This document shows positions 1-64,000 of a DNA stretch of 64,000 nucleotides, in pieces. The notes beneath the pieces are model-generated. The model saw nothing but the letters and a program-made list of their open reading frames with translations, ran no database searches and was not told where the DNA came from. A program made the translations under genes and the position numbers. Location: contig JANXWZ010000112.1 of NCBI GenBank assembly GCA_025350865.1, positions 1 to 64,000 on the forward strand, read 5' to 3'. Source of the DNA: Rhodanobacteraceae bacterium (GTDB lineage Bacteria > Acidobacteriota > Terriglobia > Terriglobales > Acidobacteriaceae). Within the stretch, counting starts at the first letter, position 1. Each line of letters opens with the position of its first letter.

Positions 1-1
1 C

Positions 2-514
2 GCCTTCGTCGACGGCTGGTTCAAGACCGGCGACATCGGAACGGTCGACGGCAATGGATACCTCGCCATTACGGACCGGAAGAAAGAGATTTTGAAGACG
101 AGCGGCGGCAAGATGATTGCGCCGGGACCGATCGAGGGCAAGCTGAAGGCGAACACGTTGATCGCTCAGGCAGATCTGGTAGGGGATAAGCACAAGTTTG
201 CGTGCTTGCTGATTTCGCCCAACTTCCAGGCACTGGAGTCGTGGGCGAAGGGCCAGGGCGTTGCAACCGGGGATCGCGCGGCGCTGGTGAAAGACCCGAA
301 GGTGGTGGCGGAGTACAAGCGGATCGTCGATGGGGTGAACAGGACATTGTCGCACCACGAGACGATCAAACGGGTGACCGTGGTGCGGGATGAATGGGCC
401 ATCGAGACGGGCGAACTGACGCCGAGCATGAAGATGAAGCGGCGGATTATCGAGAAGAAGTACGAGGCGGAGATTGCGGATTTTTATAAGGACGAGGCTA
501 CGAGCAAGGAGTAG
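2..514 (+). CDS. Long-chain acyl-CoA synthetase / AMP-binding protein, C-terminal part (5' truncated by window)
   Basis: Frame 2 is open from the first bases: AFVDGWFKTGDIGTVDGNGYLAITDRKKEILKTSGGKMIAP, matching the adenylate-forming enzyme C-terminal motif (TGD...DRKKE-xK-TSGGK). Confidence 0.9.
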   Translation, partial: AFVDGWFKTGDIGTVDGNGYLAITDRKKEILKTSGGKMIAPGPIEGKLKANTLIAQADLVGDKHKFACLLISPNFQALESWAKGQGVATGDRAALVKDPKVVAEYKRIVDGVNRTLSHHETIKRVTVVRDEWAIETGELTPSMKMKRRIIEKKYEAEIADFYKDEATSKE

Positions 515-529
515 GGCCAAGACCAAATA

Positions 530-560
530 CTGAGATTCTTCGCTTTGCTCAGAATGACCT
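530..560 (+). repeat. Second dispersed hairpin repeat (GAGATTCTTCGCTTTGCTCAGAATGAC)
   Basis: tactgagattcttcgctttgctcagaatgacctc; relatives at 4273, 6400 and 18960, and shorter-loop forms at 11536, 25400 and 37577. Confidence 0.8.
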
Positions 561-586
561 CCGGCTTTGGTTATGAGTTCGTGTTT

Positions 587-1624
587 ATGAGTTGGGGGCA
601 AGGTGGCGTGCATCCAATTCGCATGTTGAAGCTGGAGCGGGCGAAGAGGGTGGGGCGGAAGTATCAGGCTCCGGTGGAGACGCAGGTCGGTGGGCTGAGC
701 GTGGCGCTCAAGGTGCTGCCGGAGATGCTGTTTGGCGGCAGGGAACGGGTGCCGAAGGAGCTGTTAGGGCCGTTCCGCACCGACGTTTCAGGGTACGGGG
801 TAGGGCCGGAGACGGGCCTGCGCGTGACGTGGTTCGGACACTCATCGACGCTGGTGGAAATTGATGGGGCGAGGGTGCTGATCGACCCGGTGTGGGATGA
901 GCGTGCTGCACCGGTGGATATGCTTGGGCCGAAGAGGTTTTTTGCGCCGACGATGCGGCTCGACGAGATGCCGAGGCTGGATGCAGTGTTGATCTCGCAT
1001 GATCACTATGACCATCTTGGCAAAAAGACTGTGCGGGAACTGGCCCGGGTGATGCCGGAGGTTCGATGGGTGACGTCGCTGGGGGTGGGGGCGGAACTTC
1101 GCGGTTTTGGGGTGAGTGCCGACCGGATCACCGAACTGGACTGGACGCAGAATGTTTCTGTGGCGGGGTTGACGGTGACGTCTTTACCGGCGAGACACTT
1201 TTCGGGGCGGAGTTTGTCGAACCGTAACGAGACCCTGTGGGCTTCGTTTGTGCTGGCAGGGGCGAAGCATAAGGTTTACTACGGAGCGGATACAGGGTTC
1301 TGGGATGGGATTCAGACGATCGGCGCGGAGTATGGGCCGTTCGACCTGTCGATGCTGGAGATTGGGGCATTCAACGAGTTGTGGAAGGACATTCACCTTG
1401 GGCCAGATGGGGCGGTGGTGGCTCTGGAGATGCTGGGTGGCGGGTTGATGATGCCGATCCACTGGGGGCTGTTCGACCTGGCGCTGCATGAGTGGCGGGA
1501 GCCGATTGCCCGGATTTGGGAGTTGGGGGTGCCGATTTTTTCTCCGGAGCCGGGGCGACCTGAGGAGGTGCGGGAGATGAAGTCGAGATGGTGGTGGGAT
1601 CGGTCGGTGGATGTGGATGGGTGA
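587..1624 (+). CDS. MBL-fold metallo-hydrolase (UlaG/NAPE-PLD-like)
   Basis: Motifs WFGHSSTLVEIDGARVLIDPVW and LISHDHYDHLGKKT. The ORF extends to 545, but that extension overlaps a dispersed repeat; Met at 587 or 623 is more likely. Confidence 0.85.
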   Translation: MSWGQGGVHPIRMLKLERAKRVGRKYQAPVETQVGGLSVALKVLPEMLFGGRERVPKELLGPFRTDVSGYGVGPETGLRVTWFGHSSTLVEIDGARVLIDPVWDERAAPVDMLGPKRFFAPTMRLDEMPRLDAVLISHDHYDHLGKKTVRELARVMPEVRWVTSLGVGAELRGFGVSADRITELDWTQNVSVAGLTVTSLPARHFSGRSLSNRNETLWASFVLAGAKHKVYYGADTGFWDGIQTIGAEYGPFDLSMLEIGAFNELWKDIHLGPDGAVVALEMLGGGLMMPIHWGLFDLALHEWREPIARIWELGVPIFSPEPGRPEEVREMKSRWWWDRSVDVDG

Positions 1625-1652
1625 GGAGTCCTAACGGCTTCTGCGGTATAGG

Positions 1653-1713
1653 CTTCTTCGGGGTCCTTCGACTGCGTCCATCACAAGGACGTGATGGACT
1701 TCGCTCAGGATGA
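1653..1713 (+). repeat. Long-form hairpin repeat (GGGGTCCTTCGACTGCGTC...GACTTCGCTCAGGATGACAG)
   Basis: Shares flanks with 14428-14491, with a different central hairpin. Confidence 0.75.
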
Positions 1714-1821
1714 CAGACGTCGGGGATGTTGGCGAAGTGATTAAGAGCCAAGGAAGGCTATTGTGTTGCGGTGGAAAAGTGGGTACAAAAAGGAGACTAG
1801 CCGCTGAGCGGCGTTCAGGAG

Positions 1822-2076
1822 TTGGCCATGGCAAGTGCGGTCCATACGATGCTGCGCGAGGTGATGGATATCCGGCAGGCGGCGGAATATCTGGGGATCA
1901 GCGCGGATACGCTCTACCGGTACGCGAGCGATGGGCTGATTCCGGCGTTCAAGCTGGGGAATCGGTGGCGATTCAAGCGAAGTCTGCTGGATGGGTGGAT
2001 GGTGGAACAGAGTGGGGCTAAGACTGGGATCTCGGTGATGGGAGATCGGAAGAAGCCCGTGCGGAGAAGCAGTTGA
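1822..2076 (+). CDS. Excisionase/MerR-type helix-turn-helix DNA-binding protein
   Basis: MDIRQAAEYLGISADTLYRYASDGLIPAFKLGNRWRFKRSLLDGWM is a canonical HTH_17-type sequence. Confidence 0.75.
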   Translation: MAMASAVHTMLREVMDIRQAAEYLGISADTLYRYASDGLIPAFKLGNRWRFKRSLLDGWMVEQSGAKTGISVMGDRKKPVRRSS

Positions 2077-2121
2077 GGCGGTTGGTAGTTGATAGTTGGT
2101 AGTGGAGGATACGGCTAACAA

Positions 2122-3015
2122 CTATCGAGAGGCGGCGCGCAGGGTGGCGACCGTGATCTCTGGCGGGCAGTTGAAGCGGAAGGGGACGCCTACGGTGCCG
2201 ATGCCTCGGTTGACGTAGAGCTGCGTGTCGCCGAGGTGGTAGTGGCCCTCGGGGAAGAGCTTGCCGAAGGGTGGCAGGGCGAGGGGTGGTAAGCCGGGGA
2301 TGCGTATTTGTCCGCCGTGGGTGTGGCCTGAGAGGACAAGGTTGACGAGCGGGCCTCGGCGATGGGTGGCCAGGTGCATCGCGAAGTCGGGTTCGTGGAC
2401 CATGAGGATGACGGGGGCGTCGGGCTTCTCGGGGACGGCGAGTGGGAGATTGGGTTCGCCGCCGCCATAATCGTCCAGGCCGCTGAGGATGATGCGCTGA
2501 CCGCCGCGTTCAATGTTGACGAACTGGTTGACCAGGATGGGAAGTCCGTTGTTCTCCATGTGGTCGCGGATGATGCGGCTGCCGACCATGGCGTCGTGGT
2601 TGCCGAGGACGCCGAAGCGCTGGGGACAGGTGAGGCCGCGAAGGAGTTCGGCGCAGCGGCTGGCCGCGGAGTAGGACATCTCGACGGCAAGGGGGCCGCG
2701 GGAGACAAAGTCACCGGTGATGACGAGGAGGTCGGGGTTGAGGGCGTTGACGCGGGCGATGACCTCATTGAGGAACCACTCCTCCATGTATTGCTCGAGG
2801 TGAATGTCGGAGAACTGGACGATGCGGAAGCCTTCGAAGGCCGGGGGAAGGTTGGCGATGTAGAAGGTGGGAGTGGTGACCTCGATGCGGTGGCGTGCGA
2901 TCTCGTTGGAGTAGAGGGCAATGGATGCGGTGGAGGCTATGAATCCGGCGGCGAAAGTGCGGCGAGTGAAGATGGCGGGCTTTGGCGATGTTGGGGAAGG
3001 CGGAAAAGCACGCAT
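2122..3015 (-). CDS. Metallophosphoesterase (YaeI-like)
   Basis: FSDIHLE, TGDFVSRG, LGNHDAM and LSGHTHGGQIRIPG motifs. Confidence 0.9.
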   Translation of the reverse strand: MRAFPPSPTSPKPAIFTRRTFAAGFIASTASIALYSNEIARHRIEVTTPTFYIANLPPAFEGFRIVQFSDIHLEQYMEEWFLNEVIARVNALNPDLLVITGDFVSRGPLAVEMSYSAASRCAELLRGLTCPQRFGVLGNHDAMVGSRIIRDHMENNGLPILVNQFVNIERGGQRIILSGLDDYGGGEPNLPLAVPEKPDAPVILMVHEPDFAMHLATHRRGPLVNLVLSGHTHGGQIRIPGLPPLALPPFGKLFPEGHYHLGDTQLYVNRGIGTVGVPFRFNCPPEITVATLRAASR

Positions 3016-3114
3016 GACTGATGATACTAGGGGGCAGGGACTAGGGAGTAGGGATTAGGGGGCCAGGTCCAACCTGACCCCTGACCCCTGAACCCTTGTT
3101 GTTAGTATGGTCGG

Positions 3115-4203
3115 ATGGTTCCTATTGGTCGGGTGAAGAGGGTTGCGGCGGCGGTGAAGCGGGGCGGGGCTGATGCGCTGCTGGTGACGCAGATGGCGGA
3201 TGTGCGGTATCTGACCGGATTTACGGGGTCGAGTGCGGCTCTGATCGTGCGAGGTTCCAAGGTCACGCTGTTCATCGACGGCCGCTACACCACGCAGGCT
3301 CAGCAGGAGGTGGACGGGGCTGAGATTGTGATTGTGGCGGATAAATCGCTGTCTCTTGCGGCTTGCGAGTGGTCAGTTTCTCAGGGCGTGGCAAAGTGCG
3401 GGTTCGACGCGGGCGCGATTACGGTTGCGGGGCTGGAAGCGTTGAAGGCTGGGTTGCCGGCGAAGATTCGGAAGAGCTTTTTTGTTCCGATGACGGGGCT
3501 GGTTGCGGGGCTTCGCGAGGTGAAGGACGAGGTCGAGCAGGACAAGATGCGGGCGGCCGCGGCGCTGGGTTGCAAGCTGTTCGACCAGGTGCTGGAGCAT
3601 GTGGTGCCGGGGGCTCCCGAGATGGAAGTTGCAATGGCGCTGGAGTATATGGCTAGGCTGGCGGGGGCGGAGTCAATGAGCTTTGCGTCGATCGTTGCGG
3701 GCGGCGAACGCAGCGCGTTGCCGCATGGCAAGGCCACGACGGCGAAGTTGCCGAAGCGCGGGTTTGTGGTGCTGGATTTCGGCGTGGTGCTGGATGGGTA
3801 TTGCTCGGATATGACGCGCACGGTGCATATGGGGCCGGCTCGTCGCGGGGAGTTCGACGCTTACGAGGCGGTGCTAGCCGCGCAGATGGCGGGTCTTGCG
3901 GCGGTGCGAGCGGGGGTGACGGCCGAGTCAGTGGATGCGGCTACGCGCGGGAGTCTGGAGGCGGCTGGGCTGGCCGAGTGGTTCACGCATTCGACCGGGC
4001 ATGGCGTGGGGATTGAGATTCATGAGTCTCCGAGGCTGGGGAAAAAGCAGGAGAGCAAGCTAAAGGCCGGAATGATCGTTACAATTGAACCCGGCGTTTA
4101 TTTCCCGGGAAAGTATGGGATACGGATTGAAGATACGGTTCTGGTGACGGCGGAGGGGTGTGAGATTTTGACCCCGACGACGAAGGCCTGGATTGAGTTG
4201 TAG
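3115..4203 (+). CDS. M24 family Xaa-Pro peptidase
   Basis: N-terminal creatinase-like region plus LDFGVVLDGYCSDMTRT, HSTGHGVGIEIHESP and TIEPGVY metal-site motifs. Confidence 0.9.
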   Translation: MVPIGRVKRVAAAVKRGGADALLVTQMADVRYLTGFTGSSAALIVRGSKVTLFIDGRYTTQAQQEVDGAEIVIVADKSLSLAACEWSVSQGVAKCGFDAGAITVAGLEALKAGLPAKIRKSFFVPMTGLVAGLREVKDEVEQDKMRAAAALGCKLFDQVLEHVVPGAPEMEVAMALEYMARLAGAESMSFASIVAGGERSALPHGKATTAKLPKRGFVVLDFGVVLDGYCSDMTRTVHMGPARRGEFDAYEAVLAAQMAGLAAVRAGVTAESVDAATRGSLEAAGLAEWFTHSTGHGVGIEIHESPRLGKKQESKLKAGMIVTIEPGVYFPGKYGIRIEDTVLVTAEGCEILTPTTKAWIEL

Positions 4204-4272
4204 TGAGACAGGGTGCAGGGATTAGGGTGTAGGGAGTAGAAAGCAAGAACGGGCAACGGCAGAGGCAAAATA

Positions 4273-4303
4273 CAGGGGTTCTTCGCTTCGCTCAGAATGA
4301 CGT
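4273..4303 (+). repeat. Second dispersed hairpin repeat
   Basis: ggggttcttcgcttcgctcagaatgacgtg. Confidence 0.8.
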
Positions 4304-4334
4304 GCATTTTTGCGCGATGGAATTTGGAGATGGA

Positions 4335-4799
4335 ATGGATAGCAATGAGTTGAAGGAACTGCGGGAGCTGGTGGAGTTTTTGAAGGCCAGCGAGGTTGCA
4401 GAGTTCGCATGGTCGAAAGGCGAGGTTACGCTGGAGCTCAAGTTCCAGGGCGCTCCGGTGGAGATGATGATGCCGCAGCAGTATGCGGCACCGATGGCTA
4501 TGGCACCGGCTCCGGTTGCTGCAGCGCCGGCCGCCGTGCCTGCTGAGCCCGAGGTGAAGCACCATGTCGTGAAGTCGCCGATTGTGGGGACGTTCTATGA
4601 GTCGCCATCGCCGGGTTCGCCGGCGTTTGTGAAGGTGGGCGATATCGTTGAGGTAGGGCAGGTGCTTTGCATTGTCGAAGCGATGAAGCTGATGAATGAG
4701 ATTGAGTCGGACGCTGCGGGTGAGGTTGTGGAGCGGATTGCTGCGACCGGGCAGCCGGTGGAGTATGGGCAGCCGCTGTTTGCGATCAAGGCTAAGTAA
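4335..4799 (+). CDS. accB: Biotin carboxyl carrier protein of acetyl-CoA carboxylase
   Basis: C-terminal biotinyl motif CIVEAMKLMNEIESD; Ala/Pro-rich linker; followed by accC. Confidence 0.93.
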   Translation: MDSNELKELRELVEFLKASEVAEFAWSKGEVTLELKFQGAPVEMMMPQQYAAPMAMAPAPVAAAPAAVPAEPEVKHHVVKSPIVGTFYESPSPGSPAFVKVGDIVEVGQVLCIVEAMKLMNEIESDAAGEVVERIAATGQPVEYGQPLFAIKAK

Positions 4800-4805
4800 G
4801 AGGAA

Positions 4806-4920
4806 ATCGCGTTACGCGGATAAGAAGGAAAAGACGGATAAGAGCGGAACTTGATGATTCGTTCGCTTCCAGTTTTTCAATCCGTCTTATCCCTTTTATC
4901 CATCCGATCCGCGTTACGTT
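4806..4920. repeat. Imperfect inverted repeat spanning the accB-accC intergenic region
   Basis: Left arm gcgttacgcggataagaaggaaaagacggataag; right arm ccgtcttatcccttttatccatccgatccgcgttacg. Confidence 0.65.
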
Positions 4921-4934
4921 TTTTTGGAGATTCG

Positions 4935-6293
4935 ATGTTTCGTAAGGTATTGATTGCAAATCGTGGTGAGATTGCGCTGCGGGTGATCTCGGCTTGCAAA
5001 GAGATGGGGATTCGGACCGTTGCGGTGTATAGCGAGGCGGATCGGAACAGTTTGCATGTGAAGTTTGCGGATGAGGCTATCTGCATCGGGCCGCCGCGTT
5101 CGAGCGAGAGCTACCTGAATGTCCCGGCGGTGATTGCCGCTGCGGAGATTGCTGATGTGGACGCGATTCATCCGGGTTACGGGCTGTTGAGCGAGAACGC
5201 GAACTTTGCCGAGGTGTGCCGGGCGAGCAATATCAAGTTCATCGGACCTCCGCCGGAAGTAACTCGGATGATGGGCGAGAAGTCGACCGCGCGGCAGACG
5301 ATGAAGAAGGCGAAGGTGCCGATTCTGCCGGGTAGCGACGGCGTGATTGCCAACGAAGGCGAAGCGCTGGAGTGGGCGCGGACCGTTGGGTATCCGGTGA
5401 TTTTGAAGGCGGTCGCGGGTGGCGGCGGGCGCGGGATGCGCATCTGTCGCAATCCGGATGAGCTGCCGACCATGTTCAACCAGGCGTCGACCGAAGCGGC
5501 CAACGCGTTTGGCAACGGCGACATGTACATGGAGAAGTTCATCGAGCGGCCGCGGCACATCGAGTTCCAGGTGTTAGCCGATGAGCATGGCAATGTGATG
5601 AGCCTGGGCGAGCGCGAGTGCTCGATTCTGCGGCGACACCAGAAGCTTATCGAAGAGGCTCCCAGCCTGCAGATCACGCCGAAGGTTCGCGATGAACTGG
5701 GCAAGGTGATTCAACGCAGCTTGAAGGATATTGGGTACTGGAACGCCGGGACGATCGAGTTTCTGATGGATGAGGATGGCAAGATTTACTTCATCGAGAT
5801 GAACACTCGCATCCAAGTGGAGCATTGTGTAACCGAGATGGTTACAGGTGTGGATCTGGTGAAGGCTCAGCTCAGGATTGCATCGGGTGAGGAGCTTTCG
5901 GACATCGTTCCGAAGGTGCCAGAGATTCGGGGCCATGCGATTGAGTGCCGCATCAATGCGGAGCATCCGGAGAAGTTTACGCCGAGTGCGGGCAAGATTA
6001 CGGCCTGGAATGTTCCGGGTGGGAATGGCGTCCGCGTCGATACGAATCAATATGCGGAAGGTGTAGTCCCGCCGTATTACGACTCGCTGATCGCGAAGCT
6101 GATCTGCCATGGCAAGGATCGCGAAGAGGCGATGAACAAGATGCAGCGGGCGTTGAGCCAGTTCGTGGTTCAGGGAATCCATACGACGATTCCGCTGCAC
6201 CAGAAGATCTTTGCGGATGAGGAGTTTCGTTCGGGACGGTTCGATACGAAGTTTATGGAACGGTTCTTTGAGCGGCAGGGGTTGAAGAGCTAA
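4935..6293 (+). CDS. accC: Acetyl-CoA carboxylase biotin carboxylase subunit
   Basis: [36 protein letters not shown]..., [28 protein letters not shown]. The ORF upstream of 4935 falls in repeat sequence. Confidence 0.95.
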
Positions 6294-6399
6294 CGGCGAA
6301 GGCTTACCCCGGATCACGCGGAAAGACGGATAAGAACAGGCAACGGCTTTGAACTAAGAGCTGTGAGCTTTCCAGCTGTCAGCTTTGAGCTAAAGGCAA

Positions 6400-6433
6400 A
6401 TACTGAGATTCTTCGCTGCGCTCAGAATGACCT
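6400..6433 (+). repeat. Second dispersed hairpin repeat
   Basis: actgagattcttcgctgcgctcagaatgacctc. Confidence 0.8.
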
Positions 6434-7504
6434 CTCCTGGATGGCTGGGGTGCCTACGGGAGAGTCTATGCGGCGGGGGAAGAAGCGCTCGCGTAGGCGC
6501 AGGGTGGGGAATTCGATGAACTGGGTGGCGATGACTCCGGCGGCGATGCCGAGGATGTAGGGTCCGGCGTATTGCCAGGCGAGGACCAACTGCTTCGGTA
6601 GGTGGTGGGAGATTCCGGCTGTGAGTTGGTAGACCGACATGTGCCAGAGGAAGATTCCGTAGGAGTAGACGCCGATGCGGGCGATGAGCCGGTACGGGAG
6701 CCGATGTGTGCCGCGGCGGTTTAGCAGGAGCAGGAGCGCGACGGCCATGGCGTCAGCGAAGATCCAGTGGACGGGGATGGACCATAGGGTTGGAGGTGGG
6801 AAACAGAAGTAGTGGATCGCGGCGGCGACGATGAACAGCCACAGCCAGCGCAGGGATTGAAGGCGGCGAAAGCGGTGGGGGGCGCAGTGATAGATGAGGG
6901 CGAGGATGACTCCGTAGAGGATGCCGTCGATTCGGGTGTGGGTGGCGGCGAAAGTGGGGAAGCCGAGGTTGGTGAGGATCAGCTTGAAGGCGAGGACGAT
7001 GGCGCAGATGGTGGCTAGCGCGTAGAAGACCTGGCGGGGCGTCCAGCGGAGGTGTGCGGCCACAGCGAAAAAGGCGATGAGGAAGAGGTAGGCGTGCTCT
7101 TCGACGGCAAGCGACCACATCTGGGTGAAGGGGCCGAGGTAGTTCTGGACGTTGAGGAGCAGACCGCGGAGATCGTGCAGGGTGGCGTGGTGGCGGATGA
7201 GCAGGTAGGCAAGGAAGACGTAGTATTGCGGCCAGATTTTGAAGGCTCGGCGGATGAGGAAGCGGCGACCGTCGGCGTGGCCTCGGAGGCGCCACTCCTT
7301 GATGAGCAGGCCGCCGACGAGGAAGCCGCTGAGGACGAAGAAGATGTCGACGCCGGCCCAACCAGGATTTTTAGCACCGAAGAGGAGCGCGAGGAGGGAG
7401 GCTGGGGAGTGGAAGTCTAGTACAAGAAGGATAGCGATGCCGCGGAGGAAGTCCAGCTCGATCTCACGGGGTTGCGAGGGTGAGATGAGTGGGCTGCTCG
7501 TCAT
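6422..7504 (-). CDS. Acyltransferase family 3 (OafA/YrhL-like) membrane protein
   Basis: ELDFLRGIAILLVLDFH, GVDIFFVLSGFLVGGLL, WSLAVEEHAYLF motifs; multiple hydrophobic segments. Confidence 0.88.
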   Translation of the reverse strand: MTSSPLISPSQPREIELDFLRGIAILLVLDFHSPASLLALLFGAKNPGWAGVDIFFVLSGFLVGGLLIKEWRLRGHADGRRFLIRRAFKIWPQYYVFLAYLLIRHHATLHDLRGLLLNVQNYLGPFTQMWSLAVEEHAYLFLIAFFAVAAHLRWTPRQVFYALATICAIVLAFKLILTNLGFPTFAATHTRIDGILYGVILALIYHCAPHRFRRLQSLRWLWLFIVAAAIHYFCFPPPTLWSIPVHWIFADAMAVALLLLLNRRGTHRLPYRLIARIGVYSYGIFLWHMSVYQLTAGISHHLPKQLVLAWQYAGPYILGIAAGVIATQFIEFPTLRLRERFFPRRIDSPVGTPAIQERSF

Positions 7505-7525
7505 CTGGGGAGTCTAGCATTTGGG

Positions 7526-8257
7526 GTGTGCAAGGATGGATGGATGATTCTGCCAAAGCTGTATGCGATTGCGGATGTGGGTGTGCTGACGGCTCGGGGA
7601 GTGGGGCTGCGGGAGTTTGCGGAGGGGCTGCGAGCGGCGGGGGTTTCCTTGGTGCAGCTGAGGGATAAGGAGGGTGCGCCTCAGGAGGTGCTGGCACATG
7701 CTGCGGTACTGACAGAGGTGTTTGCAAAGACGGTCGCCGTTGGCGATGCCCACCCTTACGACGATGAAGCCGTCGTGGGGAGGGGGCACCCGGAAGTTTT
7801 GCTGATCATGAATGATCGGGCGGATTTGGCGGTGTTGGCTGGGTTCGACGGGGTTCACGTTGGGCAGGGGGATTTGGGGGCGGCGGATGCGCGGAGGGTT
7901 CTGGGGCGATCCCACTCATTGCAAAGTCTCGATGAGTGGGGCACAGGTTTAGTTGGGCTTTCGACACACACTGTTGAGCAGGTGTTCGGGGCGGGTGACG
8001 CGGACTACGTAGCGGTGGGGCCGGTGTTTGCTACCGGGACGAAGCTCGATGCCGAACCGGTGGTCGGGTTGGATGGGGTTCGGCGGGCTCGGGCGTTGAC
8101 GCGGAAGCCGCTAGTGGCGATTGGGGGGATTACGCGGGAGAATTGCCGCAGTGTGGTGGATGCGGGGGCGGATTCTGTCGCGGTGATTTCGGGGTTGCTG
8201 GTGCCGGGGGAGACGGTGGAGAAGGTGGCGCGGGACTTTCTGGCGATTTTGGGGTAG
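7526..8257 (+). CDS. thiE: Thiamine phosphate synthase carrying two in-frame palindromic insertions
   Basis: VSLVQLRDKEG, LLIMNDRADLA, GVHVGQGDLGAADAR, GLSTHTVEQ, DYVAVGPVFATGTK, VAIGGITREN. Confidence 0.9.
   Translation: MCKDGWMILPKLYAIADVGVLTARGVGLREFAEGLRAAGVSLVQLRDKEGAPQEVLAHAAVLTEVFAKTVAVGDAHPYDDEAVVGRGHPEVLLIMNDRADLAVLAGFDGVHVGQGDLGAADARRVLGRSHSLQSLDEWGTGLVGLSTHTVEQVFGAGDADYVAVGPVFATGTKLDAEPVVGLDGVRRARALTRKPLVAIGGITRENCRSVVDAGADSVAVISGLLVPGETVEKVARDFLAILG
7745..7797 (+). repeat. Palindromic element, copy 1 (inside thiE)
   Basis: gatgcccacccttacgacgatgaagccgtcgtggggagggggcacccggaag. Confidence 0.75.
7909..7945 (+). repeat. Palindromic element, copy 2 (inside thiE)
   Basis: atcccactcattgcaaagtctcgatgagtggggcaca. 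Confidence 0.75.
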
Positions 8258-8268
8258 GTTGAAGGAAC

Positions 8269-9855
8269 GTGAATACACCGACAAAAGAAGAAGCAGATCC
8301 CTCCGCTGCGCTGCGGGATGACAACCAAAGTGCGCGGAAGGATGACAAAAGTGTTGAGGCTGCGCCGCAGTTTGTACAGGGGATGGGGCTGTTCTCGGCG
8401 ACTGCGCTGGTGATGGGCTCGATGATCGGGTCGGGGATTTTTCTTGTGCCGGCGGACATGAGCCGGACGCTGGGGTCGCCGGCGCTGCTGATTGCGGCGT
8501 GGCTGCTCACGGCGGCGATGACGATCATCGGGGCGTTGAGCTACGGCGAACTGGCGGCGATGATGCCCAAGGCCGGCGGGCAGTATGTCTATCTGCGCGA
8601 GGGACTGGGGCCGATCTGGGGTTTTCTCTACGGATGGACACTGTTCCTCGTGATCCAGACCGGGACGATTGCGGCGGTGGGCGTGGCGTTTGGGAAGTTT
8701 CTGGGTGTGTTCTTTCCGGCGATCAGCGGGGACCACTGGTTGTGGCATGTAGGCAAAGGGCACGTCGGGCTGAATACGGCGAATCTGGTGGCGATCGGGA
8801 TTCTTACGCTGCTGACTGTCATCAATTCGCTCGGCGTCAAGCTGGGGTCGATGGTGCAGAATGTCTTTACTTCGGCGAAGGTGCTGGCGCTGCTGGGCGT
8901 CGTTGCTGTGGGGTTTATCGCGAAGAATGCTGCAGCGCTGGCGGACAATTTCGGCAAGGGGTGGAGCCAGTTCTGGTACGGGGCCGGACTGGATCAGGTC
9001 CATGTGATTTCGGTGGGATCGTTCTGGCCGGGCACCGTGGATTCACGGGCGATTGTCGGCGCTTTGACGGCGGTTGCGGTGGTGCAGGTGGGGTCGCTGT
9101 TTTCGTCGGATAGCTGGAACAATGTGACGTTCACGGCTGGCGAGATTCGGAATCCGAAGAAAAATCTGCCGCTGTCGCTGGCTCTGGGGACCGGTGTGGT
9201 GCTGCTGCTGTATGTGCTGTGCAACTTCGTCTACCTGGTGGTGCTGCCGCTGGGCGGGGTGGAAGGCGCGGGGACGGTGGTGGGGCGCGGGATCCAGTAT
9301 GCGGCGCAGGACCGCGTAGCTACGGCCGTGATGGAAGTGGCGTTCGGGGCGATGGGCGCAAAGCTGATGGCCGGGGCGATTCTGATCTCTACGTTCGGGT
9401 GCGTCAACGGGATTCTGTTGTCGGGGGCTCGCGTGTATTACGCGATGAGCCAGGATGGGCTTTTCTTCAAATCGGTGGGGAAGCTGAATGAGAAGACGAA
9501 GGCTCCGGTGAACTCGCTGTGGGTGCAATGGGGATGGACGTGCCTGCTGTGTTTGAGCGGGAGCTATGGGGATCTGCTGGATTATGTGATTTTTGCCGTG
9601 CTGATTTTTTATATTTTGACCATTGTGGCTTTGTTCGTACTGCGGGTTAAGAAGCCGCGCTGGCACCGGCCATATAAGGCGTTTGGGTTTCCGTTTTTGC
9701 CGGCCCTGTATATCGTGATGGCGACATGGGTTTCTGTTGTACTCTTGCGATACAAACCTCAGTACACTTGGCCGGGCTTGATTCTGGTTTTGATCGGGGT
9801 TCCGGTGTATTTCGTTTGGAAGCGGCAGGGAGTCGTACCCCAACTCAAACGGTAA
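8269..9855 (+). CDS. APC family amino acid permease
   Basis: GLFSATALVMGSMIGSGIFLVPADM start of APC fold; about 12 hydrophobic segments. Confidence 0.88.
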   Translation: MNTPTKEEADPSAALRDDNQSARKDDKSVEAAPQFVQGMGLFSATALVMGSMIGSGIFLVPADMSRTLGSPALLIAAWLLTAAMTIIGALSYGELAAMMPKAGGQYVYLREGLGPIWGFLYGWTLFLVIQTGTIAAVGVAFGKFLGVFFPAISGDHWLWHVGKGHVGLNTANLVAIGILTLLTVINSLGVKLGSMVQNVFTSAKVLALLGVVAVGFIAKNAAALADNFGKGWSQFWYGAGLDQVHVISVGSFWPGTVDSRAIVGALTAVAVVQVGSLFSSDSWNNVTFTAGEIRNPKKNLPLSLALGTGVVLLLYVLCNFVYLVVLPLGGVEGAGTVVGRGIQYAAQDRVATAVMEVAFGAMGAKLMAGAILISTFGCVNGILLSGARVYYAMSQDGLFFKSVGKLNEKTKAPVNSLWVQWGWTCLLCLSGSYGDLLDYVIFAVLIFYILTIVALFVLRVKKPRWHRPYKAFGFPFLPALYIVMATWVSVVLLRYKPQYTWPGLILVLIGVPVYFVWKRQGVVPQLKR

Positions 9856-9881
9856 GACTGTTTGAGATGGGGCACCCGGAC
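9837..9881 (+). repeat. Palindromic element, copy 3 (encodes the end and stop codon of first permease)
   Basis: accccaactcaaacggtaagactgtttgagatggggcacccggac. Confidence 0.85.
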
Positions 9882-9904
9882 ATTTGAAGGAGAACAGGGG
9901 ACGG

Positions 9905-11494
9905 ATGGCAAATCTTTTTGCGAAGAAGTCGATGGATGTATTGATGGCGGAAGCGAATGAAGAAGGTTCGCAGACCCTCGAGCGCTCGCTTGGCCCCTTT
10001 TCACTGACGGCACTGGGCATTGGAGCTGTCATCGGAGCGGGTATCTTTGTTCTGAGCGGTCTGGGTGCGAAGACGGCGGGTCCGGCTTTGATGCTGGCGT
10101 TTGTCCTCTCCGGGCTGGGATGCGCTTTCGCCGGTCTTTGCTACGCGGAGTTCGCAGCGATGATTCCGCTGGCTGGTTCGGCCTACACCTATGCGTACGC
10201 GACGCTGGGTGAGTTATTCGCCTGGATCATCGGTTGGGATTTAACGCTGGAATACGCCATGGGCGCGAGTACGGTGAGCTCCGGGTGGTCGAACACCTTC
10301 GTGGAGTTTCTGGCCATCTTCCATCTTAGGTTTCCGCTGTGGCTGGCATACGACCATTGGACCGGGCTGAAGCGGGCCTTCGACATTGTTGGGCGGGAGT
10401 CAGTTCATCTGTCGAATCCATCGTTGGTTCCCGGCACCAAACCGTTCAGCGACGCACTCACGGCGTTGCTTGCAAATCCGTCGGCCCAATTGACGGCGAG
10501 CGCACATGCGATGCTTGGAGCGCCTACGATTGGCGGCGTTGAAATTGGCTTCAATTTGCCGGCGTTCCTGATTGCGTTGCTGATCACGACGATCCTTGTG
10601 ATCGGCATCAAGGAGTCGGCGCGATTCAACGCGGGAATCGTGGTGTTGAAGGTTGCGGTGGTCCTGTTCGTGCTCGGACTGGGTTCGCATTATGTGAATA
10701 AGGCCAACTGGGGTTCTGACTGGCACACCTTTGCGCCGTTCGGCGTGGGCGGCATCGGTCTCGCTGCCGGGCTTGTCTTCTTCTCCTACATTGGATTCGA
10801 CGCGGTTTCGACGACAGCCCAGGAGGCAAAGAATCCACAGCGTGATATGCCGATTGGCATCATCGCGTCGCTGGCGATCTGCACGGTACTGTATATCGGC
10901 GTGGCCGCGGTGCTTACCGGGATGGTGTACTGGCCGGAGATCAACGTGGAAGCTCCGATTGTGCGCGCATTCCTCGATCGCAATCTGAACTCAGCGGCGA
11001 ATGTGATCACGATTGGCGCGCTGGCCGGGCTGACGAGCGTTATGCTCGTGATGCTGCTGGGCCAGAGTCGCGTGCTCTACTCCATGGCTAAGGACGGTTT
11101 GCTGCCCAAGGGGTTCTTCGCGGATATCCATCCGAAGTTTCGAACACCATGGAAGGGCACGATTCTTGCCGGGCTGGTCGCGGCGATTGTTGGATCCGTG
11201 ACGCCGATCGATACGATTGGCAAGATGGTCAATATCGGGACGTTATTTGCGTTCGTGATCGTCTGTATCGCGGTGATCATACTGCGAAATAAGGATCCGC
11301 ATCGCGTTCGGCCGTTCCGTACGCCATGGGTGCCTGCCGTTCCGATTCTTGGCATACTGTTCAACGGATACATGATGGTGGAGCTTGGGGCTGCGAACTG
11401 GATACGGCTTATTGTGTGGCTGCTCATAGGACTAGTGGTTTACTTCCTCTACAGCCGGAAACACAGCAAGGTCCAGAAGGCGCTGGGGAATTAG
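9905..11494 (+). CDS. APC family (cationic) amino acid permease
   Basis: LGPFSLTALGIGAVIGAGIFVLSGLGAKTAGPA; FFSYIGFDAVSTTAQEAKNPQRDMPIGI. Confidence 0.88.
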   Translation: MANLFAKKSMDVLMAEANEEGSQTLERSLGPFSLTALGIGAVIGAGIFVLSGLGAKTAGPALMLAFVLSGLGCAFAGLCYAEFAAMIPLAGSAYTYAYATLGELFAWIIGWDLTLEYAMGASTVSSGWSNTFVEFLAIFHLRFPLWLAYDHWTGLKRAFDIVGRESVHLSNPSLVPGTKPFSDALTALLANPSAQLTASAHAMLGAPTIGGVEIGFNLPAFLIALLITTILVIGIKESARFNAGIVVLKVAVVLFVLGLGSHYVNKANWGSDWHTFAPFGVGGIGLAAGLVFFSYIGFDAVSTTAQEAKNPQRDMPIGIIASLAICTVLYIGVAAVLTGMVYWPEINVEAPIVRAFLDRNLNSAANVITIGALAGLTSVMLVMLLGQSRVLYSMAKDGLLPKGFFADIHPKFRTPWKGTILAGLVAAIVGSVTPIDTIGKMVNIGTLFAFVIVCIAVIILRNKDPHRVRPFRTPWVPAVPILGILFNGYMMVELGAANWIRLIVWLLIGLVVYFLYSRKHSKVQKALGN

Positions 11495-11535
11495 AGCGAA
11501 TCTCGTGAAGGTATACCGCCTCTGAAAGACCACTA

Positions 11536-11563
11536 CGGAGATTCTGGCTTCGCCAGAATGCCG
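11536..11563 (+). repeat. Second dispersed hairpin repeat, GGCTTCGCC loop form
   Basis: cggagattctggcttcgccagaatgcc. Confidence 0.7.
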
Positions 11564-11732
11564 TCGCTGGTTGGTTGACTGTATAGCAGCTGGAAAATCG
11601 ATCCAGCCGCCGGTCTGGTGTCGATTGAGCGCCCGGTCTTCGGATCGGGCGTTTCTGCGTCTGAGTTTGGACAGGAACGATTTATCAACTTATAGCCTGG
11701 TAGCTGTCAGCTTACAGCTTTCGAGACGGATG

Positions 11733-14318
11733 TCAGATCGTTGGCTTTGCGATACGGGTTGGACTGGGCGGTGGGGTGGCCGTGTCGGTTTGTACATTCA
11801 GAGTGACCTGCTGGGTGCTCGCCGGGTCGTCGCGGAGGTGCATGTAAAGGACGACCGGCTGGGTGTTGGCGGGTGGGTGTGGGATCGCCAGGGAGGTGTC
11901 GACGAAGCCTTCAGGGACCTTGGTCGGAGTGGCGAAGTTGGAGTCGAGCGAGATGGTGTCCACGAGGTACAGGGACGCGCCGCTGAGGGTGCAGGTGGCG
12001 GTTGGGTCGACGGGGCAGACGAGGGTGCTGAAGGTTGGGAGGCGGACGATGGTGGTGAGCGGGATCCAGTCGCCGGGGGTGCCGTCCGGGGCGATGGGAC
12101 GCAGGTGGAACGCGCCGAAGGTGCTGGGGCCGAAGGTCTTGAGGGGATCGAAGGTGGCAAGGAGGCTGTGGGCGTCCTGCAGGACGAGCGAGCCGTTGGC
12201 AACTGAGAGCGTGGTATGGAGAGCTTCGGTGGGGTCGTCGGCCTGGGAGGCGATTTCAACTGTCCCGGCGCGGGGGAAGGGGGATTTCGACTTGAGGAAA
12301 AAAGTGAGTTGGGAGCCGAGGGCGAGGTCTTCGGAGTTGCCGAGGTCTACGCCTCCGCTGGTGGGTTGGGTGACTCTACGGGTGAGGATTGAGACCGATG
12401 GCCTTGCAGCGAGGACTAGCGTGGAGACGGGGACGGAGCGGCCGTCGCGCAGGTGAACCTCGGCGAAGAGTTTGTCGCTGGGGCGGAGCGCTGGGGGCTT
12501 GGCATCGGCGGAGAGATTGAGCGTGAGGGATTTTCCGTCTGACTCTTTCGGTTCCGGGATGTAAGTAAGGTCTTTGATCGTGAGGGACTTGACCTGGTCG
12601 AGGCTGGCACCGGTGAGTACCGCAGTGCTATCGCCGGCGTGGAGCAGCAGGGTCTCGACCCGTGCGGGTTCGACGAAGGCTGTGGCCGAGATGAAGTCCG
12701 AGGTAGTGATGCCGAACTGCTTGATCGCCAGACGGATCGTGCCGGGTGCTGTGTCGCGGGGGAGGGTGAGTCCGACCTCAATGGGTGCTGGCGATGTGTT
12801 TTTTTGAGGCTCTTTGTCGTTATGGGAGAGCTTCCAGTCGACCTTGGTGTCGACGGGTTCGAGTGCAATGGATTGGACGCAGGCTGTGCCGGATGCGGTG
12901 AGTTGGAGATGGTTGGGGTGGCCGACAATGAGAGTGTCGGGATCGGCTATGGCGGATTTGGACGGCAAGATGTGCCAGCCGCTCCCGGGGACCTGCTGAA
13001 GCGGCAGGGTGGGGCCGGTGAAGTGATCGAAACCCCACATGCCCTCGATGGTTCCGGTGAGTGGGCCGTCCCTGGGGATTGAGGAGCCCACCTCTATCGA
13101 TGAGGCCGATTGAGGTGGGGTACCCGTAGATTTTGGGAGTTCCTTGCGTTCCGGGGTAGGTGGGGCAAGGACCAGGCCTCCCTGAAAGGGGTTGGGAGCG
13201 AGAGGTATCTCCTTCCTGGCGGGCGTATTGAGGTGGAGGACGAGGTCGTGGGCGAAGCCGGTGGAGAAGACGAGTGGTGCACCTTCGATGGGGAGAGCAA
13301 CCTGCGGGTCGAGGAGGCAGGATACACGGTTGGGGTCGACGGGCCGAAGCGGTGGTGGCAGGGTTTTTTGAACCGCAGGCAGGCCGATGACGATGACGGA
13401 CTTGGGATTGTTGAAGCTCGGCGGCGTGTTCAGACGGAGGTCGAGGCTCTCGCGAGCCGTGTCGGCGGTAGGAAAGGCGATCGCGGGGATGTACTGGTAC
13501 TTCGCGGTGTGGAGGCCGCTAGTGAGGCGAACGAGATCCACAATGGCGCCTACATAGGCCGAGTAGGTTCCGCCACCGGCAACGCTGGTGTAGGAGGCGG
13601 CGGTGATGAAGTCGGAGGTGGGTCCGGTGGAGAGCGCTGTCGCGATGGTCTGGGCATGGCCGTCGTCGAGCAGGGTCTGGGTGCCGGTCTGGGTGAGGCA
13701 GGTGTACTGCTGGTCGAGAGGGCGCTTGGCGCAGTCTGGGTTGGGTTTGAGGGCAAGGGTCCGGGCGAGGAGATCTGAGTGTTCCTGGAGAGCCTTGGTG
13801 TCGCCGGGCGGGACCTGCTTCATCGCGTCAACATATTTTTCGATGCGGCCCTGCTCGAAGCTGGCTTCGGCGAGATCCTGCGAGGCGCGGACGAAGACTC
13901 CGGGACGACCCTTGACGGCGGAGCGCAGGGTGCTAAAGTCACCACCGGTTTCAGGGGCGAGGAAGAGGATCGCTTGCTGGGCCTCGTCGGGGACCGTGAT
14001 GGTAACGCCCTCTTCCCGGACTTTCTTGTCCCAGGTTTCGATCCGGATGAACCAGGTATCGGGGGGCGGGTTGGTGGTGCCGCGGAGGAAGGTGGCGATC
14101 AGGAGGTAACGGACGGATTGGGTGGGGGGCAGGTTCGGGTGCAGCCAAATCTGGTCTTTTGGCTGAAGGTTGGGGACCGAAGCAATGGGGAGGGTGACTC
14201 CGTTGCGGGTGACGCGAATATCGATTTTGGGGCCGGGGAGGTCGAACCGGGCCTGGGCGAAAGCAGCGGAGGCCGTGAGGAGTGACAGGGCGGCAAGGCG
14301 TCGGAACATTCTGGCCAT
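11733..14318 (-). CDS. Large secreted protein of unknown function (861 aa)
   Basis: Long ORF with signal peptide MARMFRRLAALSLLTASAAFAQA; no recognised motif. Confidence 0.7.
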   Translation of the reverse strand: MARMFRRLAALSLLTASAAFAQARFDLPGPKIDIRVTRNGVTLPIASVPNLQPKDQIWLHPNLPPTQSVRYLLIATFLRGTTNPPPDTWFIRIETWDKKVREEGVTITVPDEAQQAILFLAPETGGDFSTLRSAVKGRPGVFVRASQDLAEASFEQGRIEKYVDAMKQVPPGDTKALQEHSDLLARTLALKPNPDCAKRPLDQQYTCLTQTGTQTLLDDGHAQTIATALSTGPTSDFITAASYTSVAGGGTYSAYVGAIVDLVRLTSGLHTAKYQYIPAIAFPTADTARESLDLRLNTPPSFNNPKSVIVIGLPAVQKTLPPPLRPVDPNRVSCLLDPQVALPIEGAPLVFSTGFAHDLVLHLNTPARKEIPLAPNPFQGGLVLAPPTPERKELPKSTGTPPQSASSIEVGSSIPRDGPLTGTIEGMWGFDHFTGPTLPLQQVPGSGWHILPSKSAIADPDTLIVGHPNHLQLTASGTACVQSIALEPVDTKVDWKLSHNDKEPQKNTSPAPIEVGLTLPRDTAPGTIRLAIKQFGITTSDFISATAFVEPARVETLLLHAGDSTAVLTGASLDQVKSLTIKDLTYIPEPKESDGKSLTLNLSADAKPPALRPSDKLFAEVHLRDGRSVPVSTLVLAARPSVSILTRRVTQPTSGGVDLGNSEDLALGSQLTFFLKSKSPFPRAGTVEIASQADDPTEALHTTLSVANGSLVLQDAHSLLATFDPLKTFGPSTFGAFHLRPIAPDGTPGDWIPLTTIVRLPTFSTLVCPVDPTATCTLSGASLYLVDTISLDSNFATPTKVPEGFVDTSLAIPHPPANTQPVVLYMHLRDDPASTQQVTLNVQTDTATPPPSPTRIAKPTI
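13090..13133 (+). repeat. Palindromic element, copy 4 (inside the 861-aa secreted protein gene)
   Basis: cccacctctatcgatgaggccgattgaggtggggtacccgtag. Confidence 0.8.
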
Positions 14319-14427
14319 AGTTCCAGTTTAGACGCTTTGGGTGGCCGATTGAGCCGCTTGAGAGGTAGTTGAGGCGGACAATAAAAAGTTGCGGTGAGAA
14401 GGGCGAAATGTATGGGTGAGGGCGGGT

Positions 14428-14491
14428 TCGTCGGGGTCCTTTGACCGCGTCTGGCGCAAACTGCGCGCCAGACTTCGCTCAGGATGACAGA
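14428..14491 (+). repeat. Long-form hairpin repeat, second copy
   Basis: cgtcggggtcctttgaccgcgtctggcgcaaactgcgcgccagacttcgctcaggatgacag. Confidence 0.75.
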
Positions 14492-14502
14492 GTTTCGTTG
14501 AT

Positions 14503-17328
14503 CTAGTTGAGGTTTTTGTAGTTGAGGATGGTGTTGAACATCATGCGGAATTCGCCGACGTTCTGCCAGCGCCAGATCGGGTTGGTGGTGAAAAGGATGA
14601 TCTGGCCTTTGCCGACCGCCGTGCGGACAATTGCGGCGCGGCCTTTTATTTCGTCGGCTCCGTTGAAAAGGCCGCTGAGAACGGACTTGTCGCCGCCGGG
14701 GTATCGCATCAGGACGTCGGATTTGTCCTGTTCGGCGTCGAGTCGGAAGAGAGGGCCGTTGGCGTAGCGCACGGGGACTGTCGGGGTGGAGTAGCCATAG
14801 AAGATTGGGTTGGTGGGCTGGGTAATGGTGGCCTCGACGATTGGGCCCGGGGCGTAGAGCTTTGCAGTCGGCGCGGTCGTATCGATTTTGGGGGTGATGC
14901 CGAAGTCGGATGGCAGGGAACTGGAGGCTCCTAGGGTGACTAGCAGGCCGCCAGATTCGACGAACTTCTGGAATTCGCCGACGCCCTGGACGCCCATGCC
15001 GCCGGTGATGTCGTCGGACGAGCCGTATTCGCCGAGGAATTTGAACTCGGCAGTTTTGGTGTAGGCGAGCGGGGTCTTGGATTTGGGGATGTCAGTGACC
15101 AGGGCCTTCGAGTTGCGGGCCTGGGTGGGAATGATGATGAGGTCGTACTTGTCTTTCAGGCCGCCGGCTAGGACCTGCTCTTTGAAGATGAGGTCGTAGG
15201 GGACGCGGTACTGATCGAATGTAAAGCGGACCCAGCCTACGTCCTGGGTGCCGTTCCAGGTGCTGAAGATGGCGAGACGGGGGAGCGCGGCAGGGTGGGT
15301 GGCGACGGTGGGCTTGGCGGTGAGGGCGATGGCGTCAAGGCCTAGTGAGATTGCGGCTTCTTTGAGTTGCGAGAAAGCTGAGGCAGGGATGAGGAAGGAA
15401 CCAGCGGGGATGTTGGTCGGGCCGGACTTGAAGGAGGCTTCGGCAATTTGGATATCGGTGTCTTTGAGCGCGTAGCGGAGGGTGATGAAGTTGGGTGAGC
15501 CGTGGTCGGGGATGACATAGAAGTCCGTGGCCTTGGTCCCACTCATCGACGATGAGGCTGTCGATGAATGGGGCACGGATTTGTTTCCGGATTCGGAGAT
15601 GTTGGAGGGTGGGGTGTATTGGTCGACGAGAATTGTGGGCGCGTCGAGGATGGATTTGTCGGCGATGGGGGTGATGGTGGTGCGGGTCATCAGACCCATG
15701 GTCCAGGCGGAGTCGTCGTAGGTGGTGAGTTCGGGGTCGGGGTCGACCTGTTTGCCGAGGAGCGTTTTGGCGAGGCGGCCGTAGGGTTGGTTGGACTTAA
15801 TGACGAGCGAGCCGGCGGGGTATGTACCTTCCTTGACCTTGATTTCGGCGGTTGCGCGGCCGACTTCAATGCCCTGCAGCCGCATGATGTCCGTGACGAA
15901 GGCTACGCGGGTCATATCTTCCTGGTCGGCGGGGAGCACGAAGGCATAGGGGGCTTCGGTTTCGCCGGAGCGGATAGAGTTGCGGGACTTGGTGTAGAAG
16001 TTTTCGAGGATGACCTGCGGGATTGAGGAGGCGAGTTGCAGTGACGTGAGGACGCCGGTTTCGGCGTAGTTGGTGTTGTTGCGCATGGACCAGACGACTT
16101 CTTTGTAAGGCGGGCTGGGGCGATACCACTGGCGCTTGCTGTAGTCGTTTGCACCGCCGCCACCGGGGCCGGAGACGGCTGGGTTGGGCGGGGCGGAGAT
16201 GGTGCGCTTTAGCGTGGATGCGCCAGCGTTGCCGAAGATCTCGTAGAAGCGCATCAGGCCGTTGTGGTTGGTGGACATGATGGCCACGTAGCCGGGGGAC
16301 CAGGCATCGACGTAGCCGTGGTTCCAGACGCCGGGCATGCCGTATTTGGTGAGCTGGGCCATGTCCCAGTTGGCGAACATGGGAAGTTCGGCGTAGACGA
16401 TGGGGTCCCAGAGTGGGTTTTGGGGCGACTGGCCGCTGTAGGCGTAGAGGAAGGGGACCGACTCATGCAGGTCGTGCATAATGGGCGGGTGGAAGTCGAG
16501 ATACCACTTGAGGAAGTTCTGGTTGGCGAGGCCGGCGTAGTTGATGTCGCGGTTGTCGTCGTGCTTGGTGTACTTGCCCCAGTAGGGGACGCCGGACATT
16601 TTTTCGTATTCGGTGACGTCAACGTTGTAGCGCAGGTACCAGTCGATGGAGCGGTCGCGACCATCGGGATCGGCGACGGGCATGATGGCGACGATGACGT
16701 TGTCGCGAATCTTCTTGATGAGGTCTGAGTCTTCGACGGTGATGCGGTAGGCGAGCTCCATCAGCATCTCGGGTGGGCCAAGTTCGGCGCTGTGCAGGCC
16801 GCCGGAGAGGGTGTAGATGGGCTTGGTTTGCGCGATGATCTCTTTGGCCTGGTCGTCGGTAAGGCCGCGGGGATCGGCGAGGCGGGCGAGGTTTTTGCGA
16901 TTGACGTCGAGGTTGGCGATGGAGTCTTCGGAGCCTACGAAGACGATGATCGAGTCGCGGCCTTCTTCCGTTTTTCCGATGTTGATGATCTTGACGCGCG
17001 GCGAGGCAGACGCAAGTGCCTGGTAGTAGCGGAGGACGTCGGCGTAGTAGGTGAGGCGTTTGGGTTCGCCTATGTGGTGGCCGAGGATGGCTTTGGGGGA
17101 GGGGATTGTCGCCGATGTGGGGAGATGGTCTACGAGGGGGCTGGAGAACTCGGGCTTGGTGGTCCACTGCTTGACCTGCGCGGCGAAGTCGGGGTCCATG
17201 GGCTGCTGGGAGTGGGCTGGCACGGCGATGAGGGCAGCAGCGAGGACGAGCAGGGAAGACTTCAGCATGGACGCAGGACTCCGGGCTTGTTGGGGCTTGG
17301 GTTTGTGGACTTTTGGGAAGGCTATCAC
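14503..17328 (-). CDS. Secreted M14 family zinc carboxypeptidase-like protein
   Basis: Signal peptide; SGGLHSAELGPPEMLMELAYR (HxxE-type zinc ligands) and NVIVAIMPVADPDGRDR; C-terminal region unassigned. Likely Met at or downstream of the ORF start. Confidence 0.8.
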   Translation of the reverse strand: MIAFPKVHKPKPQQARSPASMLKSSLLVLAAALIAVPAHSQQPMDPDFAAQVKQWTTKPEFSSPLVDHLPTSATIPSPKAILGHHIGEPKRLTYYADVLRYYQALASASPRVKIINIGKTEEGRDSIIVFVGSEDSIANLDVNRKNLARLADPRGLTDDQAKEIIAQTKPIYTLSGGLHSAELGPPEMLMELAYRITVEDSDLIKKIRDNVIVAIMPVADPDGRDRSIDWYLRYNVDVTEYEKMSGVPYWGKYTKHDDNRDINYAGLANQNFLKWYLDFHPPIMHDLHESVPFLYAYSGQSPQNPLWDPIVYAELPMFANWDMAQLTKYGMPGVWNHGYVDAWSPGYVAIMSTNHNGLMRFYEIFGNAGASTLKRTISAPPNPAVSGPGGGGANDYSKRQWYRPSPPYKEVVWSMRNNTNYAETGVLTSLQLASSIPQVILENFYTKSRNSIRSGETEAPYAFVLPADQEDMTRVAFVTDIMRLQGIEVGRATAEIKVKEGTYPAGSLVIKSNQPYGRLAKTLLGKQVDPDPELTTYDDSAWTMGLMTRTTITPIADKSILDAPTILVDQYTPPSNISESGNKSVPHSSTASSSMSGTKATDFYVIPDHGSPNFITLRYALKDTDIQIAEASFKSGPTNIPAGSFLIPASAFSQLKEAAISLGLDAIALTAKPTVATHPAALPRLAIFSTWNGTQDVGWVRFTFDQYRVPYDLIFKEQVLAGGLKDKYDLIIIPTQARNSKALVTDIPKSKTPLAYTKTAEFKFLGEYGSSDDITGGMGVQGVGEFQKFVESGGLLVTLGASSSLPSDFGITPKIDTTAPTAKLYAPGPIVEATITQPTNPIFYGYSTPTVPVRYANGPLFRLDAEQDKSDVLMRYPGGDKSVLSGLFNGADEIKGRAAIVRTAVGKGQIILFTTNPIWRWQNVGEFRMMFNTILNYKNLN
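15538..15577 (+). repeat. Palindromic element, copy 5 (inside M14 peptidase gene)
   Basis: tcccactcatcgacgatgaggctgtcgatgaatggggcacgga. Confidence 0.8.
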
Positions 17329-17352
17329 AGGGGGGCGGTGGGATCGTTCGAA

Positions 17353-17396
17353 CCCACCTCAATCCCGATGAGGGCGGGATTGAGATGGGGCACCCT
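17353..17396 (+). repeat. Palindromic element, copy 6
   Basis: acccacctcaatcccgatgagggcgggattgagatggggcaccc. Confidence 0.85.
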
Positions 17397-17411
17397 GAAG
17401 GTTGGGGTAGG

Positions 17412-18326
17412 ATGTTGGGCATGAAGATGCTGGGGTTGATTGGGTTGTTGATGTTGGGTTCGGTTGCGATGGCGCAGCAACACACCATGCTGCTTTGGCC
17501 TGAGGGCACGCCGGAGCCGAGCCATCTTACCGGGTCGGAGCGGGATACGACACTTGCTGAGCCCGCGATCGTGGCGGGGAAGCCGATCATTGGCCTGACC
17601 AATGTCGATAGGCCGAGTCTGGCGGTGTATCCACCTCCCGAGGGTATGAATGGCGGGGCGGCGGCGCTGGTGTTTCCGGGCGGCGGGTATCGGCTGCTGG
17701 CGATGGACCTGGAAGGGACTGAGGTTTGCGCGTGGCTGAACTCGCTAGGGATGACGTGCGTGCTGGTGAAGTACCGGGTTCCTGAGACGGGACATTATCC
17801 GGAGAACACGGAGGATTTGGAGGATGCGCAGCAGGCGATGCGACTAACGCGGAAGTATGCGTCGGGGTGGGGGATCGATCCAAAGAGGATTGGGGTGCTG
17901 GGGTTTTCGGCTGGCGCACACCTGGCGGTGACACTAAGTACGCATCCTGATTTTCAGGGGAAAAATGTTGCGGCTTCGACCGTCGATGCAAGGCCGAACT
18001 TCCAGATGATTATTTATCCGGCGTATACGTCGCTACCGGACGACAAGGTGCCGGAAGCTATCGCGCCGACGGCGGCTGTTCCTCCGACATTTCTGGTGCA
18101 GGCCGAGAATGACTATGGGGCTAAAGTCGAGAGCTCGGTTGACTACTTTCTGGCTTTAAAGAATGCCAAGGTTCCCGCGGAGATGCATATCTACGCCGAG
18201 GGCGGGCATGGGTTTGGGTTGCGGCCCACGGATGCTCCGGTGGCGATGAAGTGGCCGATACTGGCGGCGGAGTGGCTACAGACGATTCAAATGCTGGGGC
18301 CGTTGGGGACGGTGTGGAAACCCTGA
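17412..18326 (+). CDS. Secreted alpha/beta hydrolase (esterase/BD-FAE-like)
   Basis: Signal peptide; ALVFPGGGYRLLAMDLEGTEV, IGVLGFSAGAHLAVTLS nucleophile elbow, GGHGFGLR. Confidence 0.85.
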   Translation: MLGMKMLGLIGLLMLGSVAMAQQHTMLLWPEGTPEPSHLTGSERDTTLAEPAIVAGKPIIGLTNVDRPSLAVYPPPEGMNGGAAALVFPGGGYRLLAMDLEGTEVCAWLNSLGMTCVLVKYRVPETGHYPENTEDLEDAQQAMRLTRKYASGWGIDPKRIGVLGFSAGAHLAVTLSTHPDFQGKNVAASTVDARPNFQMIIYPAYTSLPDDKVPEAIAPTAAVPPTFLVQAENDYGAKVESSVDYFLALKNAKVPAEMHIYAEGGHGFGLRPTDAPVAMKWPILAAEWLQTIQMLGPLGTVWKP

Positions 18327-18329
18327 CGG

Positions 18330-18953
18330 TTAGCTGCCGGTGGGCGGCTGGAGGGCACGCCGTTCGAGACGGTCGAGTTCGGCGAAGATTTCGTCGACCG
18401 TGATAGAGATCGGGGTGCTCTCGACCGAGAGAGTCTCGTTTACTTCGTGGAGGACGCCGTCACGAGCGGCGGTGTAGGCGATTCGGCGCCAGGGGTCTAC
18501 TACCCAGGAAGTTGGGACGCCCATGCTGGCGTAGTCGTTGATGCGCTCACGAATTTTGCTCATGCGATCTTCGCTGGAGAGAATTTCGATGCAGAGGATG
18601 GGCGGGGTACGGACGATGCGCTCGTCTACGTTGGGCACAATAGCTAGGATCACGTCGGGAATACGGAAGCGATTGCTCGCGACCTGCACTCGTTGCTCGG
18701 TCAGGATTTCGAAGTTGAGCGACTCTTCGGACGGGGCGAAAAACTTTACGAAGAAGGTTTGCAATCGGGCGTGAGGTGTTTCCCCCATATTTCTCTCCAA
18801 GACTTCGCCGTCGACGTAGTCGCAGTCGGGGCGGTAGACGGTGCTCAGGTATTCGTCGACAGAGATCAGAAGTGGGGTTGTGACCATGGCAGCCTCCGCT
18901 GGAGCTAGGATACACGGGCTTGGTCGATGGATTGGCGTGGAGCGCCGCGGCAA
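18330..18953 (-). CDS. Uma2 family (DUF820) putative restriction-endonuclease-fold protein
   Basis: ISVDEYLSTVYRPDCDYVDGEVLERNMGET...PDVILAI...PPILCIEILSSEDRMSKIRERINDYASMGVPTSWVVDP. Start probably 18888 (MVTTPLL). Confidence 0.88.
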   Translation of the reverse strand: MPRRSTPIHRPSPCILAPAEAAMVTTPLLISVDEYLSTVYRPDCDYVDGEVLERNMGETPHARLQTFFVKFFAPSEESLNFEILTEQRVQVASNRFRIPDVILAIVPNVDERIVRTPPILCIEILSSEDRMSKIRERINDYASMGVPTSWVVDPWRRIAYTAARDGVLHEVNETLSVESTPISITVDEIFAELDRLERRALQPPTGS

Positions 18954-18959
18954 AAGCGA

Positions 18960-18994
18960 AATCCTGAGATTCTTCGCGTTGCTCAGAATGACCT
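18960..18994 (+). repeat. Second dispersed hairpin repeat
   Basis: atcctgagattcttcgcgttgctcagaatgacctc. Confidence 0.8.
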
Positions 18995-19023
18995 CAGTTT
19001 CTTACTTCAGACTGACCCGAGAT

Positions 19024-19806
19024 CTAGGAGTGGCTCTTGCTGTGGCGGACTCCGCCCTCGCCGGCGAACCGTGCGCTCGGGTGATCGCTGGCGATGACGC
19101 CATCGCGAATGGTGATGACGCGGTGGGCGAACTCGGCGATGTCGGGCTCGTGGGTGACGACGACAATTGTGTTGCCCTTGGCGTGGAGTTCATCGAACAG
19201 CGCCATGATCTCGTCGCCGGTTTTGGAGTCGAGGTTTCCCGTGGGTTCGTCGGCGAGGATGATGCTGGGGCGGTTGACCAGCGCGCGGGCAATGGCCACG
19301 CGCTGGCGTTGGCCGCCGGAGAGCTCGTTTGGCTTGTGCATCATGCGGGAGCCGAGGTGGACGGATTCCAGGACTTCGGTGGCGCGGGCGATGCGCTCGG
19401 CTGCGGGAGTTCCGTTATAGATGAGGGGCAGTTCGACGTTGTGCAGCGACGACGCGCGGGCCAGCAGGTTGAAGGTCTGGAAGACGAAGCCGATTTCCTT
19501 GTTGCGGATGCGGGCGAGTTCGTCGTCGTTGAGCTCGGAGACGTCGTGGCCGTTGAGCCAGTACTTGCCCTGCGAGGGCGAGTCAAGGCAGCCGATGAGG
19601 TTCATCAAGGTTGATTTGCCGGAACCGGAAGGCCCCATGATAGCGACATACTCATTGTGCTTGATGCGGAGGTTGACGCCGCGCAGAGCGTCGACGCGCT
19701 GGTCGCCCATGTAGTAGGTCTTCCAGAGATCGCTGGTGACGATGACGTCGCCTTCGAGCGGGCCGTCGGCGTTGATGGGGGTCGGATCGAGTTCGGCTAC
19801 GGACAT
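19024..19806 (-). CDS. ABC transporter ATP-binding protein (MacB/LolD type)
   Basis: GPSGSGKST Walker [16 protein letters not shown] signature, [12 protein letters not shown]. Confidence 0.93.
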
Positions 19807-19829
19807 TGGTTCTCCGGTCGGGGCTTGCT

Positions 19830-19870
19830 CCCCACCTGAAACAATAACGCCGTTTGAGATGGGGACCCGA
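19830..19870 (+). repeat. Palindromic element, copy 7
   Basis: ccccacctgaaacaataacgccgtttgagatggggacccga. Confidence 0.75.
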
Positions 19871-19883
19871 TAATTGCTGGTTA

Positions 19884-21296
19884 CTAGGAGCTGGGTGTGT
19901 CGAGGGCGGCGTCAGGCGTGTTATCTGGTTGGACTGTGGTTCCGCTCTTGAGGGTTCTAAGAATCTTGTAGCGGCCCGTGACGATGGTCTGGCCGGGCGT
20001 GAGTCCGCCGGTGACTTCGATGTCCGTGGCACCGGTGACTCCGGTGGTGATGGGAACGAAGGTAGCGCGCTTCTTGCGGTGATCGTCGGTAAGGATGTAG
20101 ACACCCTGAACGAGGACGGGCTTTACCTTGGTCGGCTTGACTGCGGTGGTAGCGACAACCTTCTTCGCCTTGCCGGCGTTAGCGGCTAGTTCCTTCTCGT
20201 CGATCGGGTCTCGCTGCACGATGGCCTGGATGGGGATCGTGAGGACGTTGGTGCGGGTGGCAGTGGTGATCTTCGCCGTTGCAGAGAGACCGGGACGGAG
20301 CGCGTCGTTGTTATCGCCGATATTGTCGATAGTGACGATGACCTTGAAGTCTTTGGCCTCTTCGGTGCCGGTGGTGGACTGGCTGGTGGCGACGCCGGTG
20401 GTGCGGAGAAGAGCCTGGTCCCCCACCTCAGTAACGTGCCCTTTGAAGGTGCGGCCGGGAAGAGCATCAACGGTGACATCGGCGGGTTGGCCTAGCTTGA
20501 CGCTGACGATGTCAGTCTCGTCGACCTTCACCTCGGCGGTGATGACGGACATGTCGGCGAGCGTCATAAGGGTCGAACCCTGGGCGTTCTGGATGCCAGT
20601 GACCATGGTCTCGCCCTCGCGGACGGGAACGTTGGTGACGAGCCCATCGAATGGCGCGCGGGAGATCGTCTTGTCGAGGGCGTCGAAGTTGGCGCGCTGG
20701 CTGGCGACTGCCTGCTCGACGTGGCCGCGCTGGGAGTTGGTCTGGGCCTGAGCCTGAGCGAGGGCGGCCTGGCGCTGATCGAGCGTGGCGGCTGCAACAT
20801 CGTAGGCGGCTCTTTTGGAGTCGAAGTCCTGCTTGGCGATCAGCTTTTCGTCGTAGAGCGATTTGGAGCGATCGTAGTCGAGTTTCTTCTGTTCGAGGTC
20901 GGCCTTGGCCTGGGCGATGTTGGCCTTGGCGGTCGCCTCGGCGGCTTGATAGGAGGTAATGTCCGTGCGCGATGCGGCGATGCTTGCAGTCTGAGCCGCG
21001 ACGGTGGCGCTGGGCTGAACGTTTTCGAGGGTGGCGAGAACGGTACCCTGTTTGACGTGATCGCCTTCCTTTACGTTCAGGTGAGTGATCCGGCCGAAGG
21101 CGGTGGCGCCGATGTTGACGTAGGTCTTGGGCTTGATCTGCCCGGTTCCGCTGACCACGGAGATGAGATCCTGGTTGGCAATGGTCGCGGTGGTGACCTT
21201 GATGACCTTTCCCTGGCTATAGAGCACGGTGCCGACCGCGGCACCGACGAGGACCAGCACGATGGCTACGATGATCAGGATTTTCTTGACGTTCAT
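19884..21296 (-). CDS. Periplasmic adaptor subunit (HlyD/MacA type)
   Basis: N-terminal [29 protein letters not shown] biotinyl-lipoyl-like half, long coiled coil; adjacent to ABC ATPase. Confidence 0.88.
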
Positions 21297-21706
21297 GAAT
21301 GTCTTCTCTGGCCTTTGGCTAAGCTATTTCGATGTTGCAGGTGCTGATTTGAGCCGAATTTCTTTTAGTCCGGCACCCCGAATCAGGGTTGGGGCTGAAT
21401 GGTGTCAAGAGTAGTACGCGCGGGCTCGGTCTAATGTTCCAAAAACAGTACCTGAAATCCAAATTTATTTTTTGCGATTTCCGCTACCGGAAGAGTACCT
21501 TCGCCCGGTTGCAAGAGTCGAAATGGCACATAGGATACCTACGACACATCGACAGGGGCATTTTTGTGGCTGCAAGTCTTTGCAAGAGCCGATGATAGCA
21601 GCACCCAAATAGGTTCCAAAGTGTTTCTCACAAGGGTCTCAATGGGTTTGAATGTTGCATGAATTCGGCCTACAATCAGGGTTTAGCAGGAGCAGGGGAA
21701 TTACCG

Positions 21707-23449
21707 ATGAATGACCGCCGTTTGACAATCCGTTTGGGTGTTTTGAGCGCAGCCGTTGTGGCCTTTTGTTTCGCGCCAGGTTTGGTGGGCAAGAGTGCGT
21801 CGGCACAGGATGGCGTGACACGGACACCGGTAGTGGAAGACAAGCCCGACCCGACCAAGCGCCGGATGACGGACAAGGAACGGATCCAGGTCAACAAAGC
21901 CATGAAGGATGAGCTTAAGGGCTCGTACAAGACGTGGGTCGACCAGGATGTTCGCTGGATTATTTCGGACGAAGAACTTTCGGCGTTCAAACACCTATCG
22001 AACGATCTGGAGCGCGACCAATTTATCGAAAACTTCTGGCTGCGACGGAATCCGAACCCAGAGTCTCCGGAGAATGAGTACCGCGAAGAGCATTATTCGC
22101 GCATTGCCTATGCCAACGAGCATTTTGCGGCCGGCAAATCAGGCTGGCGGACAGACCGTGGGCATATCTATATCGCTTACGGCAAGCCGGACAACATCGA
22201 TTCGCACCCCAGCGGCGGCAGCTACGACCGTCCGATGGAAGAGGGCGGCGGCAATACATCGACGTTTCCGTTCGAGATTTGGCATTACCGCTATCTGGAT
22301 GGGATCGGCGACAACATCGACATCGAGTTTGTCGATACCTGCATGTGCGGCGACTACCACATGACCATTGACCGCTCTGAAAAGGATGCCCTCAAGATGA
22401 CGCCGGGTGCCGGGCTAACTATGTCCGAGCAGATGGGTCAGTCGACCAAGGCGGACCGCTTTTCTGGCGGGGGACTGGAGCAGCTGGGCAAGGGGCCGGG
22501 GACTGAGCAGAACGCTTCGAAGCAGTTCGACCGTCTGGATCGCTTCGCAAAGCTGATGGCGCCGCCGGTAATCAAGTTCAAGGATCTTGAGGCGTACATG
22601 GTTTCGTCGAAGATACTGACGGGCCCGCCATTCCTGTTCGACGTTCGTACCGACTACGTAAAGATCACGAACGACACGGTGCTCGTTCCGCTGACTCTAC
22701 AGATTTACAACAAGGACATCACCTTTAATACGAAGGACGGGGTTTCGGCGGGAACGGTCAATATTCTGGGACGGGTTTCAAACCTGACGGGACGTCCCCT
22801 GTTCACGTTTGAGGAAACCGTTTCAGCCACGTCGCCAAGCGAATTGCTAGCGCAGGAGCAGCAGAAGCGGTCTGTGTACTGGAAGGCTTTGCCGTTGTCC
22901 CCTGGTCTGTACAAGGTCGACATCGTAGTCAAGGATGTGAACAATCCGGATCACGTTGGCACATGGCGGCGCAGCATCAACGTGCCCAAGTTCGATGACG
23001 ACCAGTTGGCCCACTCGTCGCTCATTCTGGCGGACGTGATGGAGCGCGTTCCGTCAAAGGATATTGGTGCGGGCAATTTTGTGATTGGGAATACCCGGAT
23101 TCGGCCCCGCGTTTCGGCCAGCCAGGCAATCCCGATTACATTCCACCGCAGCCAGAATTTGAATTTCTGGATGCAGGTTTACAATTTGGGAATCGACGAG
23201 AAGAACAAGCAGAATGGGGCTACGATCGAGTACACGATCAAGGATTTGTCCAAGTCGGACGACAAGGCTGTGATTTTCACGGCTTCGGAGACGACGACTA
23301 AGTTGAGCCCGAACGCTGATCAGGTAACGCTAGAGAAGAGCCTGCCCCTGGCAAGCCTTCAGCCGGGCAAGTATTCGGTCAGCATCACGGTCAACGACGG
23401 CGTGAAGAAGCAGCAGTTTGCCGCAAGCGCGCCGTTTATTGTGGATTAG
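21707..23449 (+). CDS. GWxTD domain-containing secreted protein
   Basis: Signal peptide; SGWRTDRGHIYIAYGKPDNID motif. Confidence 0.85.
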   Translation: MNDRRLTIRLGVLSAAVVAFCFAPGLVGKSASAQDGVTRTPVVEDKPDPTKRRMTDKERIQVNKAMKDELKGSYKTWVDQDVRWIISDEELSAFKHLSNDLERDQFIENFWLRRNPNPESPENEYREEHYSRIAYANEHFAAGKSGWRTDRGHIYIAYGKPDNIDSHPSGGSYDRPMEEGGGNTSTFPFEIWHYRYLDGIGDNIDIEFVDTCMCGDYHMTIDRSEKDALKMTPGAGLTMSEQMGQSTKADRFSGGGLEQLGKGPGTEQNASKQFDRLDRFAKLMAPPVIKFKDLEAYMVSSKILTGPPFLFDVRTDYVKITNDTVLVPLTLQIYNKDITFNTKDGVSAGTVNILGRVSNLTGRPLFTFEETVSATSPSELLAQEQQKRSVYWKALPLSPGLYKVDIVVKDVNNPDHVGTWRRSINVPKFDDDQLAHSSLILADVMERVPSKDIGAGNFVIGNTRIRPRVSASQAIPITFHRSQNLNFWMQVYNLGIDEKNKQNGATIEYTIKDLSKSDDKAVIFTASETTTKLSPNADQVTLEKSLPLASLQPGKYSVSITVNDGVKKQQFAASAPFIVD

Positions 23450-23549
23450 TCGATTGTTGCAGCGGGACTTGTAGGATATTGGCGGCACGGACACGCGGAA
23501 GCTAAGCGATGGACGGTCATCAGCGAGAACCGAATTTCAAAGGCAGGCC

Positions 23550-25328
23550 GTGGGCGCACCGAGGAATAGTGTGCAGCGATCCCAGGTAACACGTACTCAA
23601 TCCGGCTTTGCCGCGCTGCTCCTGGTGGGGATTGCGCTGCTTGGCGTGCCGGCAGCGCAGGCGGATGGCGGTGCCGTGGTCTCCGGTGTGGTGCGGGATT
23701 CACAGGGCGTAGCCCAGATGGGTGCATTGGTACAGATTCTGGCGGCGAATTCAGCTACGGTTGCGACGGCGTTTACTGATTCGCATGGCCGGTACATGAT
23801 TGCCAACCTGAATACGGGACGTTATCTGGTTCGGGCGAGCGCGACGCTATTTGTTCCGGCGACGAAGGCTAATTTACAGTTGCGGACTGGCGTCTCGACG
23901 GTCGTGAACCTCACGTTGGGGGCGCTGTTCGACAAGACGCAGTGGCTGCCAGCGGAGCGTCGCCGGGCAGACGAGCCGGAGGACGACTGGAAGTGGACGC
24001 TCCGGTCGGCGGCAAATCGGCCTATTTTGCGGATTGTCGAAGATGGAACGCTTCTTGAGGTTTCCACCAGCGCAAGTGAACGCACTCCGGCGGAGAAGAC
24101 CCGCGCTCGTGCCTCGGTGACGAGTGGCGATGGCGAGTTCGGGGCGGGTGGGACGCATAACATTTTGTCGATTCACCGGTCGCTCGATGGCGGTGGCGAT
24201 ATGACGTTCCGGATGGACACGGGATTGACGCGAGTGCCGTCGGCGTCGGGGCCATCGCAGCAGTTTGAAGCGGGGCTGGAGCAGCGGCAGGGGTTCGACG
24301 GAGCGGCGCGAACGGTGGTGAGTTACCGCTTGCATCCGGAGCTGATGGCCGCCGGGATGCCCACTGGAATGCAGTCGTTTTCTATGACCAGCGCCCAGCG
24401 GATGAGCCTGGGCGAGCTGTTGGAGATCGAAGCCGGCGGAAATCTCGAGGCGATCAACGCGGCGGGGCCGCTGGCCGGGATGACGGCGCTGTCGGCGCAT
24501 CCTTTTGTCCGGCTCACATCGCATCCGATGGGCGTTTGGACGCTGCACTACCGCATGGCAACCGACCGGAATGTCCAGGGCTTCGAGGACGTAACCACCG
24601 GGCAAAGCGACGTTCCGGTGGCGACGGTGAAGAACGGCAAGCTGGCTCTTGAGAGGGGACGCCACCAAGAACTAGCGGTGGAACGCAAGGCAGGTCGCGG
24701 TACGGTGTCGATGGCGGTTTATCGGGATGCGATTGCGCTGATGGCCGTGGCGGGCGGCGGATCGACTGGGCCGGGCGAGACCATCGCAAGCCAGATTCCG
24801 GCTGGGATGCTGGTCGATCCGACGACGGGAAGCTTCCGCGCTCTGGCGACGGGATATACGACCAACGGGATGCGCATGACGGTAAGCGCGCCGCTGATCG
24901 ATGGACTGTGGGTCGCGGCGGAGTACAGCACGGGTGACGCGATGGCATCGGAGACGGGTCCTAATGCCGGATTTGCTGAGGCGCTGGCAGGTTTGGATCC
25001 GCAGCGTTCGGAGTCGGCGACGATTGCGCTGAAGGGCAGAATCAAGGGTTTGGGCACCAGGATTCGGAGTTCGTACCGCTGGCAGCCCTCGAAGCTTGTG
25101 ACTGCTGTGGACCCGTACAGCTCATTCAGCGACCAGGGTTTCCTGAGCTTTCAGATTCGCCAGCCGATTCACTGGGGGATGCGGTTGCCGCGTGGGTTGG
25201 ACGCGACGATCGACGTGACGAACCTGCTGGCGCAGGGGTATCGACCGTTTCTGTCGGCGGATGGGCAGACGCTGTACTTTGCGCAGGCCCCGCGGACGGT
25301 TCAGGGCGGGCTGTCGTTCTCGTTCTAA
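23550..25328 (+). CDS. Carboxypeptidase-regulatory-like domain + TonB-dependent-receptor-like beta barrel
   Basis: GVVRDSQGVAQMGALVQI...TDSHGRYMIANLNTGRYLVRASA (CarboxypepD_reg-like), then beta-rich repeats ending in GGLSFSF (C-terminal Phe). Confidence 0.65.
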   Translation: MGAPRNSVQRSQVTRTQSGFAALLLVGIALLGVPAAQADGGAVVSGVVRDSQGVAQMGALVQILAANSATVATAFTDSHGRYMIANLNTGRYLVRASATLFVPATKANLQLRTGVSTVVNLTLGALFDKTQWLPAERRRADEPEDDWKWTLRSAANRPILRIVEDGTLLEVSTSASERTPAEKTRARASVTSGDGEFGAGGTHNILSIHRSLDGGGDMTFRMDTGLTRVPSASGPSQQFEAGLEQRQGFDGAARTVVSYRLHPELMAAGMPTGMQSFSMTSAQRMSLGELLEIEAGGNLEAINAAGPLAGMTALSAHPFVRLTSHPMGVWTLHYRMATDRNVQGFEDVTTGQSDVPVATVKNGKLALERGRHQELAVERKAGRGTVSMAVYRDAIALMAVAGGGSTGPGETIASQIPAGMLVDPTTGSFRALATGYTTNGMRMTVSAPLIDGLWVAAEYSTGDAMASETGPNAGFAEALAGLDPQRSESATIALKGRIKGLGTRIRSSYRWQPSKLVTAVDPYSSFSDQGFLSFQIRQPIHWGMRLPRGLDATIDVTNLLAQGYRPFLSADGQTLYFAQAPRTVQGGLSFSF

Positions 25329-25403
25329 GGCAAGGGCAAGAGCGGAACGCAGAGGGCGCGGAGGGAAGCGCAAAGGTTCGCAGAGGAGAGGCACAAACAG
25401 ATA

Positions 25404-25432
25404 CGGAGATTCTGGCTTTGCCAGAATGACGG
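25404..25432 (+). repeat. Second dispersed hairpin repeat, GGCTTTGCC loop form
   Basis: ggagattctggctttgccagaatgacgg. Confidence 0.75.
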
Positions 25433-25435
25433 TCG

Positions 25436-26317
25436 TCAGTTGATGTGTTGCGCGAGGTAGGTGCTGATTTTGGCGGCTCCGTCGGCGCCTACGTGGAAAC
25501 AGTCGACGTAGTTGTCAGGGTTGGCGCGGAAGGTCTCGAATTCGCTACTGCTGAGGTCAATGGTGGCGGCTTGTGGCAGGATCGGCTGCATTTTTCGCTG
25601 GTACGCGGCAAATTCGGCGGCGTTGAGCAATCGGCATGGCTCGTAGAGGGCCGGGATGACGTAGACGATGCGGGCTCCGTTGGCTTGGAGCGACTCGACC
25701 ATGTGGGTGTAGTCAGCGACGGCAACGGGATCGACATCGAAGTAGCTGGCCGTGAAATGCGCGATATCGAATCTCTGGCCCGAGCCTTTGAGTGGAGTGG
25801 CACCGTTTGGGGCGCTGGCATTCGCGATGGGGCGGTGAAGCGCGGCGAGAATCTGAGCTGCCTCCTCAATGTAGAGGTGAATACTGCCGAGGGCCTCAGC
25901 GGTTGTGACTGCGTCCAGCCCATCGTTCATGGTGTGATTGGTGGTCATGGTGGGGTAGAGAATACAGATGGCAAGCTTGAAGTGGCCGCGCGATAGCGCC
26001 TGATCAACGATGCGCTTCTCTTCGGTGACGTTGGCGCCGAGGGTAGACTCGTTGTACATGGTGACGCCGGGGATCGATGCTGGATCCCAGTTCTCGCTGG
26101 AAGACGGGCCGATGAGTAGCGCGTCGAAGTTGGCCGGGACGTATCGCTTGCTGAGTAGGAATTTAGCTTTACGGGCGGCGAAGACGACTTGAAGCTTGCG
26201 ACCGCGTGGATCGCGGAAGATGCCATATGGGTCCAGCGCGATGGCGGCGGCGAAGTTGACGCAGAGCACAAGCGCGATGGCGGCGAGAACTCTGCTAATC
26301 CAGGTGCGGCTGGTCAT
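25436..26317 (-). CDS. SGNH/GDSL-like (AlgX/DltD-like) membrane-anchored protein, last gene of MBOAT operon
   Basis: N-terminal TM; LLIGPSSSENWDP (block I-like) and YVDCFHVGADGAAKIS (DxxH-like block V); overlaps the VOC gene by 23 nt. Confidence 0.6.
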   Translation of the reverse strand: MTSRTWISRVLAAIALVLCVNFAAAIALDPYGIFRDPRGRKLQVVFAARKAKFLLSKRYVPANFDALLIGPSSSENWDPASIPGVTMYNESTLGANVTEEKRIVDQALSRGHFKLAICILYPTMTTNHTMNDGLDAVTTAEALGSIHLYIEEAAQILAALHRPIANASAPNGATPLKGSGQRFDIAHFTASYFDVDPVAVADYTHMVESLQANGARIVYVIPALYEPCRLLNAAEFAAYQRKMQPILPQAATIDLSSSEFETFRANPDNYVDCFHVGADGAAKISTYLAQHIN

Positions 26318-26804
26318 CGAGATCCTTTAGCGAGACGCTGTTCTCTTTATTATCGCTGATCAAAAGTGGCTTGCAGAGGTCGGTGAGGTCGCGACGCTCG
26401 ACGAGTTCGACCAGCAGGGAAGCCTCATCCATGAGCCAGCAGATGCGACGACCCTGAAATGCCAAGGCTGGAGTGGGTTGCGAAATCAGGACCATGCCAT
26501 TGGCCTCAAGGTGGGGAAGCGTGTCTTCCAGGCAGTCGACGGCGTAACAAAGGTGGTGGAGCTTGCCACCGCGACGGACGGCGTTGGCGAGCTTGCTGGT
26601 CGGGCTATCCGGTGCGACGAGCTCCAGGTAAGCGCTGTCGCCCGGAAGCTGGAGGAACTGGATCTTCGCGGTCTGCGCCGGGTCGTGGATGATTGGGCTG
26701 ACGATCCGATAGCCGTAACGATCGACGTATTGCTGGGCTACGGGTGGGATCTCGGGGACGGCGTAGCCGACGTGATGGAGACTGAGACGTATCGGGTCGC
26801 TCAT
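26295..26804 (-). CDS. VOC family protein (glyoxalase / methylmalonyl-CoA epimerase-like)
   Basis: MSDPIRLSLHHVGYAVPEIPPVAQQYVDRYGYRIV...AYLELVAP...KLHHLCYAVD...LLVELVE. ATG at 26804 forms TGATG with the MBOAT stop. Confidence 0.85.
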   Translation of the reverse strand: MSDPIRLSLHHVGYAVPEIPPVAQQYVDRYGYRIVSPIIHDPAQTAKIQFLQLPGDSAYLELVAPDSPTSKLANAVRRGGKLHHLCYAVDCLEDTLPHLEANGMVLISQPTPALAFQGRRICWLMDEASLLVELVERRDLTDLCKPLLISDNKENSVSLKDLDDQPHLD

Positions 26805-28264
26805 CAAAAGGCGAAGTAGACGAAGGGTTTGGACATGCTGGAGTTGAGGAAGACCAGCGCGACCAGGGCGAAGACGCAGGTCGCGACAAGGTTCAACGTG
26901 GCGGGTTTGAAATTCTGGGCGAGGGCCTCGGAGGATTTGTCGAAGAAGGCAGCGGCGACACCCGCAATCTGGGCGAGCACGTATACCGCGACCATAATGC
27001 CGGCACCGTTCATCTGCACCAGGTTGGCGGTGCTGAACGGGTGGCGCAGGCTGACAAGGTGCGGCAGGTACGCCAAAGCGACGGGCAGCGTGCCGGCGCG
27101 GAAGAACACGAAGGCCAGGTCGACGACCGCGAGCGTGAGGAACCAGCAGATGGGGTCGGGAAGTTCGAAGGACTTCTTGCCCTTTTTCTTTTTGAACTGC
27201 TTCTTCCAGATCTGGTTGATGACCAGTGCCACGCCGTGGATGAAGCCGAAGATGACGAAGGTCCAACTTGGCCCGTGCCACAGGCCAGCGATGGACATAG
27301 CCAGCAGGGTGGCAACTCCGCTGGTGACTAGCGTGGCGCGGCTGAACGTTTTGAGGATGGGTGTGTAGAGGTAGGCCGTGATGAACTCGGACAGGGAGAT
27401 GTGCCAACGTGTCCAGAACTCGGAGATGGAGGTGGCGCGGAGAGGCGCATCGAAGTTGCGCGGGATGTCGATGCCGAGGAAGAGGGCGGAGGCGATTGCC
27501 ATGTCGGAGTAGCCGCTGAAGTCGAAGTAGATCTGGAGCGTGTAACAGGAGACGAAGACCCAGGCTTCGAGGGCGGACATGTTGCGGGCGGAGTCGAAGC
27601 CGAAGTCGGCGGCCTGCGAGAAGGCGTCGGCTACGACCACCTTCTTGATGAGGCCAATGGAGAAGAGGTATAAGGCTCGGGCGACCGTGTCGGCCGAAGG
27701 GCCGGCGGTGGCGTTGAGCGTGGGGAACTGGTGCAGGATGCGGCGGGCCTTGGCGATGGGGCCGGAGATGACGTAGGGAAAGAAGCTGACGAAGGTGGCG
27801 TGGTCGAACAGACCGCTGGGAGGGGCGACCTCCTGGTATACGTCCACGAGGTACATGATCTGCGCGAGGGTGAAGAAGCTGATGCCGAGCGGGAAGGCGA
27901 GATCGGGAAGCCGGATGTGGTGCGCGGCAAAATAAGGGATGCTCGTCAGCAGGAAGTTGACGTATTTGAAGACGCAGAGGAAGCCAATGTTGAGGAGGAA
28001 ACCGAGTTGCAGGAGGCGTTTGCGGGCGCGGGACTCAGGAGTGGCGGCAGACATCCACTGTGAGATCTGCCAGTTGACGACGATGGAGGCGAGCAGGTAA
28101 GCGAGGTTTGCAGGCTTGGCCCAGGAGTAGAAGACCATTGAGGCAACGAAGACCACAAGTTGAGGGGCGCGGGGGATACGGAGCTTGCGGGCGATGGCGA
28201 CGAGCAGAAGTGTAGCAGGGAGGAAAACGAGCAGGAACGGGAACGAGTTGAAGTTCATCAGCAA
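26804..28264 (-). CDS. MBOAT family O-acyltransferase (AlgI/DltB-like)
   Basis: MNFNSFPFLLVFLPATLL, DLAFPLGISFFTLAQIMYLVDVY, YFDFSGYSDMAIA, FWTRWHISLSEF, AGLWHGPSWTFVIFG (conserved His). Confidence 0.93.
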   Translation of the reverse strand: MLMNFNSFPFLLVFLPATLLLVAIARKLRIPRAPQLVVFVASMVFYSWAKPANLAYLLASIVVNWQISQWMSAATPESRARKRLLQLGFLLNIGFLCVFKYVNFLLTSIPYFAAHHIRLPDLAFPLGISFFTLAQIMYLVDVYQEVAPPSGLFDHATFVSFFPYVISGPIAKARRILHQFPTLNATAGPSADTVARALYLFSIGLIKKVVVADAFSQAADFGFDSARNMSALEAWVFVSCYTLQIYFDFSGYSDMAIASALFLGIDIPRNFDAPLRATSISEFWTRWHISLSEFITAYLYTPILKTFSRATLVTSGVATLLAMSIAGLWHGPSWTFVIFGFIHGVALVINQIWKKQFKKKKGKKSFELPDPICWFLTLAVVDLAFVFFRAGTLPVALAYLPHLVSLRHPFSTANLVQMNGAGIMVAVYVLAQIAGVAAAFFDKSSEALAQNFKPATLNLVATCVFALVALVFLNSSMSKPFVYFAF

Positions 28265-28995
28265 CTTGCCCCGGCGGTGATGGGCAGGTCGGCGCCGTTG
28301 ATGTAGCTGGCCTGCGGCGAGAGCAGGAACTCGATTGCGCCGATGACGTCGTCGGTGGTGGCGTTGCGTCCCTGTGGATTAGCTCCGGCGGCCATGCGCA
28401 CGGCAACGTCCCCGATCTCTTCGAGGAACTGCGTTTCGATCATGCTGGGGGAGACGGCGTTCACCGTGAGTTTTGAGGCCGCGTACTCGGCGGCGGTGGC
28501 TCGCATCAGGCCGAGCTGCGCGTACTTGATCACTGTGTACATCGACATGTATTTGGGCGGCATGCCGTGGGTGACGGAGGAGGTGACGAAGACCAGGCGG
28601 GCGGCCTCGGACTTGCTCATTTTCGCGGCGAACTTTTGCAGCAGGATGACGATGGATTCAACCTGGATGGCCATGTCGCGGCGGAAGTGGTCGAGCTTGA
28701 ACTTGGTGAGGCGCTCGTACTTCAGGCGGAGCGCGGGAAGATGGATGATCTGGGTAGGGAAGGTGAATTTTGCGGCGATCTCGTCTGCCATGGCGGTGAC
28801 GGAGGCTGCATCGGAGAAGTCGGCTGTTACGGGGTAGACCCTGTCGCCGAACTCGGACTGAAGGGCTTCAATGCGAGCGCCGCCGGAGTACGAGTGGGCG
28901 ATGAGGGTAAGGTCTCGTCCGGAGGCGAGCAAACGGCGGGCCAATGCGATGCCAAGGTCCGAGGAGCAGCCGGTAATCAATACGGTTTCAGTCAT
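28258..28995 (-). CDS. SDR family oxidoreductase
   Basis: VLITGCSSDLGIALARRLL Rossmann motif; Tyr-x3-Lys in YMSMYTVIKYAQ; 3-oxoacyl-ACP reductase-like. Confidence 0.88.
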   Translation of the reverse strand: MTETVLITGCSSDLGIALARRLLASGRDLTLIAHSYSGGARIEALQSEFGDRVYPVTADFSDAASVTAMADEIAAKFTFPTQIIHLPALRLKYERLTKFKLDHFRRDMAIQVESIVILLQKFAAKMSKSEAARLVFVTSSVTHGMPPKYMSMYTVIKYAQLGLMRATAAEYAASKLTVNAVSPSMIETQFLEEIGDVAVRMAAGANPQGRNATTDDVIGAIEFLLSPQASYINGADLPITAGASC

Positions 28996-29404
28996 GCATG
29001 CCTGCCCGGATGAGAGCTTTGGAGATGAGTTTGCCGTGTTGGTTGCGGATGCTGGCTTTGATCTCCATCTGGCGAAGTGCCCCGCCCATGAAGATGATTT
29101 CGCCGGTGCAGGTGAGCGTGTCGCCGACGAAGGTGGGGTGATGGAAGTTGATATCCATCCCCTGCAGCAAGGCGTATTTGCCGGGAATGTAGACGCCGAC
29201 GAGCTGCGAGTAGAGGGAGGACGACATCATGCCGAAGATGACAGGCGAAGGAAAGCCAGCGGCGACGGCGTAGTCTGCGTCGACGTGCAGTGGGTTGATG
29301 TCGCCGGAGAGGCGAGCGAAGTCAGCGACCATCTCGCTGGTGAAGGTCGCGTCGAAGGAGTGTTTCAAGCCGACGGAGAGATCGTCCCAGCGGTATTCGT
29401 TCAT
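28988..29404 (-). CDS. MaoC-like (R)-specific enoyl hydratase/dehydratase-fold protein
   Basis: MVADFARLSGDINPLHVDADYAVAAGFPSPVIFGMMSSSL hydratase-2 motif. Confidence 0.88.
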   Translation of the reverse strand: MNEYRWDDLSVGLKHSFDATFTSEMVADFARLSGDINPLHVDADYAVAAGFPSPVIFGMMSSSLYSQLVGVYIPGKYALLQGMDINFHHPTFVGDTLTCTGEIIFMGGALRQMEIKASIRNQHGKLISKALIRAGMHD

Positions 29405-29643
29405 TTCGCCGCGAGCTTCTTCTGGATGAGATCGATCATGTCGCCGACGTTCTTGAGCTCCTGGAGCTCGCCGAGAGCGAAGCGGACTTTATAGCGCTTT
29501 TCGATAGCGGTGACGAGGTTGGTGTGGGTCAGCGAGTCCCAGTCGTCAATGGTGGCGGCGCTGGATTCGCGGGTGAGAACGAGCGAATCGTCGTCGAAGA
29601 TGTCGCGGAAGATTTCTTGCAGTTCGGCTAGCAGATTATCCAT
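29401..29643 (-). CDS. Acyl carrier protein
   Basis: 80 aa; IDDWDSLTHTNLVTAIEKRYKVRF, with DSL phosphopantetheinylation serine. Confidence 0.9.
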   Translation of the reverse strand: MDNLLAELQEIFRDIFDDDSLVLTRESSAATIDDWDSLTHTNLVTAIEKRYKVRFALGELQELKNVGDMIDLIQKKLAAK

Positions 29644-31423
29644 GAACGGGCTCCAGAATGCGGATGTGTCGGGTGCGTGGCTGATAGGACGGGACGTCGA
29701 GCGACCAGACGGTGGAGGTGGTGGCTTCTTCAGTGGTGACGAGGGTGAAGCCCAGCTTCTCGTAGTGGTCCTGCACCATGCCGTTTTTGGGAGTGGGAAT
29801 GTAGTAGCCGAGAATGGTGCGGATTCCGCGGTCTTTGGCGCGCGCGACGAGGCCGTCCAGCATGGCGACTTCCATGTCGCGCTTGAGGACGCGGCATGAC
29901 ATCAACCAGAGGTCCATGTGGAGGGTGTCGGCGGTCTGATGGCCGAGGACGACGGAGATGAGGCCGTTATCGCCGAACCGGTCCGTGAGCTTGCCGTAGA
30001 GACCAATGTGGTTGCCGTCGGTGACGGTCGACTCGATCTCTGCGAGGGTGTAGCGGCGGGTAGTGAGGTTGAACTGGTTGGTCTTGTTGGTGAGCTGTGC
30101 GATCCGCTCCATGTAGGTGGAGTTGAAGGCGTCGATTTCAGCTGACATTTCGAGTGAATCGAGGTACTCGCCGTAGTTCGCGAACTTCTGTTCGAGCTTC
30201 GCGCGCTCGGCGTTCTCTTCGTAGAGTTTGGCGCGGCTGAGGTCTTCCTTGCCGAGGGTGATGAGCTCGAAGTAGCGGCCGGCGTCGACGATAGACGCAT
30301 ACTTGGCGACTTCGTTGCCTACGTCGGGGACGGCGATCCCCGCGATCTGGGATTCGACGATACTGCGCTCGGCAGGATTGTCGTCGACGAAGACGAAGGA
30401 GTCTGGGCCCAGGTTCAGCTCGCGAGCGATGGTGAGGATGTTCTCGTGCTTGGGGTCCCAGTTGGCCTTGAATGCGGAGAAGTGCTCGAGCTTCAGGATT
30501 GAATCGGGGTGTTCGAAGCCCTGCTTCGCGATCTCTTCGTTGTTTTTCGAGCAGACGGCGAGCAGGATGCCGCGTTCGCGCAGGGAGAGGCAGTACTCCT
30601 GGAAGGCGGTGTATGCTTCGGCGACTGGGGTTTCCTTGCCGATGACGATCTTGTCTGCTCCGTCGTCGCCGATGACCCCGCCCCAGAGGGTGTTGTCGAG
30701 GTCCAGAACAAGGACCTTGCGGCTGCGGCCGTAAAGAGCGCGGACGATCGACGCGACGGACGACGCGATGGCGAAGCTGCCCTCGACCGTGTTGGCGTGT
30801 TTGTAGCTGAACCAGCGCTCGGGGTCGAACCAGTTGCTGAGGCCAAGCTGGCCGGAGATGGCGCAGAGGTCCTGGATGATGAGGCGGGGGTTGGAGGCGG
30901 CCTCTACTGCGAACTGGCGATTGAGCTCCAGGATGAAGCGCGACTGGCCACCGGGGCTGACTGAATCGAGATTGCCGAGCGTGGGGTAGGCAGGCAGCTC
31001 GAAGTTGTTCTGGATGATCTGGCAGCCGACCGCGGCTGCGAGCGAAGTCCACATGGCCTTGAAGCGGGAGAGCTCTGCCGCGACGAAGCTGGGGAAGTCT
31101 GCCTCGGTGCAGGCGACGGGCTGGAAGGACTGGACGTTCTGGATGCCGGTGTGGATATAGACGAGGTCGGGTTTGAAGTCTGCGACGATTTCGGGCTCGA
31201 GAACTGCGTCTTCATAGTAGCGGCCGTACTCGGATTGGAAGAAGGTGGGACGGAAACCGCTGTCGAGGAGGAGGATTTCGAGCAGGTCAACGAGCTCGTT
31301 GGTCGTGCTGCCGCCAAGCACCGCAATGCGGATAACTTTCAGGTTTTCGCGTTCAAGTAACTGCTTGCGGATGGACTTTCGCTTGATGAGGAGGCGTTCA
31401 AGTGGGTACTCAGCGATGGTCAT
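29636..31423 (-). CDS. FkbH-like HAD-IIIC protein
   Basis: KVLVLDLDNTLWGGVIGDDG, LLAVCSKNNEEIAKQGFEH, FVFVDDNPAERSIV; SGNH-like N-terminal part; C-terminal acyltransferase-like part. Confidence 0.92.
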   Translation of the reverse strand: MTIAEYPLERLLIKRKSIRKQLLERENLKVIRIAVLGGSTTNELVDLLEILLLDSGFRPTFFQSEYGRYYEDAVLEPEIVADFKPDLVYIHTGIQNVQSFQPVACTEADFPSFVAAELSRFKAMWTSLAAAVGCQIIQNNFELPAYPTLGNLDSVSPGGQSRFILELNRQFAVEAASNPRLIIQDLCAISGQLGLSNWFDPERWFSYKHANTVEGSFAIASSVASIVRALYGRSRKVLVLDLDNTLWGGVIGDDGADKIVIGKETPVAEAYTAFQEYCLSLRERGILLAVCSKNNEEIAKQGFEHPDSILKLEHFSAFKANWDPKHENILTIARELNLGPDSFVFVDDNPAERSIVESQIAGIAVPDVGNEVAKYASIVDAGRYFELITLGKEDLSRAKLYEENAERAKLEQKFANYGEYLDSLEMSAEIDAFNSTYMERIAQLTNKTNQFNLTTRRYTLAEIESTVTDGNHIGLYGKLTDRFGDNGLISVVLGHQTADTLHMDLWLMSCRVLKRDMEVAMLDGLVARAKDRGIRTILGYYIPTPKNGMVQDHYEKLGFTLVTTEEATTSTVWSLDVPSYQPRTRHIRILEPVHG

Positions 31424-31508
31424 GGGTTGCCCTGGACTCCTGCCTTGGATTCACGTCCAGTATACCAGCGGGGCGGAGGGCGACCGGGAAGTGGTTGCAG
31501 CGTTGGGT

Positions 31509-32360
31509 TTAGCGGCCCGCGGATGGGATGGCTGTGAGGTCGCCGGCCCCCATCAGGATGAGCGATCGCTGCGCGAATGGCGAGTAAGCGAGGAGCGTGG
31601 TGCAGGCGAGGGCTACGCCGAAGTCGATGTGGTGCGTGAGCAGGAACGGCGAGAGAGCCCAGAGCAGGTCAAAGGGGAGGACCCAGGGCCACAGGCGGAG
31701 AAGCTTGGCGCGGATACCTGGGGGGTGAAAGAGGACGGCGGATAGCAGAAAGGCTCGGAGTGGAATGAGGATGGCGGCGGTGGCGATCAGGACCGTGAAC
31801 GACTGCGATGGGTTGGGTAGGGAGGACACAAGGTCCTCAATCTCTGGCAGGTTGGCGAGGGCTCCGACGTAGAAGCCAACGTACATGAGCTGGAGCAGGA
31901 TGAAGAGTGTCTGGACGGTCTTGTACGGGGTTTGAGGAAGTTCCGACGGCGTGGCGAGGATGGCTTCGTGCCACTCCGGTTCCGGGATTACGGGCGGTGA
32001 GGCTTCGGGTTCGCCGACGATCTGGACGGGTGCGATGAATCGGTAGCCACGGCGGGCCAGGGTTTCTATGAAGCGCGGGTTGCGGGCATTGTCGCCCAGG
32101 GCCTCGCGGATCCGGTTGATGGCGGAGTTGACGCCGTGGTCGAAGTCAACGAAGGTGCCGTCGGGCCAGAGGTGGCGGGCGATGTCGTCGCGGGTGAAGA
32201 TTTCACCGGGCCGATCAAGCAGCAGAAGCAGCACTTGGAACGGCTGGATGTTGACCTTGATGCGGAGCCCCTGCTTGCGGAGCTCGCCGGAGGACGCGTC
32301 GGCCTCGAAGACTCCGAATCGGTAACGGCGTGTTTGTAGTTCTGCAACCATGGCTTGCAC
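31509..32360 (-). CDS. OmpR-type winged-helix regulator fused to multi-TM C-terminal region
   Basis: YRFGVFEADASSGELRKQGLRIKVNIQPFQVLLLLLDRPGEIFTRDDIARHLWPDGTFVDFDHGVNSAINRIREALGD...GYRFIAPV, then several hydrophobic helices. Confidence 0.85.
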   Translation of the reverse strand: MQAMVAELQTRRYRFGVFEADASSGELRKQGLRIKVNIQPFQVLLLLLDRPGEIFTRDDIARHLWPDGTFVDFDHGVNSAINRIREALGDNARNPRFIETLARRGYRFIAPVQIVGEPEASPPVIPEPEWHEAILATPSELPQTPYKTVQTLFILLQLMYVGFYVGALANLPEIEDLVSSLPNPSQSFTVLIATAAILIPLRAFLLSAVLFHPPGIRAKLLRLWPWVLPFDLLWALSPFLLTHHIDFGVALACTTLLAYSPFAQRSLILMGAGDLTAIPSAGR

Positions 32361-32518
32361 TCAGTGTACGCGTGCAGTTGTCGATCTTCAGCAAAAGTCT
32401 AAATGAGAACTTCCGCTATCCCCCGTGAAGTGTGTGGTTTGCGCCGTGAGGAATCGATTTTTATAGATGAGTTGCGGGGGATTGATTTGAATATGGATTT
32501 CGGGCCAAGCTCCAGTCC

Positions 32519-33295
32519 ATGAACAGATTTATTTCAGTTTTAGGTGGTCTGGCAATGGCACTGATGTCATCGACAGACATTCTGGCCGAACCGAATCCAG
32601 CGGCGCTAGCTGGTTTCAATGCCCGAGTGATTGAGATTGAGACGCGACTGAATGACCAGCACCGGTCGCGAGGGGCGTTCCTGGAAGTAAGAGATTTTGA
32701 GGGCCGCCTCCGCCAAGGAGACCTGATTGTGGAGCAGCTTCCGGAACACGAGTTGCCGGGGTCGCTGCTACATCACTGGCGTGGAGCGGCGTTTGTACCG
32801 GGAGCGACGGCTGTGGACGTCGAACATTTGCTCCGAGACTTCGACGCTTATCCGAAGCGGTTTACGCCGGAAGTTCTGAGCGCAAAGGTTATTTCACGTG
32901 ACGGCGACCGCATGCAGGCTTGGATGCGTGTGCGCCAGAAGCATGTGCTGACAGTGGTGATGGACTCAACGTACGACGTCGAGTTCGGTCGGCTGGATGC
33001 GCGGAACGGGTTTAGCGCGTCGCGGAGCACGCAGGTTTACGAGATCGCCGGGGCCGGGACCGCACAAGAGAGGGCCCTAAGCGCAAAGGAGGAGCACGGA
33101 TTTCTGTGGCGGTTGAACAGCTACTGGACATATGCCGAGAGGGATGGAGGTCTGTATGTGCAGATTGAGTCTGTGTCGCTGAGCCGATCGATCCCGGCGG
33201 GGCTGGGATGGGCGATAAGGCCATTTGTGGAAAGTGTTCCGCGGGAGTCGTTGGAGTTCACCTTGCGGTCGGCTGTGAACGCAATTCGGAAATAA
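32519..33295 (+). CDS. Secreted protein of unknown function, possibly START/SRPBCC-like
   Basis: Signal-like N-terminus; good ORF with GGAG-type RBS before next gene; ends FVESVPRESLEFTLRSAVNAIRK. Confidence 0.65.
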   Translation: MNRFISVLGGLAMALMSSTDILAEPNPAALAGFNARVIEIETRLNDQHRSRGAFLEVRDFEGRLRQGDLIVEQLPEHELPGSLLHHWRGAAFVPGATAVDVEHLLRDFDAYPKRFTPEVLSAKVISRDGDRMQAWMRVRQKHVLTVVMDSTYDVEFGRLDARNGFSASRSTQVYEIAGAGTAQERALSAKEEHGFLWRLNSYWTYAERDGGLYVQIESVSLSRSIPAGLGWAIRPFVESVPRESLEFTLRSAVNAIRK

Positions 33296-33305
33296 AGGAG
33301 GAAGT

Positions 33306-33995
33306 ATGGCGACGAATGTTGTGGCAGGGATGGGATTTGTGCAGGCGCGGAGAGTGAATCGGTCGTTGACGGCTGCCGCGGAGACCAAAGCACTGCGATG
33401 GATGGCGGCGAGGATGCCGCCATGGGTGACCTCGGATGGGCTGACGATGCTTGGTTTGGCGGCGCAGTTTGGAGCCGGGGCCTTCTATGCGGCGGCCCGG
33501 TGGAATCGAATCGCCCTTTGGGGCGTGATTCTATGCCTGGGGCTGAACTGGTTTGGCGACAGTATGGACGGGACGTTGGCGAGGGTGCGGTGCCAGCAGC
33601 GGCCGCGGTTCGGGTTCTATGTGGACCACATGGTGGATGTGTTTGGCGCGGTCGCGCTGATGGGTGGTCTGGCCTGCTCGGGGTTGGTGCACTGGCAGGT
33701 GGCAATTGCGATGCTGGTCACGTTTCTGCTGCTCTCGTGTGAGAGTTACCTCGCGACCTACACGCTGTCTTGTTTTGAGCTTTCGCAGGGAATGTTCGGG
33801 CCGACGGAGATACGGATTCTGTTGGTCATGGGGAACCTCAAGCTGTTGCACAACCCTTTTGTGACGGTGCTTGGGCATCGGATGCTGCTGTTTGACCTGG
33901 GAGGAACGATTGCATCGGTCGCGATGTTTGGACTGGCGTTGGTGGTGACGGCACGGCATACGGCGCAGCTTTATCGCGAGGAGCCGCTGGCATGA
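33306..33995 (+). CDS. CDP-alcohol phosphatidyltransferase family protein
   Basis: GDSMDGTLARVRCQQRPRFGFYVDHMVDVFG fits D-x2-DG-x2-AR...G-x3-D-x3-D. Confidence 0.88.
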   Translation: MATNVVAGMGFVQARRVNRSLTAAAETKALRWMAARMPPWVTSDGLTMLGLAAQFGAGAFYAAARWNRIALWGVILCLGLNWFGDSMDGTLARVRCQQRPRFGFYVDHMVDVFGAVALMGGLACSGLVHWQVAIAMLVTFLLLSCESYLATYTLSCFELSQGMFGPTEIRILLVMGNLKLLHNPFVTVLGHRMLLFDLGGTIASVAMFGLALVVTARHTAQLYREEPLA

Positions 33996-34429
33996 CGACG
34001 CTTATTCGGTGGGGGAAGTTCAACGTCGTCGGCGTGATGGGAATGGCAGTCCAGCTTGGTTCGCTTGCGGTGTTGCATCGGTGGCTGGGCGGGCATTATT
34101 TGTTGGCGACGGCGTTGGCGCTGGAGGTCACGCTGCTGAATAACTTTTGCTGGCATGTGCGGTTCACGTGGCGGGATCGCACAGAGGTCGGTAGTCTTTG
34201 CGGACGGCTGGTGCGGTTCCACCTGTCAAATGGGCTGGTGTCGCTTGTTGGGAATCTAGGGGTGGTGCGGACGTTGCATGGAGCGGGAATGCCACTCGTC
34301 GCTGCGAATGCAGTCGCGATTCTGGCGTGCTCGATAGTGAACTTCTGGGTCGGGAATGTTTGGGCGTTTGGGACAGGTAAGAGCGGACTTCCTCGGGCTG
34401 TCAGCTTTGAGCTTTCAGCAGACGGCTAA
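33992..34429 (+). CDS. GtrA family membrane protein
   Basis: RWGKFNVVGVMGMAVQLGSLAVL...NNFCWHVRFTWRDR...NFWVGNVWAFG; ATGA overlap with upstream gene. Confidence 0.82.
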   Translation: MTTLIRWGKFNVVGVMGMAVQLGSLAVLHRWLGGHYLLATALALEVTLLNNFCWHVRFTWRDRTEVGSLCGRLVRFHLSNGLVSLVGNLGVVRTLHGAGMPLVAANAVAILACSIVNFWVGNVWAFGTGKSGLPRAVSFELSADG

Positions 34430-34457
34430 GGACAGGCAATGGCGGGTGGTGTTGCTA

Positions 34458-34499
34458 CCCCACCTCAATCGATGATGCCGATTGAGATGGGGCACCCGA
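34458..34499 (+). repeat. Palindromic element, copy 8
   Basis: ccccacctcaatcgatgatgccgattgagatggggcacccgag. Confidence 0.9.
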
Positions 34500-34509
34500 G
34501 CCGTGTGGG

Positions 34510-36375
34510 TCAAATCGAGGCGGTTAGGACGCGGTTGAGCCGCTGGACGAACGTGGCCGGATCTTTCAGCGACACGCCTTCCATCAGCAGGGCCTGGTCG
34601 AAGAGCAGCCATGCGGCGTCTTCGGCGAGGGTTCCGTGGGGGTTGGCGAGGAGCTTCTTGACGATCTCGTGATCGGGGTTGATCTCGAGCGTGGGTTTGG
34701 GCATGGGCATATCCTTCTGGCCCATAGCGCGAAGCATCTGCTGCATCTGAAGCGAGGGTTCGTCTTCGTCAGAGACGATGCAGGAGGGGCTGTCGGCCAG
34801 GCGAACCGAGGCGCGGACATCGGCGACACGATCGCCGAGGATAGACTTCAGCTTGTCGAGCAGAGGCTGGATGGCTTCGGTGTTGTCGGGTTCGGACTCG
34901 TCTTTCAGGTCGTCGCTGGTGCTGGACTTGTTGACGGCTTTGAGGTCGGTTTCACCGTACTTGTCGACGCCGGAGAAGACGATTTCGTCGATCTCGTCGT
35001 CGAGGATCAATACCTCGATGTCCTTCTTCTTGTAGATCTCGAGCAAGGGCGAGGTGCGGAGCAGAGATTCCGCGCCACCGGTGATGTAGTAGATCGCCTT
35101 CTGATCTTCGCTCATGCGCGACTTCACATCCGCGAGTGACGTCATGCCTTCGACTTTAGTCGACTTGAATCGTACGAGGTCGAGCAGCGTTTCACGGTTG
35201 GCGTAGTCACCGTAGAGGCCTTCCTTGATGGGCCGGTTGTACTGGGTGATGAACTCCAGATACTTCTCGGGCTGTTTCTCGGCAATCGACTTGAGCTCAG
35301 ACAGGATCTTCTTGACGCTGGCGGTCTTGATGGCTGTGAGGACGCGGTTCTGCTGGAGGATTTCGCGGCTGACGTTGAGCGGAAGGTCTTCGCTGTCGAT
35401 GATGCCACGCACGAAGCGCAGGTATTGCGGCAGGAGTTCCTTGGCGTCATCCAGAATGAAGACGCGCTTGACGTAAAGCTTGACGCCGCCCTTGTACTCG
35501 GCCTGGTAGAGATCGAGCGGGGCCTTGGTGGGGATGTAGAAGAGGGTGGTGTAGTCGAGATTGCCTTCGGCGCGAGTGTGGAACCAGAAGAGCGGATCTG
35601 AGGAATCGCCGGAGATCGACTTGTAAAGCTCCTTGTAGTCGTCGTCGGTGAGCTCGGATTTGCTGCGACGCCAAAGGGCGCTGGCTGCATTAACTTGCTC
35701 CGTGGTGCGGATTTTGTCTGACTTCTTTTCTTCCGCGTTCCACTCGGATTTGTCGTACGTGAGGAAAATGGGGAAGGCGATGTGGTTGCTGTATTTCTTG
35801 ACGACTTCCTGGAGGCGCCAACTGTTGGCGTACTGATTGCCCTCTTCGTTGAAGTGCAGCGTGATGGTGGTGCCGGCTGTTTCGCGGCTGGCGGGCTCGA
35901 TGTCGAAGCCAGTCTTTCCGTCCGAGGTCCAGCGGTACGCCTGCTCTTCACCGGCTTTGCGCGATACGACTTCGATCTTGTCCGCGACCATGAATGCTGA
36001 GTAGAAACCGACGCCGAACTGACCGATCAGGTTGGAGTCTTTCTTCTGGTCGCCGGAGAGCTGGGACAGGAAGTTCTTTGTGCCGGAGCGGGCGATGGTG
36101 CCGAGGTGCGAGATCAGATCTTCCTCGTTCATACCAATGCCGGTGTCGGCAATGGTGAGTGTCTGAGCTGCTTCGTCGAGCGTGAGGTCGATGCGCGGAT
36201 CGAATGGCAGCGACTTGAAAGCTTCGTCCACGAGTGTCAGGTGACGTAGCTTGTCCAACGCGTCGGACGAATTAGAAATGAGCTCGCGGAGGAAGATTTC
36301 GGGGTGCGAGTAGAGCGAGTGGATGATGAGCTGGAGGAGTTGGGAGACTTCTGTTTGAAACTCTTGCTTTGCCAT
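34510..36375 (-). CDS. htpG: Molecular chaperone HtpG (Hsp90)
   Basis: FQTEVSQLLQLIIHSLYSHPEIFLRELISNSSDALDKLR, DTGIGM, GQFGVGFYSAFMVAD. Confidence 0.97.
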   Translation of the reverse strand: MAKQEFQTEVSQLLQLIIHSLYSHPEIFLRELISNSSDALDKLRHLTLVDEAFKSLPFDPRIDLTLDEAAQTLTIADTGIGMNEEDLISHLGTIARSGTKNFLSQLSGDQKKDSNLIGQFGVGFYSAFMVADKIEVVSRKAGEEQAYRWTSDGKTGFDIEPASRETAGTTITLHFNEEGNQYANSWRLQEVVKKYSNHIAFPIFLTYDKSEWNAEEKKSDKIRTTEQVNAASALWRRSKSELTDDDYKELYKSISGDSSDPLFWFHTRAEGNLDYTTLFYIPTKAPLDLYQAEYKGGVKLYVKRVFILDDAKELLPQYLRFVRGIIDSEDLPLNVSREILQQNRVLTAIKTASVKKILSELKSIAEKQPEKYLEFITQYNRPIKEGLYGDYANRETLLDLVRFKSTKVEGMTSLADVKSRMSEDQKAIYYITGGAESLLRTSPLLEIYKKKDIEVLILDDEIDEIVFSGVDKYGETDLKAVNKSSTSDDLKDESEPDNTEAIQPLLDKLKSILGDRVADVRASVRLADSPSCIVSDEDEPSLQMQQMLRAMGQKDMPMPKPTLEINPDHEIVKKLLANPHGTLAEDAAWLLFDQALLMEGVSLKDPATFVQRLNRVLTASI

Positions 36376-36477
36376 AAGGCCATTATAAGAAATCAGGGCG
36401 TGATTGGGAGAGCCTGAGGATCAGGCTCTGCAAACATGGAGGTGGCCCTGGCGAAGTATGTCTTATGGCAAGGAAAT

Positions 36478-36553
36478 TGGTGGACGCGGTAGGAATCGAA
36501 CCTACAACCAGTCGATTAAGAGTCGAATGCTCTGCCAGTTGAGCTACGCGTCC
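36478..36553 (-). tRNA. tRNA-Lys (anticodon CTT)
   Basis: Reverse complement GGACGCGTAGCTCAACTGGCAGAGCATTCGACTCTTAATCGACTGGTTGTAGGTTCGATTCCTACCGCGTCCACCA folds as cloverleaf with encoded CCA; anticodon loop CTCTTAA. Confidence 0.95.
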
Positions 36554-36682
36554 GGATGAAGGTTTGGAGGATTCCGAGAGGGACAGACATGGGCCGGGGA
36601 GGCCTTGCCGCGCTCAACCATCACTTAAAGATATTACCACATTGGTGCCCGGGGCTAAAGCCCCTCGCTAATCCATTGTTCG

Positions 36683-37537
36683 TTAGAGGATGAAGTCTAC
36701 CTTGGCTTCGATCGGGATGATGCCGCGCTCGTAGCCCAGGGCCAGGATGCGGCGGATGGCTTCGCGGCCGTCTTCGCCGAGGTCAATGGAGCGCTCGTTG
36801 ACGTACATACCGACGTATCGATTGGCCAGGTTGGGGTCGAGGTCGCGGGCAAACTGCATGGCGTATTCGAGTGCCTGGTCGCGGTTCTCCAGAGAATACT
36901 GGATGGAATCGCGAACGGCGTGGGTGGTGACGACCATGGATTCCGGGCCTAACGCTCGCTTGATCGCATTGCCGCCCAGAGGGAGGGGAAGATTGGTTTC
37001 AGTGCGCCACCATTGGCCCAGGTCGAGGATCTTCTGGAGGCCGTCGTTCCCGTAGGTGAGTTGGCCTTCGTGGATCAGGAGGCCGGCATCGAACTCGCCT
37101 GCGGCGACGGCGGGAATGATCTTGTCAAAGTCAATGACGGTCGTCTGGATGTCGGGGCAGAAGAGCTTCAGGGTGAGGTAGGCGGTGGTCAGGGTGCCGG
37201 GGACTGCGATGCGCAGTTTGGGGATGTCGGCGAGCGCAAACTTCCGGGTGGATACGAGGATGGGGCCATAGCCCTCTCCCATGCTGGAGCCGCAGTTCAT
37301 CAGGGCGTAGCTGTGCTGGAGATAGGGGTAGGCGTGGAAGCTGATTGCAGTGACGTCGTAGAAGGCGTCTTTTACTGCGCGGTGATTCAGGGTTTCGATG
37401 TCGATGAGGGTGTGCGTGAATTTGTAGCCGGGGACTTTGACCTTGCCGGTGGCGAGGCCATAGAACATGAACGCGTCGTCGGAATCAGGGCTATGGGCGA
37501 TCTGGATTTCTTGCCGGTCGTGGGAGGTAGTGAGCAT
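36683..37537 (-). CDS. mqnD: MqnD-like 1,4-dihydroxy-6-naphthoate synthase (menaquinone biosynthesis, futalosine pathway)
   Basis: IQIAHSPDSDDAFMFYGLATGKVKVPGYKFTHTLIDIETLN...; periplasmic-binding-protein fold. The ORF upstream of 37537 runs into a dispersed repeat. Confidence 0.7.
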   Translation of the reverse strand: MLTTSHDRQEIQIAHSPDSDDAFMFYGLATGKVKVPGYKFTHTLIDIETLNHRAVKDAFYDVTAISFHAYPYLQHSYALMNCGSSMGEGYGPILVSTRKFALADIPKLRIAVPGTLTTAYLTLKLFCPDIQTTVIDFDKIIPAVAAGEFDAGLLIHEGQLTYGNDGLQKILDLGQWWRTETNLPLPLGGNAIKRALGPESMVVTTHAVRDSIQYSLENRDQALEYAMQFARDLDPNLANRYVGMYVNERSIDLGEDGREAIRRILALGYERGIIPIEAKVDFIL

Positions 37538-37576
37538 TACGAATCCTTCGGGTGTCCATGTGGTTCGAGAAAACAA

Positions 37577-37607
37577 ATACAGAGATTCTGGCTTCGCCAG
37601 AATGACG
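37577..37607 (+). repeat. Second dispersed hairpin repeat, GGCTTCGCC loop form
   Basis: tacagagattctggcttcgccagaatgacg. Confidence 0.75.
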
Positions 37608-37634
37608 ACCGTGGGGCATGACCATCGCGGGACG

Positions 37635-38243
37635 TTAGGCGCGGCGGAAGCGTTGCAGTGAGGCGAAGATTCCCGCAGCAGCACAAACCTTGACGATCTG
37701 GCCGGGGAGGAACGGTGCCGCTCCGAGGGTGAAGGCGGTGGCGGCCGAAGCGTGTGTCCAGATGCCGAGCCAGATCGTCCCGGTCAGCATGAGGAGTGTG
37801 CTGGCCAAAGCCGACGCTACCAGACCGGACAGGAAGCGCGAGGTGACGCCGGTGAGCGAGCGGGAGACGTATCCGGCGATGGCTGCGGAAAACGGGTATG
37901 CGATCAGGTAGCCGCCGGTGGGTCCGAGGAGGTGGGCGAGGCCGGCCGGCCCGAGCGGGCTGAAGACCGGGAGGCCGCATGCACCTTCCGCGAGGTAGAG
38001 CGCAAGCGCGGCGAAGCCGACGGTGGGCCCGAGTGTTAGCCCGACCAGCAGCACTGCGAGGTCCGAGAAGGTGAGCGGCACGGGCGTAAACGGCAGCGGC
38101 ACAGTGATGTGCGCGCACAGGGCGACAAAGGCGCTGGCGCAGACGGCAAGAAGCAGCTTGCCGGTGAGGGTGTCATTGAGGCCTGCGAGCCAGGGCATGG
38201 TACGGGTTGGAAGGCTGGCCTGGGGTAGATTCGCGCTGTGCAT
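37635..38243 (-). CDS. bioY: Biotin transporter BioY
   Basis: VPLPFTPVPLTFSDLAVLLVGLTLGPTVGFAALALYLAEGACGLPVF...GPTGGYLIAYPFSAAIAGY. Confidence 0.92.
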   Translation of the reverse strand: MHSANLPQASLPTRTMPWLAGLNDTLTGKLLLAVCASAFVALCAHITVPLPFTPVPLTFSDLAVLLVGLTLGPTVGFAALALYLAEGACGLPVFSPLGPAGLAHLLGPTGGYLIAYPFSAAIAGYVSRSLTGVTSRFLSGLVASALASTLLMLTGTIWLGIWTHASAATAFTLGAAPFLPGQIVKVCAAAGIFASLQRFRRA

Positions 38244-38400
38244 AGAAAAATCCTCTTGTGGATCGAACCTTCTAAGGATAGCAAGGGAGAGGCGGTTTGT
38301 CCGAAGCGCAGTGGCGGTGATCGAACAGGTGTCGAAGTTGGTTCGCAGGAAGTTTGATGGCTTGACCGTGTGGCTAGCAGCGGCTCAACTGGAAAGCGAG

Positions 38401-38781
38401 ATGAGTTCCAAAACTACAGTTCGTTTGCCGAGTGGAGAGTTGACCGGGGTCCGCCGGTGGATCTCCGAGGTGTACGGCCAGCGGCGCCGGTTTGCTACGG
38501 TGGCGGCGTTCGTTTTGGCGCTCGCGGTGGGGTATCACGTCATGTTCGGGCAGAACGGGTGGAATGCCTACCAGAAGAAGAAGGACGACGCGAAAGTGCT
38601 GGCGAAGCAGCTCGAGGCCTTACGGGCTGAAAACGAAGCTCTCAAGGGCCATGTCGAGCGGCTGGACCATGATCCCGGGGCTATTGAGCATCAGGCTCGC
38701 GAGGAGTTGCACTACACGCGGCCGGGTGAAGTGATCGTTACGCTGCCGCCGGAACCGACTGGTGCAGGCGAGAAGCGGTAA
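38401..38781 (+). CDS. FtsB/DivIC-like septum formation initiator
   Basis: Single TM then KKKDDAKVLAKQLEALRAENEALKGHVERLDHDPGAIEHQAREELHYTRPGEVIVTLP. Confidence 0.85.
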   Translation: MSSKTTVRLPSGELTGVRRWISEVYGQRRRFATVAAFVLALAVGYHVMFGQNGWNAYQKKKDDAKVLAKQLEALRAENEALKGHVERLDHDPGAIEHQAREELHYTRPGEVIVTLPPEPTGAGEKR

Positions 38782-38830
38782 GCCTTTGTCTGATTGGCAT
38801 CCGTGGAAGGGTCGGCTTCGCCGATGCCCA

Positions 38831-38873
38831 TCTTCGCGACGATATGGCTGTCGCGAAGATGGGGCACCCACGA
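38831..38873 (+). repeat. Palindromic element, copy 9
   Basis: atcttcgcgacgatatggctgtcgcgaagatggggcaccca. Confidence 0.75.
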
Positions 38874-38890
38874 GGTTATTGGTCCTAAGG

Positions 38891-40303
38891 CTAGATGTGG
38901 CGGTGCATCTTCCAGCCTAGATACTTGCTCGTTGCTTCCTGGATTGGGGCGGCTACCTGGGCGAAGTTGGCGGCTACGTGGTGTTCGAAGCCATTTTCGC
39001 AAATATAGCGCAACAGACCCTGCATATTGGGGATTTCAACCACACCAGCTCCGCCAAAGGTGTTGAGCGGGTCGTTGGTGAAGGCACCTTCGCCTACATA
39101 GCCGGTGATCTGGCCGCCGAAGTCGTCGGAGGAGAAGCGCGCATAGGTCATCGCGCCCGCTTTAACCGTGCCGTCTAACGTCCCGTAGGTGTTTTCCTTG
39201 CCCACCGTTCCGGCGATGATGAGCTGGTAATCCATCTTTACGCCGGGATTGAAGAAGTGCTTGGGCAGGTTGGAGCAGTGGAAGCAAACTGCCTTGTCGG
39301 GGTTGTCGCCGTAGTTGTTGTTCCAGTCGAGGAGCGCGCTGGGGGTCTCGCTGGCGAGGGTCAAAGCGTACATCGAGACCGTTCCGAATACGTCGACCTC
39401 GCAGGCGGAGGGGATCAGGTTTTCGCTCATCATGGACATGACGGTGCAGGGGACGATGCCGAGGAACTCCTCGATCGAGGTCCAGCACTGGACTGCGGAG
39501 ATGGTGAGTTCGCTCTGCTTCATCCAGTGGTCGATCACTGCGCCGAGTTTGGCCATCTTGAGCAGCGCGGCTTCGGGAGTGGTGCCGACCGGGATGTACT
39601 TGCGAATGGCGGCTAGTTTCTCCTGTGCTGCGTCATCCGAATCCTTCATGCGGGTGATGCGGCCCATGACTTCCGAGAGGTCAAGCGTTTCTACGGTGAT
39701 CCCAGACTTCTCCAGCAGCTTCTCCGAGTAGCGCACCGTATTGAATGCGGTGGGGCGAGCGCCGATTGCGCCGATCCGGAGGTTTTTGAAGCCCTTGACG
39801 ACGCGGCAGGTGGCGGTGAATGCGGCGAGGTCCTTCTTGAACTCGTCGGACTCGGGTGCCTCTGTGTGGAGCGTGGTGAGGGTGTAGGGGATGCCGTACT
39901 GCTTGAGGTTGTTGCAGATGGACATTTTGCCGCAGAAGCTGTCGCGGCGGAAGGCGATGGACATTTTGCTGGTCGAGTCGGGCGTCGCCTGAATCAATAC
40001 CGGCACGTTCAGGTTGGAGAGCCGGAGCGCGTCGGCCAGGCCGCGCTCTTCGCCAAAGTTTGGAAGCGTGATGATGATGCCGTCGATTTCATCGGCGTGG
40101 GCTTTGAAAAGCGCCGCGCACTTCTTGGCATCGTCGTAGGACTCGACTGCGCCATGGGCGGTCTGCTCGGGTGTCAGGACGATCGGCTTGATGCCGGCAG
40201 CTTCTAGCGCGGCGATCATTTCGAGGCGTCCGCTGGTTGCGAGGTGCGAGGGGAAGAATCCCCGGTTGCCGACGATAACGCCTAAAGTCATTTGCTTTGC
40301 CAT
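38891..40303 (-). CDS. L-fucose/L-arabinose isomerase family protein
   Basis: MAKQMTLGVIVGNRGFFPSHLATSGRLEMIAALEAAGI...; C-terminal FucI/AraA-like region; RBS GGGAGAAA before ATG at 40303. Confidence 0.78.
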   Translation of the reverse strand: MAKQMTLGVIVGNRGFFPSHLATSGRLEMIAALEAAGIKPIVLTPEQTAHGAVESYDDAKKCAALFKAHADEIDGIIITLPNFGEERGLADALRLSNLNVPVLIQATPDSTSKMSIAFRRDSFCGKMSICNNLKQYGIPYTLTTLHTEAPESDEFKKDLAAFTATCRVVKGFKNLRIGAIGARPTAFNTVRYSEKLLEKSGITVETLDLSEVMGRITRMKDSDDAAQEKLAAIRKYIPVGTTPEAALLKMAKLGAVIDHWMKQSELTISAVQCWTSIEEFLGIVPCTVMSMMSENLIPSACEVDVFGTVSMYALTLASETPSALLDWNNNYGDNPDKAVCFHCSNLPKHFFNPGVKMDYQLIIAGTVGKENTYGTLDGTVKAGAMTYARFSSDDFGGQITGYVGEGAFTNDPLNTFGGAGVVEIPNMQGLLRYICENGFEHHVAANFAQVAAPIQEATSKYLGWKMHRHI

Positions 40304-40428
40304 TATTTCTCCCTTGAAGCCAACCTGACTATTATCCATGAGCCAAATGCGGGTGTGTAGCAACGTCGCAAACCAATTTGGAATCTATCTGTTGAGAGGC
40401 CGTCTGGGATGGCCACACGAGGAGAGTT

Positions 40429-40701
40429 ATGAACTTGAAGCAGATCGGTACCGTTGCGTTGGGTGTGGCAATGATGATGGGTTCTGGTGTTGCCATGTCG
40501 GCGTCCGCTCAAACCGCAAAGCAGGATATGAAGAACGCGGGCCACGAAACGAAGGAAGCCGCAGTCGATACCGGCCACGCGACCAAGAAAATCACCAAGA
40601 AGGCTGCGCACAAGACCAAGCGCGCAGCGATCAAGAGCAAGAACGCCACGGAGAACCTCGGCGACCGCATCGCGAACAAGCCCGAAGAGCACCCCAAATA
40701 A
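40429..40701 (+). CDS. Small secreted Lys/Ala-rich protein (90 aa)
   Basis: Signal peptide MNLKQIGTVALGVAMMMGSGVAMSASAQTAK then HETKEAAVDTGHATKKITKKAAHKTKRAAIKSKNATENLGDRIANKPEEHPK; GGAG RBS. Confidence 0.7.
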   Translation: MNLKQIGTVALGVAMMMGSGVAMSASAQTAKQDMKNAGHETKEAAVDTGHATKKITKKAAHKTKRAAIKSKNATENLGDRIANKPEEHPK

Positions 40702-40738
40702 ACTTCGCGTTATGCTGCCCAGTTTTGAATGCCGTCGA

Positions 40739-41707
40739 TCAGCCGATCGGCGGCATTCCTGTTTGCGGACCCGGAGGCCACACAATTGCCGTTGCTAGCA
40801 TTACGAGGGCGATCCAGTAGAGATCCGCACCGAGCAGGTGGGTGATCTGCATCCACGTAGGGGCGAGCAGGATCACGTCGGCAATTCCGAGCACGAATTG
40901 CGAGGCGAGCAGGGCGATGACCCAGTTCCAGAGAGGTCTCAGATTCTGACGACGAGCTCTCGCGACCAGCCACACGACAAATGCGCCAGCGATAAACGCG
41001 CTGACGGGGTGGATTCCCCGCAGGCGGAGCAGCATGGGCGAGTTAGCGTCGATATCCTGCGCGAAGGCTGCGCGGAGGGTGGAGGCGGGAAAAAGAGTGT
41101 CGCCGAGCGCGGCCAAAGAGCCGCTGACCCCAACGACAAGCGTGGCGAGAATTCCGATGATCGTGATCGTCTTGTCGAGACCACGGGACTTCAGTTCGGA
41201 CCAGCGCTGTCCGGTCCCCAGCATGATTGCGGTGAGAATCATCGCGGCGAGCATGAGCAGCGTATTGCTGAAGTGAATCGCCAGAACGAAAACACGGCCC
41301 AGCGAGCGATCCGTGGTGACGTAGCCGCGCAGGACGAGCACCGCGCCAAGAAACGCTTCATTGAGAAGAAGGATGGTCGTCAGGACTGCGAACACTCTTG
41401 CAGCCTGCCCGGAAACGGTGGATCGCCAGGTCCACGCGACAGACAAGATAAGAAGAACGACGGAGACCGTGACCGATTGGCGGTGGATGAACTCGATTAC
41501 GGTGTGCCAGGTAGGGGAGACGGGAAGTACCTTTCCATTGCAGAGCGGCCAGTTATTGCCACAGCCAGCCCCCGATTGTGTAGCACGTACGACGGCCCCC
41601 CATAGAGCGACAAACACGTTATAGGCGACGACTACCCAGGCACAGCGCGTGGCTCCAAGACGGGAGCGGAGGATGCCGGGTTGGGTGGGGAGTGTCGCGG
41701 TGGCCAT
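40739..41707 (-). CDS. ctaA: Heme A synthase (COX15/CtaA)
   Basis: ALWGAVVRATQSGAGCGNNWPLCNGKVLP...EFIHRQSVTV...GSLAALGDTLFPA. Confidence 0.92.
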   Translation of the reverse strand: MATATLPTQPGILRSRLGATRCAWVVVAYNVFVALWGAVVRATQSGAGCGNNWPLCNGKVLPVSPTWHTVIEFIHRQSVTVSVVLLILSVAWTWRSTVSGQAARVFAVLTTILLLNEAFLGAVLVLRGYVTTDRSLGRVFVLAIHFSNTLLMLAAMILTAIMLGTGQRWSELKSRGLDKTITIIGILATLVVGVSGSLAALGDTLFPASTLRAAFAQDIDANSPMLLRLRGIHPVSAFIAGAFVVWLVARARRQNLRPLWNWVIALLASQFVLGIADVILLAPTWMQITHLLGADLYWIALVMLATAIVWPPGPQTGMPPIG

Positions 41708-41755
41708 GCCATTATTTTAGGCTTGTTCGGGCAGGTATAGGGCCGTGGTGTTGGT

Positions 41756-41793
41756 CCCACTCAACGCGATGGGGCTGCGTTGAATGGGGCACG
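41756..41793 (+). repeat. Palindromic element, copy 10
   Basis: cccactcaacgcgatggggctgcgttgaatggggcacgg. Confidence 0.8.
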
Positions 41794-41809
41794 GAGTTGT
41801 GGCGGGTGG

Positions 41810-42667
41810 CTACTTGGCGGAGGCGAGTTCCTTGGCGCGCTGTGTCGCGCGTTTGACGGCTTTGATGAGCGTGACGCGGAGGCCGCCTTCCTCAAGTTCG
41901 AGGATGCCGTCGACCGTGCAGCCTGCCGGCGTTGTGACCTGATCCTTGAGCAGTGCAGGGTGGTAGCCGGTTTCGAGCACCATGCGGGCGGAGCCGAGGG
42001 TAGTTTGCGCGGCTAGCAGCGTCGCTACGTCGCGCGGGAGACCGACGTTGACGCCGGCTTCGGCGAGCGCCTCGATGATGATGTAGAGGAACGCGGGCCC
42101 GGAGCCGGAAAGTCCGGTGACGGCGTCCATGTGCTTCTCGTCTACTACGACGGTGCGGCCGACGGTGGAGAAGATGCGCTGCGCGATTGCCATCGTTTCA
42201 GCAGTGCAGTGGCGTCCGGCGCAGAGGGCGGTGACACCCGCGCCGATCATTGCGGGGGTGTTGGGCATCGCGCGAACGGCGGCCAGATCGCAGCCTGCGG
42301 CCTCTTCGATCGCGGAGGTCGTGACGGACGCTGCAAACGAGATGATGGTTTTGCCGGGGCCGAGGCTGGGCTTGATCTCGGCGATCAGGCCGGGAACCTG
42401 GATCGGTTTGACGCCGATCAGGATGACGTCTGCCCACTGCGCGGCGGCGAGGTTATCTGTCGAGACATCGACGCCGAACTGTGCGGAGAGGGCGAGAGCG
42501 CGGTCGCTGTGCTGGACGGTGGCGACGAGCTGGTCGGCGGCAAAAAGGTTGTTCTTCAGGAACCCCTGGAGCAGGATTCCGCCCATCTTGCCGGTGCCGA
42601 GGATGGCTACCTTCAGGTTGGGGAGAAGTGCGGGTGGAGTGGGGGCTTCGTAGGCTGCGGCGCTCAT
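41810..42667 (-). CDS. proC: Pyrroline-5-carboxylate reductase
   Basis: LKVAILGTGKMGGILLQGFL, RAMPNTPAMIGAGVTALCAG, VTGLSGSGPAFLYIIIEALAEAGVNVGLPRDVA. Confidence 0.96.
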   Translation of the reverse strand: MSAAAYEAPTPPALLPNLKVAILGTGKMGGILLQGFLKNNLFAADQLVATVQHSDRALALSAQFGVDVSTDNLAAAQWADVILIGVKPIQVPGLIAEIKPSLGPGKTIISFAASVTTSAIEEAAGCDLAAVRAMPNTPAMIGAGVTALCAGRHCTAETMAIAQRIFSTVGRTVVVDEKHMDAVTGLSGSGPAFLYIIIEALAEAGVNVGLPRDVATLLAAQTTLGSARMVLETGYHPALLKDQVTTPAGCTVDGILELEEGGLRVTLIKAVKRATQRAKELASAK

Positions 42668-42698
42668 CAGGATAGGGTAGCAGAGGGGGCGTGTTGGG

Positions 42699-43667
42699 TC
42701 ATTTCGCAGAGGCGATCAGGGAGCTGACCCGCTGCTCGAGGATGCCGGTCTGGATGCCGTTCGCCGTGACGAGATCGGTGAAGGCTTTGGCGTCGAACTT
42801 CGAGCCGAGTGCCGCTTGCGCTTTGGCGCGAATCTCCATGATACGGGTGTGCCTGATTTCGTCGCTGAGGGCGACTTCCGGCTGGGGCTTTGTTTGTGCC
42901 GGGTCACTCGCGGGGATTTCGGTGACCTTCAGGAATTTGGCAAAACGGACGTATGCGGGCAGAACAGCGGTTTGGATCGCTTCGAGTAGTTCGGCTGAGA
43001 TGCGGTTACGGTCAGCAGCTGGGATCGCAGCAGGAAATCGCTTGAGGGGCTGGGCGAATGGGCTGGCTTCGGGTGTCTGGTTAGCTAGCTCCTCACTTTG
43101 CGCGAGGGCCTTTTCGAGGATGGAGCCTGGTTGAACGCGGTGATCGTCGGTGCCGCGGAGGAGGTTTTCGCTGGCTTGCCGGAGGGTATCGGGAATCTTG
43201 TGCAGGCGGGCAATGTAGTCGTCGTAATCTTTCACTGTTTCGAAGGGGAAGTTCGTCACCATCGACGGCAGGTCGGTGTGGATGCCATGGGACTGGTTGA
43301 TGGGGAGTTCCCACCCCTTGAGTCGCGCGGCGCCTTCATCGTCGATGAGCTGGCGCTGGAGCAATTCGGCGGAAACGCGTTCCTGCTCGGGCAGGCCGGT
43401 CGTATCGATGACGATGAGACGCGACAGAAAATCGCGGTGACGGCCGAGTTCGTCGTTGAAAGCTTTCGGGGAGATATCGGAGAGTTGGTCGTTGTAGCGG
43501 CGGTCGCCAAGCGCGGAGGCGAACTCGGGAGAGCGCTTGAGGTCGTCTTCCCAGATATCTTTGAAGAGGGCGCTAAGCGCTGCGGAGCGGGCGGCGACGG
43601 GCTGCGTCTGCGATAAACCGGATGTGGCGAGGGCAAGACAGAGTGCGAGGGTGAGGCGGGTCTGCAT
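42699..43667 (-). CDS. DUF885 family protein, apparently lacking the central catalytic region
   Basis: N-terminus FKDIWEDDLKRSPEFASALGDRRYND and C-terminus RIMEIRAKAQAALGSKFDAKAFTDLVTANGIQTGILEQRVSSLI are DUF885-like; only 322 aa and no HExxPGHH motif. Confidence 0.7.
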   Translation of the reverse strand: MQTRLTLALCLALATSGLSQTQPVAARSAALSALFKDIWEDDLKRSPEFASALGDRRYNDQLSDISPKAFNDELGRHRDFLSRLIVIDTTGLPEQERVSAELLQRQLIDDEGAARLKGWELPINQSHGIHTDLPSMVTNFPFETVKDYDDYIARLHKIPDTLRQASENLLRGTDDHRVQPGSILEKALAQSEELANQTPEASPFAQPLKRFPAAIPAADRNRISAELLEAIQTAVLPAYVRFAKFLKVTEIPASDPAQTKPQPEVALSDEIRHTRIMEIRAKAQAALGSKFDAKAFTDLVTANGIQTGILEQRVSSLIASAK

Positions 43668-43708
43668 GGACCGAGTTTATCGTAGAGGGAAGATCGAGAG
43701 ACAGTTCG

Positions 43709-43750
43709 ACCCCACCTCAATCGATGATGCCGATTGAAATGGGGCAACCC
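43709..43750 (+). repeat. Palindromic element, copy 11
   Basis: accccacctcaatcgatgatgccgattgaaatggggcaaccc. Confidence 0.88.
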
Positions 43751-43754
43751 TGCG

Positions 43755-44606
43755 TTAGTGTCGGGGCAGCTCGGTGAGGCTTTGGGTTTGGGTGCTCAAC
43801 ATGCGGTAGAGGGTGGAGCGGCTGATGCCCAGTAGTTCTGCGGCGCGGAGCTTGTTGCCTGCACACGATTGGAGAACGTCGGCGACGTGGCGGTGCATCA
43901 CCGCCTCCAGACGCGCGTTTGCCGATGGCTTTGGTGCCGCGCAGAGCAGCGGTGGGAGATCGCGTTCGGTAACGACGGACGTGGTGGCTGGGAGGTTCTC
44001 GCAGAGCTTCCACAGCTCCTCGATATTGCTGGGCCAGTTGTAGGCCTTTAGCCGTTCGAGCGCGGAGGGCGTGATGGTGGCCTGCACAGACCGCAGGCGG
44101 AGCATCGCGGAAGCGAGGAAGTCAAGGTCAGCGAGTCGATCGCGGAGGGCTGGGATGCGGATTTCGAGATGACTGACTGCTTCATAAAGGTCGGGGCGAA
44201 GTCTGCCGGCGGAGACCATGGCTTTCAGGTCCGACCGACAGGAGACAACGACACGGGCGTCCCGCGCAAGCGATCGAATGGCTGTCAGCAGGCAGACCTG
44301 AGACGCCGGAGCGAGCGACTGGATCCCCGTGAGGTAGATTGTGCCTGCGGCCGATGGCGACGGATGATGAGCGAACTGGGCGGCTGGAAGGATCGAGAAC
44401 GGGCCGGTTGCTGCAGGGCTTGCAGCGTGGAGTTGGCGGGCGACGCACTGCTTGCCGACGCCGGGTTCTCCGGTAAGCAGTGCGACGCGAAAGTGCGGGG
44501 CGATACGGGCGATCTGGAGCCGGAGGCGTTCAACGGCAGGACTGGAACCGCTGAGAATGTGGTCCGCGTACGGTTGCGCGGCGGGAGGTGTGGTTGTCAT
44601 TGTCAT
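43755..44606 (-). CDS. Degenerate sigma-54-activator-like AAA+ protein with Fis-type HTH
   Basis: LLTGEPGVGKQCVARQLH (Walker A), IRIPALRDRLADLDFLA, C-terminal HVADVLQSCAGNKLRAAELLGISRSTLYRML (Fis HTH). Confidence 0.82.
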   Translation of the reverse strand: MTMTTTPPAAQPYADHILSGSSPAVERLRLQIARIAPHFRVALLTGEPGVGKQCVARQLHAASPAATGPFSILPAAQFAHHPSPSAAGTIYLTGIQSLAPASQVCLLTAIRSLARDARVVVSCRSDLKAMVSAGRLRPDLYEAVSHLEIRIPALRDRLADLDFLASAMLRLRSVQATITPSALERLKAYNWPSNIEELWKLCENLPATTSVVTERDLPPLLCAAPKPSANARLEAVMHRHVADVLQSCAGNKLRAAELLGISRSTLYRMLSTQTQSLTELPRH

Positions 44607-44708
44607 GGGCCTGACTGGTGTATCGGCAGACCCTGCTCAGGGGTTTAACGAGGAAAAGGCGGATGCTGGTGGGCATCCGCCTCTTGGTGCTGATTGGGAA
44701 CGATTTGC

Positions 44709-45134
44709 TTATGCGGTGGTCTTGGCGCAGTAGGCGTCGAAAGCGCGCGAAAGTTCCTGCGCGATCGCCGGGGCGGTCGAGGTTTCGATTGCCGAACGCT
44801 GCATCAGGTACACGAGCTGGCCGTCGCGCAGGATTGCGATGGCTGGCGAGGTGGGCGGGTGGCCGCCGAAGTAGCCGCGCGCCTTCTCGGTGGCTTCGCG
44901 GTCTTGTCCTGCAAACACGGTGACTGCATGATCGGGCTTGGTGCCATGCTGCAGGGCCATGCGGACGCCGGGGCGCATCTTGCCGGCCGCACAACCGCAG
45001 ATGGAGTTGACGATCATCATCGTGGTGCCGGGCTGGGCGATAGCGGCGTCGACTTCGGCAGCGGTGCGGGCTTCATTGACGCCAGCGCGGGTCAACTCTT
45101 CGCGCATGGGAATGACCATAATCTCTGGGTACAT
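44709..45134 (-). CDS. BrxA/BrxB (YphP/YqiW) family bacilliredoxin
   Basis: MMIVNSICGCAAGKMRPGV (CGC motif), FAGQDREATEKARGYFGGHPPTSPAIAIL. Confidence 0.9.
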   Translation of the reverse strand: MYPEIMVIPMREELTRAGVNEARTAAEVDAAIAQPGTTMMIVNSICGCAAGKMRPGVRMALQHGTKPDHAVTVFAGQDREATEKARGYFGGHPPTSPAIAILRDGQLVYLMQRSAIETSTAPAIAQELSRAFDAYCAKTTA

Positions 45135-45254
45135 GTTTCGTCCTCCTGGTGAATCGAATCTTGTTTGATTGTAACCGCGATGCGGTGTTTGTCATTTAGA
45201 CGCCCTCGCGAGGCTGAGGACTCACAGAGACGCCGTATGGCTTAGGCTTGAGAG

Positions 45255-46316
45255 GTGACGATTGAAGAGAATGTTTTGCTGGCTCCGTATACGACGCTGA
45301 AGATTGGCGGGCCCGCGCGGTATTTTGCGAAAGTAGCGACGGAAGACGAACTGGTTGAGGCAGTTCGGTTTGCGCGGGGGCTCGGGTTGCCGCTGTTTGT
45401 GTTGGGTGGCGGGTCAAATCTGGTGGTGGCGGATCGCGGGTTTGATGGGCTTGTGGTTCAAATCGCCATCACTGGGAAGGTCTTTGCGGGATCGGCGAGT
45501 GGAAGCACCATGCGTATTTTGTTCCAGGTCCCTGCAGGAATTGACTGGGATACCTTCGTGGCGATCGCATGTGAAGCCGGATATGCAGGGGTGGAGTGCC
45601 TTGCGGGAATTCCCGGGACCGTCGGTGGGAGCCCAGTTCAGAACATTGGCGCTTATGGGCAAGAGGTTTCACAAACGATTCATACGGTGCGGGTCTTTGA
45701 TCTTGAAGCGCATGACTTCGTTGATCTCTCTGCCAAAGAGTGCGAGTTTGGGTACCGGCGCAGTATCTTCAACACTAGCCAACGGGGTCGGTTCGTCGTT
45801 ACACGCGTTGTCTTTGAGTTCGATCTCGACACGCTAGTGAGGCTGAATTACGAAGACTTGAAGCGGCATTTCGGAGACAAGCCGAATCCGAGGCCGTTGG
45901 AAGTCTATCGAGCAGTGCGTGAGATTCGAGCGGGTAAGGGAATGCTGATTGACCCAGAAACGGCTGGGCCCGATGAGCGGAGTGCGGGGTCATTCTTCAA
46001 GAATCCCGTCGTGTCAACGCGCGTGGTGACGGACATCCTGGAGACGCTCGCGCCAGACGAGGGGACAATGCCGCAGTGGCCGACCGATGATGGCAAGGTA
46101 AAGCTCGCCGCAGCGTGGTTGATCGAACACTCGGGGTTCAAGAAGGGCTATGCGCAGGGCCGTGTGGGCATCTCGTCTAGGCACACGCTGGCGCTGATCA
46201 ACCGGACCGGAGACGCGACCTGCGACGAGTTGCTGCGCCTGCGCGATCTAATTGTGCTGACCGTAGAGCAGAGGTTTGGAGTAACGCTGGCGATGGAGCC
46301 GGTGATGCTGGGGTGA
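45255..46316 (+). CDS. murB: UDP-N-acetylmuramate dehydrogenase
   Basis: APYTTLKIGGPARYFAKV, LGGGSNLVV, GIPGTVGGSPVQNIGAYGQEV, GSFFKNP. Confidence 0.96.
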   Translation: MTIEENVLLAPYTTLKIGGPARYFAKVATEDELVEAVRFARGLGLPLFVLGGGSNLVVADRGFDGLVVQIAITGKVFAGSASGSTMRILFQVPAGIDWDTFVAIACEAGYAGVECLAGIPGTVGGSPVQNIGAYGQEVSQTIHTVRVFDLEAHDFVDLSAKECEFGYRRSIFNTSQRGRFVVTRVVFEFDLDTLVRLNYEDLKRHFGDKPNPRPLEVYRAVREIRAGKGMLIDPETAGPDERSAGSFFKNPVVSTRVVTDILETLAPDEGTMPQWPTDDGKVKLAAAWLIEHSGFKKGYAQGRVGISSRHTLALINRTGDATCDELLRLRDLIVLTVEQRFGVTLAMEPVMLG

Positions 46317-47298
46317 CTAGCGGGCCCTGGGTGCAGGCGGGGCCCCGAGGATGTTGAGCTTGGTGCGGGCCTGCGCGGCTTCCGGCGAGTTGGGGAAGCG
46401 TTGGATGAGCGAGCGGAACTCGCGGATACCAGCTTCCTTGAGCTGCATTTCGACGAGTGCCTGACCCTTGTGAAGGTGTGCGGCGGGAACTTTGTTGCTG
46501 TCCGGGAACTGCTCGATCACCTTGTCGTAGTCCTTGACCGCGGTAGAGTAGTGGGCACCGCGATAGTCGATTTCGCCCATGTAATAGTGGGCGTTCGCGG
46601 AGAGCGGAGCGTCGGGGTAGGCCTTGATCAGGTCGGTGAGCTCGGCGGCTGCGATCGGATAGCGCGCGGCCATAAAGTCATTGAAGGCCGATTTGTACAT
46701 GTCCTCCACGGCAAGCCCGGGAGCGACTGGCGCTGCGCCCTTGCGTCCTGCCGGGACCAATGCCGGAGGAGTTGCTGCCGCTACCTGGACAGGGCTGGGA
46801 CCGGCAGCAGGACCTGCTGCCTGCGGACCGGGAGGCGTCGTGGTCATAGGAGCGGTGCCGCCGGTTTGAGGCATGCTCTGGATGGTCTGGTTGAGATTCT
46901 GCTGCTGCGTCGCGACGTCGGTCATCGCCTTTTCGAGGCGGTTCATCCGAGCCTTCACCTCGTCGAGCGAGTCGTTGAGTGACTGGATCTGGCCCGAGAC
47001 CTGGTCTACCTTGGTGCCCTGAGTCGTCTGCTCGGCGGAGATGGACTTTTGCAGCGCATTGACGGTGACCGACATGCGGTTAACGGAGTCGTTGTTCTGC
47101 TGGACGAGGTCTTTGAGTACGCCCATGCGCTCGTCATTGGACTGCTGCAGGCGAGCCACCGCGTCAAGCAGCGCCTGCACCTTGGTCTGGAGCTCAATCA
47201 TGTCGCGATTCGGCGCATAGGCGGGGGCCATGCGCGGGGCGGAGAGGAACGTCATAACCACGACTGCGGCGGCGAAACGGTAGAAGCTGACCTTATTC
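46317..47298 (-). CDS. cpoB: Tol-Pal system protein CpoB/YbgF-like
   Basis: Signal peptide, coiled coil, TPR region ending MQLKEAGIREFRSLIQRFPNSPEAAQARTKLNIL; next to pal/tolB. Start Met at about 47298. Confidence 0.85.
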
Positions 47299-47382
47299 AT
47301 GGCAGGCTCGGCTTTCTGAAGTGCTGGACTTCTGTGGAAGGAGTTTCTCGATGGTGTAAGGCAAACCATTCTCCCTGTTTGT

Positions 47383-47453
47383 CATCCCGCATGGGATCTG
47401 CTTTCGCTTTCCTGCCTCGCAGGGCAACAGCAGATCCCTGCGGGATGACAAAC
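47383..47453. repeat. Large palindromic repeat GTCATCCCGCATGGGATCTGC...GCAGATCCCTGCGGGATGAC
   Basis: Terminal arms are near-perfect inverted repeats; lies upstream of cpoB and downstream of pal. Confidence 0.75.
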
Positions 47454-47483
47454 AAACGGTAACAGTGAATCAATAATCGGCGT

Positions 47484-48299
47484 CTAGCGGTCGATGGTGA
47501 ATTGGGCCCGGCGATTTTCCTGCCAGCAGGCCTCGGTCGATTGGGTGCAGAACTGCTTTTCCTTGCCGTAGCTGATCACGCGGATGCGAGCAGGTGCGAC
47601 GCCTGCCTGCACGAGCCCGTTCTTGGCGGCATTGGCGCGGTTTTCTCCCAGAGCGAGGTTGTACTCGGCAGACCCGCGCTCATCGGCGTAGCCACCGACG
47701 AGAATGCGAATATCAGGGTGCTGTACCAGGAACGCTGCCGACTGGGCGGCGATGGTCTGGGCGTCGGCGCGCAGTTCAAAGCTGTCGTAATCGAAGAACA
47801 TATCCTTCACGCCGGCCTGGAACTCGGCATCGGAGATCTTGCCACGGGTGCTGCTGGGGCCGATGGTTGTGCCCCCCGGAGCTTCAGTAACCGGCACGCG
47901 AACGGTGACGCGAACGTTGGCTTCGACCGTCCCGCCGTCGCCCTTGGCTACCAAATGGAAGTTGGTGGAGTTGGACGGGGAGACCGTCTGCGTTCCGTTG
48001 ATCGGGACCTGGCCAATACCGTCTATGGTGACGACGCCCGCGTTGGTGGTGCGCCAGTTCAGAACCACCGTTGCTCCGAGGTCGATCGCCAGCGGATCGG
48101 CGGTGATGGTCGCCGTTGGCGGCGGAACTACGACGGCTTCGGTCGTCGTGGGGCCAAGGCTCTGCGGTGGGATTCCGCTGTCCTTCTTGTGGCAGCCTGT
48201 CGTCAGTGCGATGACGGCGCAAGAGGCGGCGAGGAGCAGGCGGCGGTAGGAATGGGAGAAAGACGTGTTCAAGGATTTCGACTTCGATAGTTCGTTCAT
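47484..48299 (-). CDS. pal: Peptidoglycan-associated lipoprotein (OmpA-C domain)
   Basis: Lipobox LTTGC; FFDYDSFELRADAQTIAAQSAAFLVQHPDIRILVGGYADERGSAEYNLALGENRA. Confidence 0.92.
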   Translation of the reverse strand: MNELSKSKSLNTSFSHSYRRLLLAASCAVIALTTGCHKKDSGIPPQSLGPTTTEAVVVPPPTATITADPLAIDLGATVVLNWRTTNAGVVTIDGIGQVPINGTQTVSPSNSTNFHLVAKGDGGTVEANVRVTVRVPVTEAPGGTTIGPSSTRGKISDAEFQAGVKDMFFDYDSFELRADAQTIAAQSAAFLVQHPDIRILVGGYADERGSAEYNLALGENRANAAKNGLVQAGVAPARIRVISYGKEKQFCTQSTEACWQENRRAQFTIDR

Positions 48300-48389
48300 G
48301 CTTGCTCTCCTGCGGAATTGTCTGTACTCCGCTGCATTGCGATTACGTCAAGTCCCATATTCTAAGCGTTGAGTCGAAGGAAAACCGGC

Positions 48390-49766
48390 TTACTTCCAAC
48401 TCCAATTTGGCATGTCGTTGCCGGGGCCCGTGAGCGCGCGCCGATCGGTTCCATCCGCGAGCATTGTCCATATCCTCATATGCTCGACGCGCCCGTCTGG
48501 GGAGTTGGCGTAAACGATGTGGCGGCCATCAGGCGACCACGACGGAAAGTCGCACTGACCGCCGTCGTGGGTGAGTTGGAGCCACTTCTTGGAGGCGATC
48601 TCCATGATGTAAATATCCTGCCCGCCGGGTGCGCCCGGGCCATACTTGCGGTTCCAGCCAAACGCGAGGAACTGGCCGTTAGGCGACCACGATGGCGCAG
48701 AGACGTAGCCGGTATCAGTCAGCCGACTTACGCCGGAGCCGTCGGCCTCCATGGTGTAAAGCTGCGGGAGACCGGTGCGTCCGCTGATCCAGGCGAGCTG
48801 TCCGCCGGTGCGCGGGTTAAAGACCGGCGACATATCCGGGCCTTTGAAGTTGGTCACCTTGCGTCCGAGCGACCCATTCACATCCGAAATCCAGATGTCA
48901 AAATCGCCGTTGCCGGAAGCAGAATAAGCGATGTCTTTGCCGTTCGGCGCCCAGGCCGGGCTGATGCTGCTGGTCCCCGCGCCCTGGAAGTTGACCATCC
49001 GGCCAAGCAGCAGGGAATACATCTTGACCCTAAAGCCGTCCGGGCCGAGCGAGGTGAATGCAAGCCGGGTGTTGTCCGGCGAAACGCGCGGAGAGAGCGA
49101 TATCTGGCCGAGCTTTGTAACCGGGTGCTGATTGGCCCCGTCGTAATCCATCTCCCAGATTTCCTTGGTGCCGCCGGCGGCGTGGACAAAGTAAATTTTG
49201 GTTTCGGCAATGCCGGAGACACCGCCGCCGAGCCGCGAGATGATCTCATCAGCAAAGCGATGGGCGATCTGACGCGCGGAATCTTCGCTGGCGTCCTCGC
49301 TATATTGGCGAGCAAGAACCTGTGGGAATTGTGCGTTCTTGACGTCGTCAAGGTAGCCGTTGACGGCGAGCTTTCCGCCGGTGACTCCAAGAGACCCGAA
49401 CGCAACCATCGCCGCCGAGACTGGGGCTGGAGACCACTGGCCGAGGTTCATCTCGGCAGGAGTGCCGGGTGTGACCGGCGGCGCAATGCTCTTCGAGACC
49501 ATGTCGAAGATGCCGGCGTTCTGGAGGTCGTTGAAGAGGGTGGCGTCGAAGGTCTTGCGGAGGGCGTCTACCGAGCCCGCAGCAGGCTTGAAGTCGGCAA
49601 CCGCGACGCGGGTGCGGTCGGCTGGAGCTTTGTTGGCCTCGCCGAAGATGTCCTGAGCCGACGCACTGCGGCTGAGGCTCGGAACAAGGCTGAAGAGCAG
49701 GAAAAGCGGAAGCGTGATGCGAAATAGCTGCCGCGATGGAGTCGGGGTATAGGCTATGCGATCCAT
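48390..49766 (-). CDS. tolB: Tol-Pal system protein TolB
   Basis: Signal peptide, TolB N-terminal region, WD40-like repeats (SPAWAPNGKDIAYSA, APSWSPNGQFLAF, FPSWSPDGRHIVY). Confidence 0.93.
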   Translation of the reverse strand: MDRIAYTPTPSRQLFRITLPLFLLFSLVPSLSRSASAQDIFGEANKAPADRTRVAVADFKPAAGSVDALRKTFDATLFNDLQNAGIFDMVSKSIAPPVTPGTPAEMNLGQWSPAPVSAAMVAFGSLGVTGGKLAVNGYLDDVKNAQFPQVLARQYSEDASEDSARQIAHRFADEIISRLGGGVSGIAETKIYFVHAAGGTKEIWEMDYDGANQHPVTKLGQISLSPRVSPDNTRLAFTSLGPDGFRVKMYSLLLGRMVNFQGAGTSSISPAWAPNGKDIAYSASGNGDFDIWISDVNGSLGRKVTNFKGPDMSPVFNPRTGGQLAWISGRTGLPQLYTMEADGSGVSRLTDTGYVSAPSWSPNGQFLAFGWNRKYGPGAPGGQDIYIMEIASKKWLQLTHDGGQCDFPSWSPDGRHIVYANSPDGRVEHMRIWTMLADGTDRRALTGPGNDMPNWSWK

Positions 49767-49857
49767 TCGTCTTGTATGGTAGACGGAAACGAACGGAGGA
49801 GGGTTGTGAGCGTGTGGGAAAAGAGGGGGTAATCACTTCGCTTCGGAGCCGATTGGA

Positions 49858-50673
49858 TTAGTTTTGCTTGTAGTCCAGGGCGAACTCTACGGTGATGGGT
49901 TTGGATTGCGGCAGCGGGCCGAAGCCCTCGATGCGCTGGATGGTACGCAGGGCCAGTACGTCAAAAGGGGCGGAACCGCTTTTGGTCAGGATATGGGCGT
50001 CGGATGGTGTGCCGTCCGCGTTGATGGTGAAGACGACGACGGATCTCATGCCTGTCGCTGCGCCGGGAAACATCGGCTGTGTATTCCAGCTCTCAGAGAC
50101 CTTCTGATCGACGATCCGGGCGTAGTAGGCGTATCGCTGTCCGAAGCTGCGGTCGTCTACGGTGATGCTGGCGGTGCCGTTCTTCACCTGCTGAATTGCT
50201 TCGGGGATGCGGACGCCTGAGGTTTCGCCCATGGTGGCTTTTTTAGGATCAGGAGGAGTGACTTCCGCGTGTTTCGGCGGCGCTGGAGCAGGCTTCTCTG
50301 CGATCTTGACTGGCTTGGTTACGGTCTTTTCCGGGATAAGGACTTCGTTGGGCTTGGGCGGTGGTGCGGCCTTTGCTTTCGGTGGAGTGGGTGCCGCGCT
50401 GGGAGTCTCGGAGGTGAGGACGCTGTCCTCTTTGAAGCGCTGTTTGGGTGGCAGCGGGATCGACGGGACCATCGTGGCGGAGATAGAGCCGGATTGCAGC
50501 GTGTGTTCGCCCCAGGCGCTGCTGCTGGCGTGGATCCAGAACACCCAGGCCGCACCACCGCCGAGAATCGCGATATGAGCTGCAAGCGCGACTATAAAAC
50601 CTGCCGAGACGTTCTCCCGGTCGGCCTGGCGGCGCGTTCGCATGGGTACGGATTGGATAGGAAGCGAAGACAT
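49858..50673 (-). CDS. TonB/TolA-like energy transducer
   Basis: N-terminal TM, Pro/Lys-rich linker, C-terminal TonB-like domain (VVVFTINADGTPSDAHILTKSGSAPFDVLALRTIQRI). Confidence 0.85.
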   Translation of the reverse strand: MSSLPIQSVPMRTRRQADRENVSAGFIVALAAHIAILGGGAAWVFWIHASSSAWGEHTLQSGSISATMVPSIPLPPKQRFKEDSVLTSETPSAAPTPPKAKAAPPPKPNEVLIPEKTVTKPVKIAEKPAPAPPKHAEVTPPDPKKATMGETSGVRIPEAIQQVKNGTASITVDDRSFGQRYAYYARIVDQKVSESWNTQPMFPGAATGMRSVVVFTINADGTPSDAHILTKSGSAPFDVLALRTIQRIEGFGPLPQSKPITVEFALDYKQN

Positions 50674-50676
50674 GAG

Positions 50677-51114
50677 TTACTTCTCGATGGGCTGCGTCAC
50701 GATGGAGATGTTGGTGATTCCCGCGCTCTTGACGGCTTCCATAACAGACGCAAACGCTCCGAACTGGACGCGCTCGTCAGCCCGCACGTAGACGGTTTTC
50801 TTTGCCGGGTCATTGCTCTTCGTGTTGAGCAGGGCGGGAAGGTCAGCCAGATTGATCTGCTTGTCCGATCCCCCGGACTGCAGGTAGATGTTCTGGTTCT
50901 TATCGATTGTGACGACCATACGCTCTTCAGTCAGCGTGGCGGTGGAGCGGGTATGCGGTATAGCCACGTCAATCCCAGACTGCAGGACCGGCGCGGTGAG
51001 CATGAAGATAAGCAGGAGCACCAACACTACGTCCACGAGCGGCGTAATGTTGATCTCCGACATGGCGGTCTGAGTGTGACGGCGACCGGTTCCCATTTGG
51101 GAGGAGTAAGCCAT
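50677..51114 (-). CDS. tolR: ExbD/TolR biopolymer transport protein
   Basis: SEINITPLVDVVLVLLLIFMLTAPVLQSGIDVAIP. Confidence 0.93.
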   Translation of the reverse strand: MAYSSQMGTGRRHTQTAMSEINITPLVDVVLVLLLIFMLTAPVLQSGIDVAIPHTRSTATLTEERMVVTIDKNQNIYLQSGGSDKQINLADLPALLNTKSNDPAKKTVYVRADERVQFGAFASVMEAVKSAGITNISIVTQPIEK

Positions 51115-51938
51115 CAGAAGACCCTCCGGTGCTCGCCCGACATGGCTGCGGTGGGGGGAGTGGTTGGTGCGGGCGGCGTGTAGTTGGCGGCGTTCTCAAT
51201 CGCGTTGAGCAGCTCGCGACCGAAGTCGTCGATACGTGCGCCGAAATCGCGCAGTTGCGACGTCAACTGGTTATAGCCCGCGCCGGCTGGGATCGCGACG
51301 AGAATTCCGGCGGCGGTGGTGACGAGGGCTTCGGAGATACCGGGAGCTACGGCTCGCAAGGTTGCCGCGCCGGCCGTTCCGAGGCCATGGAAGGCGTCGA
51401 TGATGCCCCACACGGTGCCGAACAGGCCGATGTACGGAGCATTGGTGGCGATTGTGGCAAGCCAGGTCAGGCGGTCTTCCATGACGGTAAGAGCCTCGCT
51501 CGATGCGGTAGCGGCAGCGCGCTCAAGGCCGATCGGATTGCGCGGGTGGCCGCGACCGTTGGTCTGGCGCTGATATTCGTCGTTGATTTCAGTGAAGACC
51601 GCGACCAGCGGCGAAGGCTTGAACTGTTCGGCGACGGAGGAGATTTCACTAAGCCGCCCCGACTTCCGAAAGGCGCGGAGGAATCGCGCCGACTGTGCCC
51701 GTGCCGTGGCGAAACTCCGGTACTTGGAAATCATGATGGTCCACGAAAAGATGCTCAGGGCAGCCAGCAGGACGAGCACGCCGATGGCTACGGGGCCGGT
51801 GTGGTGCAGGATGTCGCCGATGGCAGACGTGTTCTCAGGCGAAGGCAGCGGCGTCGCGGCGTCAGGCTGCGCGGCAGCCACTTGAAGAAACGAGTGGAGC
51901 AGCGTCGATGCAAGGGAGTTCGTCAGGGATAGAGTCAT
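51114..51938 (-). CDS. tolQ: MotA/TolQ/ExbB proton channel protein
   Basis: LTWLATIATNAPYIGLFGTVWGIIDAFHGLG...APGISEALVTTAAGILVAIPAGAGYN. Confidence 0.93.
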   Translation of the reverse strand: MTLSLTNSLASTLLHSFLQVAAAQPDAATPLPSPENTSAIGDILHHTGPVAIGVLVLLAALSIFSWTIMISKYRSFATARAQSARFLRAFRKSGRLSEISSVAEQFKPSPLVAVFTEINDEYQRQTNGRGHPRNPIGLERAAATASSEALTVMEDRLTWLATIATNAPYIGLFGTVWGIIDAFHGLGTAGAATLRAVAPGISEALVTTAAGILVAIPAGAGYNQLTSQLRDFGARIDDFGRELLNAIENAANYTPPAPTTPPTAAMSGEHRRVF

Positions 51939-52047
51939 TCGTGTTTTGGCCTTCTGGATACAAGTGTATCGAGTCTAAGACGCATTGCGGCGCCCATCGA
52001 GGTGTACCGATGGTGTTCGCTGGCCTGATTCGTTACGAGGATTCAGA

Positions 52048-53502
52048 CTATTTCATAGATTCACATGCGAAGTTAGCCGCTTCATCAATGCGGCCAGTAC
52101 CGTTGTAAACCGAAACCTGGGGATACGGGCACAGCGGGCGGGTGCGATCCACTTTGCCTGCCGTGCGATGGGAGGCGAGGATTTGCGTGGGCGGTATCCC
52201 GTGCTCTACCCACTGCTCCAATGAGCCGATCTTGTCGAAGGTGTCGGGGCCTTCACCGCCGGAGCAGTGTCCCATGCCGGGAACCATGAAGAGGCGGACC
52301 CAGTTTGGATCGGGGTTGAGGGCGGTGGTTGATTTGTAGAACTCGACACTGGAGCCGGGGGCGACCTGCTGATCGGCCCAGCCGTGATACAGCAGCAGCT
52401 TGCCGTCGTGTTTGGCGAAGGCTGAGAGGTTGGGGTCGAACTCGTCGATATCTTTGTCGATCGCGTGGGCTTTGGCGGTGTCGCGATCGACGTCGAAAGT
52501 GCGCCAATCCCATTTGGGATCCTGGTAGACGACATAACGGAACTCATCCCAGAAGAGCTCGGCGGGTTCCGGGCCGCCGGCGAGACGCGCCCATCGCAGT
52601 TCGGTGCCGGGCTCCAGCCGTGGAAACAGGACTTTACCCTTCGAATCCACCTCCGGGCTGACGATCGTTTGCGCCGTCTTGATCTGGGCCGGGGTAAGGC
52701 AATCGGAGCCGTCACCGGACTTGCACGCGAGCGTGCTGAAGTCGGGATGGCAGCTTTGCGGGTCGCCGATAAGACCGTCTTTGAGTCCGTCTTTCGCATC
52801 GCAGGCATTCAAAACGGCCTGGTGGATCATGGGATATTTGCTGGGCGGTATGAACGAAGCGGGATCCTTGAACGTCTCGTTCGCGAGCCAGAGCGCCCAC
52901 GAGTTGCGGCGAATGTTGGCGGGGTCGCCGGCAATGATGCCGTCGAATTCGTCAGGATAGCGCGCGGCCTGCAGCAGACCCTCGCGTCCGCCGCCGGAGC
53001 AGCCATTCCAATACGAGTGGCTGGGATCGCGGCCGTAAAACGCCTTGATCAACGCCTTCGCTTCGACGGTCATCTCGTGCTCGGCACGATAAGCGAAATC
53101 GACGAGCTTTTCCGGGTGGCTGACGACGAAACTACCGCTGCCACCGGTGTGGCCGTCGTCGGTGGCAGCAGTGGCATAGCCGCGACGGAGAGCTTCGGCC
53201 ATGGCGTCGGAGGCGATTGAGCCTCCCCAACCGCCGCTGCCGACGGCCATGAATTTGCCGTTCCAAGTGGTGGTTGGGAGCCAGACTTCGATGTGGATTT
53301 CGGAGTCGGAGGTGGGCTTGAGGGTGGCTGCTACGCGACAGAAGGCGGGTAGGTTGGCGATGGGTTTTGCAGACGCGCCCGCAGTCTCGGTGATGGCGGA
53401 GTCTATCGATACGGCAGGAGACGCAAGCTTGCGGAGGGAATCGCAGGTTTGGGCGTGGAGTCCGGATGCGACAAAAAGAAGGGCGAGCGTGGGTCGCAGC
53501 AT
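52048..53502 (-). CDS. Tannase/feruloyl esterase family protein
   Basis: KFMAVGSGGWGGSI, SYWNGCSGGGREGLLQAARYPDEFDGIIAGDPA, KLLLYHGWADQQVAP, GMGHCSGG. Confidence 0.92.
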   Translation of the reverse strand: MLRPTLALLFVASGLHAQTCDSLRKLASPAVSIDSAITETAGASAKPIANLPAFCRVAATLKPTSDSEIHIEVWLPTTTWNGKFMAVGSGGWGGSIASDAMAEALRRGYATAATDDGHTGGSGSFVVSHPEKLVDFAYRAEHEMTVEAKALIKAFYGRDPSHSYWNGCSGGGREGLLQAARYPDEFDGIIAGDPANIRRNSWALWLANETFKDPASFIPPSKYPMIHQAVLNACDAKDGLKDGLIGDPQSCHPDFSTLACKSGDGSDCLTPAQIKTAQTIVSPEVDSKGKVLFPRLEPGTELRWARLAGGPEPAELFWDEFRYVVYQDPKWDWRTFDVDRDTAKAHAIDKDIDEFDPNLSAFAKHDGKLLLYHGWADQQVAPGSSVEFYKSTTALNPDPNWVRLFMVPGMGHCSGGEGPDTFDKIGSLEQWVEHGIPPTQILASHRTAGKVDRTRPLCPYPQVSVYNGTGRIDEAANFACESMK

Positions 53503-53555
53503 GATGCTGATCAGTCTAGTGCAACTGCTGAGTCAGTGGCCGGTGAGCTTGTCGC

Positions 53556-53600
53556 GCCCCACCTCAAACGATGGAACCGTTTGAGATGGGGCACCCGGAC
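53556..53600 (+). repeat. Palindromic element, copy 12
   Basis: gccccacctcaaacgatggaaccgtttgagatggggcacccggac. Confidence 0.9.
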
Positions 53601-53608
53601 TTCAGTGC

Positions 53609-55258
53609 TTACTTGCTGGCTTTCCTGGCGGCTTCGAACTCGTCGCCGGCTTTCCACGTTATGGGCGGGCCAGTGAGGGAGTTCCATCCTAGCTCGATCC
53701 CCAACCGGCATAGAGCCGCGTTGCCGGTGAAGTCCCACTCCTCGTGGAAGTTGTCGGTGACGTTGTGGTAGTCGTTCTTGTTGTAGTTGGCGGCAAGAGC
53801 TTTGACCTTAGCTTCGTCGGGGCCGATGTATTTGAGGTCGCCGCCCTGGCCGACGGAGAACGCCGGCACCCCGGCGTGGGCGAAGGAGAAGTGATCGGAG
53901 CGGTAATAGCCTCCGCTGGTGTCAGGTCGCGGCGGGGGGATGGAATAGCCGAACCTCTTTGCGGTGGTTTCAAGTGTCGGGTAAAACGTTGTTCGCTGCG
54001 AGCCGGAGGCGTGAAGCTGATCACCCTGGCCGTAGGGAAGAATTTCGTCAAAGTTCAGGTCGAGGTTGATCTGTCCTATGGGAACTGGCGGATGTTGCGC
54101 TAGATAGGCCGAGCCAAGCAAACCCTGCTCCTCCGCAGTGACCGCGGCGAAGATCATGGAGTGGGGCGGTGTGACTTTCGCGACGGACAGGGCTCGGGCC
54201 ATTTCGAGGATCATTGCGGCGCCTGTGCCGTTGTCGCCCGCGCCGTTGAAGATGTTGTCCTCAGCGGGTTTGCCGTCGGATTTGACGCCGAGGTGGTCGT
54301 AGTGGGCGGTGTAGATGACCGCCTGATCGTTGCCCGGTGCGCCGGGCAGGATGCCGATGACGTTGGGCGACTGGAAGTTACGCACGGTGCTCACGATGGT
54401 GGCGTCGAGCTTTATGGGCAGCTCTCGAGCCTTGAAGCCGCGGGTTCCGGCGGCGGTGAACTCCTTATCAAGGTCGGTGCCGCTGGCTGCGAAGATTTGC
54501 TTGGCAACGTCGAGCTGAATCCAGCTTGCGGCCTTGACATGTGGGTTTTCATCGTGCGCGATGAAGGTCTTCTCTGCGGAGTTTGAGTTGCGCACGACGT
54601 CCCATCCGTAGGACGCCAGATCAGTCCGGTGGATGATGAGCGCGCCAATGGCTCCCTTGCGCGCCGCCTGCTCGAACTTGTAGGTCCAGCGGCCGTAGTA
54701 GGTGAGGGATTTGCCGCCGAAGAAGTTGGGGTCGTCGGAGGGCGGGTCGTTGACGAAGCAGAGGATTACTTTTCCCTTTACGTCGATGCCGGCGAAATCA
54801 TCCCACTGGAACTCGGGCGCCGTGATGCCGTAGCCGACCCAGACGATTGGCGCACTGATCGTCACGGAGGACGTTAGCTGCTCGTTGAAGACGACGAAAT
54901 CATCGGCGAATCTCAGTTTGGTGGGGGCGCCGGTCTTGGGGACGAGGGTGAAGGTCGTCTTGACGGGATCGGCCTTGACGCTGGTAAAGTCCACCTGCTG
55001 GAAGAAGGTGCCCTTGTCGCCGCCGGGCTTGAGGCCGTAGCTCTCGAACTGCGACGCGATGTATTTCGCGGCGAGTTCGCCTCCGCGCTGGCCGGGATAC
55101 CGGCCTTCGAGCAGGTCGTCGGAAAGGTAGCGGTCGTAGGCGCGAATAGATGCCGAAGAGACTGCTGCTTTGGCGGCTTCGACTGAGGGCGGGATAGTCT
55201 GGGCAGCAAGCGGGAGAGACGAAGCAAGAATGGCGGCGGCTAGTAGGTGGCGTGGCAT
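53609..55258 (-). CDS. M28 family metallopeptidase
   Basis: VIYTAHYDHLGV, NGAGDNGTGAAMILEMARAL, AAVTAEEQGLLGSAYLA; signal peptide. Confidence 0.92.
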   Translation of the reverse strand: MPRHLLAAAILASSLPLAAQTIPPSVEAAKAAVSSASIRAYDRYLSDDLLEGRYPGQRGGELAAKYIASQFESYGLKPGGDKGTFFQQVDFTSVKADPVKTTFTLVPKTGAPTKLRFADDFVVFNEQLTSSVTISAPIVWVGYGITAPEFQWDDFAGIDVKGKVILCFVNDPPSDDPNFFGGKSLTYYGRWTYKFEQAARKGAIGALIIHRTDLASYGWDVVRNSNSAEKTFIAHDENPHVKAASWIQLDVAKQIFAASGTDLDKEFTAAGTRGFKARELPIKLDATIVSTVRNFQSPNVIGILPGAPGNDQAVIYTAHYDHLGVKSDGKPAEDNIFNGAGDNGTGAAMILEMARALSVAKVTPPHSMIFAAVTAEEQGLLGSAYLAQHPPVPIGQINLDLNFDEILPYGQGDQLHASGSQRTTFYPTLETTAKRFGYSIPPPRPDTSGGYYRSDHFSFAHAGVPAFSVGQGGDLKYIGPDEAKVKALAANYNKNDYHNVTDNFHEEWDFTGNAALCRLGIELGWNSLTGPPITWKAGDEFEAARKASK

Positions 55259-55416
55259 AGTGTGCTAGGAGTTTACTCTGAGGCACGGCCAAGTGCGCCC
55301 TGACGCCGGGCGGGCGGTGGTTTCCACCCCATTTTCGCACCATATTGGACGCTTCGCGTGAGGGCAACAACTTCGTGCTACGCTTTGCCTTGAGCGAAGG
55401 TGAGGCGAAGCGAGAG

Positions 55417-57120
55417 ATGCTGCTGGAGTTGCGCGCGGAAAACTATGCGGTGATCGACCGGGCAACGGCACAGTTTGGCCCCGGGTTAAATTTGCTGACC
55501 GGCGAAACCGGTGCTGGAAAGTCCATCCTGATCGACGCGCTGGCGTTGCTGCTGGGGGGCAAGGCTTCCTCGGATTTTGTGCGGCACGGAGCGGATAAGG
55601 CGGTCGTCAGCTGTGTGTTTGAAAGCACGCCGGGTGCGGTCGCCGTGCTGGCCGAGAACGGCATCGATTGTGAGTCGGATTCCGAAGGTGTGATGCTCCG
55701 ACGCGAGATCGCCGCCAACGGAAAGGGGCGGGTCTTCATCAACAATCAGCCCGCCACCGTCGGGGTCTTGCGACTGCTGGCACCGGAGTTAGCGCTGGTT
55801 CATGCGCAGGGCGAGACTTTGGGATCGTTCGACCAGGCGCAGCAACGGATTTTGCTCGACCGGTTTGGAGCGATCTCGACGGATGCGGTCGCGGCGGCTT
55901 TCGTTCGCTGGCACGAGACACAGGCGCGACTGGCAGCCATGCTGTCGGACGAACAGGATCGTCTGCGTATGGCGGACCTGTGGCGCTTTCAGAGCCGCGA
56001 GATCGACGATGCGGCCATTGTTGCTGAGGACGAAGACGCACAGCTGGACGCCGAAAAGCGTGTGCTGGCCAATGCCGAGAAGTTGTACGCGGCGGCGATG
56101 GGTGCGCAGGAATTGCTTTATGAGGACGAGAAATCCGCCGAGACGACGCTGGGGCAGGCGCTGAAGCTTGTTGAGGAATTGGCGCGCTATGACGCCCGTT
56201 TCGCAGAACCGGCACAGCAGTTGCAGGCGGCCAAGGCGGCCGTAGAAGACGTCAGTGCGATTGCCCGAGACTTTGCGGAGAACGTCCAGGCGGGACCGGA
56301 ACGGCTGGTTGAAATCGAAGACCGGCTGGCGGAATTGGACAGACTGAAACGCAAGTACGGCAAGACATTGGCGGAAGTGATTGCGTTTGGCGCGGAAGCC
56401 GCGCGGCAACTGGCCGAAGTAGAGAACCGCGACGCGCTACTGGCTGAGTTGCGTGCTATCGAAGCAAGACAGGCGGCAGAATATTGCACTGCAACGGAGG
56501 CCCTGACCAAAGCTCGGTCGGACGCCGCGAAGATTTTGGCGGGGTCTGCGGAGAAACAGATCAATGAGCTCGCCATGAAGGTTCGATTCAGTGTGCTGGT
56601 TTCGCCCGATCGGGATCGGTCGAACTGGGGTGTGCACGGCTGGGACGAGGTGTCTTACCTGATCGCGACCAACGCCGGCGAGCCGCTGAAACCGCTGGAT
56701 GAGATCGCATCTGGCGGCGAGATGTCGCGTGTCATGCTGGCGCTGAAAGTGACGGTGGAAGACGCGGTACTCGCCGCTTCTCGGACAGGCAAGGGAAAGA
56801 CGGCGCTGCCCAGGACGCTGGTGTTCGACGAGATCGACATCGGCATCGGTGGGCGGGCGGCGGAGGCGGTTGGGCAGCGGTTGAAAGCGCTCTCCAGAAC
56901 GCAGCAGGTGTTGTGCATTACGCATTTGCCGCAGATCGCCGCATTTGCGGATCAGCATTTTTTGATCGAGAAATCGGAGGTTCGCGGGCGGACTCACACC
57001 GAAATTCGGGAGATGGAAGAGGCTGAGCGAGTCCGCGAGATCGCCCGGATGTTGAGCGGCGCAACGCTGACTGACACAAGCATGCGCCATGCCGAGAATC
57101 TCCTGTCTGCAAGCCGGTAA
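55417..57120 (+). CDS. recN: DNA repair protein RecN
   Basis: MLLELRAENYAVIDRATAQFGPGLNLLTGETGAGKSILIDALALLLGG; EIASGGEMSRVMLALK; VFDEIDIGIGGRAAEAVG. Confidence 0.96.
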   Translation: MLLELRAENYAVIDRATAQFGPGLNLLTGETGAGKSILIDALALLLGGKASSDFVRHGADKAVVSCVFESTPGAVAVLAENGIDCESDSEGVMLRREIAANGKGRVFINNQPATVGVLRLLAPELALVHAQGETLGSFDQAQQRILLDRFGAISTDAVAAAFVRWHETQARLAAMLSDEQDRLRMADLWRFQSREIDDAAIVAEDEDAQLDAEKRVLANAEKLYAAAMGAQELLYEDEKSAETTLGQALKLVEELARYDARFAEPAQQLQAAKAAVEDVSAIARDFAENVQAGPERLVEIEDRLAELDRLKRKYGKTLAEVIAFGAEAARQLAEVENRDALLAELRAIEARQAAEYCTATEALTKARSDAAKILAGSAEKQINELAMKVRFSVLVSPDRDRSNWGVHGWDEVSYLIATNAGEPLKPLDEIASGGEMSRVMLALKVTVEDAVLAASRTGKGKTALPRTLVFDEIDIGIGGRAAEAVGQRLKALSRTQQVLCITHLPQIAAFADQHFLIEKSEVRGRTHTEIREMEEAERVREIARMLSGATLTDTSMRHAENLLSASR

Positions 57121-57236
57121 GAAAAGTGATCGTAACTAAAAAATCGGATCGCCCCGGCTGAGCATCCCGGTCTCCAGCACCGGCATCCGACAGCCATCGA
57201 TGAAGTTAGATCGCAGTTCCGAATGAGGAGACCATA

Positions 57237-57389
57237 ATGTCCGAGACCAATAAGTGTGCCCACGAAACATGTAGCTGTCTAGCAGCGCCCGATTCCAAGT
57301 TTTGCTCGACTTTTTGTGAAGATTCCAAAGACCTTACAACGTTGGCCTGCGACTGCGGTCATGCTGGCTGCGAAGCTGCGAAGCTCTAG
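57237..57389 (+). CDS. Metallothionein-like protein, copy 1 (50 aa)
   Basis: Own translation: MSETNKCAHETCSCLAAPDSKFCSTFCEDSKDLTTLACDCGHAGCEAAKL*. Cys layout resembles bacterial SmtA/BmtA; GAGGAG RBS upstream. Too short for the ORF track. Confidence 0.82.
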   Translation: MSETNKCAHETCSCLAAPDSKFCSTFCEDSKDLTTLACDCGHAGCEAAKL

Positions 57390-57478
57390 CAACTTTGAAT
57401 CAGGTCCAGTTTTCAACCGTTGAGTTTTGTCTCGACGCAGACATGTCCAATCACGGATGATGACTGCGGAGCGTTGAG

Positions 57479-57634
57479 ATGACGGAAACCAGAAAGTGCG
57501 CCCACGATGCCTGTAGCTGCATGGCTGCTCCGGGTTCGAAGTATTGCTCCATCTTCTGTGAAGATTCAAAAGGTCTTACGACCCTGACCTGTGATTGCGG
57601 GCATGCTGCCTGTAAGGATGCCGGTCGGCTTTAG
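57479..57634 (+). CDS. Metallothionein-like protein, copy 2 (51 aa)
   Basis: Own translation: MTETRKCAHDACSCMAAPGSKYCSIFCEDSKGLTTLTCDCGHAACKDAGRL*. Tandem paralog of copy 1. Confidence 0.82.
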   Translation: MTETRKCAHDACSCMAAPGSKYCSIFCEDSKGLTTLTCDCGHAACKDAGRL

Positions 57635-57652
57635 CTTGGCTGCCGATGGGCG

Positions 57653-57680
57653 TGGCTGCACCCAGAAAACGTGGGTGCAG
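57653..57680 (+). terminator. Strong hairpin after metallothionein pair; possible terminator without clear U-tract
   Basis: gctgcaccca-gaaaacg-tgggtgcagc: 10-bp perfect stem. Confidence 0.35.
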
Positions 57681-57773
57681 CGAGCCCTTGCAAGTACATA
57701 GCCGGGTGCCACTTTGTACCATCTGTGGTGCCGACTTGATGTCTCTTCCAGATGAAAGCGGTATACTGAACTG

Positions 57774-58778
57774 GTGAGCGCAACCAGACTCGACCCTGTA
57801 TCTACCGTGCCGGATGGAACATCGGCGACCAAGCGCGTCCTCCTGCTGAAGCCTCGTGGCTTCTGTGCCGGAGTGGTGCGCGCGATCGACATTGTGCAGA
57901 TTGCGCTGGATACCTTTGGCGCACCAATTTATGTGCGAAAAGAGATCGTGCATAACAGCTATGTCGTGACAGATCTGGCTAAAAAGGGCGCGATCTTCGT
58001 CAATGAGCTGGATGAAGTTCCGACTGGCGCACGGGTGATCTATTCGGCCCACGGCGTGTCTCCGGCAGTACGTGCAAGGGCTAAAGAACGTGGTTTGAAG
58101 GTAATCGACGCCACCTGTCCGCTGGTCACAAAGGTCCACGTCGAAGCCATCAGATTTGCTAAGCAGGGGTACTCGCTGGTTCTGGTGGGCCATCGCGACC
58201 ACGAGGAAGTGGAAGGCACCCAAGGCGAAGCTCCGGACGTAACGCAGGTGGTCTCGACGATTGAAGAAGTTGACCAGCTGGTTGTGCCCGATCCCAATAA
58301 GGTTGCGTACCTGACGCAGACCACGCTTTCGCTGGACGAAGCGAAGTACATGATCGAAGCCTTGAAGCGGAAGTTTCCGAACATCACGGGCCCGCACGCG
58401 CAGGATATCTGCTACGCGACCGAGAATCGCCAAGTGGCGGTGAAGAATGTGGCCCATGGAGCGGATCTCGTTCTCGTGGTTGGTTCTAAAAACAGTTCGA
58501 ATTCGAATCGTCTGGTCGAAGTCTCAAAGAATCTGGATACGAATTCCTATTTGATCGATACCGCGGACGCGATTCAGCCGGAGTGGCTGGAGGGCGTCAA
58601 CACGGTTGCTGTTACGGCCGGGGCCTCGGCGCCGGAAGTGCTGGTGAAGGACGTTGTCGAGTATCTGCAATCCAAGGGATACGGCGATGTGGATGAGGTT
58701 GAGGTAATGCCGGAGAATGTCCGCTTTGCCTTGCCGCCGGAGATCGTTTCGGCGATTGCCGCCGCTCCGCCACGTTGA
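57774..58778 (+). CDS. ispH: 4-hydroxy-3-methylbut-2-enyl diphosphate reductase
   Basis: LLKPRGFCAGVVRAIDIV, EIVHNSYVV, IYSAHGVSPAV, DATCPLVTKVH, TAGASAPE. Confidence 0.96.
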   Translation: MSATRLDPVSTVPDGTSATKRVLLLKPRGFCAGVVRAIDIVQIALDTFGAPIYVRKEIVHNSYVVTDLAKKGAIFVNELDEVPTGARVIYSAHGVSPAVRARAKERGLKVIDATCPLVTKVHVEAIRFAKQGYSLVLVGHRDHEEVEGTQGEAPDVTQVVSTIEEVDQLVVPDPNKVAYLTQTTLSLDEAKYMIEALKRKFPNITGPHAQDICYATENRQVAVKNVAHGADLVLVVGSKNSSNSNRLVEVSKNLDTNSYLIDTADAIQPEWLEGVNTVAVTAGASAPEVLVKDVVEYLQSKGYGDVDEVEVMPENVRFALPPEIVSAIAAAPPR

Positions 58779-58834
58779 GCCGCGCCGTTAGCAGCACGTC
58801 GCCCGGCAACCCGGGTGCAGAGAGTTTGCCATCG

Positions 58835-60868
58835 ATGAGTAGCAAGGAAAGCCCAATCAATCCGCAGGTGGGGAAGCGATCGGTGCAGCCGAGGTTTGGC
58901 CGCATGGATTTGGGACTCGAACATATTGCGGATGGAATCGCGCGGTCCACTGCGTGGTTGCTTGGCCAGCAACACCCGGAAGGCTACTGGTGCGGCGAAC
59001 TGGAAGCCGACAGCATGCTCGAGTCGGACTACATCTTTATGCATACGTTGCTGGGGACCGGCGACCGCGGCAAGATGGAGCGCGCCGTCAATGAAATCCT
59101 GCGGCACCAGAATGAAGACGGCGGCTGGAGTATCTATCCCAATGGCCCGTCGAATATCTCGCTTGGCGTGAAGGCTTATTTTGCCTTGAAGCTGATGGGC
59201 TGGACTGGCGAAGAGCCCGCCATGGTTAAGGCCCGCAACTGGGTTCTGGCCAATGGGGGCGTGACCGAGTGCAACACCTTTACCAAGATTTATCTCTGCT
59301 TCCTCGGCCAATATGAGTACGACGCGGTGCCTGCGGTGCCACCCGAGATCATTCTTTTCCCGAACTGGTGCTACTTCAATATCTACGAGATTTCTTCGTG
59401 GTCGCGAGCGATTCTGGTGCCGCTTTCGATTGCCTACGCGAAGAAGCCCTTCAAGAAGATTCCGCAGGAGCAGGGCATCGATGAACTTTTCGTCGGTGGC
59501 CGCGAGAACGCCGATCTGCACCTGAAGTGGGACCGCAAACGGCCCATTGGCTGGCGCAATGTATTTCTGGCATTGGACCGGATTGCGCACTGGGCTGAAC
59601 GAATTCATATCCGGCCGCTGCGCAAGGTGGCCATTCGTAAGGCTGAGAAGTGGCTTTTGGAGCGTTTCGAGAAATCAGACGGGCTCGGCGCGATCTATCC
59701 CGCCATGCTGAACGCGATCATCGCGCTGCGCTGCCTGGGTTACTCCGTGGACGATCCCCAATTTATTCGGGCGATGGACGAGTTTGAAAAGTTGGGCATC
59801 GACAATCCCCAAGGCGAACCGGACTATCCGACGCCGACGTTCCGGATGCAGCCGTGCGTTTCGCCGGTATGGGATACAGCACAGGCGGTCTACGTGCTTG
59901 GCGAAGCTGGTGTTGCCAAAGACGATCCGCGCATGGTCAAAGCTGCGGACTGGATGCTGTCGAAGGAAGTGCGGCAGAAGGGCGACTGGGCGGTCCACAT
60001 GCCGGAAGTCGCGCCGGGCGGCTGGTACTTCGAGTTCAACAATGAGTTTTACCCAGATGTCGATGACTCCGCACAGGTTCTGCTCGCCTTGAACTGTGTC
60101 AGCCACCCTCGCCAGCGCAATCAGATCGACGCCTCGCAGCGCGCAATCGACTGGATCTTCGCGATGCAGTGCAAAAACGGTGGCTGGGCGTCGTTTGACA
60201 AGGACAACACCAAGCGCATCTTTGAGTTCATCCCGTTTGCCGACCACAATGCAATGATCGATCCGCCGACGGTCGACATCACAGGCCGCATCCTCGAAAT
60301 GCTGGCCAATTACGGCTACACGCGCCGAGATCCTCGGGTGGAGAAGGCTGTCCAGTTTGTCCTGAAAGAGCAGGAGCCCGACGGCAGTTGGTTTGGCCGC
60401 TGGGGCGTGAATTATCTCTACGGCACGTTCCTTGTTCTCCGCGGATTGGAAGCGATGGGGTACTGGAACCACGAGGTTCCTGTGCAGCAGGCCGCGGAAT
60501 GGATTCGCATGGTGCAGAACCCCGACGGCGGCTGGGGCGAGACGTGTGGCAGTTATGACGATCCCAGTACCCGGGGTATTGGTCCGTCAACTCCCTCGCA
60601 GACCGCTTGGGCGGTCCTTGGTTTGCTGGCCGCAGGAGATACCCGAAGCGATTCAGTGGCCAAGGGCATCAGATGGCTGGTGGACGGCCAAGCGGCTAAT
60701 GGCAGCTGGGATGAGTCGGCTGAAGGCCGTAACGGCGAAGCAATCTACACAGGCACCGGCTTCCCCCGTGTATTTTATCTGGCGTACCACTTATATCGCG
60801 ATTACTTCCCGCTGCTTGCGTTGACGACGTACAAGCGGGCGATGGAACGCGAGGCGGCAGCGGCTTAG
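58835..60868 (+). CDS. shc: Squalene-hopene cyclase
   Basis: Repeated QW motifs (QNEDGGWS, QCKNGGWASFDKDN, QEPDGSWFGRWGVNYLYGT, QNPDGGWGE). A TTG start at 58775 overlapping ispH is also possible. Confidence 0.95.
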   Translation: MSSKESPINPQVGKRSVQPRFGRMDLGLEHIADGIARSTAWLLGQQHPEGYWCGELEADSMLESDYIFMHTLLGTGDRGKMERAVNEILRHQNEDGGWSIYPNGPSNISLGVKAYFALKLMGWTGEEPAMVKARNWVLANGGVTECNTFTKIYLCFLGQYEYDAVPAVPPEIILFPNWCYFNIYEISSWSRAILVPLSIAYAKKPFKKIPQEQGIDELFVGGRENADLHLKWDRKRPIGWRNVFLALDRIAHWAERIHIRPLRKVAIRKAEKWLLERFEKSDGLGAIYPAMLNAIIALRCLGYSVDDPQFIRAMDEFEKLGIDNPQGEPDYPTPTFRMQPCVSPVWDTAQAVYVLGEAGVAKDDPRMVKAADWMLSKEVRQKGDWAVHMPEVAPGGWYFEFNNEFYPDVDDSAQVLLALNCVSHPRQRNQIDASQRAIDWIFAMQCKNGGWASFDKDNTKRIFEFIPFADHNAMIDPPTVDITGRILEMLANYGYTRRDPRVEKAVQFVLKEQEPDGSWFGRWGVNYLYGTFLVLRGLEAMGYWNHEVPVQQAAEWIRMVQNPDGGWGETCGSYDDPSTRGIGPSTPSQTAWAVLGLLAAGDTRSDSVAKGIRWLVDGQAANGSWDESAEGRNGEAIYTGTGFPRVFYLAYHLYRDYFPLLALTTYKRAMEREAAAA

Positions 60869-60884
60869 AGGGTAACGGTTGGAC

Positions 60885-60930
60885 ATCCCACCCATCGCGA
60901 TGAAGCTGCGATGAATGGGACACCCGGAAG
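60885..60930 (+). repeat. Palindromic element, copy 13
   Basis: atcccacccatcgcgatgaagctgcgatgaatgggacacccggaag. Confidence 0.8.
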
Positions 60931-60952
60931 TTTGGGTAGAAGGAGAAACAGC

Positions 60953-62089
60953 ATGGCAGTTCCCGTATCGCAGGCATGGACGGTTGCGACGTATGTGTTG
61001 AAGCAGAAGCTGATGGGCCGCAAGAAGTATCCTCTGGTCCTGATGCTGGAGCCGTTGTTCCGCTGCAACCTGGCGTGTGCCGGCTGCGGCAAGATCCAGT
61101 ATCCGGCCCATATTCTGAAGACCGACCTGTCGCCCGAGGCATGCTTCAGCGCGGTGGAAGAGTGCGGTACGCCGATGGTCGCGATTCCCGGCGGCGAGCC
61201 GTTGCTGCACCCGCAGATGCCGGAGATCGTCGCTGGCCTGGTCGCTCGCAAGAAATATGTTTACATGTGCACGAACGCGTTGCTGCTTAAAGAAAAGCTG
61301 CATCTGTTCAAGCCGAGCAAGTACCTTTCGTTCTCCGTCCACGTAGACGGACAACGTGAGCATCATGACTTTTCCGTCTGCCGCGAGGGTGGCTACGACA
61401 TCGCGATGGAAGGCGTGAAGGCTGCGGTCGACGCCGGCTTTCGAGTCACGACCAATACGACCCTGTTTGACGGTGCCGATCCGAATAGCGTTCGCGCTCA
61501 CTTCGATGAACTGATGGTCGCCGGCGTCGAGAGCATGATGGTTTCGCCTGGGTATACCTATGACAAGGCTCCCGACCAGCAGCACTTCCTGGGCCGCGCG
61601 AAGTCCAAGAAGATGTTTCGCGCCATCCTTGCGAACCGCAAGAAGACGTGGCGCTTTAACGCGTCGCCGATGTTCATGGAATTCCTGATGGGCAAGAAGG
61701 ACCTGACCTGCACCCCGTGGGGCATGCCAACGTTTTCGATCTTCGGCTGGCAGAAGCCCTGCTACTTGCTCCAGGACGGCTACGCCGACAGCTTCAAGGA
61801 GTTGATGGAAACGGTCGAGTGGCAGAACTACGGAACCGAATCCGGCAACCCGCGCTGCGCGAATTGCATGGTTCACTCGGGCTACGAAGCCAGCGGCGTG
61901 AACTATACCTTTGGCTCGTTCAAGGGTATGTTCCAGACCGTGAAGGCCATGCTTTCCAGCTACGACGACGAAGGCGCACAGCGGATTCTGGATAACTGGA
62001 AGCCGGAACGCCACGGTCCGCTGGTGGCGATCTCCGACATAAAGCCCGCTGCGCAAGCCTCTGAACTTCAGAGCGTCTCAGGAGATTAG
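60953..62089 (+). CDS. hpnH: Adenosyl-hopene transferase HpnH (radical SAM)
   Basis: MAVPVSQAWTVATYVLKQKLMGRKKYPLVLMLEPLFRCNLACAGCGKIQYPAHIL (CxxxCxxC); RBS AGAAGGAG. Confidence 0.95.
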   Translation: MAVPVSQAWTVATYVLKQKLMGRKKYPLVLMLEPLFRCNLACAGCGKIQYPAHILKTDLSPEACFSAVEECGTPMVAIPGGEPLLHPQMPEIVAGLVARKKYVYMCTNALLLKEKLHLFKPSKYLSFSVHVDGQREHHDFSVCREGGYDIAMEGVKAAVDAGFRVTTNTTLFDGADPNSVRAHFDELMVAGVESMMVSPGYTYDKAPDQQHFLGRAKSKKMFRAILANRKKTWRFNASPMFMEFLMGKKDLTCTPWGMPTFSIFGWQKPCYLLQDGYADSFKELMETVEWQNYGTESGNPRCANCMVHSGYEASGVNYTFGSFKGMFQTVKAMLSSYDDEGAQRILDNWKPERHGPLVAISDIKPAAQASELQSVSGD

Positions 62090-62093
62090 AACC

Positions 62094-62543
62094 ATGTCCA
62101 CTGCACAACAGGAATCGGCGAAGATTGCACAGTTGGAGCATGCGAATCCGGACGAGCTGGAGCATGCAGCGGGGCGCGAACGCGAGAATCTTGAAGGCTG
62201 GATTCCGGCGCTGGCGACCGAAGCCGAGGTACGTGAGGCGCTGGAAAAGGCGTTTGACTATCGCGGCGACATCACGGTGACGTTGAAGGACGGCACCAAG
62301 GTCGAGGGCTACCTGTTTGATCGGCGGCAGGGCGCTACGCTGGCGCAATCGTTCATTCGGCTGATTCCCATGAACAACGTGGGCAAGGTCAATGTTGCTT
62401 ATTCGGACATCGCCGCGCTCGCGTTTACGGGGCGGGACACCGCGGCGGGCAAGACGTTTGAGGCCTGGGTGAAGAAGTACTGGGAAAAGAAGGAAGCGGG
62501 CGAGACGAACATCCAGATTGAGCCGGAGAAGCTGGACGACTGA
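62094..62543 (+). CDS. Uncharacterised 149-aa protein within hopanoid cluster
   Basis: Clean ORF tightly packed between hpnH and hpnA: ITVTLKDGTKVEGYLFDRRQGATLAQSFIRLIPMNNVGKVNVAYSDIAALAFTGRDTAAGKTFEAWVKKYWEKK. Confidence 0.8.
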   Translation: MSTAQQESAKIAQLEHANPDELEHAAGRERENLEGWIPALATEAEVREALEKAFDYRGDITVTLKDGTKVEGYLFDRRQGATLAQSFIRLIPMNNVGKVNVAYSDIAALAFTGRDTAAGKTFEAWVKKYWEKKEAGETNIQIEPEKLDD

Positions 62544-62552
62544 GGCTGACCG

Positions 62553-63548
62553 ATGCAGGTCTTTATTACCGGTGCGACTGGCTTTGTGGGTGGGCATGTT
62601 GCCCGGGCTTATGCTTGTGGCGGAGCCACGCTTCGGCTACTTACTCGAAACACCAGCAATCTGGCGGGTTTGGAAGGCATTGCGGCTGAAACCGTGGTGG
62701 GTGACCTCCGCCAGCCGGAGGCCTTGCGCTCCGCGTTGGCGGGTTGCGATGCGCTGATCCATGTGGCAGCGGACTATCGGCTGTGGGTTCCGGACCCCAG
62801 AGAAATGTACGCCTCCAATGTGGATGGGACACGCGAACTGCTGAGGATCGCGCGCGAGGTTGGCGTCGCAAAGGTGGTTTACACCTCATCGGTCGCGACG
62901 ATGGGGTTCAAACGCGACGGGACGATTGTCAACGAGGATACGCCGGTGTCGGTTGCCGATATGATCGGGCATTACAAGCGGTCAAAGTTCCTGGCGGAGC
63001 AGGAAACCATCGCCGCCGCTCGCGCAGGCCAGCACGTCATGATCCTAAATCCGACGACACCTATTGGGCCGAATGATGGGAAGCCGACGCCAACCGGGCG
63101 CATCATCGTGGACTTTCTGAATCGCAATTTTCCCGCTTATGTGGATACCGGATTGAATCTAGTTGACGTGGATGAAGTGGCTCGGATGCACGTCGTCGCG
63201 CTGGAGCGGGGACGCCCGGGTGAGCGGTATATTCTTGGTGGCGAGAACCTTACGCTGAAACAGATCTTGGACCGGCTGTCGGCGATCACGGGACTGCCTT
63301 CGCCGACCATGAAGGTTCCTCACGCGGTTGCCATGGCGTTCGCGTTCTTCGACGAAAATGTTACGGGCAAGCTGCGGGGCAAGGAGCCTCGCGCGACGGT
63401 GGAAGCGGTAAGGATGGGGCGCAAGATGATGTTCGCAACATCGGCCAAGGCGGAACGCGAGCTTGGCTTTCAGACAATGCCGGTGTACACGGCGTTGCGG
63501 GCCGCCGTGGACTGGTTTCTGGCGCATGGGTATGCGCCGCGCCCATGA
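62553..63548 (+). CDS. hpnA: Hopanoid-associated sugar epimerase HpnA (NAD-dependent epimerase)
   Basis: MQVFITGATGFVGGHVARAY...LIHVAADYRLW...NVDGTRELLRIAREVGVAKVVYTSSVAT. Confidence 0.92.
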   Translation: MQVFITGATGFVGGHVARAYACGGATLRLLTRNTSNLAGLEGIAAETVVGDLRQPEALRSALAGCDALIHVAADYRLWVPDPREMYASNVDGTRELLRIAREVGVAKVVYTSSVATMGFKRDGTIVNEDTPVSVADMIGHYKRSKFLAEQETIAAARAGQHVMILNPTTPIGPNDGKPTPTGRIIVDFLNRNFPAYVDTGLNLVDVDEVARMHVVALERGRPGERYILGGENLTLKQILDRLSAITGLPSPTMKVPHAVAMAFAFFDENVTGKLRGKEPRATVEAVRMGRKMMFATSAKAERELGFQTMPVYTALRAAVDWFLAHGYAPRP

Positions 63549-64000
63549 GGATCGGAATCATTGCCGCGCTCCCCGGAGAACTGAAGCCACTGGTGCGTGG
63601 GTGGGTGAAGATGCCTGTGGCGCGCGGTTCGGGTATCTCCATGTGGCAGCGGGAGCGTGAAGGCGAAGAAGTTGTCGCGGTGTGTGGCGGGATGGGTGCA
63701 GCGGCGGCTCGCCGGGCTTTTACGGCCGCTGAGTTTGCCGGTTCGCTGGACGCAGTGCTTTCGGTCGGGTGGGCTGGAGCGCTTTCATCCGAGGCCGTGG
63801 CTGGCGAAAGTTACCTGGTTGGACAGGTCGTCGATGCGCAGACCGGAGAACGTTTCGCTACGGGTGCAACTGACGGCTTGCGCCTGGTGACGACGGGGCA
63901 TGTAGCTGATGCAGGAGAGAAGCGCCGCTTGCACCAGAGCTATGGAGCTGCATTCGTGGATATGGAAGCCGCGGCGGTCGCGAGGCTGGCGCAGATGCGG
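63545..64000 (+). CDS. hpnG: Hopanoid-associated nucleoside phosphorylase-fold protein (HpnG), 3' truncated by window
   Basis: Own translation: MRIGIIAALPGELKPLVRGWV...VAVCGGMGAAAARRAF...SVGWAGALS...FVDMEAAAVARLAQMR; ATGA overlap with hpnA; open to window end. Confidence 0.88.
   Translation, partial: MRIGIIAALPGELKPLVRGWVKMPVARGSGISMWQREREGEEVVAVCGGMGAAAARRAFTAAEFAGSLDAVLSVGWAGALSSEAVAGESYLVGQVVDAQTGERFATGATDGLRLVTTGHVADAGEKRRLHQSYGAAFVDMEAAAVARLAQMR

Follow-up and report, generated by a model that had tools for sequence, protein, structure and literature searches.

The question raised by this locus is what a soil acidobacterium might make with an FkbH-type enzyme, an acyl carrier protein (ACP) and a membrane acyltransferase encoded side by side in a single operon. 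The window, the whole 64,000-nucleotide stretch of DNA analyzed here, carries seven overlapping open reading frames on its minus strand at 25436..31423, in the order FkbH, ACP, MaoC, SDR, MBOAT, VOC, and SGNH. The seven-gene operon described in a first-pass annotation was recovered in full, with every reading frame present and the catalytic residues intact. Re-reading of the sequence returned the same overlaps for FkbH/ACP (8 nt), ACP/MaoC (4 nt), MaoC/SDR (8 nt), and VOC/SGNH (23 nt), and the same TGATG at the MBOAT/VOC junction. The SDR/MBOAT junction, previously given as a 7-nt overlap, was corrected to a TGATG with a 1-nt overlap, because the longer version requires a TTG start at 28264 while the homologues, which begin M[LN]FNSF, point to the ATG at 28258. 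The genes are probably translationally coupled, to judge from the sequence. A promoter scan returned no match.

The FkbH-type protein (595 amino acids; 29636..31423, minus strand, as are all that follow) is a HAD-IIIC glyceryltransferase/phosphatase, and a family scan placed it within the FkbH family (TIGR01686, 298 bits against a cut-off of 147). It matched the solved structure BF1531 at 7e-51, and its HAD DxDxT motif, which reads DLDNT at position 241, is invariant together with C510 (alignment A1). FkbH enzymes convert 1,3-bisphosphoglycerate to glyceryl-ACP (summarized in PMC7489565), and FkbH-like proteins act in glycerate activation (PMC4979870); the same reaction, yielding D-glyceryl-ACP, is predicted here. 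The ACP (80 amino acids; 29401..29643) scored 23.9 bits in the scan for the PP-binding family PF00550 (cut-off 20.8), with Ser37 in a DWDSL motif as the predicted phosphopantetheine site, and an ACP gene adjoins FkbH in nearly all of the loci compared.

Three further genes encode candidate tailoring enzymes. The MaoC-type (R)-hydratase/dehydratase (138 amino acids; 28988..29404) scored 61 bits for MaoC_dehydratas (PF01575, cut-off 27) and matched the PhaJ structure 1iq6 at 6e-19; its hydratase-motif residues D35, N37, and H40 are invariant in all 17 alignment rows, and beta-dehydration of glyceryl-ACP is its predicted role. The SDR, a FabG-like reductase (245 amino acids; 28258..28995) predicted to convert pyruvyl-ACP to lactyl-ACP, scored 126 bits for adh_short_C2 (PF13561, cut-off 27), with Y153 and K157 invariant and S140 almost so. 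The VOC-fold protein (169 amino acids; 26295..26804) is predicted to epimerize the ACP-bound acid at C2. It scored 67 bits for PF13669 (cut-off 27) and 43 bits on the methylmalonyl-CoA epimerase model TIGR03081, below the cut-off of 115, and its metal-type residues H9/H10, E60, H83, and E132 are invariant (numbering excludes the initiator Met).

The MBOAT O-acyltransferase (484 amino acids; 26804..28258) scored 95 bits for PF03062 (cut-off 27) and aligned with the solved DltB structure 6bug at 2.5e-28 over ~250 residues, with both active-site histidine regions retained, H286 and H328 falling where DltB has its active site. On the DltB equivalog model TIGR04091, it reached 198 bits, below the 375-bit cut-off and only somewhat above the 159-170 bits of MBOATs with no FkbH nearby, so that ACP use is not something that sequence alone can prove. 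A structure predicted without an alignment (pLDDT 42) was too poor for an ACP-docking argument. The seventh protein (293 amino acids; 25436..26317), predicted to be an SGNH-fold protein that is anchored in the membrane and works with the MBOAT, had no Pfam or NCBIfam match in the family scans. Its AlphaFold2 model (pLDDT 73, pTM 0.68), with an N-terminal helix at residues 3-27, was matched by Foldseek to SGNH hydrolases, DltD, and PatB at E values of about 7.5e-5 to 1.5e-3 with modest TM-scores; DltD was among the best matches, at a TM-score of only about 0.3-0.46. The SGNH fold of this protein is thus supported at the level of a model, and G70, S72, D272, and H275 are invariant among its homologues. 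The operon therefore encodes together an MBOAT with its two histidines, H286 and H328, and a partner with the Ser-Asp-His set S72, D272, and H275.

The linkage of these genes was surveyed in 200 genomes of the class, which hold 83 FkbH genes. An MBOAT gene lay within 3.1 kb of FkbH in 18-19 of the 83 cases, where chance would place about 0.5 within 10 kb; one of the 19 linkages (G227) consists of overlapping fragments and is possibly false. Independent FkbH loci from many phyla included an ACP in most cases and an MBOAT in about two thirds, the linkage extending to Myxococcales (L045), Bdellovibrionales (L113), Bacteroidetes (L056), Helicobacter (L109), Pseudodesulfovibrio (L050), Clostridia, and pSymB of S. 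meliloti. The recurring unit is FkbH, ACP, MBOAT, and an SGNH-type partner, plus one tailoring option. Conservation of the gene set in relatives, which the first-pass annotation had named as a test of its reading, speaks in favor of that reading; it holds for this core and not for the exact set of seven, which was seen here only. Most genomes of the genus have no close FkbH, which is present in 12 of 62. Among relatives FkbH is about 62-68% identical and the linked MBOATs 33 to 60%, a pattern that recombination of a single donor cassette with different MBOATs would produce. The cassette can also serve other uses, since one genome (G019, locus L150) carries FkbH-ACP and another (G021, L151) FkbH-ACP-MaoC-SDR with no MBOAT nearby. 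Other transferases lie beside it elsewhere, a GNAT-like protein near NeuB genes in L048 and WcbI in L123, as expected if the product of the cassette is a general acyl-ACP.

Some operons have no tailoring gene, some a VOC gene, and others MaoC paired with a reductase, which is an SDR (as its own gene or fused) or an AKR; these options swap many times over the FkbH tree. In the 30 loci with MaoC, the reductase is this SDR in about 20, an AKR in 4, and a fused SDR in 2; dehydratase and reductase come in two designs, as separate genes or as MaoC-SDR fusions of 459-522 amino acids, the latter in FkbH loci L024, L033, L098, and L123. Four of ten genomes of the same family contain a close homologue of MaoC, which in three of them lies within an FkbH operon; in the fourth (G013), MaoC opens one contig and FkbH-ACP closes another. 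Some MaoC operons carry a split transketolase pair (L057, L078, L090, L095, L110) and may perform different chemistry. A natural series of operons runs from the core (L135) through core plus VOC (L134) and core plus MaoC-SDR (L023) to the window operon, which has all of these. The VOC gene tends to be an alternative to MaoC and reductase. A strict rule that MaoC and VOC exclude each other was rejected: both are present in the window, a Fisher test that includes it gave p = 0.05, and G031 has both unlinked. The first-pass suggestion that SDR, MaoC, and VOC reshape the acyl group can accordingly be narrowed, as MaoC is nearly always accompanied by a reductase and VOC is mostly the other option, which suggests lactyl and epimerized glyceryl groups rather than an unspecified acyl.

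The gene order, overlaps, protein families, conserved catalytic residues, and recurring linkage are direct observations. The favored interpretation, to which we assign a probability of about 0.5, is that the operon encodes an ACP-fed surface O-acylation pathway, probably for lactyl groups. Going by known FkbH enzymology, FkbH would load D-glycerate from 1,3-bisphosphoglycerate onto the ACP. MaoC would eliminate the beta-hydroxyl of glyceryl-ACP, the resulting 2-hydroxyacrylyl-ACP would tautomerize to pyruvyl-ACP, and the SDR would reduce the latter to lactyl-ACP; the VOC protein may epimerize the alpha-carbon (C2) of the glyceryl or lactyl group. The MBOAT would then pass the acyl group through the membrane to its SGNH partner, which would esterify a hydroxyl on a polysaccharide, at the surface or exported, whose synthesis is encoded elsewhere. 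We infer the lactyl product, the VOC role, and the glycan acceptor from chemistry and gene combinations. The block contains no ketosynthase, NRPS, or glycosyltransferase, and the earlier expectation of a short acyl group and an acceptor made elsewhere fits. Against the pathway count the absence of glycan genes next to the operon, the FkbH-ACP units with no MBOAT nearby, the MBOAT scores on the DltB model, and the scarcity of a close FkbH in the genus.

The same machine could have another product, namely glycerate (either enantiomer) or a C3 acid in oxidized form (3-oxo or hydroxymalonyl, for instance), in which case the SDR would run as an oxidase in the manner of methoxymalonyl pathways. The proposed methoxymalonyl pathway does oxidize C3 of glyceryl-ACP, and glyceryl transfer must be allowed in core-only and VOC-only operons, which have no lactate route. 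However, C3 oxidation would leave the dehydratase without a role, MaoC is accompanied by a reductase in most loci, and the window operon has one SDR and no methyltransferase against the two dehydrogenases and O-methyltransferase of the methoxymalonyl-ACP pathway; such a product is considered rather unlikely here. It is less likely still that the operon makes a small secreted molecule or an acylated lipid, with MBOAT and SGNH as its final acyltransferase, and does not decorate a polysaccharide. FkbH and MBOAT do co-occur in secondary-metabolite clusters, for example those for aeruginosins, some FkbH-ACP units lack an MBOAT, and the window operon has no glycosyltransferase; nevertheless, the block is also free of ketosynthase and NRPS genes, homologous blocks lie within polysaccharide or nonulosonic-acid clusters (with NeuB in L048 and L056, and glycosyltransferase-like genes in L050), and MBOAT plus SGNH pairing is generally typical of extracytoplasmic glycan acylation. 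Finally, ordinary CoA-dependent acylation of the AlgI/AlgX type (acetyl or similar), with FkbH-ACP-MaoC-SDR nearby for an unrelated purpose, is most improbable, for although FkbH-free MBOATs are common (four others in this genome) and DltB-model scores fail to separate the two kinds, the FkbH-MBOAT linkage is far above chance over distant phyla, the genes overlap, and conserved FkbH beside variable MBOATs resembles one cassette recombined with different partners.

The ACP-fed acylation pathway may have a wider counterpart, tentatively proposed and plausible if short of even odds: a widespread surface modification in which a 1,3-bisphosphoglycerate-fed ACP cassette with interchangeable tailoring sets the type of ester, as a modular glycan-ester code. 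No tailoring, a VOC epimerase, or MaoC with a reductase would give D-glyceryl, L-glyceryl, or lactyl esters, respectively, with transfer to glycans by MBOAT/SGNH or other acyltransferases from acidobacteria to gut Clostridia. Bacterial polysaccharides can bear glyceryl and lactyl esters, gellan with its L-glyceryl ester being one case, and we know of no general biosynthetic route to them. The gene set is a candidate for such a route. Each of its enzymes could be assayed in turn, and it occurs in bacteria that are abundant in gut and soil; gene content would predict the acyl group, and surface decoration would be tied to glycolytic flux. In the open-access literature (subscription journals lay mostly outside the search), no paper was found on FkbH or HAD-IIIC proteins with an MBOAT for glycans, nor any description of an FkbH-ACP-MBOAT-SGNH core with swappable tailoring in many phyla.

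Several known systems share parts of this arrangement. Aeruginosin, suomilide, and varlaxin clusters combine FkbH glycerate loading with an MBOAT, but there FkbH forms a domain of an NRPS and the MBOAT acts on the peptide product, unlike a surface-glycan acyl-ACP cassette. Methoxymalonyl-ACP and tetronate glycerate-utilization operons likewise use FkbH and a stand-alone ACP for glyceryl-ACP, whereas there the acyl group goes to a FabH-like enzyme or to polyketide synthases, neither of which the window operon has beside its MBOAT/SGNH pair; the FabH-like ketosynthase III of the tetronate operon is absent from the window operon and present in L127. AlgI/AlgJ/AlgX, Wss, and PatA/PatB resemble the window operon in pairing an MBOAT with an SGNH partner for extracytoplasmic O-acylation, yet these systems transfer acetyl groups and are not known to include an ACP, a loading enzyme, or genes for acyl tailoring. 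The D-alanylation system Dlt (DltA-DltB-DltC-DltD) shares the dedicated stand-alone ACP donor (here the 80-amino-acid PP-binding protein whose gene overlaps FkbH) and a DltB-homologous MBOAT with the active-site histidine positions kept; the SGNH protein, with its predicted anchor helix, may be a DltD-like counterpart, DltD being among the better fold matches at those low TM-scores. Unlike Dlt, the seven genes include no adenylating DltA, loading by FkbH being predicted from a glycolytic acyl phosphate; the operon has tailoring enzymes for the carrier-bound acyl group, its MBOAT falls far under the DltB equivalog cut-off, and the host is an acidobacterium rather than a teichoic-acid Gram-positive. 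The Dlt-like logic first suggested for this locus is partly supported, by the repeated linkage, the DltB match, and the SGNH fold. Overall, the comparison points to a Dlt-like mode of action in which FkbH would take the place of DltA, although by membership the operon is not a Dlt system.

The seven overlapping minus-strand open reading frames of the FkbH-ACP-MaoC-SDR-MBOAT-VOC-SGNH operon (25436-31423) were confirmed by reading the sequence, with an overlap at every junction. The SDR/MBOAT overlap, put at 7 nt in the first-pass annotation, is one base (TGATG), as the MBOAT start was placed at the ATG at 28258 because homologous MBOATs open with M[LN]FNSF. Family scans of the operon proteins identified FkbH as TIGR01686 (298 bits), together with a PP-binding ACP, MaoC, a FabG-like SDR, MBOAT and Glyoxalase_4/VOC. 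The last protein gave no family match in these scans, and a predicted SGNH fold is supported by a model and by invariant G70, S72, D272 and H275. Among homologues of the operon proteins, MaoC D35/N37/H40, SDR Y153/K157, VOC H9/H10, E60, H83 and E132, and FkbH DLDNT and C510 were also invariant.

The linkage between FkbH and MBOAT was studied in 200 genomes of the class, in which all MBOATs and 83 FkbH genes were located. An MBOAT lay ≤3.1 kb from 19 of the 83 FkbH genes (one linkage, in genome G227, rests on overlapping fragments), where ~0.5 would be expected within 10 kb, and the proposed ACP-fed surface acylation thus passed the conservation test set for it, as regards the gene core. The window genome (4.78 Mb assembly, 246 contigs) encodes five MBOATs, and only that of the window had FkbH within the surrounding stretch examined. 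Its second FkbH (C198:749-1705; 35% identical) is a domain of a ~2069-residue protein, probably an assembly-line enzyme. In the named-genome collection, the closest FkbH matches were uncultured Terriglobus and Granulicella, and the host therefore most likely belongs to the Acidobacteriaceae, as Terriglobus does. An FkbH-alignment scan of named genomes gave 80 loci, and 86 FkbH-bearing loci once relatives were added; this is not a random sample, since loci were ranked by FkbH similarity and relatives fetched through their MBOAT, and within it a recognised ACP was present in 75/86, MBOAT in 59/86, MaoC in 30/86, a window-type SDR in 20/86 and VOC in 14/86. The order FkbH-ACP-MaoC-SDR-MBOAT recurred in Bryobacterales (L043, whose SGNH is of the window type), Bacteroidetes (L056), Oscillospiraceae (L069) and Clostridia (L111), as well as in an uncultured Helicobacter (L109) that has a second ACP. 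Myxococcales (L045), Lachnospiraceae (L073) and Bdellovibrionales (L113) carry the same genes in another order. FkbH-ACP-VOC-MBOAT was found in Lentisphaerae (L053), Clostridia (L055, L107, L108) and, with an intervening methyltransferase, Pseudodesulfovibrio (L050); S. meliloti pSymB carries VOC-MBOAT-409 aa-ACP-FkbH.

Within the family the operon occurs in four states: the core FkbH-ACP-MBOAT-SGNH (L135, L136; identity 68, 64, 60 and 44%), core with VOC (L134), core with MaoC-SDR and another SGNH-like partner (L023), and all genes together, as in the window. Of the 113 FkbH loci that were counted, none but the window had MaoC as well as VOC close to FkbH and on its strand. In genome G031 both functions are present and unlinked, its solitary VOC lying beside homologues of window genes 19024-25328 (ABC transporter, HlyD, GWxTD, carboxypeptidase-regulatory-like) in the region L149:7638-14290; in the window, the seven-gene operon is found at that place. 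Well-supported branches of a quick FkbH tree force, approximately, at least 9 changes for VOC and at least 12 for MaoC, and therefore the tailoring genes are exchanged freely around a constant FkbH-ACP. In genome G020, an ACP 3' remnant followed by VOC (L148:8641-9347) is apparently a decayed FkbH-ACP-VOC operon.

Formation of glyceryl-ACP from 1,3-bisphosphoglycerate by FkbH is described in PMC7489565, and FkbH-like proteins are known for glycerate activation (PMC4979870). Acting on glyceryl-ACP, MaoC would yield the enol of pyruvyl-ACP, since the beta-hydroxyl adjoins an acidic alpha-hydrogen, and the SDR would reduce pyruvyl-ACP to lactyl-ACP; gene order parallels these steps. The lactyl route is favoured because MaoC seldom occurs without a reductase in FkbH loci, and because FkbH is accompanied by two different MaoC+SDR designs, the window type and a fused SDR (L024, L033, L098, L123; in a Pfam check of three of these, the SDR half was confirmed in L024 and L123 and fell below cut-off in L033). 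In a further group of loci, the reductase accompanying MaoC is an aldo-keto reductase, together with a split transketolase pair (L057, L078, L095, L110). VOC is related to epimerases acting at the alpha carbon beside a thioester. MaoC is absent from most of the loci that carry VOC, a pattern that would suit epimerised glycerate and further favours the proposed chemistry. A similar idea is the D-lactyl starter proposed for the FkbH-like bryostatin loading module. Split transketolases (~277+304 aa) were seen in place of the SDR in FkbH-ACP-MaoC operons of Firmicutes and other MAGs (L057, L078, L090, L095, L110; also L067, L076, L106), and the chemistry of these operons may extend the C3 unit. 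SAM methyltransferases inside FkbH-ACP operons (L050:10021-10995, L113:13477-14400, L124:10756-11724) make O-methylglyceryl groups possible.

As to the destination of the acyl group, no glycan genes were found among the neighbours of the window operon. Homologous cassettes lie in polysaccharide or nonulosonic-acid clusters with NeuB (L048, L056) or near glycosyltransferase-like genes (L050), and in many loci the neighbour of MBOAT is an SGNH-type or AlgX/DHHW-type protein. Loci without MBOAT can carry a GNAT-like protein (L048, L103, L119) or WcbI (L123), consistent with FkbH-ACP being a general acyl-ACP donor. In Flavobacterium geliluteum (L048:2445-12867), FkbH-ACP-MaoC-SDR and the GNAT-like protein sit inside a NeuB/NeuC-like cluster, suggesting that the cassette feeds N-acylation of a nonulosonic acid. 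Note that two FkbH-ACP units (L150, L151) had no recognised transferase nearby, a warning that the cassette has other uses. In four Lachnospiraceae loci (L051, L058, L074, L105), FkbH(-ACP) is directly upstream of pfkA-, dnaX-, ybaB- and recR-like genes, and the block lacks MBOAT.

Score comparison showed that DltB-likeness fails to separate FkbH-linked from unlinked MBOATs, and the predicted use of ACP by the MBOAT therefore rests on gene linkage. No published description of such an operon was found in the open-access literature, to which the search was limited; the gene set is modular and widely distributed, and so worth testing. FkbH and ACP are common to the window operon and to the methoxymalonyl and tetronate operons, but the defining partners of the latter two are absent from the former. 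The operon carries the features of an MBOAT/SGNH pair and would work like Dlt, but without DltA; because DltA is absent and the MBOAT falls below the DltB cut-off, it was not assigned to Dlt.
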